Assembly: GCA_029210815.1 (NCBI GenBank)
Contig: JARGGB010000007.1
Coordinates: 2,550 to 66,549, forward strand
Source: Candidatus Brevefilum sp.
GTDB taxonomy: Bacteria; Chloroflexota; Anaerolineae; Anaerolineales; Anaerolineaceae
DNA: 64,000 bases
Reading direction: 5' to 3'
Shown here piece after piece: positions 1 through 64,000 of the stretch. Under the pieces are notes generated by a model. It ran no database searches, was not told the DNA's origin, and saw only the letters and a list, made by a program, of their open reading frames with translations. Position 1 is the first letter of the stretch. Each line of letters begins with the position of its first letter. A program made the translations under genes and the position numbers.

Positions 1-16
1 GATATCAGGAGTTCTT

Positions 17-2752
17 ATGGGTAAAAAACGCACAGGCGCACAAATTCGCCAGGAATTTATCGATTTTTTTGTTGAGCATGGGCACACCTTTGTGCCCTCC
101 TCCTCCCTGGTTCCGGGCGGCGATTCAACATTGTTGTTCACAAACGCTGGCATGGTGCAGTTCAAAGACGTCTTTTTAGGTACTGACCAGCGGCCGTACA
201 CCCGGGCGGTCAATTCCCAAAAATGCCTGCGCGTATCCGGAAAGCACAACGACCTCGAACAGGTGGGGCGTGATGATACCCATCACACTTTTTTCGAGAT
301 GCTGGGCAACTGGTCCTTCGGGGATTATTACAAAAAGGAAGCGATCACCTGGGCATGGCAGCTGCTGACCGAGGTTTGGGAACTGCCTAAAGACCGGCTG
401 TGGGCAACCTATTTCAAAGATGAGCTGAATGAAATCCCAGAAGATAGGGAAGCAGCAGAAATCTGGTTAAGTCAGCCGGGTTTCGACCCTGATCACCTGC
501 TGGCATTCGGGCGCAAGGAGAACTTCTGGGAAATGGCGGAGACCGGTCCATGCGGTCCGGACAGCGAAATCCATTTCGACCGCGGACCAGCCTTTTGCAC
601 AAAATCGGATGATCCGACCCATGTGTGCAAAGTCAACGGGGACTGCGGTCGCTTTTTAGAGTTCTGGAACAATGTTTTTATCCAATACAACCACGTATCC
701 CCCACAGATATTTATCCTTTAGAGAAAAAGCACATTGACACCGGCATGGGATTTGAGCGTATTGTGTCCATCCTTCAAGACAAGGACTCAAACTACAAAA
801 CCGATTTATTCATGCCTTTGATCAAGCGCGTCCAGGATTTAACGGGTCATACGGATGAGGAGCGAGAAGCCGACCTGACGCCCTACCGCGTGATTGCAGA
901 TCATGCGCGTGCCACAAGCTTTTTAATTGCAGACGGTGTGGTGCCGGGGAATATCGGCCGGAATTACGTCTGCCGCATGCTGGTACGACGCGCGGCGCGT
1001 TTTGGCATGAAATTAGGTTTGAATCATCCCTTTATGGCAGAGATTGCAAAAATCGTGATTGAGGAATTTGGAGCCTTCTACCCGGAGCTCAAACGCAATC
1101 AAAAAACCATTCTGGACAACCTGACCCGGGAAGAAGAACAATTCCAAAGAACCGTCAAAGCAGGCTTGGAGCACCTGGATGGCCTTCTTGAAGAATTAAA
1201 AGAGGAAGGAAAAACCCTTTTAGAGGGTGAAAAAGCCTTCGACCTGTATGCTACCCTCGGACTCCCGCTGGAAATCACCCGGGATATTGCGCAAGAGCAG
1301 GGACTTGAGGTTGACACGGCTGGATTCCAGGAGGCAATGGATGAACATCGTTTAGCCTCTGGCGCAGGGAAAGCCTTTGGCGAGATGGGCGGCGAAGATG
1401 TGGATGTGTTCACCGACATCTTTGAATCATTACTGGACTCCAGGAAATTGAACAAGACGGGGGTTGAATACAATCCTTACCAGCCTATTGCTGAACCCGT
1501 TGAGGTATTAGCCCTGATCAAAGACGGTCAACCGGTGGAGAAAGCTGAGCAGGGAGACGCAGTGCAGGTGCTTCTGCCCAAAACCTGGTTTTATGTGGAA
1601 TCGGGCGGACAGGTCTCAGATACCGGTCAGATCGTCAGCGTGAATGATGAAGATTGGGTCATCCAGATCTCGGATATGCGCAAACCCGCTGCCGGGGTGA
1701 TTGTCCACCAGGGTGAGGTGATCAAAGGTCAACCCAAGGTTGGTGATCTTTCACTGGCACAGGTGGATGTGGACAGGCGCGTTCAAATTCAGCGCAATCA
1801 CACTGCCACGCACTTATTACACGCAGCACTGCACCAAGTGCTGGGGGATCATGCACGCCAGGCGGGGTCACTGGTTGCACCCGACCGGCTGCGTTTTGAC
1901 TTCACCCACCCGCAACCGATGACCCGGGGAGAAATTCTGGCAGTTGAAGCCCATGTCAACCAGGCCATCCTTGCGGATTATGAACTGAACATTACCCAAA
2001 AGCCCTTGCAAGAAGCGATTGAAGAAGGGGCAATGGCTTTATTTGGCGAGAAATATGAGTCTGTAGTGCGCACGATCACCATTGGCAATGATGAAAAATT
2101 ATCCTACGAATTATGCGGGGGTACCCACGTAGACGAAACCGGTGATATCGGTTTGTTCCTGGTCACCTATGAAAGCAGCATTGCTGCCGGTATTCGCCGC
2201 ATTGAAGGGGTGACCGGCTGGCGAGCCTACCAGCTTGCACGGGAACGCATGAATACCCTGGATGAGATCAACCATTTCCTGGGGACATCTCCCTCGGAAA
2301 CCCTGCCAAAGATCAAAAACCTTTCCAATTCCCTGAGCGATGCGCAAAAGGAAATTGAGACCCTGAAGGTACAGCATGTTGCCAGCGCCTTTGACGAAAA
2401 GCTCGCGGATACAGAAGAAGTTGAAGGTATCCCGGTCATGCTGACCATCTTGCCCGGTGCAAGCATGGAAGCCCTGAGAGAAATGGCAGACAAATTCAGG
2501 CAGCATTATCAATCGGGAGTGGCTTTACTGGCATCAGAGCAAGACGGCAAACCGATCCTGATTGCAGCGGTCACCGATGATCTCGTTGAACGGGGTTTAC
2601 ACGCCGGTAAGCTCGTTGGAAGCGTCGCTAAAATCGTCGGCGGCGGCGGCGGCGGGCGCCCAACGCTGGCACAGGCTGGCGGGAAGGATCCCTCCAAACT
2701 TTCTGAGGCTTTAGACAGCGTCCGTGTTTACATTCGAGAAAACCTCAAATAG
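17..2752 (+). CDS. alaS: Alanyl-tRNA synthetase
   Basis: Class II aminoacyl-tRNA synthetase that charges tRNA-Ala in the cytoplasm. The N-terminal catalytic part carries the family-typical stretches around GDSTLLFTNAGMVQFKD and HHTFFEMLGNWSFGDYYK. The editing domain has the zinc-binding HTATH motif near residue 595 and CGGTH near residue 700. The C-Ala domain ends with the glycine-rich GGGGGGRPTLAQAGGKDP motif. At 911 residues it is slightly longer than the usual 870-880 but complete. The ATG follows an AGGAG Shine-Dalgarno sequence at 7-11. mutS follows after 23 bases, so the two may be co-transcribed. The promoter lies outside the window. Confidence 0.98.
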   Translation: MGKKRTGAQIRQEFIDFFVEHGHTFVPSSSLVPGGDSTLLFTNAGMVQFKDVFLGTDQRPYTRAVNSQKCLRVSGKHNDLEQVGRDDTHHTFFEMLGNWSFGDYYKKEAITWAWQLLTEVWELPKDRLWATYFKDELNEIPEDREAAEIWLSQPGFDPDHLLAFGRKENFWEMAETGPCGPDSEIHFDRGPAFCTKSDDPTHVCKVNGDCGRFLEFWNNVFIQYNHVSPTDIYPLEKKHIDTGMGFERIVSILQDKDSNYKTDLFMPLIKRVQDLTGHTDEEREADLTPYRVIADHARATSFLIADGVVPGNIGRNYVCRMLVRRAARFGMKLGLNHPFMAEIAKIVIEEFGAFYPELKRNQKTILDNLTREEEQFQRTVKAGLEHLDGLLEELKEEGKTLLEGEKAFDLYATLGLPLEITRDIAQEQGLEVDTAGFQEAMDEHRLASGAGKAFGEMGGEDVDVFTDIFESLLDSRKLNKTGVEYNPYQPIAEPVEVLALIKDGQPVEKAEQGDAVQVLLPKTWFYVESGGQVSDTGQIVSVNDEDWVIQISDMRKPAAGVIVHQGEVIKGQPKVGDLSLAQVDVDRRVQIQRNHTATHLLHAALHQVLGDHARQAGSLVAPDRLRFDFTHPQPMTRGEILAVEAHVNQAILADYELNITQKPLQEAIEEGAMALFGEKYESVVRTITIGNDEKLSYELCGGTHVDETGDIGLFLVTYESSIAAGIRRIEGVTGWRAYQLARERMNTLDEINHFLGTSPSETLPKIKNLSNSLSDAQKEIETLKVQHVASAFDEKLADTEEVEGIPVMLTILPGASMEALREMADKFRQHYQSGVALLASEQDGKPILIAAVTDDLVERGLHAGKLVGSVAKIVGGGGGGRPTLAQAGGKDPSKLSEALDSVRVYIRENLK

Positions 2753-2775
2753 ACAACAATAAATGAAACAATTTT

Positions 2776-5346
2776 ATGGCTAACATCACACCGCTCAGGC
2801 AGCAGTACCTCGATATCAAAAAACAGCACCCCGATGCGATCGTCTTTTTCAGATTGGGCGATTTTTACGAGACATTTGATGAAGATGCAAAGATCACCTC
2901 GCGAGAGCTGGATATCGTGCTGACCTCGCGACCCGTATCAAAGGGTGTGCGGGTACCAATGGCGGGCATCCCCCACCACGCTGCCGAGAATTACCTCTCC
3001 CGTCTGATCGATAAAGGCTATCACGTAGCGATATGCGAACAGGTTTCTGACGAACCCGAAAATGGGCTTGTCCCGCGAGAGGTTGTGCGTGTGGTCACTC
3101 CCGGCACAGTGGTCGAACCGGGTTTGCTGCGCCAACAACAAAACAACTATCTGGCAACCGCTTTTTACCAGGACAATCGCGCTGGCATCGCGTATGTGGA
3201 TATCTCCACCGGGGAATTTGCAGCCACAGAAATTGCTGGCAAAGATATTTTGAACCAGATTCGCTCCGAATTTTATCGATTAAATCCCAAAGAAATTCTG
3301 TGGCCTGAGTCCCTGCCCCAGCCGGACAATTTGCCCGGCTATCTTTCGAGCTATGAAAGCTGGCACTTTGAATTGGGAAGGTGTACCGATCTGCTTGAGG
3401 AACATTTTGAGGTTGCCACTCTGGATGGCTTTGGCTTGCGGGGAAAGCCAATGGCTGTGCGTACTGCAGGCGCAATCCTGGCATATTTAGAAGACACACA
3501 GCGTCAATCATTGAAGCTTCTCAATGACCTGAGCACCTACACCCTGGATGAATTCATGGTGCTGGATGCTGAAACACGGCGCAACCTCGAATTGACCGAG
3601 ACCATTCGCACGGGAAAAACCCAGGGGTCTCTGTTGAGCATTTTGGACGAAACCCAAACGCCCATGGGCGGGCGCTTGCTGCGGCAGTGGGTCAGCAAAC
3701 CCCTGTTGAATGTTCAGCAAATTCGCAAACGACTGGATGCCGTTGAATATTTTTTCAAAAACGGCCTGGTCCGTGCTGAAGTCATGGAAACGCTCAAAGA
3801 TATCGATGATCTTGAACGACTGACGAACCGGGTGCTTTCCGGTCATGCCATTCCCAGAGACCTGGTCGCAATGCGTGAAAATTTGGCGCGCATACCAGCG
3901 CTGAAAGACATCTTTCCCGAAGACGTGAAAGGCATTGCAGACACAGTAAACAGGATCCATTTATGCAAGGACCAGTTCGCATTGTTGAAAGCCGCCATTC
4001 AGGACGACTCCCCGGCAACTCTGGCAAATATCGGGATCATCCGCAAAGGTTTCTCGGCAGAACTTGACAACGTGCTGGACTCCTCCAAACACGCCCGTGA
4101 ATGGATTGGCAAACTCGAGAAAACGGAAAAAGACCGCACCGGTATCAAATTCTTGAAGGTCGGCTTCAATAAGGTTTACGGTTATTACATTGAGGTCACT
4201 AAAGCAAATACCGACCTGGTGCCTGAAGAATATATCCGCAAGCAGACCCTGGTGAATGCCGAGCGCTATATCACCCCCGAACTGAAGGAATATGAAACCC
4301 TGGTTCTGAACGCCGAGGAGCAAATTCATGAGATTGAACTGCGTGTTTTTGCCCAGGTTTGCGAGGAATTAGCACAGGGGGCTAGAGACTTGCTGGAAAC
4401 AGCGCGGGGTATTGCCGAAGTAGATGCATATGTTTCCCTGGCTGAAACAGCTGCCCTGAACGGTTATCAGCGACCTGAAGTTGTGGAAGAAAAATGCCTT
4501 GAAATTGAGGATGGACGCCACCCGGTGGTAGAAAAACTTCGAACTTCAGAGCGCTTTGTGCCAAATGATGCCATCATGGATGAGGGCGAGATCATCCGCA
4601 TCATCACCGGCCCAAATATGAGCGGTAAATCAACCTTTTTGCGCCAGGTTGCCCTGATCGTATTAATGGCTCAGATGGGTTCCTACGTGCCGGCGAAATC
4701 GGCAAAAATTGGCCTGGTGGACCGCATTTTCACCCGAATTGGTGCCCAGGACGAAATTCACGCCGGGCAATCGACCTTCATGGTTGAGATGATCGAAGCC
4801 GCCAACATCTTGCACCATGCCAGCGAACGCAGCCTGCTGATATTGGATGAAATCGGGCGGGGTACGAGCACCTATGACGGCGTCTCCATTGCCTGGGCGA
4901 TGGTGGAATTCATTCACAGCCATCCGGACTTAAAAGCCTATACCTTATTTGCAACCCACTACCATGAACTGACCCAGTTAGAAGCACTTTTCCCCGGTGT
5001 GCGAAATTATAATGTGGCTGTATCAGAATCTGATGGCAGCGTTGTTTTCCTGCATAAAATTATTCCGGGCGCCTCTGATCGCTCCTACGGCATTCATGTG
5101 GCACAAATTGCCGGCTTGCCTAAACCTGTCATCCAGCGCGCCAATGAGATCTTGCAGCAATTAGAAACCACCTCGGGTACAACTAAAGTGCGGCAGGAAT
5201 CCACCCAGAAACAGCTGACTCTTTTCCCTGAAAACAACCCCCTGGTGAAATCCTTCAAAGAGCTCGACATCAACAGCCTGACGCCCATCGAAGCCCTGAA
5301 CCTGCTTTACGACTGGAAGCAGCGTTATTTCTCCGATGGCGAATAA
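2776..5346 (+). CDS. mutS: DNA mismatch repair protein MutS
   Basis: Mismatch-recognition ATPase that starts methyl-independent or MutL-dependent repair. The N-terminal mismatch-binding Phe-x-Glu motif is seen as GDFYETF near residue 30. The C-terminal ABC-type ATPase has Walker A GPNMSGKST near residue 612 and the Walker B/signature stretch DEIGRGTSTYDG near residue 691, followed by FATHYHEL. The protein has 856 residues, the usual MutS1 length, and ends in a short tail fitting the tetramerisation region. No strong Shine-Dalgarno sequence precedes the ATG. The 23-base gap to alaS suggests translation from a shared transcript. Confidence 0.98.
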   Translation: MANITPLRQQYLDIKKQHPDAIVFFRLGDFYETFDEDAKITSRELDIVLTSRPVSKGVRVPMAGIPHHAAENYLSRLIDKGYHVAICEQVSDEPENGLVPREVVRVVTPGTVVEPGLLRQQQNNYLATAFYQDNRAGIAYVDISTGEFAATEIAGKDILNQIRSEFYRLNPKEILWPESLPQPDNLPGYLSSYESWHFELGRCTDLLEEHFEVATLDGFGLRGKPMAVRTAGAILAYLEDTQRQSLKLLNDLSTYTLDEFMVLDAETRRNLELTETIRTGKTQGSLLSILDETQTPMGGRLLRQWVSKPLLNVQQIRKRLDAVEYFFKNGLVRAEVMETLKDIDDLERLTNRVLSGHAIPRDLVAMRENLARIPALKDIFPEDVKGIADTVNRIHLCKDQFALLKAAIQDDSPATLANIGIIRKGFSAELDNVLDSSKHAREWIGKLEKTEKDRTGIKFLKVGFNKVYGYYIEVTKANTDLVPEEYIRKQTLVNAERYITPELKEYETLVLNAEEQIHEIELRVFAQVCEELAQGARDLLETARGIAEVDAYVSLAETAALNGYQRPEVVEEKCLEIEDGRHPVVEKLRTSERFVPNDAIMDEGEIIRIITGPNMSGKSTFLRQVALIVLMAQMGSYVPAKSAKIGLVDRIFTRIGAQDEIHAGQSTFMVEMIEAANILHHASERSLLILDEIGRGTSTYDGVSIAWAMVEFIHSHPDLKAYTLFATHYHELTQLEALFPGVRNYNVAVSESDGSVVFLHKIIPGASDRSYGIHVAQIAGLPKPVIQRANEILQQLETTSGTTKVRQESTQKQLTLFPENNPLVKSFKELDINSLTPIEALNLLYDWKQRYFSDGE

Positions 5347-5379
5347 AAGAGAAAATTTAATTTCCTGATCTTGTAAATT

Positions 5380-5420
5380 AGAACGATAAGAAACCGTTCT
5401 GTCATTGCAAACAAAATGAC
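5380..5420. other. Two small adjacent hairpins downstream of mutS
   Basis: AGAACG (5380-5385) pairs with CGTTCT (5395-5400), and GTCATT (5401-5406) pairs with AATGAC (5415-5420). Both stems are only 6 bp and no clean T tract follows, so this may be a weak terminator or mRNA 3' structure for mutS. The rest of the 5347-5501 gap shows nothing clear. Confidence 0.35.
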
Positions 5421-5501
5421 TGCGTAAAAGTCCTTATGATTTTGTTTTCCTTGGTCTTTATGGTATTTGTTAATTAATAGGCAAAATGAAAGGAAATAAA
5501 A

Positions 5502-5843
5502 ATGACAAAGTTGATCCAGGAAAAATGCGTACCTTGCGAAAGTGACATTTCCCCAATGAAAAAAAATGAAATTGCAGAATTCCTAAAAGATGTTCCTGAA
5601 TGGAAGGTGGTTAAAAAAGATGGCGTTAAACACCTCAAGCGTACCTTCAAATTCAAGGATTTTGCAGAAGCACTTGTGTTTACCAATAAGGTCGGAGAAA
5701 TCGCAGAAGAAGAAGGTCATCACCCGGTTATTAAGCTAACCTGGGGGCGTGTGACCGTCGAATGGTGGACCCATAACATCAATGATCTCCACAAAAACGA
5801 CTTTATCATGGCTGCCAAAACAAGTGAAATTTTCGATGTCTGA
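5502..5843 (+). CDS. phhB: Pterin-4a-carbinolamine dehydratase family protein
   Basis: Small enzyme family (PCD/DCoH) that dehydrates 4a-hydroxytetrahydropterin during pterin recycling. The 113-residue protein shows the family signature EEEGHHP near residues 69-75, followed by an aromatic residue and WWTHNINDLHKND, which supplies the second His and the Asp of the active site. A 5' extension with CxxC-like KCVPCESD precedes the core, as in many bacterial members. AAAGGA lies 6-12 bases before the ATG. No phenylalanine hydroxylase is visible nearby, so the physiological substrate is open. The family call is firm; the role is not. Confidence 0.9.
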   Translation: MTKLIQEKCVPCESDISPMKKNEIAEFLKDVPEWKVVKKDGVKHLKRTFKFKDFAEALVFTNKVGEIAEEEGHHPVIKLTWGRVTVEWWTHNINDLHKNDFIMAAKTSEIFDV

Positions 5844-5924
5844 TATATTGTAATAAAAAATCGAATAGCAACAGTCGAGATTTGAATGAATTATACGTGA
5901 CCATCAGATCGATAATTCTGCCGG

Positions 5925-5930
5925 TATAAT
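5925..5930 (+). promoter_or_regulatory. Candidate -10 box (TATAAT) upstream of the small membrane protein
   Basis: A perfect TATAAT at 5925-5930 lies 59 bases before the ATG at 5990, giving a short leader. No good -35 was found at 17 +/- 1 bases, so this is a partial promoter call. Confidence 0.35.
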
Positions 5931-5989
5931 GTCCAACAGACGCTTTCCGTCGACATGATTTACAAAACGACATACAGGAGGAAGCAATA

Positions 5990-6196
5990 ATGACTGATGA
6001 AAATAATTCCAAGAAAAAGTCCCACGTTGGGATGGGGATTGTATTTGGGTTTATTTTTGGTGCTGCCATAGGCTTTGGTTTAGACAATTTTGTTTTGTGG
6101 GTAGGGATTGGGATGTCTCTCGGAATTGTTGTTGGAGCAATCCTGGACATGAACCAGACCAAGAAAAAATCGGAGGATCAAGAAAGTTCCGAATAA
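5990..6196 (+). CDS. Small glycine-rich membrane protein, unknown function
   Basis: A 68-residue protein with a charged N-terminus, two hydrophobic glycine-rich segments (about residues 13-30 and 34-51) separated by a short turn with DN, and a charged Lys/Glu/Ser tail. This fits a two-helix inner-membrane hairpin. A strong AGGAGG lies 6-7 bases before the ATG, and a hairpin terminator follows at 6228-6262, so it is a real monocistronic gene. I do not recognise a named family beyond generic glycine-zipper-like hairpins. Confidence 0.75.
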   Translation: MTDENNSKKKSHVGMGIVFGFIFGAAIGFGLDNFVLWVGIGMSLGIVVGAILDMNQTKKKSEDQESSE

Positions 6197-6227
6197 ATCC
6201 ATAATAAATTGAATAATTGAGAATAGA

Positions 6228-6270
6228 GGACACTATCCTGAGATTCAATCAGGATAATGTCCTTATATTT
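6228..6270 (+). terminator. Rho-independent terminator after the small membrane protein gene
   Basis: A 14-bp stem (6228-6241 with 6249-6262) has one C/A mismatch and a 7-base loop, and is followed by TTATATTTTT. It ends the 5990-6196 transcript and argues against a possible 64-codon frame (6217-6411) that would read straight through it. Confidence 0.8.
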
Positions 6271-6423
6271 TTCAAATATTTTGAGTTAAATCCCAGCAAT
6301 AAAAGAATAGTTATAATAAGTCATTGTTATGGTGCGTTTTGGAACAATAGCTGGAAAATTATTCAGAAATTTCTTAAGAACCCTTTGATCAATAAAGTGA
6401 AGATATTTTGAGAGGATGAAAAA

Positions 6424-7125
6424 ATGCCAGATAAAGAACTGATAGAAGCATACAACTATGATTCGTTTGTGCCTGAAAAATATGAACGGTGGTTAAATTT
6501 TGAGTCCAGCCTGCCCTTGGGGAAAATTATTACAGATTTTTCCTTGTGGGATCTCAATAAAGAGCAAACCACTTTGGTGACCGAGGTCAATCAACATCCA
6601 CTGACATTTATTGAATTTGGCAGTTTTACCTGACCATACTGCGGTCTGGCGGCGTCAGACATGAATGCTGTTGCTGAGAAGTATGCCCACTGGGATGTTG
6701 GGGCATTATTCATATATACCAACGAGGCACATCCGGGTGAGAATTTCCCTCACCTCACATCCATGGAAGAGAAATTCGACCATGCGAGAAAACTGCGGGA
6801 CAGATTAGGGGTTACAAGAAGAATTCTGGTGGATTCTTTAGACGGCAAATGCCACCGAGCCTTTGGGTCCATGCCCAATATGACCTGGATCCTGACCAAC
6901 TCCGGCATGCCGATCTATAAAGCAGATTGGACTGATTATGTGAGCGTAGAAAATGCACTGGACTATTTCCTTAACATGCAAGAACGACGTCGATCCGGGC
7001 AGCGTTTGGTCCCTTTTTCAGTTAAACGGCTGGATTATCGCGAGAGCGATCGTGAGGCTTTTTACAGAAGATTGGCAGAAAACGGTGAGAGAGCTGTGCA
7101 AGAATTTAAAGAAGCCTTTGGATAA
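6424..7125 (+). CDS. Deiodinase-like thioredoxin-fold selenoprotein (in-frame UGA = Sec)
   Basis: One 233-codon frame runs from ATG 6424 (AGAGGA at 6411-6416) to the stop at 7123-7125, interrupted only by TGA at 6631-6633. The residues before it, FIEFGSFT, and after it, PYCGLAA, reproduce the iodothyronine deiodinase active site (vertebrate FGSCT-Sec-PP). Reading UGA as selenocysteine gives U70-P-Y-C73, a redox UxxC pair resembling glutaredoxin CPYC. Downstream, FIYTNEAHPGENF matches the deiodinase VYIxEAH region, and WILTNSGMPIY fits the last strand of the fold. Bacterial members are known from metagenomes; their substrate is not established and iodothyronines are unlikely. A conventional caller would split this into 6424-6633 and 6661-7125. 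The alternative is a pseudogene with a nonsense mutation, which the conserved context and the hairpin at 6644-6660 make less likely. Confidence 0.82.
6644..6660 (+). promoter_or_regulatory. Candidate bacterial SECIS hairpin
   Basis: Immediately downstream of the in-frame UGA, GUCUG (6644-6648) pairs with CAGAC (6656-6660). The stem can extend through a G-U and a C-G pair to a GGC triloop at 6651-6653. The loop begins 17 bases after the UGA and starts with G, which matches the general rule for SelB-bound bacterial SECIS elements. It lies inside the coding sequence, as expected in bacteria. Confidence 0.6.
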
Positions 7126-7200
7126 CACCCAGGATTTCCCCTTAAATTCCAATCAATGTTTAGGATCACTAACATCAATGAGATCGCCTGAAAAAAATAA

Positions 7201-7240
7201 AAAACCAAATCGAAATGGATTACAAGTTCGATTTGGTTTT
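7201..7240. terminator. Bidirectional terminator between the selenoprotein gene and the DUF3179 gene
   Basis: A perfect 14-bp inverted repeat (7201-7214 with 7227-7240) with a 12-base loop, flanked by A-rich sequence on the left and T-rich sequence on the right. It can stop transcripts from both convergent genes. Confidence 0.85.
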
Positions 7241-7269
7241 TAATATTAGTTTCTTTATTTCCAGGTCAT

Positions 7270-8520
7270 TCATTCGGACGACGGCTGATAGATTTGGGTT
7301 TCCGGTTTGAAGGCTGCCCAGGCGAACCACAGGTAATTAACCCCGACAACCTCTTCCAATTGTTCACCCTCCAGCGGACCGGAAAGGGCATGCCCCAGGA
7401 AATCCCAGGTGCTTCCGGTTTCCTCATCCACAATTCGATCATCATCTAATTGGAAGGTTAATTCCTGTCCATCCAAAATACGGCTGAAAGCGATCGCCGA
7501 CCCCACATCCTGACCATCTGATATGAATTGTGCATCCAACGCAGACGCTGTCCCGGGTGCCCAGAAGATAACCACATCCTGGTTCCCTACCCGGTCATTG
7601 ACCACCCTCACGTCAGCAAGCACACGATAAGGATAGGCGACGGTTTCGCCATCAAAATCAAGGGCTAAAATTCTATCAACCGGCGATAATTCTCCAGGAG
7701 TCTCTGGTCCCCGGTAGAGGAATGGAATATTATCCACATCGTCATAGCCAGCGTAGGGATTGGTTCCATAAGGTCGATTATGGCCGGTTTCCCGGGACAA
7801 TACCAACCCATCAGGGTGGGCATTCTTGAAATCTTCCCAGGCGATCATCGCTCCTGGCAAAAGGCTAAGCTTATTGCCGGTTAAAGTACCTACAATCCCT
7901 TCGCCTGTTGCTTGCTGCCACCACGATTCAGTCTGGCGATCATACATGATCAGGTTGCTGAACCGAAGCCTTCCGGTCGTCCCAAAATCCAGCACTTCAC
8001 CATCAATCGTCCTTTCAAAAACAATCGCGGTATTGCAAAGTGGACAGAAAGAAACAACGATCGGGATATCTCCCAGTGTGTCATTGACGATTTCATGCCA
8101 CATCAGGATTTGGATCGGATAGGCTTTAACTGCCTGATCGATTGAGACCAGGATTACCGGCTCTCGCGGGTCCAACCATTGATCAGCCGCTTCAATTGAA
8201 GTAAATTGCGGGTTGTCAATGGGTGGGATTCCATCCTTTGAGGGTCCACCAGATAAAATTTCATTAAAGGGAACGGCAGAGATTGAAAAATCTGTTGTAA
8301 ATTCCCGTTCTGCGCCGGTAGGCGGACTTGAGTTATCAAATAAATTTTGAGTAGGTGTCACAATTTCCCTTTTTTCTACTATTTCAGACTCAGATGTTTC
8401 AGTTGGTTCCACGCCATTCGCCTGGTCCTCTATTAGGATTTCTTCTTTTTGGGACGTGCAGGCGGCAAGAAATAGGATCAGTAAAATTGGCAATACCAGA
8501 ATCATTTTATTTTTCATCAC
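7270..8520 (-). CDS. DUF3179 domain lipoprotein
   Basis: A 416-residue exported protein. The signal peptide ends in a lipobox FLAAC with the lipidated Cys at residue 21, followed by an acidic Thr/Glu linker. The rest matches the DUF3179 family: DGIPPIDNPQF, AYPIQILMWHEIVND and the hallmark FCPLCNTA with two cysteines near residues 160-163, then SWWQQATGEGIVG. The molecular function of DUF3179 is unknown; the CxxC suggests metal or redox chemistry outside the membrane. It is a single gene convergent with the selenoprotein gene. Confidence 0.88.
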   Translation of the reverse strand: MMKNKMILVLPILLILFLAACTSQKEEILIEDQANGVEPTETSESEIVEKREIVTPTQNLFDNSSPPTGAEREFTTDFSISAVPFNEILSGGPSKDGIPPIDNPQFTSIEAADQWLDPREPVILVSIDQAVKAYPIQILMWHEIVNDTLGDIPIVVSFCPLCNTAIVFERTIDGEVLDFGTTGRLRFSNLIMYDRQTESWWQQATGEGIVGTLTGNKLSLLPGAMIAWEDFKNAHPDGLVLSRETGHNRPYGTNPYAGYDDVDNIPFLYRGPETPGELSPVDRILALDFDGETVAYPYRVLADVRVVNDRVGNQDVVIFWAPGTASALDAQFISDGQDVGSAIAFSRILDGQELTFQLDDDRIVDEETGSTWDFLGHALSGPLEGEQLEEVVGVNYLWFAWAAFKPETQIYQPSSE

Positions 8521-8777
8521 AATAACCTTTCATATTCAACAACCACTAAATTCTTTCCTTAATTTACAGACGGGCAATGGTCTATCTTTCTTACCTGCTC
8601 ATAATATTCTCAAAGAAACGCTTCATTCAAAAAATGGGGGAAAAGCTGGAAAGATGGACGATTAAAACCCTCTTCAGCAAAAAACATGCTTGATTGAAAA
8701 AATTTTTAGGTCATGAAACTATCATTGTTTTATATTATTTGGTGGATTTATTTATTAAAAGACCGCCAATTTCATAG

Positions 8778-8783
8778 TATACT
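8778..8783 (+). promoter_or_regulatory. Candidate -10 box (TATACT) for the ECF sigma gene
   Basis: TATACT lies 19 bases before the ATG at 8803. If used, it excludes the longer frame opening at 8713 and supports the start chosen for the sigma factor. The -35 is poor. The 282-base divergent gap (8521-8802) shows nothing else clear. Confidence 0.35.
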
Positions 8784-8802
8784 AAAAAGGACCGGAGCAA
8801 TT

Positions 8803-9438
8803 ATGAGTGAACGTTCAAATGAAGATTGGTTAACCAGCCTTCGATCTTCTGGCAAAGCCAAACAGGGGGCTTTGGCGGATTTAAGGGAGATCATTCTCAA
8901 CTCGCTGCCATATGCCTTATCTAAATATCTCCATCCCACAAACCCTCATTTTGATCCTTTGATCCAGGAGGTGGCTCAGGAAACCCTCTTGCGCGTGATG
9001 GACCGATTGGAGACCTTTGAAGGGCGGAGTAAATTTACAACCTGGGTGCACACTATCTCTGTCAGAATTGCCCTCACTGAGCTCCGACGTGCTCGGTGGA
9101 AAGAAGTCTCACTGGACGAACTTCAAAACGGCATGGACAGCGACGATAAAATGCGTGAAATGCCGGACCAGGATATGGATGTGGAAGCCTCAGCAGAACA
9201 AAGTGAAATCATGGCAATGATCCAAAAAACGATGATGGAAATTCTGACTGAAAAACAGCGTAAAGCATTGATGGCAGTGGCTGTACGAGGGATGCCAATA
9301 GCAGAGGTCGCTGACCGAATGGGTTCTAACAGGAACGCGCTTTATAAATTACTTCATGATGCCCGTCTAAAATTGAAAAATCATTTTGATGAACAGGGAA
9401 TGACCCCTGAAAATATACTTTCATCATTTGAGAAGTAA
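8803..9438 (+). CDS. ECF-type RNA polymerase sigma factor
   Basis: Sigma-70 family regulator of 211 residues. Region 2 is seen in VAQETLLRVMDRLETFEGRSKFTTWVHTISVRIAL, including the -10-contacting FTTW helix. Region 4 is seen in LTEKQRKALMAVAVRGMPIAEVADRMGSN with its helix-turn-helix. The start at 8803 follows CGGAG and lies downstream of a TATACT box; a longer frame from 8713 would add 30 hydrophobic residues not expected in a sigma factor. A small zinc-finger protein follows after 59 bases, a common sigma/anti-sigma arrangement. The regulon is unknown. Confidence 0.92.
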   Translation: MSERSNEDWLTSLRSSGKAKQGALADLREIILNSLPYALSKYLHPTNPHFDPLIQEVAQETLLRVMDRLETFEGRSKFTTWVHTISVRIALTELRRARWKEVSLDELQNGMDSDDKMREMPDQDMDVEASAEQSEIMAMIQKTMMEILTEKQRKALMAVAVRGMPIAEVADRMGSNRNALYKLLHDARLKLKNHFDEQGMTPENILSSFEK

Positions 9439-9497
9439 GATTATCTTATTTGATCCCATCTAATAAATAAGGATAATAATAATCAGGAAAATTCTTT

Positions 9498-9791
9498 ATG
9501 AAGTGGTTGAAACGTCTCTTTAGATCAAAAAAAACAGCAAAGCCAGAGAAAAAGATGGCAATGACCTCCGATCAAGCTGAGAAAATGCTCAGGATGATCG
9601 AACACACCCAGGCTGAAGAATTATCCTGTGATGAGGTTTTTGATTTGCTGGATGTTTATGCTGAAATGGCTGCTCGGGGTGAGGACGTGGGGGAACTGTA
9701 CCCATTAGTGGAACATCACCTGGAGATGTGTCCTGATTGCCGAGAAGAGTATGAGGCTGTCATGCGGATCCTTGAGCAAAGAACGGAATAA
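9498..9791 (+). CDS. Putative zinc-finger anti-sigma factor
   Basis: A 97-residue soluble protein with a basic N-terminus and the motif HHLEMCPDCREEY, i.e. His-x3-Cys-x2-Cys, with an upstream Cys in LSCDEVFDLLD. This is the zinc-binding anti-sigma (ZAS/zf-HC2) pattern. It has no transmembrane segment, so any signal would be cytoplasmic, for example redox or metal state. Its position directly after an ECF sigma gene supports the role, but direct binding is inferred. Confidence 0.7.
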   Translation: MKWLKRLFRSKKTAKPEKKMAMTSDQAEKMLRMIEHTQAEELSCDEVFDLLDVYAEMAARGEDVGELYPLVEHHLEMCPDCREEYEAVMRILEQRTE

Positions 9792-9927
9792 TTTCTGTTT
9801 AAAATTGGAAAGACCACAAGAGATAATTCTCCCTACAACCTGCGAAAAATGTTATTGTAAATTTTCTTGCCCTGGTTTGAGCTAAAAAAATCCGCTTTTT
9901 CAAAGACAACTAATTTAAATCAATTTT

Positions 9928-9953
9928 GGGGAAAGACTATTTTGTCTTTCCCC
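9928..9953. terminator. Strong hairpin between convergent genes
   Basis: A perfect 10-bp stem GGGGAAAGAC/GTCTTTCCCC with a 6-base loop lies between the anti-sigma gene (+) and the DUF1684 gene (-). Neither strand has a classic T tract right after it, so the terminator call is moderate. Confidence 0.5.
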
Positions 9954-9998
9954 AGTTATTCAACCTAATTTCCTATGAGGATTTTTTACAGATCGGAA

Positions 9999-10523
9999 TT
10001 ATTCAACCTCGAGAGAGACCTTCTCGAATATTTTCTCACCAGCTCTTATCGGCACCTCGATCCGGTTTTCAGCAGGTGTGAGGGGGCAGGACCAGCGTTC
10101 ATTGTATGCACAATATGGGTTGTAAGCATAATTAAAATCGATGAGGAACTTGTCCTTACCAAGTGAAATCGGGTCAAGATACCTGCCAGCGCCATAAGTT
10201 TCTTTTCCTGCAAGTCCATCGACAAAGGGCAAGAAATAATCCTCCCCGCTGGCGTAAACCGTCAAAGCAGCGGTTTGGCCGTCTACCGTGAATTCAAATC
10301 TGCCATAGCGTTGATAGGTTTGAACATCACCCGTTGAGGTCTGGATGGTAACCTCTTCCTTTTCAGGAAACACATTGACCGTCACGGACTTCGTCAAAGC
10401 AGGGTTTTCGGGGAAATAATTAAGCCCCTCAAAGTGATGCTGCTGTTCATGGGTTAACGGACTGTGATGGTCATATCTTAAGAATTGAACTTTTGATTTT
10501 CGAAATTCGGTTAATTGTGTCAT
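9999..10523 (-). CDS. DUF1684 domain protein
   Basis: A 174-residue cytoplasmic protein matching DUF1684: an N-terminal region with HHFEGLNYFPENP, a central beta-rich part with VYASGEDYFLPFVD, and the conserved NYAYNPYCAYNERWSCPLTPAENRI near the C-terminus. The family has no established activity. The ATG follows AAGGAG. It is transcribed divergently from the peroxiredoxin gene at 10682, sharing a 158-base promoter gap. Confidence 0.85.
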   Translation of the reverse strand: MTQLTEFRKSKVQFLRYDHHSPLTHEQQHHFEGLNYFPENPALTKSVTVNVFPEKEEVTIQTSTGDVQTYQRYGRFEFTVDGQTAALTVYASGEDYFLPFVDGLAGKETYGAGRYLDPISLGKDKFLIDFNYAYNPYCAYNERWSCPLTPAENRIEVPIRAGEKIFEKVSLEVE

Positions 10524-10681
10524 TTTTTTGCACTCCTTTATTCTGTTATTTATTTGACGAGGGCTGATAAATAATTCTTACCTTTAGATCGTTGATCTGG
10601 AATTGCAAGGGGCTGGTAATATTTTGGTTCTAAACCTCGTCTTAAAAATTGAAAGATTAACTAATTAAAGGAGAATTATTA

Positions 10682-11209
10682 ATGGATTACCCAATGCGTG
10701 AAGATCTAAAAATCGGCGCTAAATTCCCAAACTTTGAACTGCCAGATCACAACGGAGAAAACCACAAACTATCCCAACTTCTACACGGATTCCCTGGCGT
10801 TTTGATTTTTTCCAGGGGTTATTTTTGCCCGAAAGACCGAAGACAAATGGCAAATTATGTTCAATACTTACAGCCTGAATTACGGGTCAACTATACCAAC
10901 TTGATCACTGTCTCGGTGGACGATGCAATGACGACCCGAGAAGTGCGTGACCAATTAAATGCCAACTGGACATTCCTGTGCGATCCAGAACGAGAGTTAT
11001 TACATGATCTGGAAATGGTAGACACCACAGATCCTGTACACGGCGAAATCTATATCCCCTACACCTTCATTCTTGATCGGGATCGAACAATTTACAAAAT
11101 TTATAACGGCTGGTGGTTTTTGGGACGGCCAACCGTCGAAGAAATACGGATGGATTTGCGCGCTTTGATGAGTAAACGATCGGATTGGGTTTATAAACCC
11201 AAAGCGTGA
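10682..11209 (+). CDS. Peroxiredoxin-like (AhpC/TSA family) protein
   Basis: Thioredoxin-fold protein of 175 residues, probably a thiol peroxidase. It opens with KIGAKFPNFELPDHNG, typical of AhpC/TSA proteins, followed by FSRGYFCPKDRRQM, which places the peroxidatic-type Cys near residue 52. The second position of the usual CPxC pair is Asp (CPKD), so it would work as a one-Cys enzyme or use an external thiol. The C-terminal half has IPYTFILDRDRTIYKIYNGWWFLGRPT. AAGGAG precedes the ATG, and a terminator follows at 11228. Confidence 0.82.
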   Translation: MDYPMREDLKIGAKFPNFELPDHNGENHKLSQLLHGFPGVLIFSRGYFCPKDRRQMANYVQYLQPELRVNYTNLITVSVDDAMTTREVRDQLNANWTFLCDPERELLHDLEMVDTTDPVHGEIYIPYTFILDRDRTIYKIYNGWWFLGRPTVEEIRMDLRALMSKRSDWVYKPKA

Positions 11210-11227
11210 TCAGCTTAACGAAAAAAA

Positions 11228-11253
11228 CGCCTGGCTGATAATAAAGCCAGGCG
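11228..11253. terminator. Bidirectional terminator
   Basis: CGCCTGGCT (11228-11236) pairs with AGCCAGGCG (11245-11253), flanked by seven A on the left and seven T on the right. It serves both the peroxiredoxin gene and the osmoprotectant/flavoprotein operon that converges on it. Confidence 0.9.
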
Positions 11254-11294
11254 TTTTTTATTGTTAAAAACTCTTTAAAGAACTTGATTACTTA

Positions 11295-12674
11295 TTACGA
11301 TAAATTCGCAAAGAGGGTGTTAAGGCCTTCTGCCAGGGTCGGATGGGCAAATATCCCATCCCGCAGTTTCTTGTAGGACAGCTCCCCCATCATCGCGATT
11401 TCCAGCATCGACATAATCTCACCGCCGTCATAACCCAAGACAGCAGCGCCCAATATTTGCTGGCTTTCTGGATCAACCAGCGCTTTGATCAAACCTCGTG
11501 AACGATCGATTTCCAGGATCCTTGCGATATAGTTCATCGGGATTTTTGCCACATTGTATTCGATCTCTCGCTTTTGAGCTTCTTTTTCACTCAAGCCAAT
11601 CCGCCCCAACTGGGGATCACTGAATAACACATAAGGGACCAGCCGACCTTCGATGCTCAGGTCACCATCCTCCAGAAGATTAGCCTTGAGAATCCGATAA
11701 TCGTCATAAGAAATATGGGTGAAGGCAGGCCCTCCTTTAATATCACCGGCTGCATAAATCCCGGGGACGTTTGTTTCAAGTCGTCCATTGACTTTAATGT
11801 TCCCCCTGGCATCCGTCTCAACGGAGGTTTTCTCCAGATTCAACCGGTCGCTGTTTGGAACACGACCGGCGGCAACAAGCAGATGGGAACCGCTAAGAGT
11901 AATCTCACCTTCAGGCGTGTTTGCCTTCAAGACCACACCACCTTGCTCATTTTTTTCGACAGCGATTGGGTCTGTGCTGAGAAAGACCTTGATCCCATCT
12001 TCTTCTAAAATTGATTGGATCTCTTCGGCGACATCCTCATCCTCACGAGTTAATAACTGCTCTGAGTGCTGGATAATCGTCACTTCACTCCCAAACCGAC
12101 GGAACATCTGTCCAAATTCGATTGCGATATAACCTCCGCCCACTATGATCAAGTGCTCAGGGACGGATTCCAATTCCATGATCGACGTTGAATTCAGATA
12201 CGGCACTTTAGCCAACCCTTCAATTTCCGGAATTCTTGGTCTTCCACCGGCATCGATGATCACTTTTTCAGCGGTTACTTCCCGGGTTTCACCTTCCTCA
12301 GTTACAACTTTCAAGGTTTTGTGACTGGTGAAAGATGCAGTACCAAAGATCAATTCCACCCCTGAATTAATGATCCGGTTCCTGCTTCCCTCCCTGAAAC
12401 TTTTAACAATCTCAGATTTTCTCGCTTTGACCTTTTTCATATCGACGGCCACATCCTCTATCACTACCCCAAAATCCAACGCACGGTTCGCCAAATAGGC
12501 GACTTCAGCGCTTGCGACCATGGTTTTCGTCGGCGTACAACCAACATTGATACAGGTGCCACCGACAAATTGTTCCTCAATTAACGCCACATGTTCACCG
12601 GATTTGGCAAGGGCTTGTGAAAGGGGATTGCCTGCCTGTCCAGCACCAATAATTATCGTATCAAAAACTTCCAT
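11295..12674 (-). CDS. Pyridine nucleotide-disulfide oxidoreductase, MerA/RclA-like
   Basis: FAD flavoprotein disulfide reductase of 459 residues. The N-terminal FAD-binding site is IIIGAGQAGNP. The redox-active disulfide is in GGTCINVGCTPTKT. The NAD(P)-binding GGGYIAIEFG, the second FAD motif GIYAAGDIKGGPAFTH and the C-terminal active-site pair in HPTLAEGL are all present. It lacks the C-terminal vicinal cysteines and N-terminal HMA domain of true mercuric reductase, so a RclA-like or other metal/quinone reductase is more likely. The ATG at 12674 follows GGAGG; a TTG four codons earlier is unlikely. It follows the osmolyte transporter permease after 14 bases and is probably co-transcribed. 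Confidence 0.88.
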   Translation of the reverse strand: MEVFDTIIIGAGQAGNPLSQALAKSGEHVALIEEQFVGGTCINVGCTPTKTMVASAEVAYLANRALDFGVVIEDVAVDMKKVKARKSEIVKSFREGSRNRIINSGVELIFGTASFTSHKTLKVVTEEGETREVTAEKVIIDAGGRPRIPEIEGLAKVPYLNSTSIMELESVPEHLIIVGGGYIAIEFGQMFRRFGSEVTIIQHSEQLLTREDEDVAEEIQSILEEDGIKVFLSTDPIAVEKNEQGGVVLKANTPEGEITLSGSHLLVAAGRVPNSDRLNLEKTSVETDARGNIKVNGRLETNVPGIYAAGDIKGGPAFTHISYDDYRILKANLLEDGDLSIEGRLVPYVLFSDPQLGRIGLSEKEAQKREIEYNVAKIPMNYIARILEIDRSRGLIKALVDPESQQILGAAVLGYDGGEIMSMLEIAMMGELSYKKLRDGIFAHPTLAEGLNTLFANLS

Positions 12675-12688
12675 AAGTACCTCCAATA

Positions 12689-13327
12689 TTAATGATTAAC
12701 CTGCGCACCGTGGATCGCCCTTTCAGCACGCTGTTCAAAGGTGCGAATACCGTAATTTGCAGTCAGGGACAGCACTGTCACGGCAAGGGCACCAGAAAAT
12801 ATTTTATTGTAATTTGCAGTGATAACACCCTCAAAAAGTAAAACGCCCAATCCTCCTGCATTAATAAATGCAGCAATGGTCCCAATTCCGATCGACGAAA
12901 GCACCACAAGGCGCACACCAACCAGGAGCATGGGCAGTGCAAGAGGAAATTCCACCTGCCAGAAACGCTGCCAGCCGCTCATACCCATTCCACGGGCAGC
13001 CTCAAGAACAGCAGGGTTGATCGATGTCAAACCTACCAGCCAGTTTCGCACCAACAATAATTGAGCATAAGCTGTCAAAGCGACGATAGCCGGCGTGGTC
13101 CCCAAGCCAAAAATCGGGATCAAGAGCACAAAAAAGGATAAGCTTGGGATGGTGTAAATGATTCCTAAAACACCCATGACTGGACCCTGGAGCCATTTCA
13201 AACGGGCTAAAGCGACCCCTAAAGGGACCCCAATGATCAATGCAAAAAACAAAACTATCAGTGTGAGCTGCAGGTGCTCCAGGAATAGTTCTCCAACCAA
13301 ATCCAGGTTATTAATCAGATATCTCAT
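12689..13327 (-). CDS. Osmoprotectant (glycine betaine/choline) ABC transporter permease
   Basis: Inner-membrane permease of the OpuC/OsmU type, 212 residues with about six hydrophobic segments. The binding-protein-dependent transport signature EAARGMGMSGWQRFWQVEFPLALP contacts the ATPase. The ATG at 13327 overlaps the end of the ATPase gene by 17 bases, indicating translational coupling. A second permease lies at 15372-16007, so the channel is likely a heterodimer. Confidence 0.9.
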   Translation of the reverse strand: MRYLINNLDLVGELFLEHLQLTLIVLFFALIIGVPLGVALARLKWLQGPVMGVLGIIYTIPSLSFFVLLIPIFGLGTTPAIVALTAYAQLLLVRNWLVGLTSINPAVLEAARGMGMSGWQRFWQVEFPLALPMLLVGVRLVVLSSIGIGTIAAFINAGGLGVLLFEGVITANYNKIFSGALAVTVLSLTANYGIRTFEQRAERAIHGAQVNH

Positions 13328-14375
13328 CGCACTTCTTCTTCTCAATTAACTGGTTGCTTGAAAGCATTTCTTTCAAATCTTCCATACTGATCAGACCCAG
13401 CTCTGTTCCAGAGGATTCCTCAACACGCAAATAATCACTGCCGCTGCTCAGCAAAAGGGACAGGGCGGTTCGCAAATCCTCATCGGGGCTGATCGTGGGC
13501 GCAGCATCCGATATCTGAATATCAGTAATTTCCTCAGAAGATCCACGTTCCTGAGCTTTAATTACCGAATTAATACTGACCAGGCTCAAACGTCTGAGTA
13601 TGTTATTTGTCCCGACCAGTTCCTCAATAAATGAATTCTTCGGTTTGGTCACCAGGTCAATCGGGGTATCATACTGGATCAATTTCCCATCACGCAGTAC
13701 AGCAATTTTATCTGCAAGCAGAAGTGCTTCCTCAACATCATGGGTGACAAATAATATCGTTTTATCAAGTTTGCAATGAAGCCTGAGAAGTTCTTTTTGC
13801 AATCGTTCACGGTTGATGGCGTCCAGGGCAGCAAAGGGCTCATCCATCAAAAGTATGTCGGGGTCAGCAGCCAGAGCACGTGCCAGTCCTACCCGCTGCT
13901 GTTCTCCGCCAGATAGTTGATTTGGATAGCGTTCCAAATAAGTTTCCGGTAACCCAGTCAGATCAAGAAGCATATTCACCCGGGATTGAATTTGGTCCTT
14001 TTCCCAATCCAATAATCGGGGGACCACGCTGATATTCTTTTTAACGGTCATATGTGGAAAGAGTCCCACCTGCTGGATCACATATCCAATTTGTCGTCGT
14101 AAGTCATTAATGGGCAAACTTTGAATATCTTCATTCCCAATCCAAATCTTTCCACTGGTCGGCTCATAGAGACGATTGACCATTTTCATAAGGGTCGTTT
14201 TCCCGCTGCCCGATGGACCAAGGAATACTACCAGGTCACCGGCTGCGACCTGCAAAGAAACGCTGTCCACAGCCGGGACCTCTTCAGACTCAAAAGTTTT
14301 TGAAACATCTTCAAAGAGAATTTCTCCGGATTGGGTTACCCGGCTCTCTTTTGTTTTTGACGAAGCGTAGGTCAT
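13311..14375 (-). CDS. Osmoprotectant ABC transporter ATP-binding protein
   Basis: Cytoplasmic ATPase of 354 residues that powers osmolyte uptake. Walker A GPSGSGKTTLMK, Q-loop QVGLFPHMT, signature LSGGEQQRVGLARAL and Walker B ILLMDEPFAALD are intact. The region after about residue 270 holds a single degenerate CBS-like stretch (SGSDYLRVEESSGTELGLIS), where OpuA/OpuC ATPases usually have two CBS modules sensing ionic strength. It starts 10 bases after the binding-protein gene. Confidence 0.92.
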   Translation of the reverse strand: MTYASSKTKESRVTQSGEILFEDVSKTFESEEVPAVDSVSLQVAAGDLVVFLGPSGSGKTTLMKMVNRLYEPTSGKIWIGNEDIQSLPINDLRRQIGYVIQQVGLFPHMTVKKNISVVPRLLDWEKDQIQSRVNMLLDLTGLPETYLERYPNQLSGGEQQRVGLARALAADPDILLMDEPFAALDAINRERLQKELLRLHCKLDKTILFVTHDVEEALLLADKIAVLRDGKLIQYDTPIDLVTKPKNSFIEELVGTNNILRRLSLVSINSVIKAQERGSSEEITDIQISDAAPTISPDEDLRTALSLLLSSGSDYLRVEESSGTELGLISMEDLKEMLSSNQLIEKKKCDEISD

Positions 14376-14385
14376 TTGTTATCCG

Positions 14386-15309
14386 TTAATCGATCAAATC
14401 GTTTTCAAGTAAAAATTCACGGGCGACCTCAGCAGATTCTCGGCCTTCAGGACCGTCCACCTGCCAGTTCAACCCTGACATCACGTCATCTGTCAGCAAA
14501 GGTGCAAGCTCATTCAACAGGTCAGAAATTTGCGGAAATTCTTCTAAGCTGTCCATCCTGACAACCGGAGCAATATTGTAGATTGGGTAAAACACCTGAT
14601 CATCAACAAGCACAACCAGATCATTGCCCTTAATCGCACCGTCGGTGCCAAAAGCAACCACAACATCCACCTGACCGTCCATCAATGCTTGATAGCGCAG
14701 GCTGCCCGTTCCAAGCTGCTTTACTTCTTTGAACTCAAAGCCACCATAAGCTTCCTGGAGTCCTTTGATTCCATCTTCTCGTTCTAAAAATTCAGCAGGC
14801 CCTCCCAGAATTAACTCGGGTGCTTTTACTGAAAGATCAGAGTAAGTGCTGATGTTATATTCTTCCGCTGTTTCTTTGGTGATTGCCAGCGCCTGGGTGT
14901 TATTAAAAGGTGAAGGCTCCAACCAGGTCAGATTGAATTGCTCCTCGTAGTTTTCTTTAACTGTAGTGTAGATTTCCTGGGCATCTTGAATGGGGCTCAA
15001 CTTCAATACTGTTAATAAACCTGTCGAGGTATATTCCGGATAAAGATCAATGTCACCGTTTAAGATTGCTTCATGAGCAATGGGCGTGCCGCCAAGGTTT
15101 AGTTTTCGCTCTACTTTAAAACCAGCGTCCTCCAAAATTTGGGCGTACATTTCAGCAACGATGAATTGTTCTGTGAAATCTTTAGAGCCCACAGCAATGG
15201 TCCCCAGGCTTTCTTCCTGGTTTGACCCTGATGGTGCACAGGCTGCAAGTAATAAAGCACCAATCAGAAAAGAAAATGCGATTATTTTAATTCGATTATT
15301 TGTATTCAT
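14386..15309 (-). CDS. Osmoprotectant ABC transporter substrate-binding lipoprotein
   Basis: Secreted lipoprotein of 307 residues with a lipobox LLLAAC near residue 24. The mature part opens with the OpuAC/OpuCC-type stretch VGSKDFTEQFIVAEMYAQIL, then GGTPIAHEAILNGDIDLYPEYTS, characteristic of quaternary-amine binding proteins. It captures glycine betaine, choline or a related osmolyte outside the membrane. The ATG follows AGGAGG. It sits between two permease genes and before the ATPase, a standard OpuC layout. Confidence 0.93.
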   Translation of the reverse strand: MNTNNRIKIIAFSFLIGALLLAACAPSGSNQEESLGTIAVGSKDFTEQFIVAEMYAQILEDAGFKVERKLNLGGTPIAHEAILNGDIDLYPEYTSTGLLTVLKLSPIQDAQEIYTTVKENYEEQFNLTWLEPSPFNNTQALAITKETAEEYNISTYSDLSVKAPELILGGPAEFLEREDGIKGLQEAYGGFEFKEVKQLGTGSLRYQALMDGQVDVVVAFGTDGAIKGNDLVVLVDDQVFYPIYNIAPVVRMDSLEEFPQISDLLNELAPLLTDDVMSGLNWQVDGPEGRESAEVAREFLLENDLID

Positions 15310-15371
15310 TCAACACCTCCTAAGTGTTTTATTTGTTTTAATTTTATTTATAAGGTTAGACATCATAAAAA

Positions 15372-16007
15372 TTACTGGGCCGGATATCTCTTGAGGATCG
15401 ATGACCAAAATATTTCCGACAGCAGGGCAAACAACGCCACCGGGATGGCACCGACCAGCATTACCGGCACATCATACAACGCAAATCCACGGGTGATGAA
15501 ATCTCCCAAACCACCGCCGCCAATAAAGGAGGCCAGTGTGGCACTGGAAATCACTTCAACAGAAGCAATCCGAATGCCAGAAATGATCGCGGGGATTGCC
15601 AAAGGGATTTCAATCTGGGTCAACACCTGGGCTTTGGTCATGCCCATTCCTGAGGCTGATTCAATAATTGAAGGGTTAACTCCGCGAATACCAGTATAAG
15701 TGCTGATTAATACGGGCGGAAACGCCAGTACCGTTAATGCAATCAGCGAGGGAACAAAGCCAAGCCCCAAATATGGTAAAGCAAGAAAGAGGATCGCAAG
15801 ACTGGGAACCACACGCATGGCGTTGAAGACATTGATTACAACCTGAGAAATCTTCATTTTCTTGGCAATCCACAAGCCAATTGGAAAAGCAACCAGCAGG
15901 CTGATCCCAAGAGCTGAAAAACTCAAAATGAGATGATCACCCGCTGCATCCCAGAAAAACGACTGGTTTTGCAGAAAATAATTGTATGCTTCTCGAAATA
16001 TTTCCAT
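15372..16007 (-). CDS. Osmoprotectant ABC transporter permease (second subunit)
   Basis: Inner-membrane permease of 211 residues with about six membrane segments and the coupling motif ESASGMGMTKAQVLTQIEIPLA. It is clearly related to the permease at 12689-13327 (shared EsAxGMGM and IPLAxP motifs) but diverged, fitting the two-permease OpuC architecture. It leads the transporter operon, 57 bases after the DUF427 gene. Confidence 0.92.
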   Translation of the reverse strand: MEIFREAYNYFLQNQSFFWDAAGDHLILSFSALGISLLVAFPIGLWIAKKMKISQVVINVFNAMRVVPSLAILFLALPYLGLGFVPSLIALTVLAFPPVLISTYTGIRGVNPSIIESASGMGMTKAQVLTQIEIPLAIPAIISGIRIASVEVISSATLASFIGGGGLGDFITRGFALYDVPVMLVGAIPVALFALLSEIFWSSILKRYPAQ

Positions 16008-16064
16008 AGATTTAGATCAACTATTTGTTGACAAGTTCGGGAACCCAGTTTCCTTCATAATTAA

Positions 16065-16346
16065 TTATTCGACCTTCACGCCATTCCAGAAAGCCACATA
16101 CCCTTTGATCTCGCTGGCTGCCTTATTCGGCTCAGGATAATACCAGGCGGCGTTCCGATTGACATCCCCATCTACGACGACATTGTAATAGCTGGCTTTG
16201 CCTTTCCAGGGACAGGTCGTGTGATAATCCGTTTCTTTTAAAAATTCTTGGCGGACGGAATCAGGCGGGAAATAGTGGTTACCCTCAATCACTTTCGTCT
16301 GATCGCTTTCTGCAATAACTTTTCCATTCCAAACTGCTTTTTTCAT
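16065..16346 (-). CDS. DUF427 family protein
   Basis: A 93-residue protein with the full DUF427 pattern: an N-terminal AVWNGKVIAESDQT strand pair, HYFPPDSV, TTCPWKGKASYYNV and the terminal AAWYYPEP. The function of the family is unknown. AAAGGA precedes the ATG. It is the first gene of the minus-strand run into the osmolyte transporter and may be co-transcribed with it. Confidence 0.9.
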   Translation of the reverse strand: MKKAVWNGKVIAESDQTKVIEGNHYFPPDSVRQEFLKETDYHTTCPWKGKASYYNVVVDGDVNRNAAWYYPEPNKAASEIKGYVAFWNGVKVE

Positions 16347-16783
16347 TTTTTTATCCTTTCGTTGTTTTTGTTACCTACGCCTATTTGACGGGATTCCCTT
16401 TCAGTTTCTTACTTCTCAAAAAACCTTGCCTTATATGTTTACCGAAATACAGACAGGATTACCAATAGTTGTGATGAGAGAAGATGAGAGGTACTCCCTA
16501 ATCACAAAAAATAAAAAAAGCTTTTATTTATTATATCGCATCCTTGATAAGGTAAAGGACTGAGTGAGCATCAATTCATTTAATACAGCCATTTTTCGCA
16601 GCCATAAGCCGTTACAAAAGGAGAATATTTGATGACTATTTATTATTTGTTAATCTTTTTTATGGGTAAGAAATAACGCAAACAACACATCTAATAATCA
16701 TGATAATTAGGATAAAGCAAAATTGAGTTTGTAGGTCACTTTATGCCAAGAATTATCATATAAAATTGCAGGTAGGAGAAATT
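16347..16783. other. Divergent intergenic region with a shared 17-base motif
   Basis: This 437-base gap separates the DUF427 gene (-) from the GH15 gene (+) and must hold promoters in both directions. It is AT-rich. It includes ACATCTAATAATCATGA at 16687-16703, which recurs exactly at 19863-19879 upstream of the OsmC gene. No RNA gene or open frame of interest was seen. Confidence 0.4.
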
Positions 16784-18793
16784 ATGCCCAGAAATTTACC
16801 ACTTGGAAATGGAAACTTATTAATAGCTTTTGATCAAAACCATCAGATCCGTGAATTATATTATCCACATGTGGGACAGAGTAATCACTCCCTCGGACAT
16901 CCTTTTCGGATGGGTGTTTGGGTGGATGGTAATTTCCGCTGGTTGGATGATGGCGGTTGGGAACGAGACCTTCTTTATCAATCCGAGACCCTCGTTACAG
17001 ATGTCACACTCTCCCACCCCGATCTAGATGTGGCGATTTCAGCATCAGAAGCTGTGGACTTTCATGAAAACCTTTTCTTGCGAAAATTTACTCTTCGCAT
17101 CCCTTCAAAAGCTGCCCGTGAGGTGCGCTTATTCATCCATCATGATTTTCATATTGACCAAAATGAGGTCGGAGACACAGCCTATTATGAACCAGAACGG
17201 AGAGCGGTTTTTCATTATAAAAAGAAAAACTGGTTTATGATCAACGGTGCTGTAAAAGCAAATCAAGCGCCCTTCGAGCCTGAAGAAGAAACCGCCGATG
17301 AACTCGCCCTGGGCGTCCACCAATGGGCTTGCGGACTGAAGGAAATTCATAATATGGAAGGCACCTGGCGGGATGCAGAAGATGGTGTTCTTTCTGGAAA
17401 CGATGTTGCCCACGGCTCCGTCGATTCAACCGTCGGATTCACGGTAAAGGTCCCACCAGGAGAAACCGTTGTTGTGTGGTACTGGATGGCGGTTGCCCCG
17501 GATTTCAAACAAGTGGTGGCGATCAACCGTGATGTACGGCAAAGAGGACCGGAATTCTATCTGGACCGTAATGTTGCTTTTTGGAGACTGTGGTTGAACA
17601 CCCACCTCCCTGACTTCGGTCAATTGCCTGATAAGGTCAAAAAGGAATACGAGCGGAGCTTACTCTTAATCCGAACCCAAATTGATCATGAAGGCGCGAT
17701 CATCGCCGCAAATGATTCTGATATCTCCACCGCTGTTCGGGATACCTACAGCTATATGTGGCCACGTGATGGTGCCCTGGTTGCCAACGCCCTCACACGG
17801 GCAAATTATGTTGATCTACCCCGGGCATTTTTCAAATTCATCCAGCGGGTCATCACACGCCAGGGTTATTTGCTTCATAAATACAATCCTGACGGCTCCC
17901 TGGCTTCATCCTGGCATCCCTGGATTAGAGAGGGAAAAAAGACTTTACCTATCCAGGAGGATGAAACTGCCCTGGTCCTTTGGGCTTTGTGGCAGCATTT
18001 TGAACGATTTGGCGATGTTTATTTCATTAAACCACTTTATCGAACCTTGATTAACCCCGTCGCAGATTTCCTTGCTGACTATCGGGACCCTGACACTAAA
18101 TTACCATTGCCCAGTTATGATCTCTGGGAGGAAAGGTACGGCATCCTCGGCTGGACCATCGGGGCAACATGGGGCGGACTCTACGCAGGAGGAAAATTTG
18201 CTGAAGCGTTTGGAGAAAATGAAAGAGCTGAGAAATATTATCAGGCTGCTGAGGAAATCAAAGCAGCGACAGATAAATACCTATGGCTTGAAGAAGAAAA
18301 TCGGTTTGCCCGGATGATCAACAGCTTACCCTCTGGCGAATGGGAAATCGACTCGGTGATCGATGCCTCACTGGTAGGGCTCTGGCAATATGGAATGTAT
18401 GATCCACAGGATCCAAAAATCTTGGCGACCATGGAAGCTATCAAAAATCGCCTGTGGGTTAAAACCGATGTCGGCGGCATCGCCCGATATGAAGATGATA
18501 AATATCACCAGGTCAGCCAGGCTGTTGATGAGGTACCAGGTAATCCCTGGTTTATCACAACACTCTGGTATGCCGAATGGCTGGCAAAGACTGCTAAAAA
18601 CAATAAGGATTTTGAGAAATCCCTTGAACTCATTGAGTGGGTTGTTGACCATGCCCTCCCCAGCGGAGTCCTCGCTGAGCAAGTGAACCCTTATAATAAT
18701 GAACCGCTATCCGTCAGTCCCCTTACCTGGAGCCATGCTGCTTTTGTTTCAACTGTCCAGACCTATCTTAAGGAAAGAATGCGAATGATGTAA
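16784..18793 (+). CDS. Glycoside hydrolase family 15 protein (glucoamylase/trehalase-like)
   Basis: Intracellular glycosidase of 669 residues without a signal peptide. The N-terminal beta-sandwich (LPLGNGNLLIAFD, YPHVGQSNHSLGHPFRMGVW) is followed by an (alpha/alpha)6 barrel with DTYSYMWPRDGALVANAL near residue 320 and WEERYGILGWTIGATWGG near residue 452, which carries the general-acid Glu region. Bacterial members cleave glucose from maltodextrins, dextran ends or trehalose; the substrate cannot be told here. The ATG follows TAGGAG; an upstream TTG at 16766 overlaps that ribosome site and is rejected. Glucokinase follows after 59 bases, consistent with phosphorylation of released glucose. Confidence 0.88.
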   Translation: MPRNLPLGNGNLLIAFDQNHQIRELYYPHVGQSNHSLGHPFRMGVWVDGNFRWLDDGGWERDLLYQSETLVTDVTLSHPDLDVAISASEAVDFHENLFLRKFTLRIPSKAAREVRLFIHHDFHIDQNEVGDTAYYEPERRAVFHYKKKNWFMINGAVKANQAPFEPEEETADELALGVHQWACGLKEIHNMEGTWRDAEDGVLSGNDVAHGSVDSTVGFTVKVPPGETVVVWYWMAVAPDFKQVVAINRDVRQRGPEFYLDRNVAFWRLWLNTHLPDFGQLPDKVKKEYERSLLLIRTQIDHEGAIIAANDSDISTAVRDTYSYMWPRDGALVANALTRANYVDLPRAFFKFIQRVITRQGYLLHKYNPDGSLASSWHPWIREGKKTLPIQEDETALVLWALWQHFERFGDVYFIKPLYRTLINPVADFLADYRDPDTKLPLPSYDLWEERYGILGWTIGATWGGLYAGGKFAEAFGENERAEKYYQAAEEIKAATDKYLWLEEENRFARMINSLPSGEWEIDSVIDASLVGLWQYGMYDPQDPKILATMEAIKNRLWVKTDVGGIARYEDDKYHQVSQAVDEVPGNPWFITTLWYAEWLAKTAKNNKDFEKSLELIEWVVDHALPSGVLAEQVNPYNNEPLSVSPLTWSHAAFVSTVQTYLKERMRMM

Positions 18794-18852
18794 ATTGATA
18801 TGGAAGACGGTTGTTGGTGAACCCATATTTGAAAGAAATAAGAGGACAGACA

Positions 18853-19845
18853 ATGAAAAAATACATCCTGGCTGGTGATATTGGCGGTACAAAAACTCGG
18901 TTGAGCCTGTATGCAGAAAATACTGGCCCACAATCACCTCTAATGGAAGAGACATTTTCCAGTAAAGCCTTTGGGTCATTGGAAGAAATTGTTATCAAAT
19001 ATTTAGGAAATAAAAATATCAATATCCTTAGTGCAAGTTTTGGCATCGCTGGACCGGTTAAGGACGGACGAGTGGAAGCCACAAATTTACCCTGGGTCAT
19101 CACTGAAGATTCGCTTCGCTCAACGGTAGACAATGCCCCCGTTTTCTTGCTGAACGACTTGTTCGCCTCAGCCAACGCACTGCCTCATCTCAACCCAGAG
19201 GATATCCACACCATTAACAAAGGCATCCCTCAAGGTGAAGGTGCATTAGGATTGGTTTCACCAGGAACAGGTTTAGGCGAAGCTTTCCTGACCTGGAACG
19301 GGGAAGACTACCAGGCGCATCCATCTGAAGGCGGGCACTGCAGTTTTGCACCAACCAACCTTGACCAGGTAAACCTTCTAAATCATTTAATACCCAAATT
19401 CGATCACATCAGTTTTGAACGTGTTTGTTCAGGAAATGGCATACCAGGACTTTATGCCTATATCAAAGAATCAAATCAAGCTGCTGAACCGGAATGGCTC
19501 AGAAAAGAATTAGAGACAGCATCTGATCCAAACCCGATTATTTTTCGAGCTGCACGGGAAGAAAAAGAAGCGATCGCCCAGAAAACACTGGCATTGTTCA
19601 TTGAGATACTGGCAAATGAAGCCGCTAACCTCGCCCTTAAAGTGATGGCAACCGGCGGTGTATATTTAGGTGGTGGTATTCCCCCCAGGCTAATTGGTTT
19701 GATAGAACCAGATAAATTTATGATGGCATTTATAAACAAAGGCCGCTTTGATGCGTTGTTGAAGAATATTCCGGTGCACATCATCACAAAACCGAATTCA
19801 GCTTTATTTGGTGCCGCTTGTTATGTATTTGATGCTATCAAGTAA
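18853..19845 (+). CDS. glk: Glucokinase
   Basis: Phosphorylates glucose to glucose-6-phosphate. The 330-residue protein belongs to the non-ROK Glk family: GDIGGTKTRLS near residue 6 (phosphate loop), FGIAGPVKDGRVEATNLPW, LLNDLFASANALP, SPGTGLGEAFL and SEGGHCSFAP. The start at 18853 follows AGAGGA; a longer frame from 18811 is less likely. It sits just after the GH15 gene and upstream of pentose-phosphate genes, so its product probably feeds zwf and gnd. Confidence 0.93.
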   Translation: MKKYILAGDIGGTKTRLSLYAENTGPQSPLMEETFSSKAFGSLEEIVIKYLGNKNINILSASFGIAGPVKDGRVEATNLPWVITEDSLRSTVDNAPVFLLNDLFASANALPHLNPEDIHTINKGIPQGEGALGLVSPGTGLGEAFLTWNGEDYQAHPSEGGHCSFAPTNLDQVNLLNHLIPKFDHISFERVCSGNGIPGLYAYIKESNQAAEPEWLRKELETASDPNPIIFRAAREEKEAIAQKTLALFIEILANEAANLALKVMATGGVYLGGGIPPRLIGLIEPDKFMMAFINKGRFDALLKNIPVHIITKPNSALFGAACYVFDAIK

Positions 19846-20007
19846 GAACTTGTTGGCTAATAACATCTAATAATCATGAGATAAAGAATTTTAATATTTT
19901 TGACTACAATTCGATGTATTGAAATTTCAACAGCTTACCCAACAAAAAGCTGCTGTAAAAAAAAAGATCAATAAAAAAAATAAAACCAACAAGTTAAGGA
20001 GACATTA

Positions 20008-20439
20008 ATGAAAGTAACCGCAAAAAATTTAACGAACCTTCAGGTTCAGCTTAAGGCTGGAAATCATGTCTTTATCGCAGATGAACCGCTTGGCGTTGGC
20101 GATGATGCCGGACCCGATCCCTATGCTTTGTTATTAAGTGCTTTAGGTGCCTGTAAGGTGATGACCGTATTGATGTACGCTCGAAAAAAAGGCTGGCCGC
20201 TTGAAGACGTCGAAGTTTCACTGGAGACCTATAAAATTCATGCCAAGGATTGTGAAAATTGTGAAAGTGACCCAGATGCGATGGTATCGATGATTGAAGC
20301 AGAGATTTCTTTCGGCGGAGATCTTACGGATGAACAGATTGATCGTTTAGGTGAAATATCCACCCATTGTCCTGTCCACCGGACGTTAACAGGTGAAATC
20401 AAGGTCAAAACAGAAGTGAAAAAAATAATAAAAAGCTGA
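20008..20439 (+). CDS. OsmC family peroxiredoxin-like protein
   Basis: A 143-residue OsmC/Ohr superfamily protein. The two conserved cysteines are in LGACKVMTVLMYARKKGW and HCPVHRTL, which in OsmC/Ohr reduce organic hydroperoxides. An extra CENCESD insert in the middle adds CxxC, seen in some YhfA-like members. AAGGAG lies 6 bases before the ATG. A terminator at 20501 ends the transcript. Confidence 0.9.
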   Translation: MKVTAKNLTNLQVQLKAGNHVFIADEPLGVGDDAGPDPYALLLSALGACKVMTVLMYARKKGWPLEDVEVSLETYKIHAKDCENCESDPDAMVSMIEAEISFGGDLTDEQIDRLGEISTHCPVHRTLTGEIKVKTEVKKIIKS

Positions 20440-20500
20440 TTGTTTAGGATTACGCAGCCCAAACAAAGATTATCAATCCAATAACAATACTTCAATGATA

Positions 20501-20536
20501 AAAAAGGCTGTTCATGCCAGTGGAACAGCCTTTTTT
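20501..20536. terminator. Bidirectional terminator between osmC-like and HAD genes
   Basis: AAAAAGGCTGTTC (20501-20513) pairs with GAACAGCCTTTTT (20523-20535), with a 9-base loop and flanking A and T tracts. It suits both convergent transcripts. Confidence 0.92.
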
Positions 20537-20550
20537 CATGTTTACGACCT

Positions 20551-21288
20551 TCATTTTAATTTTCGAAATATTTCTGCCATTTTTTCTTGCAGGGTTACAG
20601 GACTATCCACAATATATGCGGCATTTAACAATCCTGATTGATGCAATTTCTCTCGGGTCAACGGGGTTGCCACAGCAAGGACATGTGCACCGGCACTGAT
20701 CCCAGCCTGTACCCCTGCAACTGAATCCTCGATAATCAGGATATCATCCAGAGCAATATTTAATGCTCTGGAAACCAATTGATATATTTCAGGATCAGGT
20801 TTTGGTTTATCTACATCCTCACGAGTTGCGATGAAATCAAAGGCAGATTCAAGACCTAAAGCCTTCAGCAATCGTCCAACTTGCTGGCAGTAAGACATTG
20901 TGGCTAAACCGATTTTGCATTGAGCATCTCGAACCTGTTGGAGGAGCGCCATATTATGGGTCCAGGCTGCCGCACGAATGGTCTCGTCATCGGAGAGCAT
21001 GTCATGATAAATTTGAAGACGAAGACGGGTGAGAACCTGCCAGGGAGCGCTTGCACTGAATTCCCCCATCCTAGAACGGGCAGCAGCTTCCAGGTCAAAG
21101 TGATCTATCAAAGATTTGCTCACTTCCTCCCGTGACCCACCCACATATTCCTTAAATGCTACAAAAACCTCTTCTTCACTCAATTGATCTGGCTTCAATT
21201 GAACAGCGGCAATCGCATAGGCTTTCCCCTTAAGCCTCTCCGTTTGGATGAGTGTTCCATCAAAATCAAAGATCACTGCACGTAACAT
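20551..21288 (-). CDS. HAD-family phosphatase, beta-phosphoglucomutase-like
   Basis: Haloacid dehalogenase-fold enzyme of 245 residues. Motif I is FDFDGTLIQTE (residues 7-17), with a helical cap after it; motif II Ser/Thr is in IGLATMSYCQQ; motifs III and IV lie in DKPKPDPEIYQL and ILIIEDSVAGVQAG. This is the subclass I pattern of beta-phosphoglucomutases and small phosphomonoesterases. Its location among GH15, glk, gnd and zwf suggests a sugar phosphate substrate, but the exact one cannot be told. Confidence 0.88.
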   Translation of the reverse strand: MLRAVIFDFDGTLIQTERLKGKAYAIAAVQLKPDQLSEEEVFVAFKEYVGGSREEVSKSLIDHFDLEAAARSRMGEFSASAPWQVLTRLRLQIYHDMLSDDETIRAAAWTHNMALLQQVRDAQCKIGLATMSYCQQVGRLLKALGLESAFDFIATREDVDKPKPDPEIYQLVSRALNIALDDILIIEDSVAGVQAGISAGAHVLAVATPLTREKLHQSGLLNAAYIVDSPVTLQEKMAEIFRKLK

Positions 21289-21551
21289 TAATGTTTTCCT
21301 TTATTAGTTTATGTTGAGCTGATCATTAATTTTACCATCCGCAAAAGAAAACCAAAGCTTCCCAGAGATGGTTCACGGCAACATTTTGCAATCTCAAGAG
21401 GAAATTCGGAATAACACAAACCTATCATCCAACCTAAACAAGTAATTAAGTCACGTCATATGGCGTCTAATTAATATAGAAGTAATTTATAACCTTTTAT
21501 AAGAGAATACTGATAAACAAGAAATCATAATTTACAAAAGGAGAAATTTAT

Positions 21552-22466
21552 ATGAAATTAGCCATGGTGGGTTTAGGTAAGATGGGTGCCAATATGGCGC
21601 GCCGCCTGCTCAAAAGCGGTCATCAAGTGGTTGGGGTGGATCACCATCCTGAGGTTGCTGAAAAATTAGCAGAAGAATTTGGTCTGATTCCAGCAGCAAC
21701 CTTAGATGAAGCAATTGAAAAACTGGCAGCACCCCGGGTGGTCTGGGTAATGGTGCCCGCGGGGAAACCGACAGAAGCTGTGATAAATGACCTGGGAAAT
21801 TTGCTCTCTCAAGGGGACATCATCGTTGATGGAGGGAATTCATTTTACCAGGATGATATCCGTAGAGCATCTCAGCTTAAGGAAAAAGGGATTAACTTTG
21901 TTGATGCAGGAACCAGCGGTGGGATTTGGGGACTGGAAGAAGGTTACAGCCTGATGGTCGGTGGCGAGGAGTCAGTTGTCAACCAAATAACACCCCTTTT
22001 CAAATCCCTTGCACCAACACCAGAATTGGGATGGGGTCATGTCGGACCCGTCGGTGCAGGACATTTCGTAAAAATGATCCATAATGGTATCGAATATGGA
22101 TTGATGGAAGCGTATGCAGAGGGATTCCAATTACTTGAAAAGAAAACGGAAATGGACCTGGATCTTCATCAAATCGCGGAAATTTGGCGTTACGGCAGTG
22201 TCATTCGTTCCTGGCTTTTGGACCTGACAGCTGCTGCATTGGAAGAGAATCCAGAACTGGAGGGTATTGCGGCTTTTGTGCCAGATTCTGGAGAAGGTCG
22301 CTGGACAGTGGCAGAAGCTATCGATCTTAATTGTTCAATTCCGGTTATTTCGATGGCCCTCCAAAGGCGTTTCCGCAGCCGGGAGGCAGCACCTTTTGCT
22401 GATAAACTCCTCGCTGCCATGCGAAATCAATTCGGCGGACACGCTGTCAAAAAGGTGGAAAAGTGA
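21552..22466 (+). CDS. gnd: 6-phosphogluconate dehydrogenase, short decarboxylating form
   Basis: Oxidatively decarboxylates 6-phosphogluconate to ribulose-5-phosphate. It is 304 residues, the short class (often NAD-dependent) rather than the about 470-residue long form. The Rossmann motif [13 protein letters not shown] is at residues 7-19, the substrate loop is [18 protein letters not shown], and the catalytic Lys lies in [29 protein letters not shown] precedes the ATG. Its stop overlaps the GTG start of zwf in GTGA, a tight translational coupling. Confidence 0.93.
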
Positions 22467-23929
22467 ACAGTCAAACCAAACCTACCAGCTTTGTAATCTT
22501 TGGTGCCTCAGGGGATCTGACCTGGCGGAAATTAATCCCTGCCCTTTATAATAATTATAAAAAAGGTCGTCTGGAGAATTGTACAAATATTATCGGCTTT
22601 GCCCGACGAAGTTATAACAACGAAACATTTCGGGAACACTTGAAATCCGGCGTGGAAGAATTTTCTCCTGAATCCTTTGATAACGATACATGGGACCAAT
22701 TCGCCAAGAAACTTTATTATAAAAGTGGCTTATTTGATAACCCTGATGCATATTCTGACTTGAAGACTTTTTTACAAAAGCTCGAAGGCCAGCAAGCCAA
22801 TCGTCTGTATTACCTGGCAACCGCGCCAAAATTTTATGCCATGATATCCGGGTACTTGGCTGATGAAGGGATGGCAAAAGAAGACCAGTCCAATAATAGC
22901 TGGCGTCGAATCATCATTGAAAAGCCATTTGGCCGAGATTTATCTTCCGCCCAGGAATTGAACCAAGCAATCCACAAGGCATTTAATGAATCCCAGGTCT
23001 ATCGAATTGACCATTATCTGGGAAAAGAAACCTCCCAAAATATCCTTTTCTTCCGATTTGCGAACACCATCTTCGAACCAGTTTGGAACCGGAGATACAT
23101 TAGCAATGTTCAAATCACCGTTGCAGAAACTGTAGATGTTGGCAGGCGGGCAGGCTACTATGATTCTGCTGGCGTGCTGAGAGATATGTTCCAAAATCAC
23201 CTTTTTCAACTGTTATCATTGGTCGCCATGGAATCACCATCAATCTTCAATGCTACAGCTATACGAAATGAGAAGGTCAAGGTTTTACAAAGTGTTCGCC
23301 CGATCCTCCGTGAAGACACTGTCCTCGCCCAATATGAGGGTTATAAAGAATCTGATGGCGTGAGCCCTGAGTCAAATACACCGACTTACGCTGCCCTTAA
23401 AGTTTTTATTGATAACTGGCGATGGAAAGGTGTTCCATTTTACTTAAGATCAGGAAAAGCACTAAAGCGGAAGACCTCGGAAATTATTATTGAATTTCAA
23501 AGTCCACCACATATGATCTTTGAAGCTGCCGGACCAGTGGATTGTTCACAAAATTTTTTATCTCTTTGCATCCAACCAGATGAAGGGATTCACCTGCGTT
23601 TTGAAGCAAAAGTTCCCGATACTGATCAGGAGATGCGTTCAGTGGACATGGATTTCCATTATCGTTCATCTTTTGGTGATAAAACGTTACCAGAAGCCTA
23701 TGAAAGGCTTCTTTTGGAAGCGTTAAATGGGAATGCATCCTTATTTACGCGGTCTGATGGCATTGAAGCATCATGGCAGATTATTGATCCAATTATTAAA
23801 TCCATTGAAAGTCCTGGTGGACCAAAAATCGTTTCTTATTCCCGAGGCACATGGGGTCCTGATGAGGCGGATCATCTTCTACTTAAAAATGGAAACCACT
23901 GGCGGTTAGGTTGCATCGATTTTTCATAA
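22463..23929 (+). CDS. zwf: Glucose-6-phosphate 1-dehydrogenase
   Basis: First enzyme of the oxidative pentose phosphate pathway. The 488-residue protein has the coenzyme site [20 protein letters not shown], the EKPFGRDL motif and the catalytic signature RIDHYLGKE near residue 183. The C-terminal part has [12 protein letters not shown] and the [10 protein letters not shown] region. The GTG start overlaps gnd by four bases. The gnd-zwf order, with 6-phosphogluconolactonase absent, suggests the lactonase is elsewhere or that hydrolysis is spontaneous. Confidence 0.97.
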
Positions 23930-24094
23930 CAGCTGCCCCGGAAGAAGTTAAAGAATTTAGCGCCGTTGAAATTGATTGAAGGTTAAAGGTAGTAAAGAGA
24001 ATAATCACACAGCTTACTTACATTTGCAGGTAAAGCAACCCCAATCAGTTGAAGCTCTCCGGTTTTAGCTTTTATTATTTTTAAAAATGCGGAT

Positions 24095-24751
24095 TTATGA
24101 TTCTTCATCCTCATCCAGATCAAAATCTCTCACCGCCAGGTGTGTGAAGTCATTCAGACCCCAAACCACCCATTTATGCTTCATGGGGTCATAATGGACT
24201 GTGGCAAAAGCAGCATTGACAAACCGAAAATGCACACCCTGCCCGCTTGCCTGGGGTGTCATACCGAAGACAACATGCATGGCTTGATTCAATATCCCGC
24301 CGTGTGAAACGATCAGATAACGCGCTGGTGGACGTTGTAAGATGCTGTGTATCGCTCGACCTGCTCGAAGGTACAACGCCCAATTTCCCTCACCGGTCTC
24401 TGCCATGTTGTCATAGGGCGTGAAGAAATCAGGTTTTTGGATGATCTCTTCTGCTGAGGACCTTTTCACACCTGTCAGCAAGCCCATGTCTCGCTCGCGC
24501 CAATCGGGGTCAACCTCACAGGGGGATCCCAATGCATCGCTGATCATTTCAGCGTTATCCGCTGCACGAACCAAAGGACTGGTAATGATTCGATCAATAC
24601 AGGTGCCATCAACTTTCCAGCGTGATATCAAGCGCTTGATCTGATTCCTTCCCCGCCTTGTCAGGGGGAAATCCTGCTGCCCCTGGTAATATGCTTCTGC
24701 ATTACCAATGGATTCACCATGGCGGAGGAATATCAATGTGTAAAAATTCAT
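24095..24751 (-). CDS. Histidine phosphatase family protein (phosphoglycerate mutase-like)
   Basis: A 218-residue branch-1 histidine phosphatase. The catalytic FLRHGESIGNAE is at residues 8-19. The second Arg is in TSPLVRAADNAEMI, the acid residue in DWRERDMGLLTG, and the second His in YLIVSHGGILNQAM. These proteins dephosphorylate small metabolites or act as cofactor-dependent mutases; the substrate is not predictable here. It is convergent with zwf and 40 bases downstream of fmt on the same strand. Confidence 0.9.
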   Translation of the reverse strand: MNFYTLIFLRHGESIGNAEAYYQGQQDFPLTRRGRNQIKRLISRWKVDGTCIDRIITSPLVRAADNAEMISDALGSPCEVDPDWRERDMGLLTGVKRSSAEEIIQKPDFFTPYDNMAETGEGNWALYLRAGRAIHSILQRPPARYLIVSHGGILNQAMHVVFGMTPQASGQGVHFRFVNAAFATVHYDPMKHKWVVWGLNDFTHLAVRDFDLDEDEES

Positions 24752-24791
24752 GCCTTATCTCCTAAAAAGGGCAGCGGTAATATCGTGTTTA

Positions 24792-25736
24792 TTAGACACC
24801 ATCACCATTTTCCTCATCTTCGATCCAATCTTTTGCACCGCGTAAGAATACTTTACCTGACAATCTGCTTTTCCCGGCTGCCTGCACCTGGTCCAGGATT
24901 AACAAACCCTGTCCAGTGCCCCAGGCCGGTTTTTCTTCATAAATTAATCTTGCGCCGGGCTGCGCATTTATACTTTCCACAACATGGGCTTTGTAAACCT
25001 TCAACCTCGTCCCATTATAAAACTGGTAGGCACCTGGCCAGGGGTTATATGCCCGGACCATCCTTGCTAAAAATGATGCTGGTTGACTAAAATCCAGCAT
25101 GCCATCTTCCTTTTTCAATCTCGGTGCGTAAGTTGCATATTCATCATCCTGCGGCTGCGGTTTAATTTCACCATTAATGTATTTCGGCAATGTCTCCAAC
25201 AATAAATCTGCCCCCATAACCGCCAGTTGATCAAACAGCTTCCCGGCAGTCATGTCGTCACTGATAGGAATCGATCTCTGACTGAGAATTGGACCGGTAT
25301 CCAGGCCTTTGTCCATCTTCATAATCGTGACACCGGTCACATCATCATGCAGAAGTGCTGCCTGCATAGGGGCCGCCCCACGCCAGCGCGGAAGTAAGGA
25401 TGCATGTACATTGACACAGCCAAAAGGCGGCAAATTGAGCACATTTTCCCTGAGAATTTGTCCAAACGCAGCAACGACGATCACATCCGGTGCCCAATCG
25501 CTCAATTGCTGCAAGGCAGATTCATCCTTGAGCGTCGCTGGTTGGATATACGGAAGACCCAGGGTTATGGCTAATTTCTTAACATCTGGCGCTTGTGGTT
25601 TGCGCCCTCGACCGGCTGGGCGGTCAGGCTGTGTTACCACTCCCACTACATTGAAATGCGACTCTAAAGCCTTCAAAGTTGGAAGTGCAAAATCGGGAGA
25701 ACCCATAAAAACAATTCGTAGTGTCATGACATTCAT
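24792..25736 (-). CDS. fmt: Methionyl-tRNA formyltransferase
   Basis: Transfers the formyl group to initiator Met-tRNA. The N-terminal domain carries IVFMGSPDFALPTLKAL, VVTQPDRPAGRGRK, the active-site region CVNVHASLLPRWRGAAPMQAAL, and the catalytic Asp in MDKGLDTGPIL. The C-terminal OB-like domain has VRAYNPWPGAYQFYNGTRLKVYKA. The start is placed at ATG 25736 (GGAAGG 10 bases upstream); ATG 25727 is also possible. The usual partner def is not adjacent. Confidence 0.96.
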   Translation of the reverse strand: MNVMTLRIVFMGSPDFALPTLKALESHFNVVGVVTQPDRPAGRGRKPQAPDVKKLAITLGLPYIQPATLKDESALQQLSDWAPDVIVVAAFGQILRENVLNLPPFGCVNVHASLLPRWRGAAPMQAALLHDDVTGVTIMKMDKGLDTGPILSQRSIPISDDMTAGKLFDQLAVMGADLLLETLPKYINGEIKPQPQDDEYATYAPRLKKEDGMLDFSQPASFLARMVRAYNPWPGAYQFYNGTRLKVYKAHVVESINAQPGARLIYEEKPAWGTGQGLLILDQVQAAGKSRLSGKVFLRGAKDWIEDEENGDGV

Positions 25737-25859
25737 TTTAACACAACCTTCCCATCGCCTCATGTCAAATAATTTTGTTTACAGAAGGATTTATGATAAA
25801 ATAAAACTCGTAGAAGATAGTTTTCAAAATTCAATCATAATCACTATTTGGAGGCAAAA

Positions 25860-26198
25860 ATGACAGAAGAAAAAATTGTAGATCCCAATATCACCAGCGA
25901 AGATAAGACGTGGGCATTATTATCCTATATTTTCACCCCGATCGTTCCGATCATCCTCCTTCTGATGGAAGACAAAAAGGATCGCCCATTCCTCAAGGCA
26001 CACTACCCCCAGGCGCTTGCTTTTGGCGTAATTGTCTATGTGCTGACTTTTGCTTTGTCCTTCCTCTTCATTGGCTTCTGCATAGGTTTAGCAGGCCTCG
26101 TGATGAGCATCTTTTGGGGGATCAAAGCCTATAATGGTGAATATGTCGAAATTCCTGTTATCACAGATTTTGTAAAGAAACAGGGTTGGGCTAATTAA
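25860..26198 (+). CDS. DUF4870-like small membrane protein
   Basis: A 112-residue protein with two to three hydrophobic segments (about residues 18-36, 52-72 and 74-92) and the pattern AHYPQALAFG, which resembles the membrane-helix junction of DUF4870/Tic20-like proteins. GGAGG lies just before the ATG at 25860, so the in-frame TTG at 25848 is not used. A terminator follows at 26221. A related protein follows at 26355. Confidence 0.7.
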   Translation: MTEEKIVDPNITSEDKTWALLSYIFTPIVPIILLLMEDKKDRPFLKAHYPQALAFGVIVYVLTFALSFLFIGFCIGLAGLVMSIFWGIKAYNGEYVEIPVITDFVKKQGWAN

Positions 26199-26220
26199 GC
26201 TAATTGTTCAATGATATTAA

Positions 26221-26251
26221 AACCTGCTCTGAGCCCAGGGCAGGTTTTTTT
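26221..26251 (+). terminator. Rho-independent terminator
   Basis: AACCTGCTCTG (26221-26231) pairs with CAGGGCAGGTT (26236-26246, one G-U) around a 4-base loop, followed by a T run. It ends the 25860-26198 transcript. Confidence 0.9.
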
Positions 26252-26354
26252 GTATATTCAGTTGCAACTTCTTTATGAGTAATTCGTAGATTAAAGTAAG
26301 AAAGATTTGAATAACTAACAACAAAAAATCTAATTTATCAATTGAAAGGAAAAC

Positions 26355-26849
26355 ATGTCTGAATTTCCACTTCAAGAAGATCAAACGCCTGAAACACCAA
26401 AGATTGAATCGAGAGACTACCTCCCCGATAATCATTTGATATCCCCTGATCAAGAAAGAATCTGGGCGATGCTTGCCCATCTGAGTGTGTTGTTAAATCT
26501 CTTTACCGGCTTTTTCGGCGGTATAGCTGCCATCATTATTTATTTCATCCATAAAGATCGATCTCGATTTGTGGCTTATCATGCCATGCAGTCATTCATC
26601 TTCCAGGTAATCACCTGGCTTGCAGCAGGCCTTGTCGCTGCATTTTTCATCACGATAGGATCGGTTTTCGCAATTTTCATCATTCCGCTTTTGTGCCTGG
26701 TTCCTGGATTTTTAATCTTGCTTTTGATGCCAACCTCATTAATTTACGGCGTTGTTGGCGCTGTCCAGGTGAACAACGGGGAAGATTTTCGATACTGGCA
26801 GGTTGGGGACTGGGTCAGGGAGATCCTTGAACCAAAACCAATCCCTTAG
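26355..26849 (+). CDS. DUF4870 domain membrane protein
   Basis: A 164-residue protein with an acidic N-terminal tail followed by the typical DUF4870 core: RIWAMLAHLSVLLN, an amphipathic IIIYFIHKDRSRFVAYHAMQSFIFQ, two strongly hydrophobic helices near residues 95-130, and a C-terminal VQVNNGEDFRYW segment. The function of the family is unknown. GAAAGG precedes the ATG. It is likely a distant paralogue of the preceding gene, although a terminator lies between them. Confidence 0.85.
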   Translation: MSEFPLQEDQTPETPKIESRDYLPDNHLISPDQERIWAMLAHLSVLLNLFTGFFGGIAAIIIYFIHKDRSRFVAYHAMQSFIFQVITWLAAGLVAAFFITIGSVFAIFIIPLLCLVPGFLILLLMPTSLIYGVVGAVQVNNGEDFRYWQVGDWVREILEPKPIP

Positions 26850-26853
26850 TCAT

Positions 26854-26883
26854 TTGGCTTTTGAAAGATGATTGCCTTATAAT
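26854..26883 (+). promoter_or_regulatory. Candidate promoter for the glutaredoxin-like gene
   Basis: TTGGCT (26854-26859) and TATAAT (26878-26883) are 18 bases apart. The -10 lies 47 bases before the TTG start at 26931. Confidence 0.45.
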
Positions 26884-26930
26884 ATAGACTTGTATTTTAA
26901 CGCCCTATAAATTCTGGGAGAGAAATTGAT

Positions 26931-27209
26931 TTGAACAAGGAAATTATTGTGTATGGCACAAAATGGTGCGGTGATACCATCCGTGCACTAAGAATTTTAA
27001 AAAATCATCAGATCGACTTTATTTGGGTGGATATTACCAGGAATTCAGAGGGGAGAAAAATCGTGGAGAAAATTAATCACGGCTGCCGAAGCGTCCCCAC
27101 GATCATATTTCCAGATCAATCGATCCTGGTGGAACCGTCAAACGATCAATTGGAACTAAAAATTAAAGCTTTAAATCTTGATATTGAAGACCCAAAAATC
27201 CCCGATTAA
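26931..27209 (+). CDS. Glutaredoxin/mycoredoxin-like protein with a single active-site cysteine
   Basis: A 92-residue thioredoxin-fold protein. It begins EIIVYGTKWCGDTIRALRIL, the first strand and active-site helix of glutaredoxins, but the motif is CGDT instead of CxxC, so it has only the N-terminal Cys, as in monothiol types. The cis-Pro loop SVPTIIFPD is present. The start is TTG with GGGAG 10 bases upstream; no better start was found. Short-chain thiol or iron-sulphur roles are both possible. Confidence 0.82.
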   Translation: MNKEIIVYGTKWCGDTIRALRILKNHQIDFIWVDITRNSEGRKIVEKINHGCRSVPTIIFPDQSILVEPSNDQLELKIKALNLDIEDPKIPD

Positions 27210-27217
27210 CCCATCTA

Positions 27218-27481
27218 TTAATGATTTTGTGAACATACTTTCTTTTTACTTCTGAAAAGGATTTGCCCAATCAAGAAGATGGCCAAGCCTGCCACCAATC
27301 CGAGTGCAATGGTCAAAAAGCTCATGGCTAATCGATGCTCAGCACTCTGGTCAGATGCCTGCTCCAGCTGTTTTCGCAGACCGCTGACAAAATTCTGATC
27401 CGGTTGAACTGGATGAAGCTTCAACCTTAATGATCTTTCAAGATCTAACAAATCCTGATTTGAAATCGTATCTTCTGTCAT
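27218..27481 (-). CDS. Small membrane-anchored protein, third gene of the ECF-DegV operon
   Basis: An 87-residue protein with a charged N-terminal half (LERSLRLKLHPVQPDQNFVSGLRKQLEQ) and one transmembrane helix near residues 52-75, then a basic Lys/His tail. The L-x-PV-x-P-x-x-x-F-x-x-x-L pattern before a helix recalls short N-in anti-sigma factors found next to ECF genes, but no zinc motif is visible. The start is placed at the ATG 27481; a 13-residue upstream extension overlaps degV. A role in controlling the upstream ECF factor is an inference from position. Confidence 0.6.
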   Translation of the reverse strand: MTEDTISNQDLLDLERSLRLKLHPVQPDQNFVSGLRKQLEQASDQSAEHRLAMSFLTIALGLVAGLAIFLIGQILFRSKKKVCSQNH

Positions 27482-27494
27482 AGTTCTATCATTC

Positions 27495-28340
27495 CTAAAT
27501 CTTTTCGGGAATAGCCACAATACCCACAGTTTTTGGGCCTAAATTCGCTGCTACAGAAATTGACAGCTCTGTAAAGATCGTTTCAACAACATTTAACACT
27601 TCATTTGCCATACCATTAAGAATATTAGCGGTTTCTAAATCCTGAGAGTGTACGATGGCAATTCTTATCGGCTGAGCATCGTATCGCTCTTTAATTTTTG
27701 CCACCAGGATCTCAAGAGATTTTTTCCGTGTCCTTACCTTATCCGACACACTCAAAAGACCATCCTGCAGCGAAATAACCGGTTTGATCTTGAGTAATGA
27801 ACTGAGTAATGTCTGTAATGCGCCAACACGACCTGATCGATATGCATATTCAAGATTGTCCAATGTCAGGACAACCATTACTTTCTCTTTCATCGCTTCA
27901 AGGTGAGCTTGTATTTCCTCAATCGTGTCTCCAGCTTTGTCACGAAACCTCGCTTCACGCGCCATAAAGGCTAAAACCGCAGAGCCGGCTTTGGAATCAA
28001 AGGGATAAACTTTGATCCGATCTTTCAATTCATTTGCTGCATGCTTTACCATTGTCACCGTGGAAGACATATTCCCGGAGACATTAATCGACAGCACCTG
28101 GTCTCCCAATTTGCAAAAGCTTTCAATGAAAGACACAATTTTATAAGGTGAGGGTGCCGCTGTCTGTGGATGAAGTTCAGAGTTCGATACCAATTCATAG
28201 AATTCATCAGGGGTAATATCCTCACCCTGGTAATATGTCCGACCTCCAATTTGGATCGGGATTGGCAAAATATCAAACTGGTATAATTCAGCCCAACCGT
28301 CGGGCATATCTGCTGAGCCATCCACAATTATTTTCAACAT
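27495..28340 (-). CDS. DegV family fatty-acid-binding protein
   Basis: A 281-residue DegV/FakB-fold protein: an N-terminal KIIVDGSADMP strand-loop, TAAPSPYK and the SINVSGNMSSTVTM region that binds the fatty-acid carboxylate, a long helical segment and YAYRSGRVG with the signature GRVG near residue 172. In Firmicutes FakB proteins hand fatty acids to the kinase FakA; no FakA is visible here. It lies 12 bases after the ECF sigma gene, and the membrane protein gene follows, so the three form an operon. Confidence 0.9.
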   Translation of the reverse strand: MLKIIVDGSADMPDGWAELYQFDILPIPIQIGGRTYYQGEDITPDEFYELVSNSELHPQTAAPSPYKIVSFIESFCKLGDQVLSINVSGNMSSTVTMVKHAANELKDRIKVYPFDSKAGSAVLAFMAREARFRDKAGDTIEEIQAHLEAMKEKVMVVLTLDNLEYAYRSGRVGALQTLLSSLLKIKPVISLQDGLLSVSDKVRTRKKSLEILVAKIKERYDAQPIRIAIVHSQDLETANILNGMANEVLNVVETIFTELSISVAANLGPKTVGIVAIPEKI

Positions 28341-28352
28341 TTTATATCCTTA

Positions 28353-28904
28353 TTAATCCAAATCCATTTTTTCTCTGAGTTCGATCAAAGTCCGGTGGTA
28401 CAAACTTTTTATTGCACCTTCGCTTTTCCGCATGATTTGACCGATTTCCTTATTTGAAAGCTGATCAACGAACTTTAATATTAGCAATTCCTGTCGATTG
28501 GAAGCCAGATCACGTATCATTGTTAATAATTCATCAACCTCCTGACTTCGTGCAAGGTGCACCTCAGGTAGTAGCTCACTTTGTGGCAAAACCTGACCTG
28601 GAATAATATCCAGGGAGATTTCCTGTTTCTTGGCACAATCGCGATAATGGTTGGCGACAAGGTTGTGTGCGATTCTATAAAGCCATGCAGAAAAAGGCAG
28701 CCCCATGTGTTTATAACCCTGGATGTTGTCCATCGCTTTAAAGAAAACTTTTCCTGTCAGATCCTCCGCATCTCGGGCATTTCCGATACGATAATAAATA
28801 TAGTTAAAAATACGTTCGACATAGCGCCGATACAAACTGCCAAAAGCCTTCGGGTCGGTCTTTGCGGCATCAATCAGGTCTTTTTCGTCCTTGGTACTAC
28901 TCAA
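28353..28904 (-). CDS. ECF-type RNA polymerase sigma factor
   Basis: A 183-residue sigma factor. Region 2 is AFGSLYRRYVERIFNYIYYRIGNARDAEDLTGKVF, with FSAWLYRIAHNLVANHYRD typical of ECF region 2.3-2.4. Region 4 is LLILKFVDQLSNKEIGQIMRKSEGAIKSLYHRTL. It starts an operon with degV and a small membrane protein. The ECF promoter it recognises cannot be told; autoregulation is common. Confidence 0.93.
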   Translation of the reverse strand: MSSTKDEKDLIDAAKTDPKAFGSLYRRYVERIFNYIYYRIGNARDAEDLTGKVFFKAMDNIQGYKHMGLPFSAWLYRIAHNLVANHYRDCAKKQEISLDIIPGQVLPQSELLPEVHLARSQEVDELLTMIRDLASNRQELLILKFVDQLSNKEIGQIMRKSEGAIKSLYHRTLIELREKMDLD

Positions 28905-29009
28905 AAGATCAACCTTTTACTTTCTAAATAAAATAACACTTAACCAACCAAATAGTCACACTTTAATTTAAATTTATCACAGACCACATAGCCTTGCCAA
29001 TCCAAATTC

Positions 29010-29705
29010 CTACTTCTGGAACCAGCAGGGGTATAAAACCCGGTAACGAGCTTCGCTTTTCACAAGCATGACAAAATCGAAAATATTAACCAAACTGCTC
29101 ATTTCAATATCTGCTTCAGCCAAATACCTCAAATTTTTCTTCATAAAAGACTGCCCTACCGTTGAAGTCAGAATGCGTGCAGTGAAATCTTCTGGAATTG
29201 GCTCATCTCCAAGGTAAAGTCTCTCAATGTACTCAGCACAAGCCCTGTCTTCGTCACCATCTCTGCCCATGGACTGCCCGGTAATAATAAAAGATACCGT
29301 TTCAGGATTGATCGATTTGAGAAATTCTGCTGTCGCACCTGCGACAACAAAGGAAGCAGCGATCAGTATTCGATGGTTTTTTGTTTGAGTCAAGCCCTGG
29401 GTGCCAGCACTGGTACGCTGGATGATTATTCGGTTTTTCAAATTTTGTTTGCTGATATCCAATGGCGAGTTCCCAAAATCAAACCCTTCAGGTTTAACCC
29501 CATTTTCTTCCCCCATGATGAGACTTTCGGGAAATTGAGTTTTAAGATTAAATGCTTCAGCAATGGTGCTGACCGGAAGTATTTTTTCAGCCCCCCTATC
29601 AAATGCATAAGCGGCAGTGGTGAAAGCACGCAATACATCAATGACCACAACCACACCATGAGCTTCCTGAACCCTGGATAATGGAAAATATTCAAAACGA
29701 GTCAC
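29010..29705 (-). CDS. 2-phosphosulfolactate phosphatase (ComB) family protein
   Basis: A 231-residue protein with the ComB hallmark VVVVIDVLRAFTTAAYAFDRGAEKIL, then MGEENGVKPEGFDFGNSP, IIQRTSAGTQGL and GRDGDEDRACAEYIERL with the acidic magnesium-binding residues. ComB acts in coenzyme M synthesis, but many bacteria carry homologues without a coenzyme M pathway, so the physiological role is uncertain. The start is placed at GTG 29705 behind GAAAGG; longer frames from 29756 lack a ribosome site. Confidence 0.88.
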   Translation of the reverse strand: MTRFEYFPLSRVQEAHGVVVVIDVLRAFTTAAYAFDRGAEKILPVSTIAEAFNLKTQFPESLIMGEENGVKPEGFDFGNSPLDISKQNLKNRIIIQRTSAGTQGLTQTKNHRILIAASFVVAGATAEFLKSINPETVSFIITGQSMGRDGDEDRACAEYIERLYLGDEPIPEDFTARILTSTVGQSFMKKNLRYLAEADIEMSSLVNIFDFVMLVKSEARYRVLYPCWFQK

Positions 29706-29843
29706 AGGTAACCTTTCACTCAAAAAAGGGAAACTTGTCACCAAACAAAACCACAATATAAGCAGTTAATTGATGTATAATTGATTATTATAAATTATTA
29801 TAAGTATGCAAATTCAGTATTTTGCAAAGACAGTGGGTTATTG

Positions 29844-30686
29844 ATGAAATACGTACCATTTTCATTTAAAAGTAAAGACGGTTTGACATTACAAGGGCGT
29901 GTATGGCTTTCACACCACAACCGGCCAAAAGGTATCATATACCTTCTTCACGATCTTGGCGAACATTCTGCCCATTTCTCACATGTTGCGGAAGCATTTT
30001 CTGAAAATCACTATCATTTTGTTGCACTCGATCTGAGAGGGCACGGACTTTCAGAAGGAAAAAGGGGTCATTCACCCAGTTATATACACCTGATGAATGA
30101 TATCCAAAATTTTATTCAGGTTTCAAGTGAAAAACTCAGAATATCAAGGCTCCCTTCAATCCTTTATGGCCATGGCCTTGGCGCTAACCTTGCCATCAAT
30201 TACATGTTGATACGCCAACCAAATATTACTGGTGTGATCGCGACCAGTCCCATGTTTATGCCCCCCTTCAAAGTCAATAAATCAAAAGCTGCAGCCTTGA
30301 AAATTCTGGCAAATATTTCCCCTAGGTTGAAATTAAACAATCATATGAAGGCTGAAAATCTTTCATGGGATTTAGCAGTTGTTCAAGCCTATGAAGAAGA
30401 TGTTTACAATCACAATCATCTGACTGCTCGTTTAGCTTTAGACATTTTTCAGAGCGGGAATTATGCCCTTGCAAACGCCAATAAATGGTATTTACCCATG
30501 TTGATAATGCACGGTACGGCCGACCTGATTTGTCCCCCAGCCGCAAGCCAAGAATTTGCAGAAAAAGCAAGAACACTTGTAGATCTTGTTTTACTGAACC
30601 AGTTTTATCATGAAATTCACAATGATTTTGAAAAAGAACTTGTTATTAAAAAGATGCTTGATTGGGTTGAAAAGGAAATTCAATAA
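29844..30686 (+). CDS. Monoacylglycerol lipase-like alpha/beta hydrolase lacking the catalytic serine
   Basis: A 280-residue protein of the Hydrolase_4 (monoacylglycerol lipase/lysophospholipase) type: IIYLLHDLGEHSAHF, HFVALDLRGHGLSEGKRGH and a nucleophile elbow. The elbow reads GHGLGAN, where GHSxGG is expected, so residue 111 at the nucleophile position is Gly (codon GGC at 30174-30176). The acid D227 (HGTADLICPP) and H256 (YHEIHND) are still there. It therefore appears to be a non-hydrolytic paralogue or a pseudoenzyme. The frame is intact and the start at ATG 29844 lies after GTGGG. Confidence 0.82.
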   Translation: MKYVPFSFKSKDGLTLQGRVWLSHHNRPKGIIYLLHDLGEHSAHFSHVAEAFSENHYHFVALDLRGHGLSEGKRGHSPSYIHLMNDIQNFIQVSSEKLRISRLPSILYGHGLGANLAINYMLIRQPNITGVIATSPMFMPPFKVNKSKAAALKILANISPRLKLNNHMKAENLSWDLAVVQAYEEDVYNHNHLTARLALDIFQSGNYALANANKWYLPMLIMHGTADLICPPAASQEFAEKARTLVDLVLLNQFYHEIHNDFEKELVIKKMLDWVEKEIQ

Positions 30687-30795
30687 GCCGTACTTGTTCA
30701 ATCTTGACCCATATCATGTCAACGACTAAAATAGAGTTGTCAATAAAATACGCACGTCAACACTCGAAATCTCATCATATTTAAGGAGAATGTGC

Positions 30796-33700
30796 ATGCA
30801 TGAATTTCATCACATGAAAGACCTGGAAGCAATCGATCCAGGCCTTTTTAAGTTAACGAAACTAGAAGACGAACGCCAGGCTCGCCGATTGATAATGATA
30901 CCCAGCGAAAGTTCTGCACCAAAAGCAGTGCGTGATTTGCTTGGCTCTTCCTTTACAAACATTTATGCCGAAGGCTACCCCAGACCAGAAACACGCTGGC
31001 AGACTGAAGAAGAGATACTCGACTATACGAAGTCGATTGGAACCTACCGGCGTTACAGTGATCCCCGCTACTACAAAGGCGTTGAATACGTCGACATCGT
31101 TGAAGCATTAGCGCGACGGCGATGCGCAGAAGCCTTTGCTGCAAACGGATTGTCTGCCGACGATTTGTTTGTTAACGTACAGCCGCTTTCCGGTGCACCG
31201 GCAAATAACGCCGTTTACACTGCATTCCTCACACCGGGGGACACCATCCTTGGCATGAGCCTGCTCCACGGTGGGCACCTCACCCATGGATCCTCGGTCA
31301 ATCGTTCGGGGATGCTTTACGATGCGCAGCACTATACAGTAGACCTAAAAACCGAGCGTTTGGACTACGATGCCATTCTTGAAAAAGCCATGGCAACCAA
31401 ACCAAAAATCATTGTTGCGGGCTATTCCAGCTATCCCTGGGTACCGGATTGGCAGAAGTTCAGGGACATTGCGGACAGCGTTGGGGCGCTGCTGCTGACG
31501 GATGTCTCACACATCGCCGGGCTGATTGCCGCTGGGCAAATCCCCTCCCCAATGGGTTTTGCACACATTGTCACTTTTACAACCCACAAGACTTTAATTG
31601 GACCGCGCGGCGCCTGCATCATCACAGACAACGCTGCATATGCCAAGAAAATTGACAAGGCTGTATTTCCGGGTGAACAAGGCGGGCCGCACATCAATAC
31701 CATGGCTGCCCTGGCTTTGACCTTCAAAGTGGCACAATCAGAAAGTTTCAAAGAGCTGCAGGGTCAAATCATCAAGAATGCTGTTGCTTTTGCGGATCAA
31801 TTACAGAAGCGCGGCTTGCGAGTCCCTTATGATGGCACAGATACCCACATCGCCCTTTTAGATTGTAAATCCGTCAAGGCAAAAGACGGCGCTTATTTAT
31901 CAGGGGATATGGGGGCACGCATTCTTGATATTGCCGGGATCGTTGCAAACAGCAACACCATTCCCGGTGATCGCTCCGCTTTTTCTTCAACGGGCGTTCG
32001 CTTCGGCACTGCCTGGCTGGCACAACGTGGTTTCAAAGAAACCGAATGCCGCCAGGTTGCGGACATCATTGCTGATCTGTTTAATGCAACCACACCTTAC
32101 GAGATGCCCGGACGGCGATCACCCTTACGCCGTGCAAAGGTCGATTTCAGCGTACTGGAAGAAGCGAAGCTTCGTGTAAAAGAATTAGCTAAAAAAGCAG
32201 AAATTTTAATCCCTTTTAAAAACAAACACGGCTATCCACATTATTACGATATTGAAGACAATAAAGATGAACCCTGGGCAAGCTTCAAGCTTTCCGGGGA
32301 CCAGATCAGACTCTTCTTGATCTATGCCCTCGCAAGTGATATTGAAGCCCTTTCAGAAGGTGAAAGTCAGGCTGCCCTGGTTCATACGACAAAGGGAGAT
32401 GTCAGCGGCTTTATCACCTGCCAGGACCCCTTTACATTCATATTGACAGTCCCTGGAGAAAAATCGGGTTTGGCAAGTGCCTGGCTGAGAGACCTTTCAG
32501 ATGCATACATTAAATTTGATGAAGACCTGTTAATGCGGGTTCCAGGTCCCTTGCAGATTGAAGACACGCAAACCCTTAAGCCAGAAAACCTCAAGGGTTA
32601 TCCAACTAGCCAGCTAAAACCTTATTATATTGGTATTGATAAGGACGAAAACCAGGGCGAGCCATTGCCTAAATTTGAGTGGGAACAAGAAACGGGCCCT
32701 GAATTACTCAAAACACCGTTGAATGAAACCCACAAAGAAATGGGCGCAAAGATGGTTCCCTTTGCCGGCTGGGATATGCCCGTCTGGTATTCTTCTGTGC
32801 TTGTGGAACATCAAGCCGTGCGCCAGGCTGCAGGCTTATTTGACGTCACGCACATGGGTGTTTACCAGGCTGAAGGTCCGGACGCTGGCACTTTCCTGGA
32901 CAGTGTCTGCGGAAATGATATCAGCAGCCTTGAAAAAGGCGAATCCTGTTACACCCATTTCCTCGATCAGGACGCAAATGTGATTGATGATCTTCTCGTA
33001 TATCGTCGTGATAAACAGAAATTCCTGGTTGTTGTCAATGCCTCCAATGACGAAAAAGATTGGGACTGGTTGAACAAGGTTCGCAATGGTGAAGTCCGCA
33101 TCGACAACCACAGGCCGTGGGCGCTTGCTTTTGGCCGAAAAGTGATCCTGCGAAACCTCCGAGAACGCGCAGCTGGTGATGACATGCGCGTAGATATTGC
33201 CATCCAGGGACCTCGCTCTCGAGATATTCTCCTCAAATTAGAAAGCTCATTTAAAGATAAGGAAGCGATTAAGGCGATCGCATGGGCAGAATTATGTGAA
33301 GTAAGCCTGAATGGCATCGACCTTATCGTCTCACGTACCGGTTATACGGGTGAACGCATGGGATTTGAGCTTTTTGTCCACCCAGACAAAGCCGTTGCAT
33401 TGTGGCATGCCCTTCTTGAAAAGGGTGAATCTTTGGGATTGAAGCCCTGCGGTTTGGGTGCAAGGGATTCACTCCGAACAGAAGCCGGCTTACCGCTTTA
33501 TGGGCATGAGATGGGCGGGATGCTGAACTTAGGTGTAGGACAAGCCGGTTTTGGCAGTTTTGTAAAAACATATAAGCCCTGGTTTATCGGGCGTCAGGCG
33601 TTTTTAAACCAGGAAGAAAAACGTGAAGGCCAAGTCATTCGCTTCACATTCGACGAAAAACGAACACGCATGGCGCACCTTGGCGATCCCATTGTTGATG

Positions 33701-33924
33701 AACGCGGCAAAGTCATCGGCACGGTCACAAGTTGCGCAATCAACTCCGAAGGCTCCCTCACCGGCCAGGCTTATGTCGGAGAAAAATATACAAAGGAGGG
33801 TACAGCTCTTTACATTTATCAAGGTGCACCTGAACAAGCCGGTAAAGCGCCGGCTGAACTCACCAAAGGCGACCGTGTTACCTTACCAGCCCGGGCGACT
33901 GTCATTACAAGATTTCCTAAATAA
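30796..33924 (+). CDS. Fused serine hydroxymethyltransferase-aminomethyltransferase (GlyA-GcvT)
   Basis: A 1042-residue fusion. Residues 1 to about 480 are an SHMT: IMIPSESSAPKAVRD, IYAEGYPRPETRW, DVSHIAGLIAAGQ and the PLP-lysine loop FTTHKTLIGPRGA near residue 265. Residues from about 640 are a GcvT: PLNETHKEMGAKMVPFAGWDMPVWY, GLFDVTHMG, RTGYTGERMGFELF and LGARDSLRTEAGLPLYGHEM. A middle stretch of about 150 residues matches neither. The enzyme would couple serine/glycine and the glycine-cleavage T reaction, both using tetrahydrofolate. AAGGAG at 30783-30788 favours ATG 30796 over ATG 30790. Similar fusions exist in Chloroflexota. Confidence 0.92.
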   Translation: MHEFHHMKDLEAIDPGLFKLTKLEDERQARRLIMIPSESSAPKAVRDLLGSSFTNIYAEGYPRPETRWQTEEEILDYTKSIGTYRRYSDPRYYKGVEYVDIVEALARRRCAEAFAANGLSADDLFVNVQPLSGAPANNAVYTAFLTPGDTILGMSLLHGGHLTHGSSVNRSGMLYDAQHYTVDLKTERLDYDAILEKAMATKPKIIVAGYSSYPWVPDWQKFRDIADSVGALLLTDVSHIAGLIAAGQIPSPMGFAHIVTFTTHKTLIGPRGACIITDNAAYAKKIDKAVFPGEQGGPHINTMAALALTFKVAQSESFKELQGQIIKNAVAFADQLQKRGLRVPYDGTDTHIALLDCKSVKAKDGAYLSGDMGARILDIAGIVANSNTIPGDRSAFSSTGVRFGTAWLAQRGFKETECRQVADIIADLFNATTPYEMPGRRSPLRRAKVDFSVLEEAKLRVKELAKKAEILIPFKNKHGYPHYYDIEDNKDEPWASFKLSGDQIRLFLIYALASDIEALSEGESQAALVHTTKGDVSGFITCQDPFTFILTVPGEKSGLASAWLRDLSDAYIKFDEDLLMRVPGPLQIEDTQTLKPENLKGYPTSQLKPYYIGIDKDENQGEPLPKFEWEQETGPELLKTPLNETHKEMGAKMVPFAGWDMPVWYSSVLVEHQAVRQAAGLFDVTHMGVYQAEGPDAGTFLDSVCGNDISSLEKGESCYTHFLDQDANVIDDLLVYRRDKQKFLVVVNASNDEKDWDWLNKVRNGEVRIDNHRPWALAFGRKVILRNLRERAAGDDMRVDIAIQGPRSRDILLKLESSFKDKEAIKAIAWAELCEVSLNGIDLIVSRTGYTGERMGFELFVHPDKAVALWHALLEKGESLGLKPCGLGARDSLRTEAGLPLYGHEMGGMLNLGVGQAGFGSFVKTYKPWFIGRQAFLNQEEKREGQVIRFTFDEKRTRMAHLGDPIVDERGKVIGTVTSCAINSEGSLTGQAYVGEKYTKEGTALYIYQGAPEQAGKAPAELTKGDRVTLPARATVITRFPK

Positions 33925-33938
33925 GGAGAGAAATTTTT

Positions 33939-35159
33939 ATGCATACACTATGGGACGAACGATTTGCACTAAGGACAGATAATTTAAAAAGCTCAGCTAT
34001 CCGAGAGCTTCTTAAAATTACCTCCCTACCTGATGTGATCTCGTTTGCGGGTGGACTTCCAGCTCCGGAAGTCTTCCCAATTGAAAGATTCAAAGAAGCT
34101 TCTGACATTGTGTTAACCGAAATGGGAGAGAAGGCTTTACAATACGGGACAACAGAGGGCTACCAGCCGCTGCGTGAAATGATTGCCCGTAACGCTGGAA
34201 AATACGGCCTGAAAATCTCCGCAGATAATGTCATGATCACAACTGGGTCCCAGCAAGCCCTTGACCTGATGGGAAGAATTTTCATCAATCGCGGCGATCG
34301 TGTTCTGGTTGAATCGCCGACCTATCTTGGCGCGATCCAGGCATGGAATGCGTATGGCGTCAAGTTTGTTACCATCCCCTTTGATAAAGATGGCATGCAA
34401 ACACAAGAACTTGAGTCTCGGCTGCGCCTGGGGATCAAGTTTATTTACGTCTTACCCAACTTTCAGAACCCAACGGGCGTGACCCTTTCTCGCGAACGCA
34501 GAAAACAGCTGGTTGAAGTGGCAAACGCCTATGGCGTCCCAATTTTTGAGGATGACCCTTACGGACAATTGCGCTACGAAGGCGAACACCTGCCCCCCGT
34601 TGTTGTATTGGATGACGAAATTCGTGCAAAGGAATTCCCGATCTACAGCGGCAATGTCATTTACACAAGTACTTTTTCAAAAATTCTCGCACCTGGTTTG
34701 CGGCTTGCATGGGTAGTTGCGCCTGTAGAAGTGATAAAGAAACTCGTCCAGGCAAAACAAGGCTGCGACCTGAATACATCAACATTCAATCAATACCTTG
34801 CTTACCAGGTCGCCAATGACCCATGGATGAAATCGCATATATGTGTGATTAGAAAAACCTATAAAGAACGCCGCGACGTGATGTTAAAAGCACTGGAAGA
34901 ATATATGCCTGAAGGTGTTCAATGGACAAAGCCAAAGGGCGGGTTATTCCTGTGGGTTACGCTGCCAGAATGCATCGACACACAGGCGATCTTTCCGGCT
35001 GCTGTGGAACAAAAAGTAGCCTTCGTGCCCGGTGGGTCCTTCCATCCGAAGGGCGGCGGTCACAACACCATGCGCCTCAATTTTTCTAATTCAAAACCCG
35101 AACTGATTGTTGAGGGCATCAAGCGATTAGCCAAAGTCGTCAAGGACAACCTGAAATAG
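33939..35159 (+). CDS. PLP-dependent aminotransferase (class I, LysN/MocR-type)
   Basis: A 406-residue aminotransferase with no DNA-binding domain. It shows SFAGGLPAPEVFP, QYGTTEGYQPLREMIA, TTGSQQALDLMGRIF, the cofactor Asn in FQNPTG, FEDDPYGQLRY and the PLP lysine in TSTFSKILAPGLRLAW. This pattern is typical of 2-aminoadipate or multi-substrate aminotransferases near LysN. AAGGAG lies 10 bases before the ATG. It follows the SHMT-GcvT gene after 14 bases, so the two are probably one operon centred on amino acid or one-carbon metabolism. The substrate is not predictable. Confidence 0.92.
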   Translation: MHTLWDERFALRTDNLKSSAIRELLKITSLPDVISFAGGLPAPEVFPIERFKEASDIVLTEMGEKALQYGTTEGYQPLREMIARNAGKYGLKISADNVMITTGSQQALDLMGRIFINRGDRVLVESPTYLGAIQAWNAYGVKFVTIPFDKDGMQTQELESRLRLGIKFIYVLPNFQNPTGVTLSRERRKQLVEVANAYGVPIFEDDPYGQLRYEGEHLPPVVVLDDEIRAKEFPIYSGNVIYTSTFSKILAPGLRLAWVVAPVEVIKKLVQAKQGCDLNTSTFNQYLAYQVANDPWMKSHICVIRKTYKERRDVMLKALEEYMPEGVQWTKPKGGLFLWVTLPECIDTQAIFPAAVEQKVAFVPGGSFHPKGGGHNTMRLNFSNSKPELIVEGIKRLAKVVKDNLK

Positions 35160-35179
35160 ACCCTGAAAATTTCGATATC

Positions 35180-35214
35180 AAAAAAGCGTGTCACAAGTTG
35201 TAGCACGCTTTTTT
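35180..35214 (+). terminator. Rho-independent terminator after the aminotransferase
   Basis: AAAAAAGCGTG (35180-35190) pairs with CACGCTTTTTT (35204-35214) around a 13-base loop, with a further T run after it. A-rich on the left, so it can also act on the minus strand. Confidence 0.88.
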
Positions 35215-35274
35215 TATTCACATTTTGTTCAATCTTTGAACAACACTCATGAAATGAACAAATTGGATTGAATA

Positions 35275-37002
35275 TTAATAATCAATACGCTTATTATTCT
35301 GCCAGATTTTGAAATCCTGAAGGATAGAATCGCCAATAAATTCTCTCAAAATGGAATTATCGGGGATAAACTTCTGGTCAGTCGGTAAAAACCACTGCAG
35401 GAACTTGAACAATCGTTTTGCCTCGATATATTCCCGGGTCCCATAAGGAACCTGCCGTAATAACGGTTCAACAAGGGGTTTAAGCGCGGTAAGCTCATAT
35501 GCTAAAGCGGAATTAAACATCACATCTGCATTTTCCTGGTAAGGGAAAATGTGGCGCTTTTCACCGCGTCGAACCATCTCCCAATTACTGATGGTTTGCT
35601 TCGCGCTGTATCCCCTATCGCGAGCATCGCGTAAAATGCGCCTCAGCTCCCGGGTGTCCGTTGTCGAAATTCGGTTGTGCCGATCAAGGTTCAACTGGGT
35701 CAGGCAAGAGACATAAATCCTGAAAGTTTGTTCAGGCGGAAATCCTTCAAGAAGCTTGGGGTTCAGCCCGTGAATGCCTTCCAAAATAATCACCTGCCCT
35801 GGTGTAAGTTTTACAGTTTCGCCGGGTTTATTCAAACCTACATGGAAATCATACCTTCGCAGCTGCACTTCTTTGCCTGCGGTTAATTCCTGAATGTGCT
35901 GGTTAAGCAATGCGCGATTGAGAGCATCGATGTGTTCAAAATCGAGATTTCCATCTTCATCACGCGGCGTATCTTCCCGGTTCACAAAATAATTATCCAT
36001 TTCAAGGGCAAAGGGAGAAATACCTTCTGTTAATAGTTGAATGGTTAACCGTTTTGCAAATGTCGTTTTACCAGAGGAACTTGGTCCCGCAATCAGAATG
36101 ACTTTTATTTGGTCCTTTTTCTTACGAATCTCATTGGCTAATCGAGAGATTTGCTGAGCATGCAAAGCTTCTGAAACAAGGATCACCTCATTGATCCGAC
36201 CGTCTTTGATAGCGTCATTTAAGGCACCCACGCTTTGAATGCCAAGGGTCTCCAACCATTCCCCATATTGACGAAATGAGGTCAGCAGTTGTGGGTAACT
36301 CGGCATGGGCGAAAGTTCACTCGGTGCATGTCGACGAGGAAATTGGATCACAAAGCCATTACCCACCAGGCTTAAATTGAACCATTTGAGATACCCGGAA
36401 GAAGGAACCATGTATCCATGGTGGTAATCTCTTTTACCGCGTAATGAATACAGGACCAAAAAGTCATCGCTGCGGTAGTTTAATAAACGCAGTTTGTCTT
36501 CCTGCTGATGCTTTCTAAAGAAACTTTTTGCGTCTTCAAGTGCTACTTTTTCTCTAATCAAAGGCTCATCTGCATCAACAATCTCTCGCATGACAGCTTC
36601 AAGTTTCACCAGGTCCTGTTCTTTAAAGGGTTCACTCTCAGGCACATGGCAAAAATAAGCACCAGAAGAAACCGAATGATCAATGGTCAGGGACCATTTT
36701 GGGAACAACTCAATGAAAGCAACTTCTAGCAAGAAGGTCAATGAACGCCTGTAAATCCGCGCCCCATCTGAGTTCCCCATATCAATTGGGGTGACTTTTG
36801 CATCTGCTGACACAGGAAATGTCAATTCACGCAGATCATTATTCACAATTGCACCAACGATTTGTGGTTTTTCCGGATCCTGGTAAGCCCGCATAAAGTC
36901 GCCAATGGGCGTGTATCGTGGTCCGCTCATTACGGTACCATCGTCTACAATGACCTCAACCGTGTCACGCATCTTTTCATTAATCTTTATTGCTTTATCC
37001 AT
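35275..37002 (-). CDS. TGS-domain nucleoside (uridine) kinase-like protein
   Basis: A 575-residue protein with a threonyl-tRNA-synthetase-like N-terminal half (TGS-like residues 10-75; then SLTFLLEVAFIELFPKWSL and a His-rich VSSGAYFCHV region like the ThrRS editing/second additional domain) and a C-terminal phosphoribulokinase/uridine kinase domain. Walker A GPSSSGKT is at 306-313, followed by LEMDNYF, RRYDFHVG and IILEGIHGLNP. Known relatives such as the Thermotoga family are annotated as uridine kinase-like. The ATG 37002 follows GGGAG. No tRNA synthetase activity is expected because the class II catalytic core is missing. Confidence 0.88.
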   Translation of the reverse strand: MDKAIKINEKMRDTVEVIVDDGTVMSGPRYTPIGDFMRAYQDPEKPQIVGAIVNNDLRELTFPVSADAKVTPIDMGNSDGARIYRRSLTFLLEVAFIELFPKWSLTIDHSVSSGAYFCHVPESEPFKEQDLVKLEAVMREIVDADEPLIREKVALEDAKSFFRKHQQEDKLRLLNYRSDDFLVLYSLRGKRDYHHGYMVPSSGYLKWFNLSLVGNGFVIQFPRRHAPSELSPMPSYPQLLTSFRQYGEWLETLGIQSVGALNDAIKDGRINEVILVSEALHAQQISRLANEIRKKKDQIKVILIAGPSSSGKTTFAKRLTIQLLTEGISPFALEMDNYFVNREDTPRDEDGNLDFEHIDALNRALLNQHIQELTAGKEVQLRRYDFHVGLNKPGETVKLTPGQVIILEGIHGLNPKLLEGFPPEQTFRIYVSCLTQLNLDRHNRISTTDTRELRRILRDARDRGYSAKQTISNWEMVRRGEKRHIFPYQENADVMFNSALAYELTALKPLVEPLLRQVPYGTREYIEAKRLFKFLQWFLPTDQKFIPDNSILREFIGDSILQDFKIWQNNKRIDY

Positions 37003-37054
37003 GATCTCCCTTCGGTATCTCAACCAGTATTTTCGGTTTAAGTGGACTAATATT

Positions 37055-40000
37055 CTAATCCAAATTTGAAATTAGTATGGGAACCTGGGCGAAATCATCC
37101 GGGGTCAGGGAATCAAGCGAACCAGTCTTGCTTGGATAATCACCTAAAATGTCCGTCTGGTTTAAATCAGATCCTTCAGGCAAGATCAAATCAATGATTC
37201 GTGTATGATTGACATCGCCTGTTGAACCGCCGAATACCCATTGTGCGGATTGCAGACTGACATCTCTCACCCGCCAAACGCCTTCTGCAGGATAGCCTTC
37301 CTGGCTGAGCACTGCTGCAGCATAAGCCCAGGTCGCAGGGTCACCCTCGGGTAAAAAGCTTAAAGGAACGCGTATGGTAACAAGGTTTTGATTAGAATCC
37401 ACCACAATTTTCATTGAACTTGATGCTTCTGAATAATCCTTTGGTTCGAGCGAATCCGGATCACTCTGAACTACTTGCGATGTCCAGCCCTCTGCCCAAA
37501 TCGCGTACTCCCAGCCGAAGCCTTCTTCAAGGGATGCATTACGCCCGGGCAGCAGTTTCCTGGCGCCCGAGCCTTCACCGGGGTCAGTATCGATATAAAC
37601 ATCCATCGTTTGCAGCGATAAACCAATCGGGGAACCCCATGGATTCTCGACCGGACCAACAAAATTAAAATTAATCACAAGGTTCTCTGAATCGGTGCCA
37701 ACAGAAAAAGCCTGGACGTCAAAAACAGAATCCTTGAAAACAGCATCATTCGGATAAGTGTAAGTCCCGGGTCCGTAATCATCGCCTACAGGATCCTGAA
37801 CCTCTAAAAAGACAGCCGTCCCACCAAGGTCCGGTATCAACATCTGTGCAGGACCAGATAATGGAATTTGATCGCCATCGGGTTCAACAATAACCTTGAA
37901 TTTGAGCAAATCGCCTGCTCTCAAGTCCCCTAAAAGATTTAAAGGCAGCGCTAATTCAGCCATGCCCTGTCCTGAAACACCCTGACCTGCCTCCCCTTCC
38001 ATTTGAACCCATTGATCATCTTCAACCTGGTATAGCACCAGTGCGCTATCCGAGGGTGACCAGGTGAGCAATTTATTCGCCCTGAACCCTAAGACGGACT
38101 CCGACTCAAGACTTAAGGCACGTTTCCCAGTTTCCAATCCCGGGACTGAAAAATAAACACTGAACTGCCTGGCACCAACAGCACCTTCAAAATCAAAGCG
38201 CAAATACAGGTTTTCTTCATCCAGGCTCGTATACATGCCAGAAATCGCCGCAGCTTCTGAAGCTTCATAAAACGCAGCTGTCTCCCAGGCAGGCTCATCC
38301 TCACCATCCACTAATGGTGAAGCGATCCCACTCATCGACCGCGTCGCACTGACGGGCTGCGCTTCGATCACCGGGACACTCACGAAGCCAGGCACGTCAA
38401 GCCCCAGGGATTCGTAAACACCTGCTAACAAAGCCCGGTAACCCTCATCAAAATAGCTGTCCTGCCCTGAATCCTGGTCAGCGCCATACCACCAGAACCA
38501 GTCCGAACCCTCAGCCAAATACATAAAATCAAAGGCTTCAGCAATCGCTTCTTCACTGGCGCTTTCCTCACCGGTTTCATAAAGACTCAGATCATCCCGC
38601 ACCTGTGCCAGATAATCCCAGGCAACAGCTTCTTCACCCTCACCGATCCAGGTATCGTAATTGGGACTGAACCACGCACCGGGGAAGAGGTCATCCAGCT
38701 CTCGCTGCTCAGGGAACATTTCGAGATAATTCGATGGTGTGACCGTTTCCAAAACCTCACTTTCAGCAAATTTGCTGTACAGCGCGTGGAAGAAATCGTT
38801 GCCGTCGTTTTTATAATGCTCCCAGGCGTTTTCGCCATCGAGGATAATGCTGACAATATGCGGACCTTCACTCCCACTTGCCTGGAAATCTGCCTGGATC
38901 CCTTCAAGGTGGCTAATCAGATCCTGGGCAGCAGCTTCACCATCCATGCCTGAATAATCAAAACCAATCCGATCGGAAAGGCTGCCGTCCCTGAAGAAGA
39001 CCGCAACCTTCGTTCCATCTTCAGCAGAGACATAATATGGTCGATAAAGATCATCCGGCTGCTGTACAAAACCCTGCGAATCCCGTGTGAAGGAATCAAT
39101 ACCAAGGGATTTCGCCAATACCGGCTCACCGGTTTGCATAAAGGTATACCCTGCATCAGCCACCAGTGGGACGATGGCTTGTGCCACAGACCCCTCACCC
39201 GGCCAAAGCCCTCTTACTTCACGACCAAAATTCTCTTCATACATTTCAACACTAATCTCAAGATGGGTTTCAGCATCCTGCGGATAGCTGAAATCTGCTT
39301 CTGGCATCTCCGCACCCGGGTTACCAATCAGCGCCAATTCAATATCATAAATGAGCGGGAGGATGGGATGGGCATAAGGCGTTGTGGTCACTTCAATTTG
39401 GCCTGCATCCTGCAATTCCTTGTGATAAGGGATCACCGATTGGAGGACTTCAAGCACTTTTGTAAACAGGATGTCTTTATCTTCTTGCGTAAAATTCTCG
39501 CCTTTTTCCACAAGTGCCAGAAGCGGTTCCTGGCTTAAGTATTCCGGGTCAAACCAGGCGAGGTTGAACCAAACCTGCAGATCCATAAAATCCTGTTCCG
39601 TAAAGGTATCTAAAGCCGCCTGAACACTGGCTTGATCGCCGCCGCCCCGTTTATCCAATAATGCCTGATAACGTGGATACCTTGCAATGATATTATCCCA
39701 GTTGGCATCGAAAAACCGCTCCAGGATAAACTGCTTCTCTTCCAAAGTCAGCTCAGATACAGGTTTTTCTGCCAACACCCAGTAAATATCTTTGGCACCA
39801 TTTGCCAGGTCATTTATCTGGCGAATTAAAGATGGTGTCAGGTTGAAACTAACCTGAACATCCTCGTATGCGGCGATCTTCTCAGCCATATCCAGGTAAT
39901 CTTTCGTGGCATGAACGCGCACCCAGGGACGAGTATAGATCCCATCAGCATCCTTGTAATAAAGCGGTTGATGCTGATGCCATGTAAGGTTGACATACAG

Positions 40001-40186
40001 GATTTGAGGTTCGTCTTCAACAAGCTCTGTTTCCTCCACCTCAATTGGCTGTTCTTCTGCTTCTGGCGTATCCGCTACCGGGGCTGAAGTTGGCTCTTCA
40101 GGTGTGTCGGCTGCTTGGGGTGCACAGGCACCCAAAAGAATACTTGCTAAAACAAGAATGACAATTAAATTGAAATGCTTTTTCAT
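37055..40186 (-). CDS. Extracellular GH57 lipoprotein with C-terminal DOMON-like domains
   Basis: A 1043-residue lipoprotein with lipobox LLGAC near residue 20 and an acidic Pro/Glu linker. The GH57 barrel begins LYVNLTWHQHQPLYYKDADG and carries the nucleophile region RGLWPGEGSVAQA (catalytic Glu) and the acid Asp in IILDGENAWEHYKND. Behind it lie ASPLVDGEDEPAWETAAFYEA and a glucodextranase-like C-terminal part (DPVGDDYGPGTYTYP, VQAFSVGTDSENLVINF), probably beta-sandwich carbohydrate-binding or DOMON-like. The enzyme likely degrades alpha-glucans such as starch, pullulan or glycogen outside the membrane. Oligosaccharides could feed the GH15/glk genes at 16.8-19.8 kb. Confidence 0.93.
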   Translation of the reverse strand: MKKHFNLIVILVLASILLGACAPQAADTPEEPTSAPVADTPEAEEQPIEVEETELVEDEPQILYVNLTWHQHQPLYYKDADGIYTRPWVRVHATKDYLDMAEKIAAYEDVQVSFNLTPSLIRQINDLANGAKDIYWVLAEKPVSELTLEEKQFILERFFDANWDNIIARYPRYQALLDKRGGGDQASVQAALDTFTEQDFMDLQVWFNLAWFDPEYLSQEPLLALVEKGENFTQEDKDILFTKVLEVLQSVIPYHKELQDAGQIEVTTTPYAHPILPLIYDIELALIGNPGAEMPEADFSYPQDAETHLEISVEMYEENFGREVRGLWPGEGSVAQAIVPLVADAGYTFMQTGEPVLAKSLGIDSFTRDSQGFVQQPDDLYRPYYVSAEDGTKVAVFFRDGSLSDRIGFDYSGMDGEAAAQDLISHLEGIQADFQASGSEGPHIVSIILDGENAWEHYKNDGNDFFHALYSKFAESEVLETVTPSNYLEMFPEQRELDDLFPGAWFSPNYDTWIGEGEEAVAWDYLAQVRDDLSLYETGEESASEEAIAEAFDFMYLAEGSDWFWWYGADQDSGQDSYFDEGYRALLAGVYESLGLDVPGFVSVPVIEAQPVSATRSMSGIASPLVDGEDEPAWETAAFYEASEAAAISGMYTSLDEENLYLRFDFEGAVGARQFSVYFSVPGLETGKRALSLESESVLGFRANKLLTWSPSDSALVLYQVEDDQWVQMEGEAGQGVSGQGMAELALPLNLLGDLRAGDLLKFKVIVEPDGDQIPLSGPAQMLIPDLGGTAVFLEVQDPVGDDYGPGTYTYPNDAVFKDSVFDVQAFSVGTDSENLVINFNFVGPVENPWGSPIGLSLQTMDVYIDTDPGEGSGARKLLPGRNASLEEGFGWEYAIWAEGWTSQVVQSDPDSLEPKDYSEASSSMKIVVDSNQNLVTIRVPLSFLPEGDPATWAYAAAVLSQEGYPAEGVWRVRDVSLQSAQWVFGGSTGDVNHTRIIDLILPEGSDLNQTDILGDYPSKTGSLDSLTPDDFAQVPILISNLD

Positions 40187-40461
40187 GGGAAAAGCTCCTT
40201 TTAATCCAAAAATAATTTAAGCTTACAATACAATTTTACTTGAAAATTCTACACAGGCGTTCAATTGAATTGTTCGTAAGGATTGTCTTTTTGCTTTCCA
40301 TTAAGCAAAGAAATTGGCGAAAAATTTCCCGAACAATGAATGGTTAACCAAGCCCTAATGACAAATGCCAGGATATTTATCCTCAGAACCCGATTTTCCA
40401 GTTTCCCCAAAATGGACTGAGATTAGAACATGTTGGATAAAAAAGCTGAATCAGGAACAAA
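40187..40461. other. Intergenic stretch, no feature recognised
   Basis: About 275 bases upstream of the GH57 gene (-) and downstream of the N-acetyltransferase-like gene. It is AT-rich and must hold the GH57 promoter on the minus strand, but I could not locate a convincing -10/-35 pair. Confidence 0.3.
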
Positions 40462-41583
40462 TCACAAAAACTTCTCATATAAACGATGCGTTTTATGAAA
40501 GTCAATGTCAAAATTGGAAACCTCAAGCAGGATATTGATGTTCTCTTCACGCAATTGCAATAATTCTGCCTGGTCATAGCGGCTGCCCTGCATAACGCTG
40601 TTGTAGACCTCACTCAGCAAAATTGCAGTGCCGCCCATTCGTTGATAATCCTCAATGATACCAATGCCATTTAGAATGATTCGGCTCGTACGTTTGCTTT
40701 CCAATAAAATTTTCGCCCAGCCCGTCGGGAATAGGCGCCCATTCGCCTTCTGAAGACCATCGCTAATGTTTGGGTACCCAAGCATCCACCCCACTGGTTT
40801 ATCATCTTTGTAAAGAAGCTTCACCAATTTTGGGTCTGCGATCCAAAGCAGTTGTGACACCATGGCGTTCATATCACCATCTGTGATTGGCGGGTTTCCT
40901 GCCGGTCCTGCCAGTGAATTATTGTACAAAACTTTAAAATCATTGATGACTGATTTTAATTCTGCCCTCGTTTTTAACCGGGGCGACCAAAAGCCAAGGC
41001 GTTTTTTAACCAGCTCTGCCGCTCTCATCACTTTTTCCGGAAAATCTGTGTTCCGATCAATACGTCCTGTAAAAACATCCTTTACTTTCTTAAAACCAAG
41101 CCCTTCAACAAAACCCGGGTAATAATCCGGGTTATAAGGCTGCCCAAAAGCCGGCTGGTATTCAAAACCTTTCAACAGCATCCCAAAACCATCTAAAACC
41201 ATCAGACCTTTTGGTCCAAGTATGTGATTCAACCCCTGGCTTTTTGCCCAATCAAACCCCCAGGAGAAAAGCGCGTCTGCAGCATCAGGATCATCAACCG
41301 TTTCAAAGTAATAAAAAAATGCCGTTTTACTCTGGTGAAAATCATTGTACCGATGATTGTTAACCACAGCCAATCGCCCCAGGGTTTCGCCATTCTCATT
41401 CTGGGCGAGGATGAAGGCAGCATCGCCGTAATTATAAAAAGGATAAATGGGATCAAAGATCTTCTTCATCTCCGACCGCATCGGGGGAACCCATTGATAT
41501 GTATTTTGATAAAGCTTGAAGGGAAAATCAATAAATTGTTGGATGGCTTTTCGATCACCACTTGTAACTTGTTTAATTTTCAT
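40462..41583 (-). CDS. GNAT-like protein related to E. coli YghO
   Basis: A 373-residue protein that begins IKQVTSGDRKAIQQFIDFPFKLYQ, with WVPPMRSEMKKIFDP. It ends with a second acyltransferase-like half containing MLGYPNISDGLQKANGRLFP and GIGIIEDYQRMGGTAILLSEVY, where the Q/RxxGxG/A-type acetyl-CoA loop is degenerate. This fits the YghO-like branch of the GNAT superfamily, whose substrate is unknown. The ATG 41583 is chosen because an upstream frame (to 41661) adds only hydrophobic residues without a ribosome site. Confidence 0.72.
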   Translation of the reverse strand: MKIKQVTSGDRKAIQQFIDFPFKLYQNTYQWVPPMRSEMKKIFDPIYPFYNYGDAAFILAQNENGETLGRLAVVNNHRYNDFHQSKTAFFYYFETVDDPDAADALFSWGFDWAKSQGLNHILGPKGLMVLDGFGMLLKGFEYQPAFGQPYNPDYYPGFVEGLGFKKVKDVFTGRIDRNTDFPEKVMRAAELVKKRLGFWSPRLKTRAELKSVINDFKVLYNNSLAGPAGNPPITDGDMNAMVSQLLWIADPKLVKLLYKDDKPVGWMLGYPNISDGLQKANGRLFPTGWAKILLESKRTSRIILNGIGIIEDYQRMGGTAILLSEVYNSVMQGSRYDQAELLQLREENINILLEVSNFDIDFHKTHRLYEKFL

Positions 41584-41662
41584 GTTGTCCGAATACCTGT
41601 CATAATCAAATAAGGTCAATAGTACAGTAAACCGCTGTTTAATCCATATGCAATTCATCAAA

Positions 41663-41682
41663 AAAGACCTCGAAAGGTCTTT
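41663..41682 (-). terminator. Terminator of the ConA-like lipoprotein gene
   Basis: Read on the minus strand, AAAGACCT and AGGTCTTT form an 8-bp stem with a stable TTCG tetraloop, followed by T residues. It lies 41 bases after the stop of the lipoprotein gene. Confidence 0.75.
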
Positions 41683-41723
41683 CTTTTATTATCAATCAAT
41701 AATCTTAGCACATTGGGTCGATC

Positions 41724-42566
41724 TTAGGGCAGATTCCAGTAGTGGAGTTGATCAACACGGACGGTATATCCCGGTGTCTCAGAATAGGCAATCAGAAACC
41801 CAGTGTAACCCTCGCCTGATAGCGTAATATCCGCGGCGGTTCCGATTTCACTGCCGTCAAAATAAAACCTGAAAGATGAACCCTCCATCCAAATTCCAAT
41901 TCGGTGAGATTCAGTCCAATCTTCAGACAATGCAGGTAACTCGTTGAATGCGAGAATTTCAATGATTTCCACATGCGGTGCCATTCTGAAGAAACCCCAG
42001 CGTCCATCACAGGTGAGACTGATAAAATAAAATTGCTCTCCATCCGTGCTCGCCCTGACAGCAACGCCAAACCGATCAAATCCCCCACAATCTTCCATTT
42101 CAACACTTGCTTCAAGATACGCATCTTTTAATCTCGGGGAAGAAACCCACCAGCTGTGCCAGTTCGGATTAAGTCTTGATGTAATATTCAAATAGCCATC
42201 CGAAGTTTCAAAAAGCGCCTGTTCCGATTCGAAATCCCAAGGGCTGGATGAGCCGTTGAAATCGTAAGCCCAGGCAGGTGAACCCAGCAAAATAGCTGGA
42301 TCTGAAAGATCCTGGGTCGCAGTGGGAATGGACGTTTGCGTGAGTGTTGGTGTGGGCGTCTCAGGTATCGGAACTTCTGTGGATGTTGGGCTTGGCATGA
42401 GGGTTTCAGTAGGTGGAAGGGTGCTGTAAAGCGCAGTCTCGGTCAATATAATAGAAACCTGGGTTCCCAAAACATCCTCTGTTGGCACGGTTTCTTCAGT
42501 GATGCCGCAGCTTGAAAGAAGTAACAGTATAAGGATTAATAAATATATCGAACCTGACCGCTTCAT
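41724..42566 (-). CDS. Lipoprotein with Thr/Pro linker and ConA-like lectin domain (paralogue A)
   Basis: A 280-residue lipoprotein: a signal peptide with lipobox LLSSC, then a long Thr/Pro/Ser linker (about residues 25-95) and a C-terminal beta-sandwich-like domain. That domain carries YDFNGSSSPWDFE, DAYLEASVEMEDCGG, FISLTCDGRWGFFR and the final VRVDQLHYWNLP. It resembles concanavalin-A-like/DUF1080-type modules. A paralogue lies at 44240-45160. The start is placed at ATG 42566. It is divergent from the alpha-oxoamine synthase gene. Possible roles are glycan binding or cell-surface attachment. Confidence 0.7.
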   Translation of the reverse strand: MKRSGSIYLLILILLLLSSCGITEETVPTEDVLGTQVSIILTETALYSTLPPTETLMPSPTSTEVPIPETPTPTLTQTSIPTATQDLSDPAILLGSPAWAYDFNGSSSPWDFESEQALFETSDGYLNITSRLNPNWHSWWVSSPRLKDAYLEASVEMEDCGGFDRFGVAVRASTDGEQFYFISLTCDGRWGFFRMAPHVEIIEILAFNELPALSEDWTESHRIGIWMEGSSFRFYFDGSEIGTAADITLSGEGYTGFLIAYSETPGYTVRVDQLHYWNLP

Positions 42567-42661
42567 CTCAGCCTCCCAAATCGCTCGAAAGTATTGCAGT
42601 ACTACTAATATTATAAGAATTTCAGGTCTCAAAGGCAACTCGCGTGACTTATATGTTAATG

Positions 42662-42718
42662 TGATAAGTGTTATCATTAACCTATTATTGATTCATAGAT
42701 TCGAATTTCATGTATAAT
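42662..42718 (+). promoter_or_regulatory. Candidate operator palindrome and promoter upstream of the alpha-oxoamine synthase gene
   Basis: TGATAA-GTG-TTATCA forms an inverted repeat at 42662-42676. It is followed by TTGATT (42688-42693) and TATAAT (42713-42718), 19 bases apart. The -10 lies 37 bases before the ATG at 42755. It also lies in the region upstream of the divergent lipoprotein gene. Confidence 0.4.
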
Positions 42719-42754
42719 CTAACAGGTTATTTATTCTTGTAAAAGGCAGGTCAC

Positions 42755-43933
42755 ATGGACATCTTTAACAAATGTTTTGATTATTCAACCGTCAAAGAGG
42801 CGAAGGCAAGCGGCGTTTATCCTTATTTTATTCCCCTTGATGAAAACGAGGGCACAGAGGTCATCTTCAACGGCCGCCATATCATCATGTGCGGTTCTAA
42901 CAACTACCTTGGTTTGACGACTCACCCCAAGGTAAGGCAAGCCGCCGTTGATGCCATAGCAAGATATGGTACCAGCTGCACTGGGTCCCGATTTTTAAAT
43001 GGCAATTTAACCTTACACGAGACACTTGAAGAAGAGATTGCAGATTGGGTGGGCAAGGAAGCATCCCTTGTATTCTCAACCGGTATGCAGGTAAACCTTG
43101 GCACGATCAGCGCCCTGGTCGGCAGAGGCGACATCATCATCCTGGATAAAGACGACCACGCCAGTATCGTTGACGGCGCATTTCTAAGCGGCGGCAAGAT
43201 TGAACGCTATCGACACAATGACATGGACCATCTGGAACGGGTCCTTGAAAGCCTCCCCCAGGACAAGGGCAAATTGCTGGTGGTTGACGGCTTGTTCAGC
43301 ATGGAAGGGGACATCGCCCCGCTGCCTGAACTCGTGCCCTTATGTAAGGCATATGGTGTGCGCTTGATGGTTGATGATGCCCATGCCATGGGTGTCCTTG
43401 GCGGCGGACGCGGTACAGCTTTTCACTTTGGGATGACAGAAGATGTCGACCTGATCATGTCCACCTTCAGCAAATCCTTTGCATCCCTGGGCGGCTTTAT
43501 TGCTGGTGACAAAGACGTGATTGAATATGTTCAGCACCATGCCCGAAGCTTGATATTCAGCGCCAGCATCCCCCCATCCAATGCTGCTGCAGCCCTGGCT
43601 GCCCTTGAAGTGATGCGGGAGGAACCAGAACGGGTTGAGCGGGTCAACCAGATTGCAGAAATGATGCGTCGGGAATACCAGAATTTAGGATTTAACACCG
43701 GCACCTCCGTTACACCAGTGATCCCGATCATCATCGGTGATGACGAATTGACTTTTTTGACCTGGCGGATGCTGTTTGAAAACGGCGTATTCGTCAACCC
43801 GGTCATCTCTCCTGCAGTCTCCCCTGGAAGGCAGCTGCTCAGAACAAGTTATATGGCAACCCACACCGACGAGCAATTGAACAAAGTGCTTTCTATTTTC
43901 GAAAAAGTCGGAAAGCAGCTGGGATTGATATAA
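42755..43933 (+). CDS. Alpha-oxoamine synthase, serine palmitoyltransferase-like
   Basis: A 392-residue PLP enzyme of the KBL/BioF/SPT group. It has GSNNYLGLTTHPKVRQAA, CTGSRFLNGNL, LDKDDHASIVDGAFLSGG, VDDAHAMGVLGGGRGT and the PLP lysine in STFSKSFASLGGF. The N-terminal MDIFNKCFDYSTVKEAKA and the GTFSKSF-type loop resemble bacterial serine palmitoyltransferases of sphingolipid-making Bacteroidetes more than KBL or BioF. It has no acyl-carrier or fatty-acid genes beside it, so the call to SPT is moderate. It lies between two paralogous surface lipoproteins. Confidence 0.85.
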   Translation: MDIFNKCFDYSTVKEAKASGVYPYFIPLDENEGTEVIFNGRHIIMCGSNNYLGLTTHPKVRQAAVDAIARYGTSCTGSRFLNGNLTLHETLEEEIADWVGKEASLVFSTGMQVNLGTISALVGRGDIIILDKDDHASIVDGAFLSGGKIERYRHNDMDHLERVLESLPQDKGKLLVVDGLFSMEGDIAPLPELVPLCKAYGVRLMVDDAHAMGVLGGGRGTAFHFGMTEDVDLIMSTFSKSFASLGGFIAGDKDVIEYVQHHARSLIFSASIPPSNAAAALAALEVMREEPERVERVNQIAEMMRREYQNLGFNTGTSVTPVIPIIIGDDELTFLTWRMLFENGVFVNPVISPAVSPGRQLLRTSYMATHTDEQLNKVLSIFEKVGKQLGLI

Positions 43934-43972
43934 TAATTGCTCCTCTAAAAAATTAATATTCAAGATTTTTTC

Positions 43973-44215
43973 GTAGGGTGCGCACCGAATTTGTGCGCAC
44001 CAGTTTTTTAATCTCGGTTTAGTAATTTGTCTAGATCAAAAAGGGTTTATCCTAAGCGTACATTTAAGCCCCCTGTGCACTCCAAAAATAATTTCAGGTA
44101 AAACCCTCATCCCTCGCGAGTTTATAGCGGCTGTATCAATTAAGAAATGATTCCGCCATATGTTCATTTCATAGGAATTAAAAAAGGTGCGCAGAAAAAA
44201 AACTGCGCACCCTAC
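43973..44215. mobile_element. MITE-like element with terminal inverted repeats
   Basis: A 243-bp segment bounded by perfect 12-bp terminal inverted repeats, GTAGGGTGCGCA at 43973-43984 and TGCGCACCCTAC at 44204-44215. Each end is itself a hairpin: GGTGCGCAC/GTGCGCACC on the left and GGTGCGCAG/CTGCGCACC on the right. It encodes no protein. No clear target-site duplication was seen, so the call is structural. Confidence 0.6.
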
Positions 44216-44239
44216 TGCAATCATTATTAATTCAGAGAA

Positions 44240-45160
44240 TTACTCGATTGTCCAATAACGGATCTGGTCAACCCAAACTGTCAGATCATCAACATTTGTT
44301 CCACCGACAAAAATTCCAAAGCTCCCCGCCAAATAGGCGTTATCTGAAACCTCATCGACTTTTTCGCCGTTGATATAAAATGTTAATTGTGCACCTTCAG
44401 CCATGATACCCATGGTGTTCATTTCGTCTTCACCTTGATTGATTGCATCACTTTCAGTCCAGGCAATCGGGGAATACATTACCTGACCATCCCAGCGGCG
44501 TAAACCATATTTGCCATCACAGGTGATCCCATAGAGATAACCCCTGTTAGCATTTGCGTTCGCTGGTACCCTGAACATGATGCCAAAGTGATCATTGCCC
44601 TCACACTCCGGTGATTGCATTTTTGCTTCCAGGTAAAAATCTTCAAGGAAGGGCCAGGTCAGGCGCCAGGCGTCTACATCCAGGTCTGCCGTGAGCTTAA
44701 GGTAGCCGTCCTCAAATTCGATGCTTGAGTATTCAGAATAGCCAATCGCCCAACCTTCACTGTCCGCCAGGGTATCAATCCAATCTGGCTCTCCCAGGGT
44801 CCGGGCAGGATCCGTCTCAGCCAAGGTCTCTGTGGGCTCTGCTGTTGGTGTTGGCGTTTCTTCCTCATCCTCAGGGGTCGCTGTCAGTTCCGGTTCTTTT
44901 GTTTCTTCAGGTATGTCCGTTGGTTCGAGTGTTGGTTCTTCAGTCTCTTCCACTTCCGTCGGTTCTGCTGCCTCGGTTGGTTCTTCCACGACGGGGGTGG
45001 CGGAAGGTTGAATTTCCACTGGCGTCCCAGTCAGGATTTTAGCGATCTCCGTCGCCATGCTGTCATCGGATTCGACATCATCTTGCTGAGAACCTGGCAG
45101 GTTGCACCCGGCTAAAACCAGGGCAAATATAAGGATTGAAAATAGCGTTAATTTCTTCAT
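44240..45160 (-). CDS. Lipoprotein with Thr/Pro/Glu linker and ConA-like lectin domain (paralogue B)
   Basis: A 306-residue lipoprotein: signal peptide with lipobox VLAGC, then an unusually long acidic Thr/Pro/Glu linker (about residues 30-115) and a C-terminal beta-sandwich-like domain. The domain shares GEPDW, FYLEAKMQSPECEG, YLYGITCDGKYGLRRWDG and the terminal VWVDQIRYW with the lipoprotein at 41724. It is likely an extracellular binding module held away from the surface by the linker. The start is ATG 45160. It ends 25 bases from the MITE-like element. Confidence 0.7.
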   Translation of the reverse strand: MKKLTLFSILIFALVLAGCNLPGSQQDDVESDDSMATEIAKILTGTPVEIQPSATPVVEEPTEAAEPTEVEETEEPTLEPTDIPEETKEPELTATPEDEEETPTPTAEPTETLAETDPARTLGEPDWIDTLADSEGWAIGYSEYSSIEFEDGYLKLTADLDVDAWRLTWPFLEDFYLEAKMQSPECEGNDHFGIMFRVPANANANRGYLYGITCDGKYGLRRWDGQVMYSPIAWTESDAINQGEDEMNTMGIMAEGAQLTFYINGEKVDEVSDNAYLAGSFGIFVGGTNVDDLTVWVDQIRYWTIE

Positions 45161-45410
45161 GTCTCTACCATCCATTTCTTGTTGTTAAATACCTGATATC
45201 TTATGGACGCTTAAATTTTCTCAAAAGTTCCCAAATCCTAAAACTTTATCCCTTAATTTTCGTCTTCTACCCTCCATAAGCTTAATTAAAAATCACATAT
45301 CTCTTACATTAATTTATAACATATTTTGAGTGGTAAAATAAAGATTAGATCAGGCCTATTTTATAATCATGCGGCCGATTTTTGTTTAAATTCTGGAGCC
45401 AATCTAAATT
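45161..45410. other. Divergent intergenic region, no feature recognised
   Basis: About 250 bases between the lipoprotein gene (-) and the Mrr-like gene (+). It is AT-rich and should hold promoters for both, but no convincing motif was seen. Confidence 0.3.
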
Positions 45411-46118
45411 ATGAAAGCGCTTGTCACAATCGCGAACATCTTATACCTCTTTTGGCCGCTGACCGTATTATTCGGGTTAAGAAAACTTTTCCCAAAAAAA
45501 TATACTTTCAAAGAGCGGATCAGGCTGTCTTTGCAAAGGATTTTCATAGGTTGGCTATTAATGGCATTATTATTGGGTTTTATTTACTTGCAAGATGGCC
45601 AGGCGTACTTCTTTATCTCCGAACAAACCAATCACCTGCTTTTTGGCTTGCTTGGATTAATAACGGGTGGGATCACGATCATTTGGGCGCTGAGCAGATG
45701 GCGCAAGGATCGAATCCGTTTGTCTGATACACAAACGCTTGATGATCTTCTCTCACTAACACCTGATGAATTTGAAAAGTTAGTGGCAACCCTGTTCAAA
45801 GCCTATGGGCACCAGGCACAGGTGCTGGGCGGTTCCTCGGATCACGGGGTAGATGTTGTTGTCCTCAGCAAGGATAACGAAAAATGGATCATTCAATGCA
45901 AACGCTATAACGGCTCTGTCGGTGAGCCGGTCCTTCGCGATCTTTACGGCACCATGGGACACGAAGGCGCGCATAAAGCTTATTTAATCACCACGGGCAG
46001 CTTTACCTCACAGGCAAAGGAATGGGCAGTTGGAAAGCCGATTGTCCTTTACGACGGTCCTTCACTGGTCAAATTGATTCAACGCACCCAACTGCATCGT
46101 TCCCAATTGCGAAGATAA
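45411..46118 (+). CDS. Membrane-anchored Mrr-like restriction endonuclease
   Basis: A 235-residue protein. The first about 95 residues contain two to three hydrophobic helices (LVTIANILYLFWPLTVLFGL, then IFIGWLLMALLLGFIYL). The C-terminal 130 residues are an Mrr_cat domain: LSLTPDEFEKLVATLFKAYG, GSSDHGVDVVV and IIQCKRYNG, giving the Asp and QxK nuclease residues of the PD-(D/E)xK fold. It would cut modified or foreign DNA at the membrane. It stands alone, without a methylase. Confidence 0.85.
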   Translation: MKALVTIANILYLFWPLTVLFGLRKLFPKKYTFKERIRLSLQRIFIGWLLMALLLGFIYLQDGQAYFFISEQTNHLLFGLLGLITGGITIIWALSRWRKDRIRLSDTQTLDDLLSLTPDEFEKLVATLFKAYGHQAQVLGGSSDHGVDVVVLSKDNEKWIIQCKRYNGSVGEPVLRDLYGTMGHEGAHKAYLITTGSFTSQAKEWAVGKPIVLYDGPSLVKLIQRTQLHRSQLRR

Positions 46119-46297
46119 GCATTCGATGATCTCGATGATCAGCAATTCTGTGAAAATTAAAATTGCTTACCAATCTGTAATATTTACATATGCACCTGAA
46201 AAAAAACAGTAATCACCGATGCTGTTAGAGAGAAATCTCAAAATTCCATTAATTTCTTTAGCAAAACTTCAAAACAGGGTTCACTTTGATTTGTTCT

Positions 46298-47131
46298 TTA
46301 CTCTTGAGGAAGGTAATCCCCGATATCAAACACCGGGTTAGCGCCGCCGATAACATCCGGGAGAATGCCATTCCACCGTGTCAAAAACAGATACTGCAGG
46401 TAGGCATCCGTCAATGCACCGGTATCCTTCAACGCTTTTTGCGCATCCGCTTGAGCCTGTGCTTCCACCACCCGCTGTTCTGCTTCGATCCTGGATTTTT
46501 CTAGCTCAAGTTTTGCCGTCTGCACATTTTGTTCCATCACCTGCTTGGCTTCAATGGATGCATTATATTCTGGCGAGAAGTCAAAATTGATGATATTGAA
46601 ATTCTCCACGATGATATGGTAAGGCTCTAACTGCTTCTGCAGCTCCGTTTCAGCATCAATTCGAACCTGCTCTCGCATTTTGATCAAATTTTCAGCAGTG
46701 TATTTTGCAGTTGCACTTTTGAATGCGTTTTGTATAGCTGGCGCAACCACCTTGTCCTGATAATCCGTTCCAATGCTCTGATAGACTGCTGAGGCATGTT
46801 GGTTATCTAAACGGTAGTTGACGGCAATGATGGCTGAAACCGTCTGAAGGTTGGAACTTGCCGATGAAGCCTCAATCTCATCCTTTTGTGTCTGTGCACT
46901 CATCCGGTGAACGGCTTCTGCGAGGGGAATTTTCACCCCGAGGCCTGGTTGAACGATGCGCTGGACCGCACCCCATCGTGTGACGATGCCAACATAACCG
47001 GCCGGCACAGTGTACAGCGCAGACGAGACCAGCAGCATGATTGTAAACAGGCTCACCATGCCAATAATGATGTACTTCAGAATTTGTCTTCGTTTCATGC
47101 GAATATCTTGATAAGTATTTTTAGTATCCAT
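46298..47131 (-). CDS. Prohibitin-like SPFH domain membrane protein
   Basis: A 277-residue protein with one N-terminal transmembrane helix after a basic tail, then an SPFH domain: VGIVTRWGAVQRIVQPGLGVKIP, SAIIAVNYRLDNQHA and a long helical coiled-coil with NFNIINFDFSPEYNASIEAKQ and an Ala/Gln/Glu-rich repeat. It resembles prohibitins and HflK/C, which form membrane scaffolds. Function in bacteria is usually membrane stress or protease control. The ATG 47131 follows AAAGGAG. Confidence 0.9.
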   Translation of the reverse strand: MDTKNTYQDIRMKRRQILKYIIIGMVSLFTIMLLVSSALYTVPAGYVGIVTRWGAVQRIVQPGLGVKIPLAEAVHRMSAQTQKDEIEASSASSNLQTVSAIIAVNYRLDNQHASAVYQSIGTDYQDKVVAPAIQNAFKSATAKYTAENLIKMREQVRIDAETELQKQLEPYHIIVENFNIINFDFSPEYNASIEAKQVMEQNVQTAKLELEKSRIEAEQRVVEAQAQADAQKALKDTGALTDAYLQYLFLTRWNGILPDVIGGANPVFDIGDYLPQE

Positions 47132-47541
47132 TTTTTCTCCTTTATTGTCATTAAAGCACATTTAAAGCATTCAGACAGAAGAAAATCTATTGTTCATGTC
47201 AATTAAATGAGAATGATGGTACAGATAACAAATCTGTCTCTTTCTAAATATAAAGATTTGTAACCTAATGCATTTAAATTATTAACGATTCGATTTATGA
47301 ATGACAGCCTCTAATAAAATGATTGGATTGGGATTGGAAGAAAGAATTGATTAATTCACAGGAGGGCTAATTTTTTTCAAACAGACCTTATTCTTTTAAC
47401 ACATAAGCCAATTAAGAAGTTTGAAAAAATCACTCCTGGTTTAAAATGAGTATCAATTGTGAATCAATGTTGTGAGCTCGATGCATGCTCAGCATTTTAC
47501 AATCTCATTACACAAATCCATCTTAAAAAATTACAGTGTGT
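47132..47541. other. Intergenic region upstream of the prohibitin-like gene
   Basis: A 410-base AT-rich gap between two minus-strand genes. It contains an 11-bp inverted repeat, TTTTTTCAAAC at 47372-47382 and GTTTGAAAAAA at 47419-47429, that could form a weak stem of unknown use. Nothing else is clear. Confidence 0.35.
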
Positions 47542-48621
47542 TTATAATTGGTTGGTAAATATACGTTCTGCAATATCCTGCAATAAGCGTTGGACAACTA
47601 TCCCATGAGCCAGATTCGGGACAAAGCTTATGGCCGGGTCAGCCCCCAGGAACAGGTAATGGTTGTGCACCAAAGCCCGCAGCCAGCCTGAGGGGGTGTA
47701 GTCCGAGGGGAATTTTGTGTCAGGTAAATAATCGCTGTTAACATGATGCGTCACCCACCCCTCTTCAGGCAAAAAGCTGCGGTAAACATCCGGATGTGAG
47801 GTGTCAAATAAAATCGTTCCGCGTCTGCCCCACAGCTCAACGCGCATCAGATCGCCTGTGCCGGCAGAGACGCGGCTGGCAACCATGGTGCCAATTGCCC
47901 GGCTTGTAGGCTCTTCCAAAAGCACGGTTGTACACAAATCTGAATTCTCCGGAACATCTTCCATGAAACCGCTAGCAGCAGCATCACGTACGACCAAATG
48001 ATCGCCGAGGAAGGCAGTTAGCATGCTTAAAGCATGTGACCCAAGGTCAACAGCTGCCCCTTGCAATGGAATCGGCAGCAAGCGGTCTTCCCTTTTGACC
48101 CTATAGGCTGGATCAAGATAGCTGCCGTGTAAATATTCGACCCGGAAGTGAACAAGATCGCCAAAGACGCCGCTGCGCCAGTGATGGATGGCTTTACGAA
48201 TAGGGGATTTCTGGAGAAACTGGAACCCTATCATAATGAACTTGCCGTGGTTTGACGCATTCAGCGCTTCAAGCTGGTCAATCTCACCTTGAGAAACTGC
48301 TATGGGTTTTTCAAGATAAATGCGCTCAATGTTGGGCATGGCAGCAGCTTTTAATAATTGGGGCGTATGGGTATCATTTGGTCCGGCAATGTAAAGCGTG
48401 TTAATGTCATCCCGTTCCCAAATTTCGTCAGGTGCCACAGCTTCCTGGAAATCGAAACGTTCGGCAAATCCTTCACGGCTGGAAGGTGTTGGAGAAGCCA
48501 CAACCACTTTCTCGATTTCTGGAATTTCTTTGTAATAATACTTAAGCGCATCGAGTGCATAAGCATGGGATTGGGCGATGCCGCCTGCACCTAAGAATCC
48601 AACGCGCACAGGTTTATTCAT
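47542..48621 (-). CDS. Gfo/Idh/MocA family NAD(P)-dependent oxidoreductase
   Basis: A 359-residue oxidoreductase with the N-terminal Rossmann motif VGFLGAGGIAQSHAYAL and the EKPIA lysine of this family (LEKPIAVSQGEIDQL). A C-terminal alpha/beta domain follows with VHFRVEYLHGSYLDPAYR and GAAVDLGSHALSM. Members act on sugars, inositols or N-acetylated sugars; no substrate can be assigned. It stands alone on the minus strand. Confidence 0.9.
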   Translation of the reverse strand: MNKPVRVGFLGAGGIAQSHAYALDALKYYYKEIPEIEKVVVASPTPSSREGFAERFDFQEAVAPDEIWERDDINTLYIAGPNDTHTPQLLKAAAMPNIERIYLEKPIAVSQGEIDQLEALNASNHGKFIMIGFQFLQKSPIRKAIHHWRSGVFGDLVHFRVEYLHGSYLDPAYRVKREDRLLPIPLQGAAVDLGSHALSMLTAFLGDHLVVRDAAASGFMEDVPENSDLCTTVLLEEPTSRAIGTMVASRVSAGTGDLMRVELWGRRGTILFDTSHPDVYRSFLPEEGWVTHHVNSDYLPDTKFPSDYTPSGWLRALVHNHYLFLGADPAISFVPNLAHGIVVQRLLQDIAERIFTNQL

Positions 48622-48746
48622 TATATTCTCCTCTCCAGATAGTTAATATTGCTTTTCTCATTATATCTGAAGAGGGTTTCTTAACAGTGTTATTGTGACA
48701 TCTCCCTTGCAAAAATTATTTAATAATCAGGATCGAGATGTGATCA

Positions 48747-49124
48747 TCAAGCATATTTTTTCAGTAATGTGTATCCGAATCCCAAGGCAAGCAGAAGATA
48801 AGACAAAACCCCTACCCAGCCTAAAGGACTTATCTCGACTGATAATTGTCCTATTAAGCTGAGGATGAATCCAAGGGTATTTCCGACGAACAATCCGACG
48901 ACAATCGCCCGCAAGGCAATGGACCCTGGATCTCCCTTAGCCAACCAGAGGATCAAACCCAGCATGAAAAACAGCGTGCCCAGCTGACGAGACATATAAA
49001 CACCCTGGGAATCAAGGGCAATCCCATAAAGCGACCAGAAGAATTTTGGGATGAGGATAAAACCAATGCCCCATACAAGGCTCATAATCGCCATGATAAT
49101 GATCAAAATTTTCCGTAATTTCAT
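48747..49124 (-). CDS. Four-helix membrane protein, unknown function
   Basis: A 125-residue protein with about four hydrophobic helices and a GIALDSQGVYMSRQLG loop between the first two. It may be a small DUF4345-type or similar membrane protein, which I cannot confirm. ATG 49124 follows AAAGGAG. It lies downstream of the DUF6064 gene, 59 bases on the same strand, and is likely co-transcribed. Confidence 0.7.
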   Translation of the reverse strand: MKLRKILIIIMAIMSLVWGIGFILIPKFFWSLYGIALDSQGVYMSRQLGTLFFMLGLILWLAKGDPGSIALRAIVVGLFVGNTLGFILSLIGQLSVEISPLGWVGVLSYLLLALGFGYTLLKKYA

Positions 49125-49183
49125 CTTTCTCTCCTTTAATATCAAATACTGAATTAACAAGCATTTCCATATAGGGAATGTAT

Positions 49184-49873
49184 TTACTCACCTACGTTCA
49201 AGCTCCAGGCTTCCGAAGACTTTTCCTGATTCTTGATCTGTTCCTCAGCCTTTTGCTTCTTATTTCGCCGTAGAATCAAAACGATGCTCACAAGGCTGCC
49301 CAACACCATGCCAACATCTTCCCACATCCCAATGGATATCCAGAGCACCCCGGATAGCCCCCAAAATAAGGGAACAATCAATAAATAGATTGGGATCGCA
49401 GAACTTGCCAAAAGCAAGAGTCCAAAGGTGAAAAGTGTCAGAGGACAGGGGAAAAGGCCAATAAAGGCTGCCTGGGGATAATTATGACCAACCAGGATTC
49501 CGATCAAGGGATAACCAACCATGGTATAAAAAATCATCGTCACCCCAGCAACGGTTTGAACTTTGTTGTGTGTACCAAATGTTATTCCAGGTTTTACTGC
49601 CTGAATCAGAAATAGAACAGCTTCAATCAAGAAAAGCGCCATAAAGGCATAGCCAATGGTAAAGCCCTGCCCTGCACTGGGGAGCCAGAATAAAAGCGCC
49701 ACCCACAACCACAAGAAGGCTAAAACACCAAAATTAACTCGGCTTGCCCAAAGGGACTTTTTAATAGCCAGAAAAACAGCAATCACACCCAATACATAGG
49801 CAATGATATGCATCGGCCAAATCAGCTGGTTGTATGCTGCAAATGCATCCAGTAGTTGTTCACCTGTGATCAT
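49184..49873 (-). CDS. DUF6064-like membrane protein
   Basis: A 229-residue protein with six to seven hydrophobic segments. The opening NQLIWPMHIIAYVLGVIAVFL and the WLWVALLFWLP stretch resemble the DUF6064 family, of unknown function. It ends in a basic Lys/Glu tail. GAGGAGG lies before the ATG. A strong stem-loop at 49922-49964 sits just upstream. Confidence 0.72.
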   Translation of the reverse strand: MITGEQLLDAFAAYNQLIWPMHIIAYVLGVIAVFLAIKKSLWASRVNFGVLAFLWLWVALLFWLPSAGQGFTIGYAFMALFLIEAVLFLIQAVKPGITFGTHNKVQTVAGVTMIFYTMVGYPLIGILVGHNYPQAAFIGLFPCPLTLFTFGLLLLASSAIPIYLLIVPLFWGLSGVLWISIGMWEDVGMVLGSLVSIVLILRRNKKQKAEEQIKNQEKSSEAWSLNVGE

Positions 49874-49921
49874 TTAATACCTCCTCTTTTATAAAGTCTT
49901 TTTAGCACATCAATTTGTGGA

Positions 49922-49964
49922 TTGGCAATGTGTCAAAACCTTAGAAAGGCTGACACATTGCCAA
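49922..49964. other. Perfect 14-bp stem-loop between small genes
   Basis: TTGGCAATGTGTCA (49922-49935) pairs perfectly with TGACACATTGCCAA (49951-49964). The 15-base loop itself has a small CCTT/AAGG stem. No T tract follows on either strand, so this may be an RNA structural element, a processing site or an operator rather than a simple terminator of the 50001-50504 gene. Confidence 0.55.
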
Positions 49965-50000
49965 ATTCATTTCCCACTTAGATGTTTTCATTATCAATGA

Positions 50001-50504
50001 TCAGGGTCCATCATAGGATGGGAGCGTTTTTATGTAGGCTGTATCAGTTCCACCGACAGTATGCGTTGTGGTCTCATATAATAGACCTTCAAGCGTGCCG
50101 TAACCTTTTCCTCGAATATAAACACTCATATATCCAGCCTCATCAATATTCGCCGTGAAGGTCCCTGCCCAATAACCACCTTCAACATTTACAGCATCGA
50201 GCACCCAGCTGCCGTGTCCAACTGCGGGATAACCAATTTCAGAGAATATATTACGGTTCATCGTCATTTCACATGGTCCATCCAGGCGATCATCATCAGA
50301 ATCGTATAGGAAATACACAACACAATTCCGCCAGTGCGTAACACCACCCGCAGTCCAATCTCTTTCACATTGGAGAGCACCTGTGATTGTTCCTGTAATT
50401 GAGACCTCAGTTACAATGACCTCAGCAAACGCGATTTGAGTTGGCACCAGTAAAATGGATGTCAACATCATCATCAAAAAAAGTATTACAAATTGCTTTT
50501 TCAT
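50001..50504 (-). CDS. Secreted small protein, unknown function
   Basis: A 167-residue protein with a classic signal peptide ending in AFA near residue 27. The mature part has VSITGTITGALQCERDW and three cysteines, suggesting one or two disulfides, and beta-rich stretches such as VEGGYWAGTFTANID. I do not recognise the family. AAGGAG precedes the ATG. It is divergent from the BTAD regulator gene. Confidence 0.7.
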   Translation of the reverse strand: MKKQFVILFLMMMLTSILLVPTQIAFAEVIVTEVSITGTITGALQCERDWTAGGVTHWRNCVVYFLYDSDDDRLDGPCEMTMNRNIFSEIGYPAVGHGSWVLDAVNVEGGYWAGTFTANIDEAGYMSVYIRGKGYGTLEGLLYETTTHTVGGTDTAYIKTLPSYDGP

Positions 50505-50602
50505 CGTTAACTCCTTTTCTAAATATGACCATTTCCCAAAAACTTTCCAGCTACACCTTACAACATCTTACTTTCGAAAATATGGAGAAACGATGGATTC
50601 TT

Positions 50603-50645
50603 TGTTGAATTAATGTTGAATTCATTTTCGCTATTACTATATAAT
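50603..50645 (+). promoter_or_regulatory. Promoter with 11-bp-spaced direct repeats for the BTAD regulator gene
   Basis: TTGAAT (50616-50621) and TATAAT (50640-50645), 18 bases apart, give a near-consensus promoter 41 bases before the ATG at 50687. TGTTGAATT occurs at 50603-50611 and again at 50614-50622, exactly 11 bases apart, overlapping the -35. This is the spacing used by SARP-type activators. Confidence 0.6.
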
Positions 50646-50686
50646 TGATTTAAAGGTTTGTTCCTTGCGCATCAAGGTGGTCATTC

Positions 50687-53600
50687 ATGGCAAAGTTATC
50701 TATCAGGCTATTTGGACCATTCCAGGCAGAATTGGATGGTGAATCCCTGGAGGATTTCCGTTCGGACAAAGTGCGAGCTTTGCTGGCTTTTTTATCGGTC
50801 GAATCCCATCGTCCCTGGACCCGCTCATATCTGGCAGATTTATTGTGGACGGACTTGTCAGAAATTAAAGCACAATCAAATTTGAGCAATGCTTTATGGA
50901 ATCTGCGTTCCGTAATAGAAGATGACCAAAAAGGGACAGAATTTATTATCGTTGAGAAAACAAGCCTACAATTCAACTTAAAAGCTGATTATTGGTTGGA
51001 TGTCAAAGCTTTTCATGAGCTGATCGAGAAATCCCAGAAATCAACATCCACATATAAAATGGCTACGATGGCAAAACTTGATGAAGCTTTATCCCTTTCC
51101 AGCGGGGACTTCATGGAGGGTTTCTCCATTAACAGTCCCAGCTTTGAAACCTGGCTGGTCAAAACACGCCAGGAAATTCATCAAAAACGAATCCAGGCAC
51201 TGAGTTGGATCAGTTCATTACATGACCAAGCAGGCAGATTCGCAAAGGCGCTGGATTATACGCAAGATTGGATTACAGAAGAACCCTGGGATGAACAAGC
51301 CTATCGCCAGGTGATGCGAATTCTCGTGAAACTCGGCCAGCGAAAAAGAGCCCTGGAGCAGTTCGAGGCTTGCCGTCATCGCCTGGTAGAAGATTTAGGT
51401 ATAGAACCTCAGCAAGAAACACTTCAATTGTACAGACAAATTCAAGAAGATTCCTTACCACCTGCTTCTAAAACAAAACCTGCTATACCGACGACGCTGA
51501 AGAAGCAAGGTCTTGATTCGGGACCACCTCCCGAATTCTTGACAAGAGCAGTTTTAGAAAACGTGGTATCCAAGCCTTTCTTTGGACGCCAAGCGGAGCT
51601 CGCGCAGCTTGATAAATGGTTAGACGAAATATTAGGCAAGCAAGGAAAAGTTGCTTTTGTCAAAGGTGAACCGGGCAGCGGAAAGACCTATCTGCTGAGT
51701 GAATTCGCTAAACACGCATTAACTAGAAACCCGAACTTACTGTTATTCAAGGGACAATGCAACGCCTTCATTGGTCATGGGGATCCCTATTTCCCTTTCA
51801 TCACGATCACCAGGATGCTGGCGGGGAATTTTGAACCCTTGATTCCAAACGCTATCATCAATCTTGAACATTTGGAGCGGCTGTGGCGCTTTCTGCCTGT
51901 TATGCTTGAGTGTCTCGTTAATTTTGGTCCAGACCTGAGTAAACGCCATTTCACTGACAATCATCAATTATTGCTGCTAAAAGCTCATCCGGGTCTTACC
52001 GAGTCTACTTTGGAATCCATTGAGCAAAAGATGAAATTACCAGAAAAGAAACAGTATCGACAAGCCGCTCTGAACGATCAATTTAACCAGGTTCTGAGTG
52101 CACTGTCAAAAGAACATCCCATCCTTTTAGTGCTGGATGATTTACAGTGGATCGATGATAGTTCTGCCAGTTTGCTGTTTCATCTTGGACACCAATCAGC
52201 CGGTAAAAATATATTGCTTTTGGGCGCTTTTCGTTCAGAGGAAGTAGAGATCCTTCACAAAGAAAAAACGCATCCCCTGATCGGGATCATTGGAGAATTG
52301 ACAGCAATTTATGGAAAAAACCTAATCAACCTGGCTGAAAGTGAAGGCAAGACTTTTCTCAACGATTTATTGCGCAGTGAACCAAACGCTTTCACCCCCA
52401 GCTTTTCTCAAATGCTGTATTTACACACCACCGGGCATCCACTTTTTGCGGTTGAACTCTTAAGAGGAATGCAGCTGCGAAGCGAGATTTACAAAGATAA
52501 CAATGGAAATTGGGTCGAAAGTGACCATTTAAATTGGGGAGAACTTCCTGCACGGGTAGAAGCTGTGATTATGCGTCGTTTTCGATTACTCCCAGCTGAA
52601 TGCCAATCATTGATGAACGCAGCCTGCGTGCAAGGCGAAAGTTTTAGTGTCGAGGTCCTCTCTCAAGTATTGAATATGCCGAGTTATCAAGTCTATAATC
52701 TACTAAGTGAAGAGGTCTGCAAGCGCCATCGTCTGATATTGCCTGAAGGTGTGCAAAAAGTAGGAGAACAAAGGTTAACTTCCTTTCGTTTCAGGCATAT
52801 GCTTTTCCAAATTTACCTGTACAACCAGCTTAACAAAGTAGAAAAAATCCAATTACACGGGCTTATAGGTGAAACACTGGAAAACTTCTACCAGGATAAC
52901 CTGAAACAACACCCTGAAATGGCACATCATTTGGCAAGGCATTTTGAACTTGCAGGACTGCCAGCCAAAGCGATCCAGTATTACCAGCTAGCTGGAGAAA
53001 ATGCGATGCACTTGACAGCCCATCAGGATGCCATGCGCCATTACAAGCATGCGCTATTGCTGCTCAAAGAATTACCCGAATCAACGCAAAGAAATCAATT
53101 AGAGTTTGACTTACAGCTCAAACTTGGACCGCCGCTCACCGCTTTGAAAGGTTGGGGGGCACCCGAATTAGAAAAAGCCTATGATCGTGCCCAAGTTTTA
53201 ATTGAGAATATCAAAAATCCTGAGAAACTGATTCCTGCCCTTTGGCTGCTGGCTACATTCAGGCTTGGTCGTTCTGAACATCGGGAAGTTGATCAATTAG
53301 TCGGCCGTCTTGTTAATCTCACACAAAAAATCAATGACCCTGCATTAAATGCCTTGTCCTATCTCCAGGTCAGCCCTTTATACCAGGGCAGGTTTATCGA
53401 GGGAAAAAGGCTTTTGGAACGGGCGGCAGCTGTTCAGGACGTCAATCTGCAGCGCCATTTAGCCCATCGATTCGGAATGGCACCAGCGGCTGTTGCACTA
53501 TGCTATCTGAGCAATTGTCTTTGGATGATGGGTAACCCTGACCAGGCTGACAAAATTGATCAAGAAGCGTTCGATTTCGCAGAGAAAGTCAATCACCCCA

Positions 53601-54271
53601 TGACGAGTTGTTATGTCACCAGTCGAACTTGCTGGTTAGGCTTAATTAAAGACAATCCCGCCCAAGCAAGTCGAAATTCAACGACCCTATTTCAAATCTC
53701 ACAAAAATATGGGTTCAAGAATTTTGAATTAACGGCAATATTTTTCGAAAATTATGTGAAATTAGCTGAAGGGAAAGACTCAATCAAAATTATTGATGCC
53801 ATGCAACAAATCCTCCTTATCTATAATAAGACAAGGACCATCCTCAACCAAACCGCTTTCTTGTTATTGTTTGCTAAAGCCTGTCTGACCGCCGGTCAGA
53901 TTTTAAGAGGGCTTGATGCAATAGAACAGTGCCTGATCGTCGGAGAGAATACCGGAGAGCTTTGGCTTCAGGCGGAAGCCTGGCGAATCAAAGGAGAGCT
54001 GCTGTTGATAAGCAAAAACACCCAGCAAGCAGGTGAGGAGAAAACGGCAGATGCGCTCAATTGTTTTTGGAATGCCTACAGAGTCTCGAAGACACAAGGG
54101 GCTAAATTATGGGAATTACGAGCCGCAATGAGCATCGCAGATATACTTAGTTCTCAGAACCAGACTGTCGAGGCTCGTAAAATACTCAATGAAACATACC
54201 AATGGTTCACAGAAGGATTTAATACGCGCGATCTAAAAGAAGCGCAAAATTTGTTGGATTCCCTTCTATGA
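50687..54271 (+). CDS. BTAD/SARP-type transcriptional regulator with AAA ATPase and TPR-like domains
   Basis: A 1194-residue regulator. Residues 1-100 form an OmpR-like winged helix (SIRLFGPFQAELDGESL, WTRSYLADLLW). The BTAD domain follows at about 105-260 (DVKAFHELIEK, ALDYTQDWITEEPWDEQAYRQVMRILVKLGQRKRALEQ). The AAA module has Walker A GEPGSGKT near residue 327 and Walker B LLVLDDLQWID near residue 480. The C-terminal 500 residues are helical TPR-like repeats that could sense a ligand. It is the MalT/SARP-like large regulator class common in Chloroflexota. Targets are unknown; autoregulation is suggested by the direct repeats on its promoter. Confidence 0.92.
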   Translation: MAKLSIRLFGPFQAELDGESLEDFRSDKVRALLAFLSVESHRPWTRSYLADLLWTDLSEIKAQSNLSNALWNLRSVIEDDQKGTEFIIVEKTSLQFNLKADYWLDVKAFHELIEKSQKSTSTYKMATMAKLDEALSLSSGDFMEGFSINSPSFETWLVKTRQEIHQKRIQALSWISSLHDQAGRFAKALDYTQDWITEEPWDEQAYRQVMRILVKLGQRKRALEQFEACRHRLVEDLGIEPQQETLQLYRQIQEDSLPPASKTKPAIPTTLKKQGLDSGPPPEFLTRAVLENVVSKPFFGRQAELAQLDKWLDEILGKQGKVAFVKGEPGSGKTYLLSEFAKHALTRNPNLLLFKGQCNAFIGHGDPYFPFITITRMLAGNFEPLIPNAIINLEHLERLWRFLPVMLECLVNFGPDLSKRHFTDNHQLLLLKAHPGLTESTLESIEQKMKLPEKKQYRQAALNDQFNQVLSALSKEHPILLVLDDLQWIDDSSASLLFHLGHQSAGKNILLLGAFRSEEVEILHKEKTHPLIGIIGELTAIYGKNLINLAESEGKTFLNDLLRSEPNAFTPSFSQMLYLHTTGHPLFAVELLRGMQLRSEIYKDNNGNWVESDHLNWGELPARVEAVIMRRFRLLPAECQSLMNAACVQGESFSVEVLSQVLNMPSYQVYNLLSEEVCKRHRLILPEGVQKVGEQRLTSFRFRHMLFQIYLYNQLNKVEKIQLHGLIGETLENFYQDNLKQHPEMAHHLARHFELAGLPAKAIQYYQLAGENAMHLTAHQDAMRHYKHALLLLKELPESTQRNQLEFDLQLKLGPPLTALKGWGAPELEKAYDRAQVLIENIKNPEKLIPALWLLATFRLGRSEHREVDQLVGRLVNLTQKINDPALNALSYLQVSPLYQGRFIEGKRLLERAAAVQDVNLQRHLAHRFGMAPAAVALCYLSNCLWMMGNPDQADKIDQEAFDFAEKVNHPMTSCYVTSRTCWLGLIKDNPAQASRNSTTLFQISQKYGFKNFELTAIFFENYVKLAEGKDSIKIIDAMQQILLIYNKTRTILNQTAFLLLFAKACLTAGQILRGLDAIEQCLIVGENTGELWLQAEAWRIKGELLLISKNTQQAGEEKTADALNCFWNAYRVSKTQGAKLWELRAAMSIADILSSQNQTVEARKILNETYQWFTEGFNTRDLKEAQNLLDSLL

Positions 54272-54359
54272 TTTGACTAAGGGGACTAGGATCACCAATA
54301 AGACTTTTTCAAATTTAAGTATAATCATCGACACTTTCGCACTTTACTTTTCGCCGCTG

Positions 54360-55820
54360 CTACCCCTCATAGATTTGTGCTTCAATTTCCTCTGCAGGCA
54401 TATAGCGCGATAAACCAATATTTTTCACCCCATCATGCAGCAGCAACCGGAAAAAGTTTGGATGTGCGGATCTGTTGACCTCCTCAGTAAGTTGATGAAA
54501 ATAATCGATGCCGCCAGGAACATCCACGCGGAGCAAATAATCCAGACGTTCATTCTGCAATTCTGCCAGATTGAATGACTCCTCCAGGTATTGGGTGAGA
54601 TCGTCCAGGCTCATATCCTTGTTGCTTATCATCGATAACTGATCTTCAACCTTTTTTATTTCAGGTTGGTAATAGCCTTCAATGATCTGATAAGTGATCG
54701 TTTTACGGTGCTCTTTCATAAAATCAATTCGGTCCCAAATCAGGGAATTTATCATGCGCTGGATTTCGTCGTGCAATATCTCCCGCTTTTCACGTGAAGG
54801 CAAAGAAGACTTTCGCAGATACAGGAGGGATTTGTATTTATCCTCAAGTGCTTCGATTTCGCGATCATTTCCTCCCATCAATAACTTGATGATCTTGCGG
54901 TCATAGCGGCGGTTCAGGTAAGCCAGGTAGAGTAATGTCCAATCAATAGTGGTTCCAAGCTTACTTATTTGGGCTAACATATCATATTCAAACCTGGAGA
55001 TAAGCCCCACTTTGTCAGTATTGAACTGCAATACAAGGTCATCAATATCCTCCTGGAGGATCTCCAAATTGGCATTGTGGTTAAGTACTTCAATAATAAT
55101 AGCCAGGTGAATCGGACTGCCGTTTGTCAATAAATGAATTTTCTCAATCAAATCTTTGCCAAGAGTATCACCAAAATAAGATTGAACCAATTGTTTTGTC
55201 TCTTCCAATGAAAAAGAAGTTAATTCAAAGGGTGGGTGAAGCACCCAATCGTTATCTCCCAAATTGCTGTTGATCACCTGTAGATGATCAAATGTATTAT
55301 CCTCTGGACGGCCTGCAACAATTGCCACGCAGTTTGGCAGGAAAGCCCCTATCTGGAATGTGTTGTTGATGTAATCCGAAGGCGCGTTGATCACTTCGAT
55401 GGTATCTTCCAGCAGCACCAGCCGGATACTCGCCTTAACAAGATATTCCAATTCCATCATAAGAAAATTGATCAGGGCATTTAGATCTTCAGGCGTTTCC
55501 AGAAGCATCCTAAAAAAATGTTCAACAGCTTCTGGGGGAAACATTTTCGGGTTGCGCTGCAGCATTTTGCAGACATTGACATATAAGGTGCCAGCCAGGG
55601 ACTGCGATCGCAAGTCACGATAATCATAATTTACAACCAGAACATGAGGATATTCATCAACATGACTGTCAAAGTATTCCTGGATCTGGTTGAAAAGCAT
55701 GGTTTTCCCAGATCCCCCCTTACCTGTAATGGGGACAAAATGACATACGCCATCATCCTGTAAAATGATTTCTTTAATTTCCAAAAAGATATTTTCTCTC
55801 CCAATAGATTGGACTTTCAT
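54360..55820 (-). CDS. P-loop ATPase, second gene of an overlapping ATPase pair
   Basis: A 486-residue NTPase with Walker A GKGGSGKT at residues 33-40 and a Walker B-like IRLVLLEDT at 132-140, followed by VAIVAGRPED, which fits the sensor region of AAA_16/STAND-type ATPases. The C-terminal half is helical and shows no recognisable effector or repeat domain. Its ATG overlaps the stop of the upstream ATPase gene by four bases, so the two are translated together. Function unknown. Confidence 0.75.
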   Translation of the reverse strand: MKVQSIGRENIFLEIKEIILQDDGVCHFVPITGKGGSGKTMLFNQIQEYFDSHVDEYPHVLVVNYDYRDLRSQSLAGTLYVNVCKMLQRNPKMFPPEAVEHFFRMLLETPEDLNALINFLMMELEYLVKASIRLVLLEDTIEVINAPSDYINNTFQIGAFLPNCVAIVAGRPEDNTFDHLQVINSNLGDNDWVLHPPFELTSFSLEETKQLVQSYFGDTLGKDLIEKIHLLTNGSPIHLAIIIEVLNHNANLEILQEDIDDLVLQFNTDKVGLISRFEYDMLAQISKLGTTIDWTLLYLAYLNRRYDRKIIKLLMGGNDREIEALEDKYKSLLYLRKSSLPSREKREILHDEIQRMINSLIWDRIDFMKEHRKTITYQIIEGYYQPEIKKVEDQLSMISNKDMSLDDLTQYLEESFNLAELQNERLDYLLRVDVPGGIDYFHQLTEEVNRSAHPNFFRLLLHDGVKNIGLSRYMPAEEIEAQIYEG

Positions 55821-57598
55821 TCTATATCCTCCCTTTGTGCCAGTTTAATTATTTCCTTAGACAATTCCTCACCCATTACCTCTTGTAACTCAATATCCTC
55901 ATTAAAGTATTTCAGAAAATTTACACCATATTTGTGAATATCTACAGGTCTTTCTGTACTGTCAGCAAGCTTGGTAAGGTGATCGGCGATAGAAATTATC
56001 TGCTTTGATGAAAGTCCCTGTTTGGTAAGATGATATAGGTATTCAATAGTTAGAAGCGGTTTCTTGTTGCCGGGGATGAGTGGATTGCTAATCTGTGAAT
56101 AGTAATATTCTGAGGCAAGTTTATGACGCCGTTCGAAAATTGCAGGCTGATCAACACGAACTGCGTTTTCAGCCAGCTGACGCAAATTTCGGGAAATGAC
56201 GAAATTTTTATCCATTGGGAATTCTTTATAATCCTGGGAAATCCTTTGAATAAAAGCATTCCGCTGAATTAATTTTTCCCACATCAAATGGGCTTTGGCT
56301 GTTTCCAGCATGGTCTCCGGTACATGCCAGATTTCCTGAAGTTGGTATGGATCATTGGTGAATTTAGCCAGGTCGTTCATAAAGAAAGGCCCAATGTAGC
56401 GGAATGTGCACAAAGCTTTCATCAACTCCGTGACGGTCTCATCCCAGTTGACCGCATTAAAAATAGCAGTAAACCACTGTGAATTATCAAAACTAACACC
56501 ACTGGTGATCATCTGACCAACAAGTGCAGGGTATCCCCGGGTGAATCGATAAATTTCTTCAGGTGAATGGAATGTCTTAAAAGGAGATTTTTCCCAGAGT
56601 TCTTCAATTCCCTTCTTTTCCAAACCTTCAAGATGGTAAGGCATGAACTGCGGGCTGCCCATCTGGAATGCCGTTAAAATTTCTAAAGGAAAAGCGCTTG
56701 CAGCAATGATGGCAAGCTTGTTTTCTCCCTGATTACGTAAGCTGAGCGCTCTGGAAAATACACGGTCCCGTAAAACTTGTTGAAGGGTCGGCGGTAGGAG
56801 ATGCAGGTCATCAAGGAGATACAACCTATCACAATTTTCTTTATTGAAATGTGCTTCGAAATCAAAAAAAGACAGCATTTGATCAAAAAAGAAATCAGGG
56901 TGACTGATCTGGTCACGTGTAGAAAACTGGTAAGTTTTGATTTGCCAGCTGCTGCGTAAATGATCTGCAATCAGATTTAACGTGACAGATTTCCCCATGC
57001 CTTGAGGACCAATCAATATCAGGTAAGGATGGACTTCCAGTCTTTTGCACAGGTCATCTACAAAGTTTTTTCGAGGAGTAATTGCTGCATCATTAGTGTG
57101 AATTGATTGCAAAGTTTTGTTTGCAGCTTTCATCCGTGCCAGCAATTCAGAAAAAACCAAATCACGGTCGCTTTGTAAACGATTGAGATTTATTAAGTTC
57201 ACAAACTTTCCCTGTATATACTTAAAAGAATATTCAGGTCGGTTTAAATAGCGAGATGCAAAATAGTAAAAATAAACCTGTATCAATCCCCTTCTCAGAG
57301 GGGACTCAACCGAATCCTTTGGAAAATATTTATTGATGATACAGCTTTCAATATGTTGGGCAACTGCTATCCAATTGTGAGTTCGGGAAATTGTATTGAT
57401 ATTGCAATATTTTTTATCAAAAATGGCATAATCTTCAAATAAGCCCACCATGTTCTCATGAATTTTCTCAAACATCTTATTTGAGCTGAGGCTGGTGCCG
57501 AGAGCACCGTTAAGGAGATCGAGCGCAGCCTTTTTATCTGACTGCGACCTTGAAATGGTATGAATGCTCTTCAAATAAGATTTAATTGGGTTTGTCAT
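55817..57598 (-). CDS. P-loop ATPase, first gene of an overlapping ATPase pair
   Basis: A 593-residue protein. The first about 180 residues are helical with no known motif. The NTPase core has Walker A GPQGMGKS at 197-204 and Walker B RLYLLDDLHLL at 258-268, then an arginine-rich helix (LRDRVFSRALSLRNQ) and a winged-helix-like tail with FTRGYPALVGQMI, typical of AAA_16/STAND ATPases. No nuclease, TIR or protease domain is visible in either gene of the pair. It is convergent in position with the BTAD regulator and may act as a sensor ATPase. Confidence 0.75.
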   Translation of the reverse strand: MTNPIKSYLKSIHTISRSQSDKKAALDLLNGALGTSLSSNKMFEKIHENMVGLFEDYAIFDKKYCNINTISRTHNWIAVAQHIESCIINKYFPKDSVESPLRRGLIQVYFYYFASRYLNRPEYSFKYIQGKFVNLINLNRLQSDRDLVFSELLARMKAANKTLQSIHTNDAAITPRKNFVDDLCKRLEVHPYLILIGPQGMGKSVTLNLIADHLRSSWQIKTYQFSTRDQISHPDFFFDQMLSFFDFEAHFNKENCDRLYLLDDLHLLPPTLQQVLRDRVFSRALSLRNQGENKLAIIAASAFPLEILTAFQMGSPQFMPYHLEGLEKKGIEELWEKSPFKTFHSPEEIYRFTRGYPALVGQMITSGVSFDNSQWFTAIFNAVNWDETVTELMKALCTFRYIGPFFMNDLAKFTNDPYQLQEIWHVPETMLETAKAHLMWEKLIQRNAFIQRISQDYKEFPMDKNFVISRNLRQLAENAVRVDQPAIFERRHKLASEYYYSQISNPLIPGNKKPLLTIEYLYHLTKQGLSSKQIISIADHLTKLADSTERPVDIHKYGVNFLKYFNEDIELQEVMGEELSKEIIKLAQREDIE

Positions 57599-58019
57599 TA
57601 TCCCTTGCGTTGATTTTCACCCCAAGACTAAAAAAATTATCAAATTATTATCAGTCTATCCAGTGAAGTTCGATAAGTATTGGATATTATATCTTATTTC
57701 GCATCATGTATATTTATAAAAGCTTTAGGCTAGGCTGTCAGAAAAATAGCTAGGACTATGAACTATATTAGTAAACATCTGCATTATGGTGAAGGGGCGG
57801 CATGATGCGATCAATTATTTTGGGTGTGAATTAAGCACTAAATTCATTTCCCATCGAGGGGGCACAAAAAGATCTCCACATCCTTTGGAGATCTTTTTTT
57901 ATGGTTCAATGGTGAAGGAATAACCCTATTCATCCAATTTAATGAAATCATTAAAGGATATGAAGAATACAATTATCCGTGTACTCAATTTTGCCCATGA
58001 TAATTGTTCGTTGTTTTTA
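57599..58019. other. Intergenic region with a terminator
   Basis: About 420 bases between the ATPase pair and the esterase-like gene, both on the minus strand. A terminator lies at 57866-57898 for the esterase transcript. The rest must hold the ATPase pair promoter on the minus strand but shows no clear motif. Confidence 0.4.
57866..57898. terminator. Rho-independent terminator of the esterase-like gene
   Basis: AAAAAGATCTCCA (57866-57878) pairs with TGGAGATCTTTTT (57886-57898), a 13-bp stem with a 7-base loop, A-rich on one side and T-rich on the other. On the minus strand it follows the stop of the esterase gene at 58020. Confidence 0.9.
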
Positions 58020-59327
58020 TTATCGAGCCTTCTTCAAAAGCCAATACCCCCCAGCAAAACTGACCAGCACAAGACCTGCACCAATGACCAACTTTGAGGA
58101 AATCCTTGGACTGGTAGTTTCAACAGGCGTCTCATTGTTCAATTCATCAGATGGTGCGTTTTGCTGGATGCCCGGAAGAAAAACCTGGTTCTCCTGATCC
58201 CCTTCAGGTGATTCAGGGACCACAGTTTCAACGGGTGTTGAACCAGAGTAAGCTTCAACGCCATCGAAAAACCATAAGAAAACGTTATCAAGCCTTTGAG
58301 CCCAGACATCTCGTTTACCTGAAACGCCATCAAAAATCTGGAAAATAAGATTTTTATCCGGGACACCACCATTTTTCAAAGCAAATGCAAGCGCTTGGGC
58401 GCCTTCAACATATGCTCTTGGATAAGTAATACGGTCGCCGTTTTGGTCTTTCACCGGCGGCCGGCTGCCGCTTGATTCTTCCGTACCGATATCAATATAA
58501 AATTTCACATTTTCAGGCAGGGAGTTGGTATTGATGAAATTAATTAAGTTATTGTTAGATAACCAGTATCCACCTTCTTCAGCCATCCAAACTGCAGGAG
58601 ACATCGCCATAACATGCCCAAATGTATCGGGATATTTTATCGCTGCTACCACTGGCAAAAGTCCCATTCGGCAAAATCCACCGATGGCAGTGTTTTCTTT
58701 ATCTGTTAGGGTACGATAACGAGAGTCAATTTCTGGTTTTAATGTCTGCACTAAAAAGTCCGTAAATACAAACCCTTCGCCCCCCTCACCTGAGGCACTG
58801 TTATTTCTTTTAACCCAGTCATACATATTTTCATTTACCCATGGCATGTATTCACTCCACTCGCTATCATTATTGTGTTCAATACCAACAACGATGACGC
58901 CGCCGAGGCTGTCTTCAATAAATAATCTGTCTAGAGTCTCATCAACAGCATAATCACCTACTGCCCCAGGGAGAGGGTTAAAGAGATTAGCACCATCAAA
59001 AAGGTAAAAAACCGGATAAGATTTTTCACTGGAATCATAATCCGGGGGGAGGTAGACCTGGATATTACGCAGACGATCGCCAAGCTGTGGGATTGCAATC
59101 GTAAAGGTTTCGATTCGGCTTTGTTGCGAGAAATCCCTTGCAAGGATGTTCAACATAGTTCTATTTACCTCGGACGCCAATTTGTCTTGAGATACTGTGG
59201 ACGGTTGCAACGCATTTGCTTTCGCGGATACCGTCTGACCAAGAGGGGAAAAACTCAGAAAAAGGACCAGGAATGTTAAAATTGGTACTGTAAAAATCCT
59301 TATCCCTTTTTGTTTTAAATTAATCAT
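58020..59327 (-). CDS. Exported esterase-like protein with degenerate nucleophile motif
   Basis: A roughly 435-residue exported protein of the enterochelin-esterase/EstD class: signal peptide (GIRIFTVPILTFLVLFL...SAKA), then VYLPPDYDSSEKSYPVFYLFDGANLF, VIVVGIEHNNDS, KPEIDSRYRTL, and a C-terminal transmembrane helix (VIGAGLVLVSFAGGYWLL) anchored by basic residues. The nucleophile elbow, usually GGSSMGG, reads GGFCRMGL, with Cys near residue 219 where the Ser should be. It may be an inactive relative or use Cys. The start among three ATG codons at 59327-59342 is not certain. Confidence 0.8.
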   Translation of the reverse strand: MINLKQKGIRIFTVPILTFLVLFLSFSPLGQTVSAKANALQPSTVSQDKLASEVNRTMLNILARDFSQQSRIETFTIAIPQLGDRLRNIQVYLPPDYDSSEKSYPVFYLFDGANLFNPLPGAVGDYAVDETLDRLFIEDSLGGVIVVGIEHNNDSEWSEYMPWVNENMYDWVKRNNSASGEGGEGFVFTDFLVQTLKPEIDSRYRTLTDKENTAIGGFCRMGLLPVVAAIKYPDTFGHVMAMSPAVWMAEEGGYWLSNNNLINFINTNSLPENVKFYIDIGTEESSGSRPPVKDQNGDRITYPRAYVEGAQALAFALKNGGVPDKNLIFQIFDGVSGKRDVWAQRLDNVFLWFFDGVEAYSGSTPVETVVPESPEGDQENQVFLPGIQQNAPSDELNNETPVETTSPRISSKLVIGAGLVLVSFAGGYWLLKKAR

Positions 59328-59510
59328 CATCATTAACTCCATTTATTTCAACCAACATTAATAGTATCTTACCGTTTACCCATTAATTAATAAAGTCACG
59401 CAAATTTCAAAGAAATAAAACCTTGCATACGAAGTATGTGTTGATATTAAACAAAAAAAGATTCGGGGTCACCGCACCTTCTCAGGATTGATCGATTCGG
59501 ATTTTAATGT

Positions 59511-59717
59511 CTATGGTTTCTTTAAAACATAGTCACCATTATTTTGATTCTGGGGTTGTGGGGCTTCGGAAGCACAGGGTTGGCTGCTGCAGCCAACTTG
59601 ATTCATAGCGCCCTCCCCGGTTTCACCGACATTCTGGTCACCACCCGCAAAGACAGGTGAAGACAAAGCCAATAAAACCATTCCGACAAACAGCACGATG
59701 ACGACAATTTTTTTCAT
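59511..59717 (-). CDS. Small secreted protein
   Basis: A 68-residue protein with a clear signal peptide ending near SSPVFAGG and a short Gln/Asn/Gly-rich mature part with two cysteines (QVGCSSQPCASE). AGGAG lies before the ATG. It has no recognisable domain and may be a small extracytoplasmic or cell-envelope peptide. Confidence 0.6.
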   Translation of the reverse strand: MKKIVVIVLFVGMVLLALSSPVFAGGDQNVGETGEGAMNQVGCSSQPCASEAPQPQNQNNGDYVLKKP

Positions 59718-59928
59718 TTTTTCTCCTGTTATCAGATTTGATTTAGTTGCTCAAAGTTATAGATTTTTAGTTTATTGAAAATTAACCATATTTGCTGATT
59801 CATTTAAATTATTTGCAATAAACAGCCAATTTCACTCATTACGACGAATATATCATGATAATGTTACAAATTAATTGAAAAACATTTGAACACAGAGAAA
59901 ATTGTGGGAAGATGCTTATGTAAAACAA

Positions 59929-59959
59929 AAGACCGCTTACAAGCTCTGTAAACGGTCTT
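59929..59959 (-). terminator. Terminator of tRNA-Pro
   Basis: Read on the minus strand, AAGACCGTTTAC pairs with GTAAGCGGTCTT (12 bp, one G-U) around a 7-base loop and is followed by a T-rich stretch. It starts five bases after the tRNA 3' end. Confidence 0.9.
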
Positions 59960-59963
59960 CTAG

Positions 59964-60038
59964 TCGGGGCGCTGGGATTCGAACCCAGGGCCTCTTACAC
60001 CCCATGCAAGCGCGCTAGCCGGACTGCGCCACGCCCCG
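59964..60038 (-). tRNA. tRNA-Pro (anticodon GGG)
   Basis: On the minus strand, CGGGGCG pairs with CGCCCCG in the acceptor stem with A as discriminator. The D-arm is GCGC...GCGC; the anticodon stem CTTGC/GTAAG encloses ATGGGGT, giving anticodon GGG, which decodes CCC/CCU proline. The T-arm is CTGGG-TTCGAAT-CCCAG. The length is 75 nt. CCA is not encoded. Confidence 0.95.
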
Positions 60039-60180
60039 ATTTGTGAAATTATTATAGCCGCCTTTATTCCCTTTGGCAAGTAAGACGGCGGGTTAAAAAC
60101 CGCAACCCACACTACAAACTTCCTTAAGACAGAAGACTGGGGACGGGAGACGGGTTCATCAATCAAGTACCATCCATAAA

Positions 60181-60236
60181 CTACGAGCTACCAGTTACCA
60201 ACTACCAGCTACCAGCTACCAACTACCAGCTATCAT
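60181..60236. repeat. Eight degenerate 7-bp tandem repeats
   Basis: Eight consecutive heptamers based on CTACCAG or CTACCAA lie end to end, with variants such as CTACGAG, TTACCAA and CTATCAT. They sit between tRNA-Pro and the FadR-like promoter at 60244. They are too short and AT-poor to be part of a coding frame. Confidence 0.85.
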
Positions 60237-60243
60237 CCTTCCC

Positions 60244-60288
60244 TTGTAATATTCGCATTTTTCATTTATCATACTGGTATGACCACTT
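60244..60288 (+). promoter_or_regulatory. Promoter with FadR-like operator over the start codon
   Basis: TTGTAA (60244-60249) and TATCAT (60267-60272), 17 bases apart, predict transcription starting at or within a base or two of the ATG at 60279, i.e. a leaderless message; there is no Shine-Dalgarno sequence. The 17-base site TACTGGTATGACCACTT at 60272-60288 contains TGGT-ATG-ACCA and closely resembles the E. coli FadR operator (fadB core CTGGTACGACCA). Confidence 0.65.
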
Positions 60289-61004
60289 ACCAGAGCAATA
60301 AAAACGAAGAACCTTCATGGGATCCCATTCCAAAACCTGCAGAAGTTACCGAGACACGTTTGATCGATGCCATATTGAACGGCACTTTCCCCATCAACAG
60401 TTATCTCCCAGGCGAACGCGAACTTTCGGATTCCCTGGGTGTGACTCGGCCAACGCTTCGGGAAGCCCTCCAGCGTTTAGCGCGGGATGGCTGGCTTGAG
60501 ATTCGCCAGGGAAAACCCACACGCGTGAAGGATTATTGGAAAGAAGGACGACTGGGGGTGCTCAATTCACTTGCAGAACACCTGGATTCACTCTCGAACC
60601 ATTTTGTACCGGACCTGCTGGAAGTTCGTCTGGCGATGGCGCCGTTGTACGCATCTTTAGCAGTAAAAAATGCTCCCGATGAAGTGATTGATTATTTGAA
60701 AGGCAAAGAGAATCTTAAAGATTCGCCAGAAGCCTTCTCGTACTTCGATTGGGAATTGCATCACCGCCTATCCCTTCTGAGCGGCAACCCGGTCTTTGTG
60801 ATGATATTGAACAGCTTTGAAGATCTCTATCTTAAATTAGCACCCCTATACTTTCAAATCCCCGAAACACGCCAACGGTCATTGAATTATTACCAGGATT
60901 TGGCAGCGGCTGCAGAAAATACGGATTTGATACTGGTAGAGACACTCACCCGGCAAGTCATGCAGGACAGTATCAATTTTTGGAAGCAAACAAAATCAGG
61001 ATAA
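60279..61004 (+). CDS. FadR-like GntR-family regulator
   Basis: A 241-residue protein close to E. coli FadR (239 aa). The winged helix carries LPGERELSDSLGVTRPTLRE and LQRLARDGWLEIRQGKPTRV, which match FadR almost residue for residue, with Gln at the wing where E. coli has His65. The C-terminal FadR-type all-helical domain ends with S231 and W235, in the same five-residue spacing as S219 and W223 of FadR, which contact acyl-CoA. It likely responds to a fatty acyl-CoA-like ligand. It heads the AGPS-like/GlpD cluster, and its own start codon lies in a FadR-type operator. Confidence 0.9.
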   Translation: MTTYQSNKNEEPSWDPIPKPAEVTETRLIDAILNGTFPINSYLPGERELSDSLGVTRPTLREALQRLARDGWLEIRQGKPTRVKDYWKEGRLGVLNSLAEHLDSLSNHFVPDLLEVRLAMAPLYASLAVKNAPDEVIDYLKGKENLKDSPEAFSYFDWELHHRLSLLSGNPVFVMILNSFEDLYLKLAPLYFQIPETRQRSLNYYQDLAAAAENTDLILVETLTRQVMQDSINFWKQTKSG

Positions 61005-61025
61005 GCATCTTATTTGGAGGAAATC

Positions 61026-62624
61026 ATGAAAAGAATACAAGGTTGGGGAAACCAGGAGACGGATTATCCGGTCCCTGAACCCGCCAGAGACTATCTCGAA
61101 AAGGTTGTAGGAAAGCCGCTTAACCTTAAAAATATACCTATCAAGGAATTATTAAAGAAAGTTCCTGACGCACAATTACCCGCACATAATCTCATATTGA
61201 CAGAACCAGAGGATCGTTTGCGCCATTCGCGCGGGCAGTCCCTGAGTGATTGGGTCGATATATGTGACGGTCTTGTTGACACCTTTCCAGATGGGGTTGC
61301 TTACCCAAAATCCGATGAAGATATTCGAGAAATCATTAAATACGCTTCAAAAAACAAGGTAAACCTGGTCCCCTATGGTGGCGGCTCCTCGGTAGTTGGG
61401 CATCTGACGCCTCCGGGTGATAGGACGCCAACATTAAGTGTTGACTTGAAATACCTCATCCAGCTACAAGATTTAAATGAAGAAAGTCTGGAAGCCACCT
61501 TCGGTGCAGGTACCAGCGGTCCACAGCTTGAAGAACAGCTTAAAAAACATGGGTACATCCTTGGCCACTTTCCCCAATCCTGGGAATACTCCACATTAGG
61601 CGGCTGGATTGTAACCCGCTCTGTTGGGCAGCAATCCTACCATTATGGTCGTATAGAGCCGCTTTTTGTATCGGGTCACATGGAAACGCCTTCCGGTCCC
61701 CTGACCCTCCCCAGGGTGCCTAAATCTGCTGCGGGACCGGATTTAAGGCACCTCCTTTTGGGTTCTGAGGCAAGGCTTGGGATCCTCACATCGGCGACCA
61801 TGCGCATCCGCCGCTTACCGGCTGAAGAGCATTTTTATGCTGCCTTCTTCCCGGATTTTGAGATTGGCGCCCAGGCTGTGCGAAAAATTGCCCAGGCGGA
61901 ATTACAGCTTTCCATGCTGCGTTTGAGTGATGCCATGGAAACAGAAACGACCTTCCAATTGTCAGGAGAAGAGAAATTAGTCAGCCTCGTAAAAAAAGGA
62001 TTGAACTTTTTTGGCCAGGGGGAAGATCGCTGCATGTTGATTTACGGCTTGACCGGCAATCATGCGGCAAATCGCCTGGCAGACCGTCAGCTTGCACATA
62101 TCGTACGCAGCCATCATGGGATGATGGTCAAGTTTTATCTCGGAGAAGCATGGATGGAGAAGCGTTTCTTAACACCTTATCTTAGGAATACATTATGGGA
62201 GCTGGGCTATGCGCTCGATACCCTGGAAACCGCCCTCCCCTGGGATAAGTTAAACGCAACGCGAAAAGATGTGTTGAATGCAATAGTGCATGGGCTTGAG
62301 GATGAAAACGAACCCGTCCTGGTTTTCAGCCACATCTCCCACGTCTACACCAATGGCGGTTCCTTATACATCACCTACCTGTACCGTCGCGCCCAGGACC
62401 CCCATAAAACCATCGAGCGCTGGAAAAAGATCAAAACATCAGCCAGTAAGAAAATTGTTGCACATGGTGGGACCATTACACATCAACACGGGGTTGGCAT
62501 CGATCATAAAGACTACCTTGCCGCTGAAAAAGGCGCTCTTGGCATGCAAATGATCAATGACCTGATCAAAAATGTTGACCCCGAACAAATCATGAACGCA
62601 GGGAAATTAATCGATATAAACTGA
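61026..62624 (+). CDS. FAD-linked oxidase, alkyl-DHAP synthase-like
   Basis: A 532-residue flavoprotein. It has the FAD PCMH domain (RLRHSRGQSLSDW, PYGGGSSVVGHLTP, GHFPQSWEYSTLGGWIVTR) and the oxidase C-terminal domain. The combination and the HGVGIDHKDYL motif near the C-terminus match the alkyldihydroxyacetonephosphate synthase branch, which makes the ether bond in ether lipids, more than lactate or glycolate oxidases. The ATG at 61026 follows GGAGG. It lies between a FadR-like regulator and a glycerol-3-phosphate dehydrogenase gene, which favours a role in glycerolipid metabolism. The true activity is not proven. Confidence 0.85.
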   Translation: MKRIQGWGNQETDYPVPEPARDYLEKVVGKPLNLKNIPIKELLKKVPDAQLPAHNLILTEPEDRLRHSRGQSLSDWVDICDGLVDTFPDGVAYPKSDEDIREIIKYASKNKVNLVPYGGGSSVVGHLTPPGDRTPTLSVDLKYLIQLQDLNEESLEATFGAGTSGPQLEEQLKKHGYILGHFPQSWEYSTLGGWIVTRSVGQQSYHYGRIEPLFVSGHMETPSGPLTLPRVPKSAAGPDLRHLLLGSEARLGILTSATMRIRRLPAEEHFYAAFFPDFEIGAQAVRKIAQAELQLSMLRLSDAMETETTFQLSGEEKLVSLVKKGLNFFGQGEDRCMLIYGLTGNHAANRLADRQLAHIVRSHHGMMVKFYLGEAWMEKRFLTPYLRNTLWELGYALDTLETALPWDKLNATRKDVLNAIVHGLEDENEPVLVFSHISHVYTNGGSLYITYLYRRAQDPHKTIERWKKIKTSASKKIVAHGGTITHQHGVGIDHKDYLAAEKGALGMQMINDLIKNVDPEQIMNAGKLIDIN

Positions 62625-62638
62625 AAAAGCGAGAAACT

Positions 62639-64000
62639 ATGCTCAACAAAGCCTGGCGCGAAAAGACCTGGTCAGACCTGGAACAAAATTGGGACATTAT
62701 CGTCATCGGCGGCGGCATCACCGGTGCTGGCATTTTTAACATGGCAGCTCAAAAAGGCTTGAAAGTCTTGCTGCTGGAAGCGAAAGATTTTGCTTACGGC
62801 ACCTCGAGCCGGTCATCCAAACTGGTCCATGGCGGCATCCGCTACCTTAAAAACCAACAATATGATGTCGTCCGGGAATCTGTACAGGAAAGACAACGAT
62901 TATTGAAGGAATCGGATGGGCTGGTAGATCCATTAGCCTTTATCTTTCCATCCTATGAAGATTTTGATCATGAGACAAAGATGATGAAACTGGGTGTGAT
63001 CGTTTACGATTTGATGGCACCCAAGTGGCAGCATCGACATCTGGACAAATCCCAGACCTTGAAATCATTGCCCCCACTTAGGCAAGAAGATCTTGTGGGC
63101 GGCGTTCAGTACTTCGACGCACTTGTCGACGATTCACAGCTTGTGCTGCGTGTCATCATGGACGGGGTCCGTTTTGGCGGTTCAGCACTCAATTATGCCA
63201 GGGTAACAGGCTTTCTAAAATCTCAACACGGAGCAGTGGAAGGCGTTCTGGTTCAGGATGAAACAGGCAAGAAGCAGCCTTCTCATTATGAATTACATGC
63301 AAAGGTCGTCATCAATGCTGCCGGCCCCTGGTCAGATGCGCTCAGGGAAAAAATTGACGGCTCGCCAAGATTACGACCATTACGAGGAAGTCATATTATT
63401 TTTTCCAGAGAAAAATTACCGATCAATACCGCCGTCACGATGCTCCATCCACGTGATAACCGTGCCATGTTCGCTATCCCCTGGGAAAATCGCACCATGA
63501 TCGGCACCACCGACCTCGACCACCCTGCAGTTGATGATGAAACCCGAATTTCACAATCCGAACTCGATTATTTGATAGAGGCAACCCAACACGCTTTCCC
63601 GGGTGATCCAGTATCAGAAAATGATGTCATTTCAACATTTTCCGGTTTACGACCAGTGATCAATACAAACGCAGAGACACCGTCAAAAGAGTCAAGGGCA
63701 CATAAGATCTGGGAAGAAAACGGCCTTGTGACCATCGCAGGCGGAAAATTGACCATTTTCAGGGTGATGGCTGCGGATGTGTTGAATTTTTGTTCCGATC
63801 GGCTGCCAAACAATCCCAGGTTCGACCACAAAGCCCCATGCTTCAACCATCCCAAACCATCAAGCAGGTACCAAGCATCTGACCCCGATTGGCTGATGAT
63901 GGCGGGGCGTTTGGGACAGGATGTGACTCCATTTTTCCAACATGCTGATCCGAATTTTCTAAAACCAATTATGCCTCTGCCAGGCTTATGGGCGGAATTG
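62639..64000 (+). CDS. glpD: Glycerol-3-phosphate dehydrogenase, truncated by the window end
   Basis: A 454-codon partial frame with no stop before the window end. It has the FAD-binding IIVIGGGITGAGIFN and the GlpD signature GTSSRSSKLVHGGIRYL. The QYFDALVDDSQLVL and VINAAGPWSDAL stretches and GLVTIAGGKLTIFRVMA are typical of membrane-associated FAD-dependent glycerol-3-phosphate dehydrogenase. It oxidises glycerol-3-phosphate to DHAP, the substrate for alkyl-DHAP formation after acylation. The ATG at 62639 lies 15 bases after the upstream gene. The C-terminus is not visible. Confidence 0.93.
   Translation, partial: MLNKAWREKTWSDLEQNWDIIVIGGGITGAGIFNMAAQKGLKVLLLEAKDFAYGTSSRSSKLVHGGIRYLKNQQYDVVRESVQERQRLLKESDGLVDPLAFIFPSYEDFDHETKMMKLGVIVYDLMAPKWQHRHLDKSQTLKSLPPLRQEDLVGGVQYFDALVDDSQLVLRVIMDGVRFGGSALNYARVTGFLKSQHGAVEGVLVQDETGKKQPSHYELHAKVVINAAGPWSDALREKIDGSPRLRPLRGSHIIFSREKLPINTAVTMLHPRDNRAMFAIPWENRTMIGTTDLDHPAVDDETRISQSELDYLIEATQHAFPGDPVSENDVISTFSGLRPVINTNAETPSKESRAHKIWEENGLVTIAGGKLTIFRVMAADVLNFCSDRLPNNPRFDHKAPCFNHPKPSSRYQASDPDWLMMAGRLGQDVTPFFQHADPNFLKPIMPLPGLWAEL

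Follow-up and report, generated by a model that had tools for sequence, protein, structure and literature searches.

A predicted deiodinase-like selenoprotein with a UPYC site in Candidatus Brevefilum (Chloroflexota)

Bacterial deiodinase-like proteins, in both Sec and Cys forms, were described from Sargasso Sea data in 2005 (PMC1088965) and from GOS data in 2008 (PMC2398784), and a UxxC motif has been tabulated for the family (PMC13188914; PMC9312934). The authors of the 2005 study considered the bacterial proteins likely to have a function other than that of the animal deiodinases, possibly a redox function (PMC1088965). The available portions of PMC1088965, PMC2398784, and PMC13188914 name neither Chloroflexota nor gene neighbours for the deiodinase-like proteins. 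The gene studied here lies in a 64,000-nucleotide stretch of DNA from Candidatus Brevefilum sp., hereafter the window. Its predicted product resembles the bacterial proteins of these three papers, compared by description in their available text, in matching PF00837, in placing Sec within UxxC, in its predicted bacterial SECIS element, and in its bacterial origin. The kind of protein is already known; documented here are its gene neighbourhood and the proof at sequence level, which consists of a conserved UGA, translation through this UGA, a constrained and covarying SECIS element, a complete Sec machinery, and a fold match.

The animal deiodinases Dio1–3 (4tr3, 9h48) share with the window protein their fold (Z 17–18), the FGSxT-U-P and EAHP motifs, and most proton-relay residues. 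They differ in having UPP in place of UPYC with its local Cys partner, and in having a loop-D insertion. Their SECIS element is located in the 3'UTR, whereas that of the window gene is within the coding region, and a membrane anchor is not evident in the window protein.

Reading frame, fold, and active site

The first-pass annotation had proposed that the frame is open apart from one TGA, that this codon falls at the deiodinase active-site position, and that homology continues on both sides of it. The analysis agreed on each point. Between ATG 6424 and the stop at 7123–7125, the single interruption is the TGA at 6631–6633, and placing U at this codon gives a protein of 233 amino acids containing EFGSFT-U-PYCG (MPDKELIEAYNYDSFVPEKYERW...TFIEFGSFT-U-PYCGLAAS...YTNEAHPGENFPHLTS...SMPNMTWI...). 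Sec70 aligns with Sec130 of Dio2, and the EAHP motif that follows is common to the animal Dio proteins. The expected fragmentation by standard annotation is also seen, as the ORF list begins a second piece at ATG 6661. Elsewhere in the 64 kb, a TGA splits a frame of similar size (at least 60 amino acids before and at least 120 after the TGA) just once, at 38951; this second frame runs antisense to a gene of 1043 amino acids and was rejected.

Table 1. Features of the deiodinase-like gene and its surroundings in the window
Feature	Coordinates	Strand	Evidence or remark
Deiodinase-like selenoprotein CDS (predicted)	6424..7125	+	233 aa with Sec70; frame, PF00837, homologues, fold
TGA codon decoded as selenocysteine (Sec70; predicted)	6631..6633	+	TGA in 79/79; complete Sec machinery
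Cys73 codon, Sec partner in UxxC pair	6640..6642	+	Invariant Cys, 79/79 (best 80 of 229 relatives)
GAGAGG, likely Shine-Dalgarno, 8 nt 5' of ATG	6410..6415	+	Sequence
bSECIS hairpin (predicted): stem 6644-6649 with 6655-6660, loop CGGCG 6650-6654	6644..6660	+	Covariation, synonymous constraint
DUF3179 lipoprotein, Cys form (SFCPLCN)	7270..8520	-	Only DUF3179 of the genome; recurrent neighbour, Sec form precedes gene elsewhere
ECF-type sigma factor	8713..9438	+	Recurrent neighbour
Small CxxC-type protein beside sigma factor	9498..9791	+	Anti-sigma-like by position; no Pfam match; recurrent neighbour
Pyridine nucleotide-disulphide oxidoreductase	11295..12686	-	Recurrent neighbour type
Glucose-6-phosphate dehydrogenase (zwf)	22463..23929	+	Homologue directly upstream of deiodinase-like gene in five other genomes

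Homologues were collected in three sets: from the 147 genomes of the taxonomic family, from the phylum, and from a profile scan of species genomes. The profile scan gave 229 relatives, mostly from Anaerolineae and other Chloroflexota, and the best 80 were kept. Of these, 78 loci cover the site, which with the window makes 79 sequences. All counts out of 79 or 76 refer to the best 80 of the 229 relatives.

The read-through protein passes the PF00837 check, though narrowly (27.5 bits against a gathering threshold of 27, hmmscan), and 14 of 14 diverse members match this family (best E 2.4e-10). A PF00837 search of the genome itself and 14 controls returned nothing, which we do not take as absence, since the read-through protein passes in hmmscan. 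All 14 aligned members also match NF038285 (deiodinase_rel, NCBIfam; E below 1e-3). This model is longer (347 positions), and the window protein falls under its cut-off (45.2 bits against 250). AhpC/TSA and ResA-like proteins of the thioredoxin fold have the fold and the position of the reactive residue in common with the window protein, but it scores below the Pfam cut-offs for these (PF00578, 18.5 against 26 bits), and its structural Z to them is lower than to Dio.

The AlphaFold model (14-row alignment; pLDDT 82, pTM 0.83) has mouse Dio2 (Z 17.7, 158 residues, 2.6 Å) and Dio3 (Z 17.0) as its best structural matches, and general thioredoxin-fold proteins follow at lower values (Z at most 15.1). 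When ranked by Foldseek alone, the top match is an uncharacterised protein from Sinorhizobium, and Dio3 comes fourth. In the profile comparison, Dio3 is matched with an E of 6.6e-10. The gene product is very probably a redox enzyme with selenium, built like the thyroid-hormone deiodinases, and would be a thioredoxin-fold, probably cytosolic selenoprotein.

The UxxC redox pair noticed in the first reading is present throughout, as Cys73 is invariant (79 of 79 among the best 80 of 229 relatives), and it makes possible a local Sec-Cys selenenylsulfide, unlike in animal Dio. In the chemistry we propose, the Sec selenolate would be the attacking group, Cys73 would resolve Sec to form the selenenylsulfide, and thioredoxin or a pyridine-nucleotide disulfide reductase would re-reduce it at the expense of NADPH. 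Thyroid hormone is a less likely substrate than a hydroperoxide or other electrophile, for which a halogenated aromatic is one possibility. We infer an NADPH/thioredoxin-fed selenol-thiol reductase that acts on peroxides or perhaps halogenated aromatics; the scheme in all its steps could equally prove right or wrong. Thyroid-hormone-type chemistry is not implied by the UPYC site, and iodothyronine deiodination appears unlikely because of the local Sec/Cys pair and the missing loop-D insertion.

The same selenoprotein might instead be a true reductive dehalogenase, acting on environmental iodinated or brominated phenols, and not a peroxidase or disulfide reductase. Dio2 and Dio3 are its closest relatives among solved structures, and the relay residues Ser127, Thr129, Sec130, Tyr157, Glu160, and His162 of Dio2 (PMC11592359) have Ser67, Thr69, Sec70, Tyr98, Glu101, and His103 as their aligned counterparts, of which Tyr98, Glu101, and His103 are invariant among the best 80 of 229 relatives. 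However, the loop-D insertion that follows EAHP and precedes the second relay His is absent (the profile alignment to Dio3 has a gap of 9 residues here). This second His (His182 in Dio2) aligns with Leu111, adjacent to His110; the residue at 111 is a His in 20 of 76 relatives (best 80 of 229). PF00578 and PF08534 match 13 of the 14 members about as well as PF00837 does, and the aligned animal enzymes have UPP and no UxxC pair. We regard such a dehalogenase as doubtful and prefer the selenol-thiol reductase.

Decoding of the in-frame UGA

The source genome, a 2.66-Mb draft that is 96% complete, has all four components that the first-pass annotation named for checking: SelA (422 bits), SelB (354 bits, over cut-off), SelD (334 bits; G000:C75:2143-3066), and tRNA-Sec with a UCA anticodon (69.3 bits, over cut-off). 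The SelD gene has an in-frame TGA of its own (SSCAG-U-ASK), in agreement with the UxxK motif that PMC13188914 lists for SelD of the Sec type. As SelD also needs an in-frame UGA, it speaks independently for the decoding of UGA as Sec in this genome. SelA occurs in 114 of the 147 genomes of the taxonomic family and in all eight with a deiodinase-like homologue, a co-occurrence that adds little because SelA is so common. Two phylum genomes with a TGA homologue gave no SelA match, G411 (with L038; completeness rated 95%) and G358 (with L044).

The TGA is conserved. Full-length homologues (59–61% identity) occur in seven other genomes of the 147, and all of them have a single TGA, located at the identical codon position, which makes eight of eight for the taxonomic family. 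Among the best 80 of 229 relatives, TGA is found at the site in 79 of 79 sequences and Cys in none. Because Cys at this position was specified in one of the two search patterns, the lack of Cys forms is not an artefact of the search. Another stop precedes codon +150 in just one of 76 loci (best 80 of 229 relatives). This conservation rejects a chance origin of the split frame at 6424–7125. Close relatives with another sense codon and a decayed 3' part, which the first-pass annotation had named as the pattern that would speak against Sec, were not encountered; the close relatives all have TGA and intact 3' parts.

In a maximum-likelihood tree, the UPYC proteins form one clade (99/97), apart from the UPP forms and animal Dio. 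The nearest phylum homologues, with UPYC, have the TGA too, and more distant ones have UPP as in animal deiodinases (L037, L038) or UPI or UPL. A distant relative with Cys at the Sec site is L042. L037 and L038 are Chloroflexota homologues whose site reads animal-like FGSxTUPPFV, and against mouse Dio3, L038 scores 62 bits and the window protein 24. In five distant homologues (L039, L040, L041, L043, and L058), Ser, Gly, Ala, or Asp replaces Sec in intact frames, and the 3' parts are not decayed in these either; their redox function is possibly lost or different. In some genomes the gene seems to be decaying: L138, on the same contig as L062, is a second copy frameshifted after the site, L132/L031 is a copy with an internal deletion, and L137 is a copy without the 5' part.

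The three codons after the TGA specify Pro, Tyr, and Cys in 78, 79, and 79 of 79 sequences (best 80 of 229 relatives), with third positions that are free, all synonymous codons being used. Conservation as protein with free third positions indicates that the stretch after UGA is translated, which argues against a stop at UGA followed by a restart at ATG 6661 and a second protein of 154 amino acids. The ORF list does start its second piece at this ATG, and the ATG is kept at codon +10 in 78 of 79 sequences (best 80 of 229 relatives). However, no ribosome-binding site is seen directly 5' of it, and the thioredoxin fold would be severed at its active-site helix. With the conservation between UGA and ATG, we reject two separate polypeptides as very improbable in favour of read-through with Sec.

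Beyond these three codons the pattern of constraint changes. At codons +4 to +9, third positions are frozen (79 sequences, best 80 of 229 relatives), which indicates synonymous constraint. Ala+6 is GCG in 76 of 79, and the invariant Ala+14 is spread over GCC (38), GCT (17), GCA (13), and GCG (11) in the same best 80 of 229. The constrained stretch folds as a 6-bp hairpin that starts at the 11th nucleotide after UGA. Standard pairs make up 93.9% of pair cells, and 15 cells are double-changed; none of 500 shuffles scored as high, and slid registers gave 30–50%. The apical loop is CGNNN in 76 of 79 hairpins, and nine of 79 have at least one broken pair (best 80 of 229 relatives). The window hairpin has itself a double change, U-A in place of G-C at one pair, arising from a silent change in Gly74 together with a substitution that makes residue 79 an Asp. 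Single-sequence z-scores for the hairpin are weak, and the minimum-energy fold of the 40-nt window sequence is an alternative one (-10.8 kcal/mol versus -8.8 for the SECIS hairpin). No Rfam family matches the hairpin. Bacterial SECIS elements feature a guanosine in a small apical loop (PMC1088965), and the hairpin with its apical G is, as judged from covariation, such an element. SelB and Sec-tRNA(Sec), each component being present, would bind this hairpin, which starts 11 nt past the UGA, and direct Sec to residue 70.

The first-pass annotation had thought an ordinary nonsense mutation improbable at this codon, and we reject a pseudogene (a Cys, Trp, or Arg gene changed by nonsense mutation or by an error of sequencing, with UGA undecoded) as exceedingly improbable, since the same TGA, at the catalytic site, is conserved across many lineages with intact 3' frames, even though standard gene calling yields fragments. 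Machinery, conserved TGA, covarying hairpin, and fold support the selenocysteine reading first put forward, and 6424–7125 almost certainly encodes a selenoprotein of the bacterial deiodinase-like family (PF00837, UxxC). From the same sequence evidence, we infer that Sec is incorporated in the source organism.

Gene neighbourhood and significance

Other neighbours in the window are DUF1684, an AhpC/TSA protein, and an osmolyte ABC transporter; glucokinase, a 6-phosphogluconate dehydrogenase, and G6PDH lie farther away. The window zwf is ~15 kb from the deiodinase-like gene. In L060, L063, L065, L067, and L068, zwf and the deiodinase-like gene share a strand, with zwf upstream and a gap of no more than about 30 nt between them. 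Sec forms of DUF3179 are already known (PMC13188914; PMC9312934). In eight loci (L062, L076, L077, L085, L094, L104, L113, and L130), the gene immediately preceding in the same orientation is a Sec-DUF3179 whose frame contains a TGA (LVTW-U-PxCYTG), an apparent operon of two selenoproteins by gene order and sequence; L076 has two such DUF3179 copies. DUF3179 is single-copy in the window genome, G004, G141, and G226, at about 1 to 21 kb from the deiodinase-like gene.

The redox neighbours, namely zwf, Sec-DUF3179, and the disulfide oxidoreductase, are in favour of the proposed reading. The neighbours recur in a minority of loci, and we offer the linkage as a lead only. The pair of ECF sigma factor and small CxxC protein (8713–9791 in the window) is also within 5 kb of the gene in several other loci, and may regulate it. 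A literature search found no report, among the papers it covered, of linkage of the deiodinase-like gene to zwf or Sec-DUF3179, and its position directly downstream of either in some genomes is possibly unreported so far. We tentatively suggest, though we think it rather unlikely, that the UPYC proteins form a Sec-only subfamily whose members act with G6PDH in a redox unit supplied by NADPH, joined in some genomes by Sec-DUF3179 from the same operon; this would be an undescribed two-selenoprotein detoxification of peroxides or halogenated aromatics.

A gene that annotation had split is now settled. The whole UPYC clade appears to use Sec, with no Cys version among the best 80 of 229 relatives. 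The neighbourhood offers testable partners for the bacterial deiodinase-like family, namely zwf, DUF3179, and the disulfide reductase, and the bacterial members with UPYC and with animal-like UPP provide material for studying the origin of deiodinase chemistry.
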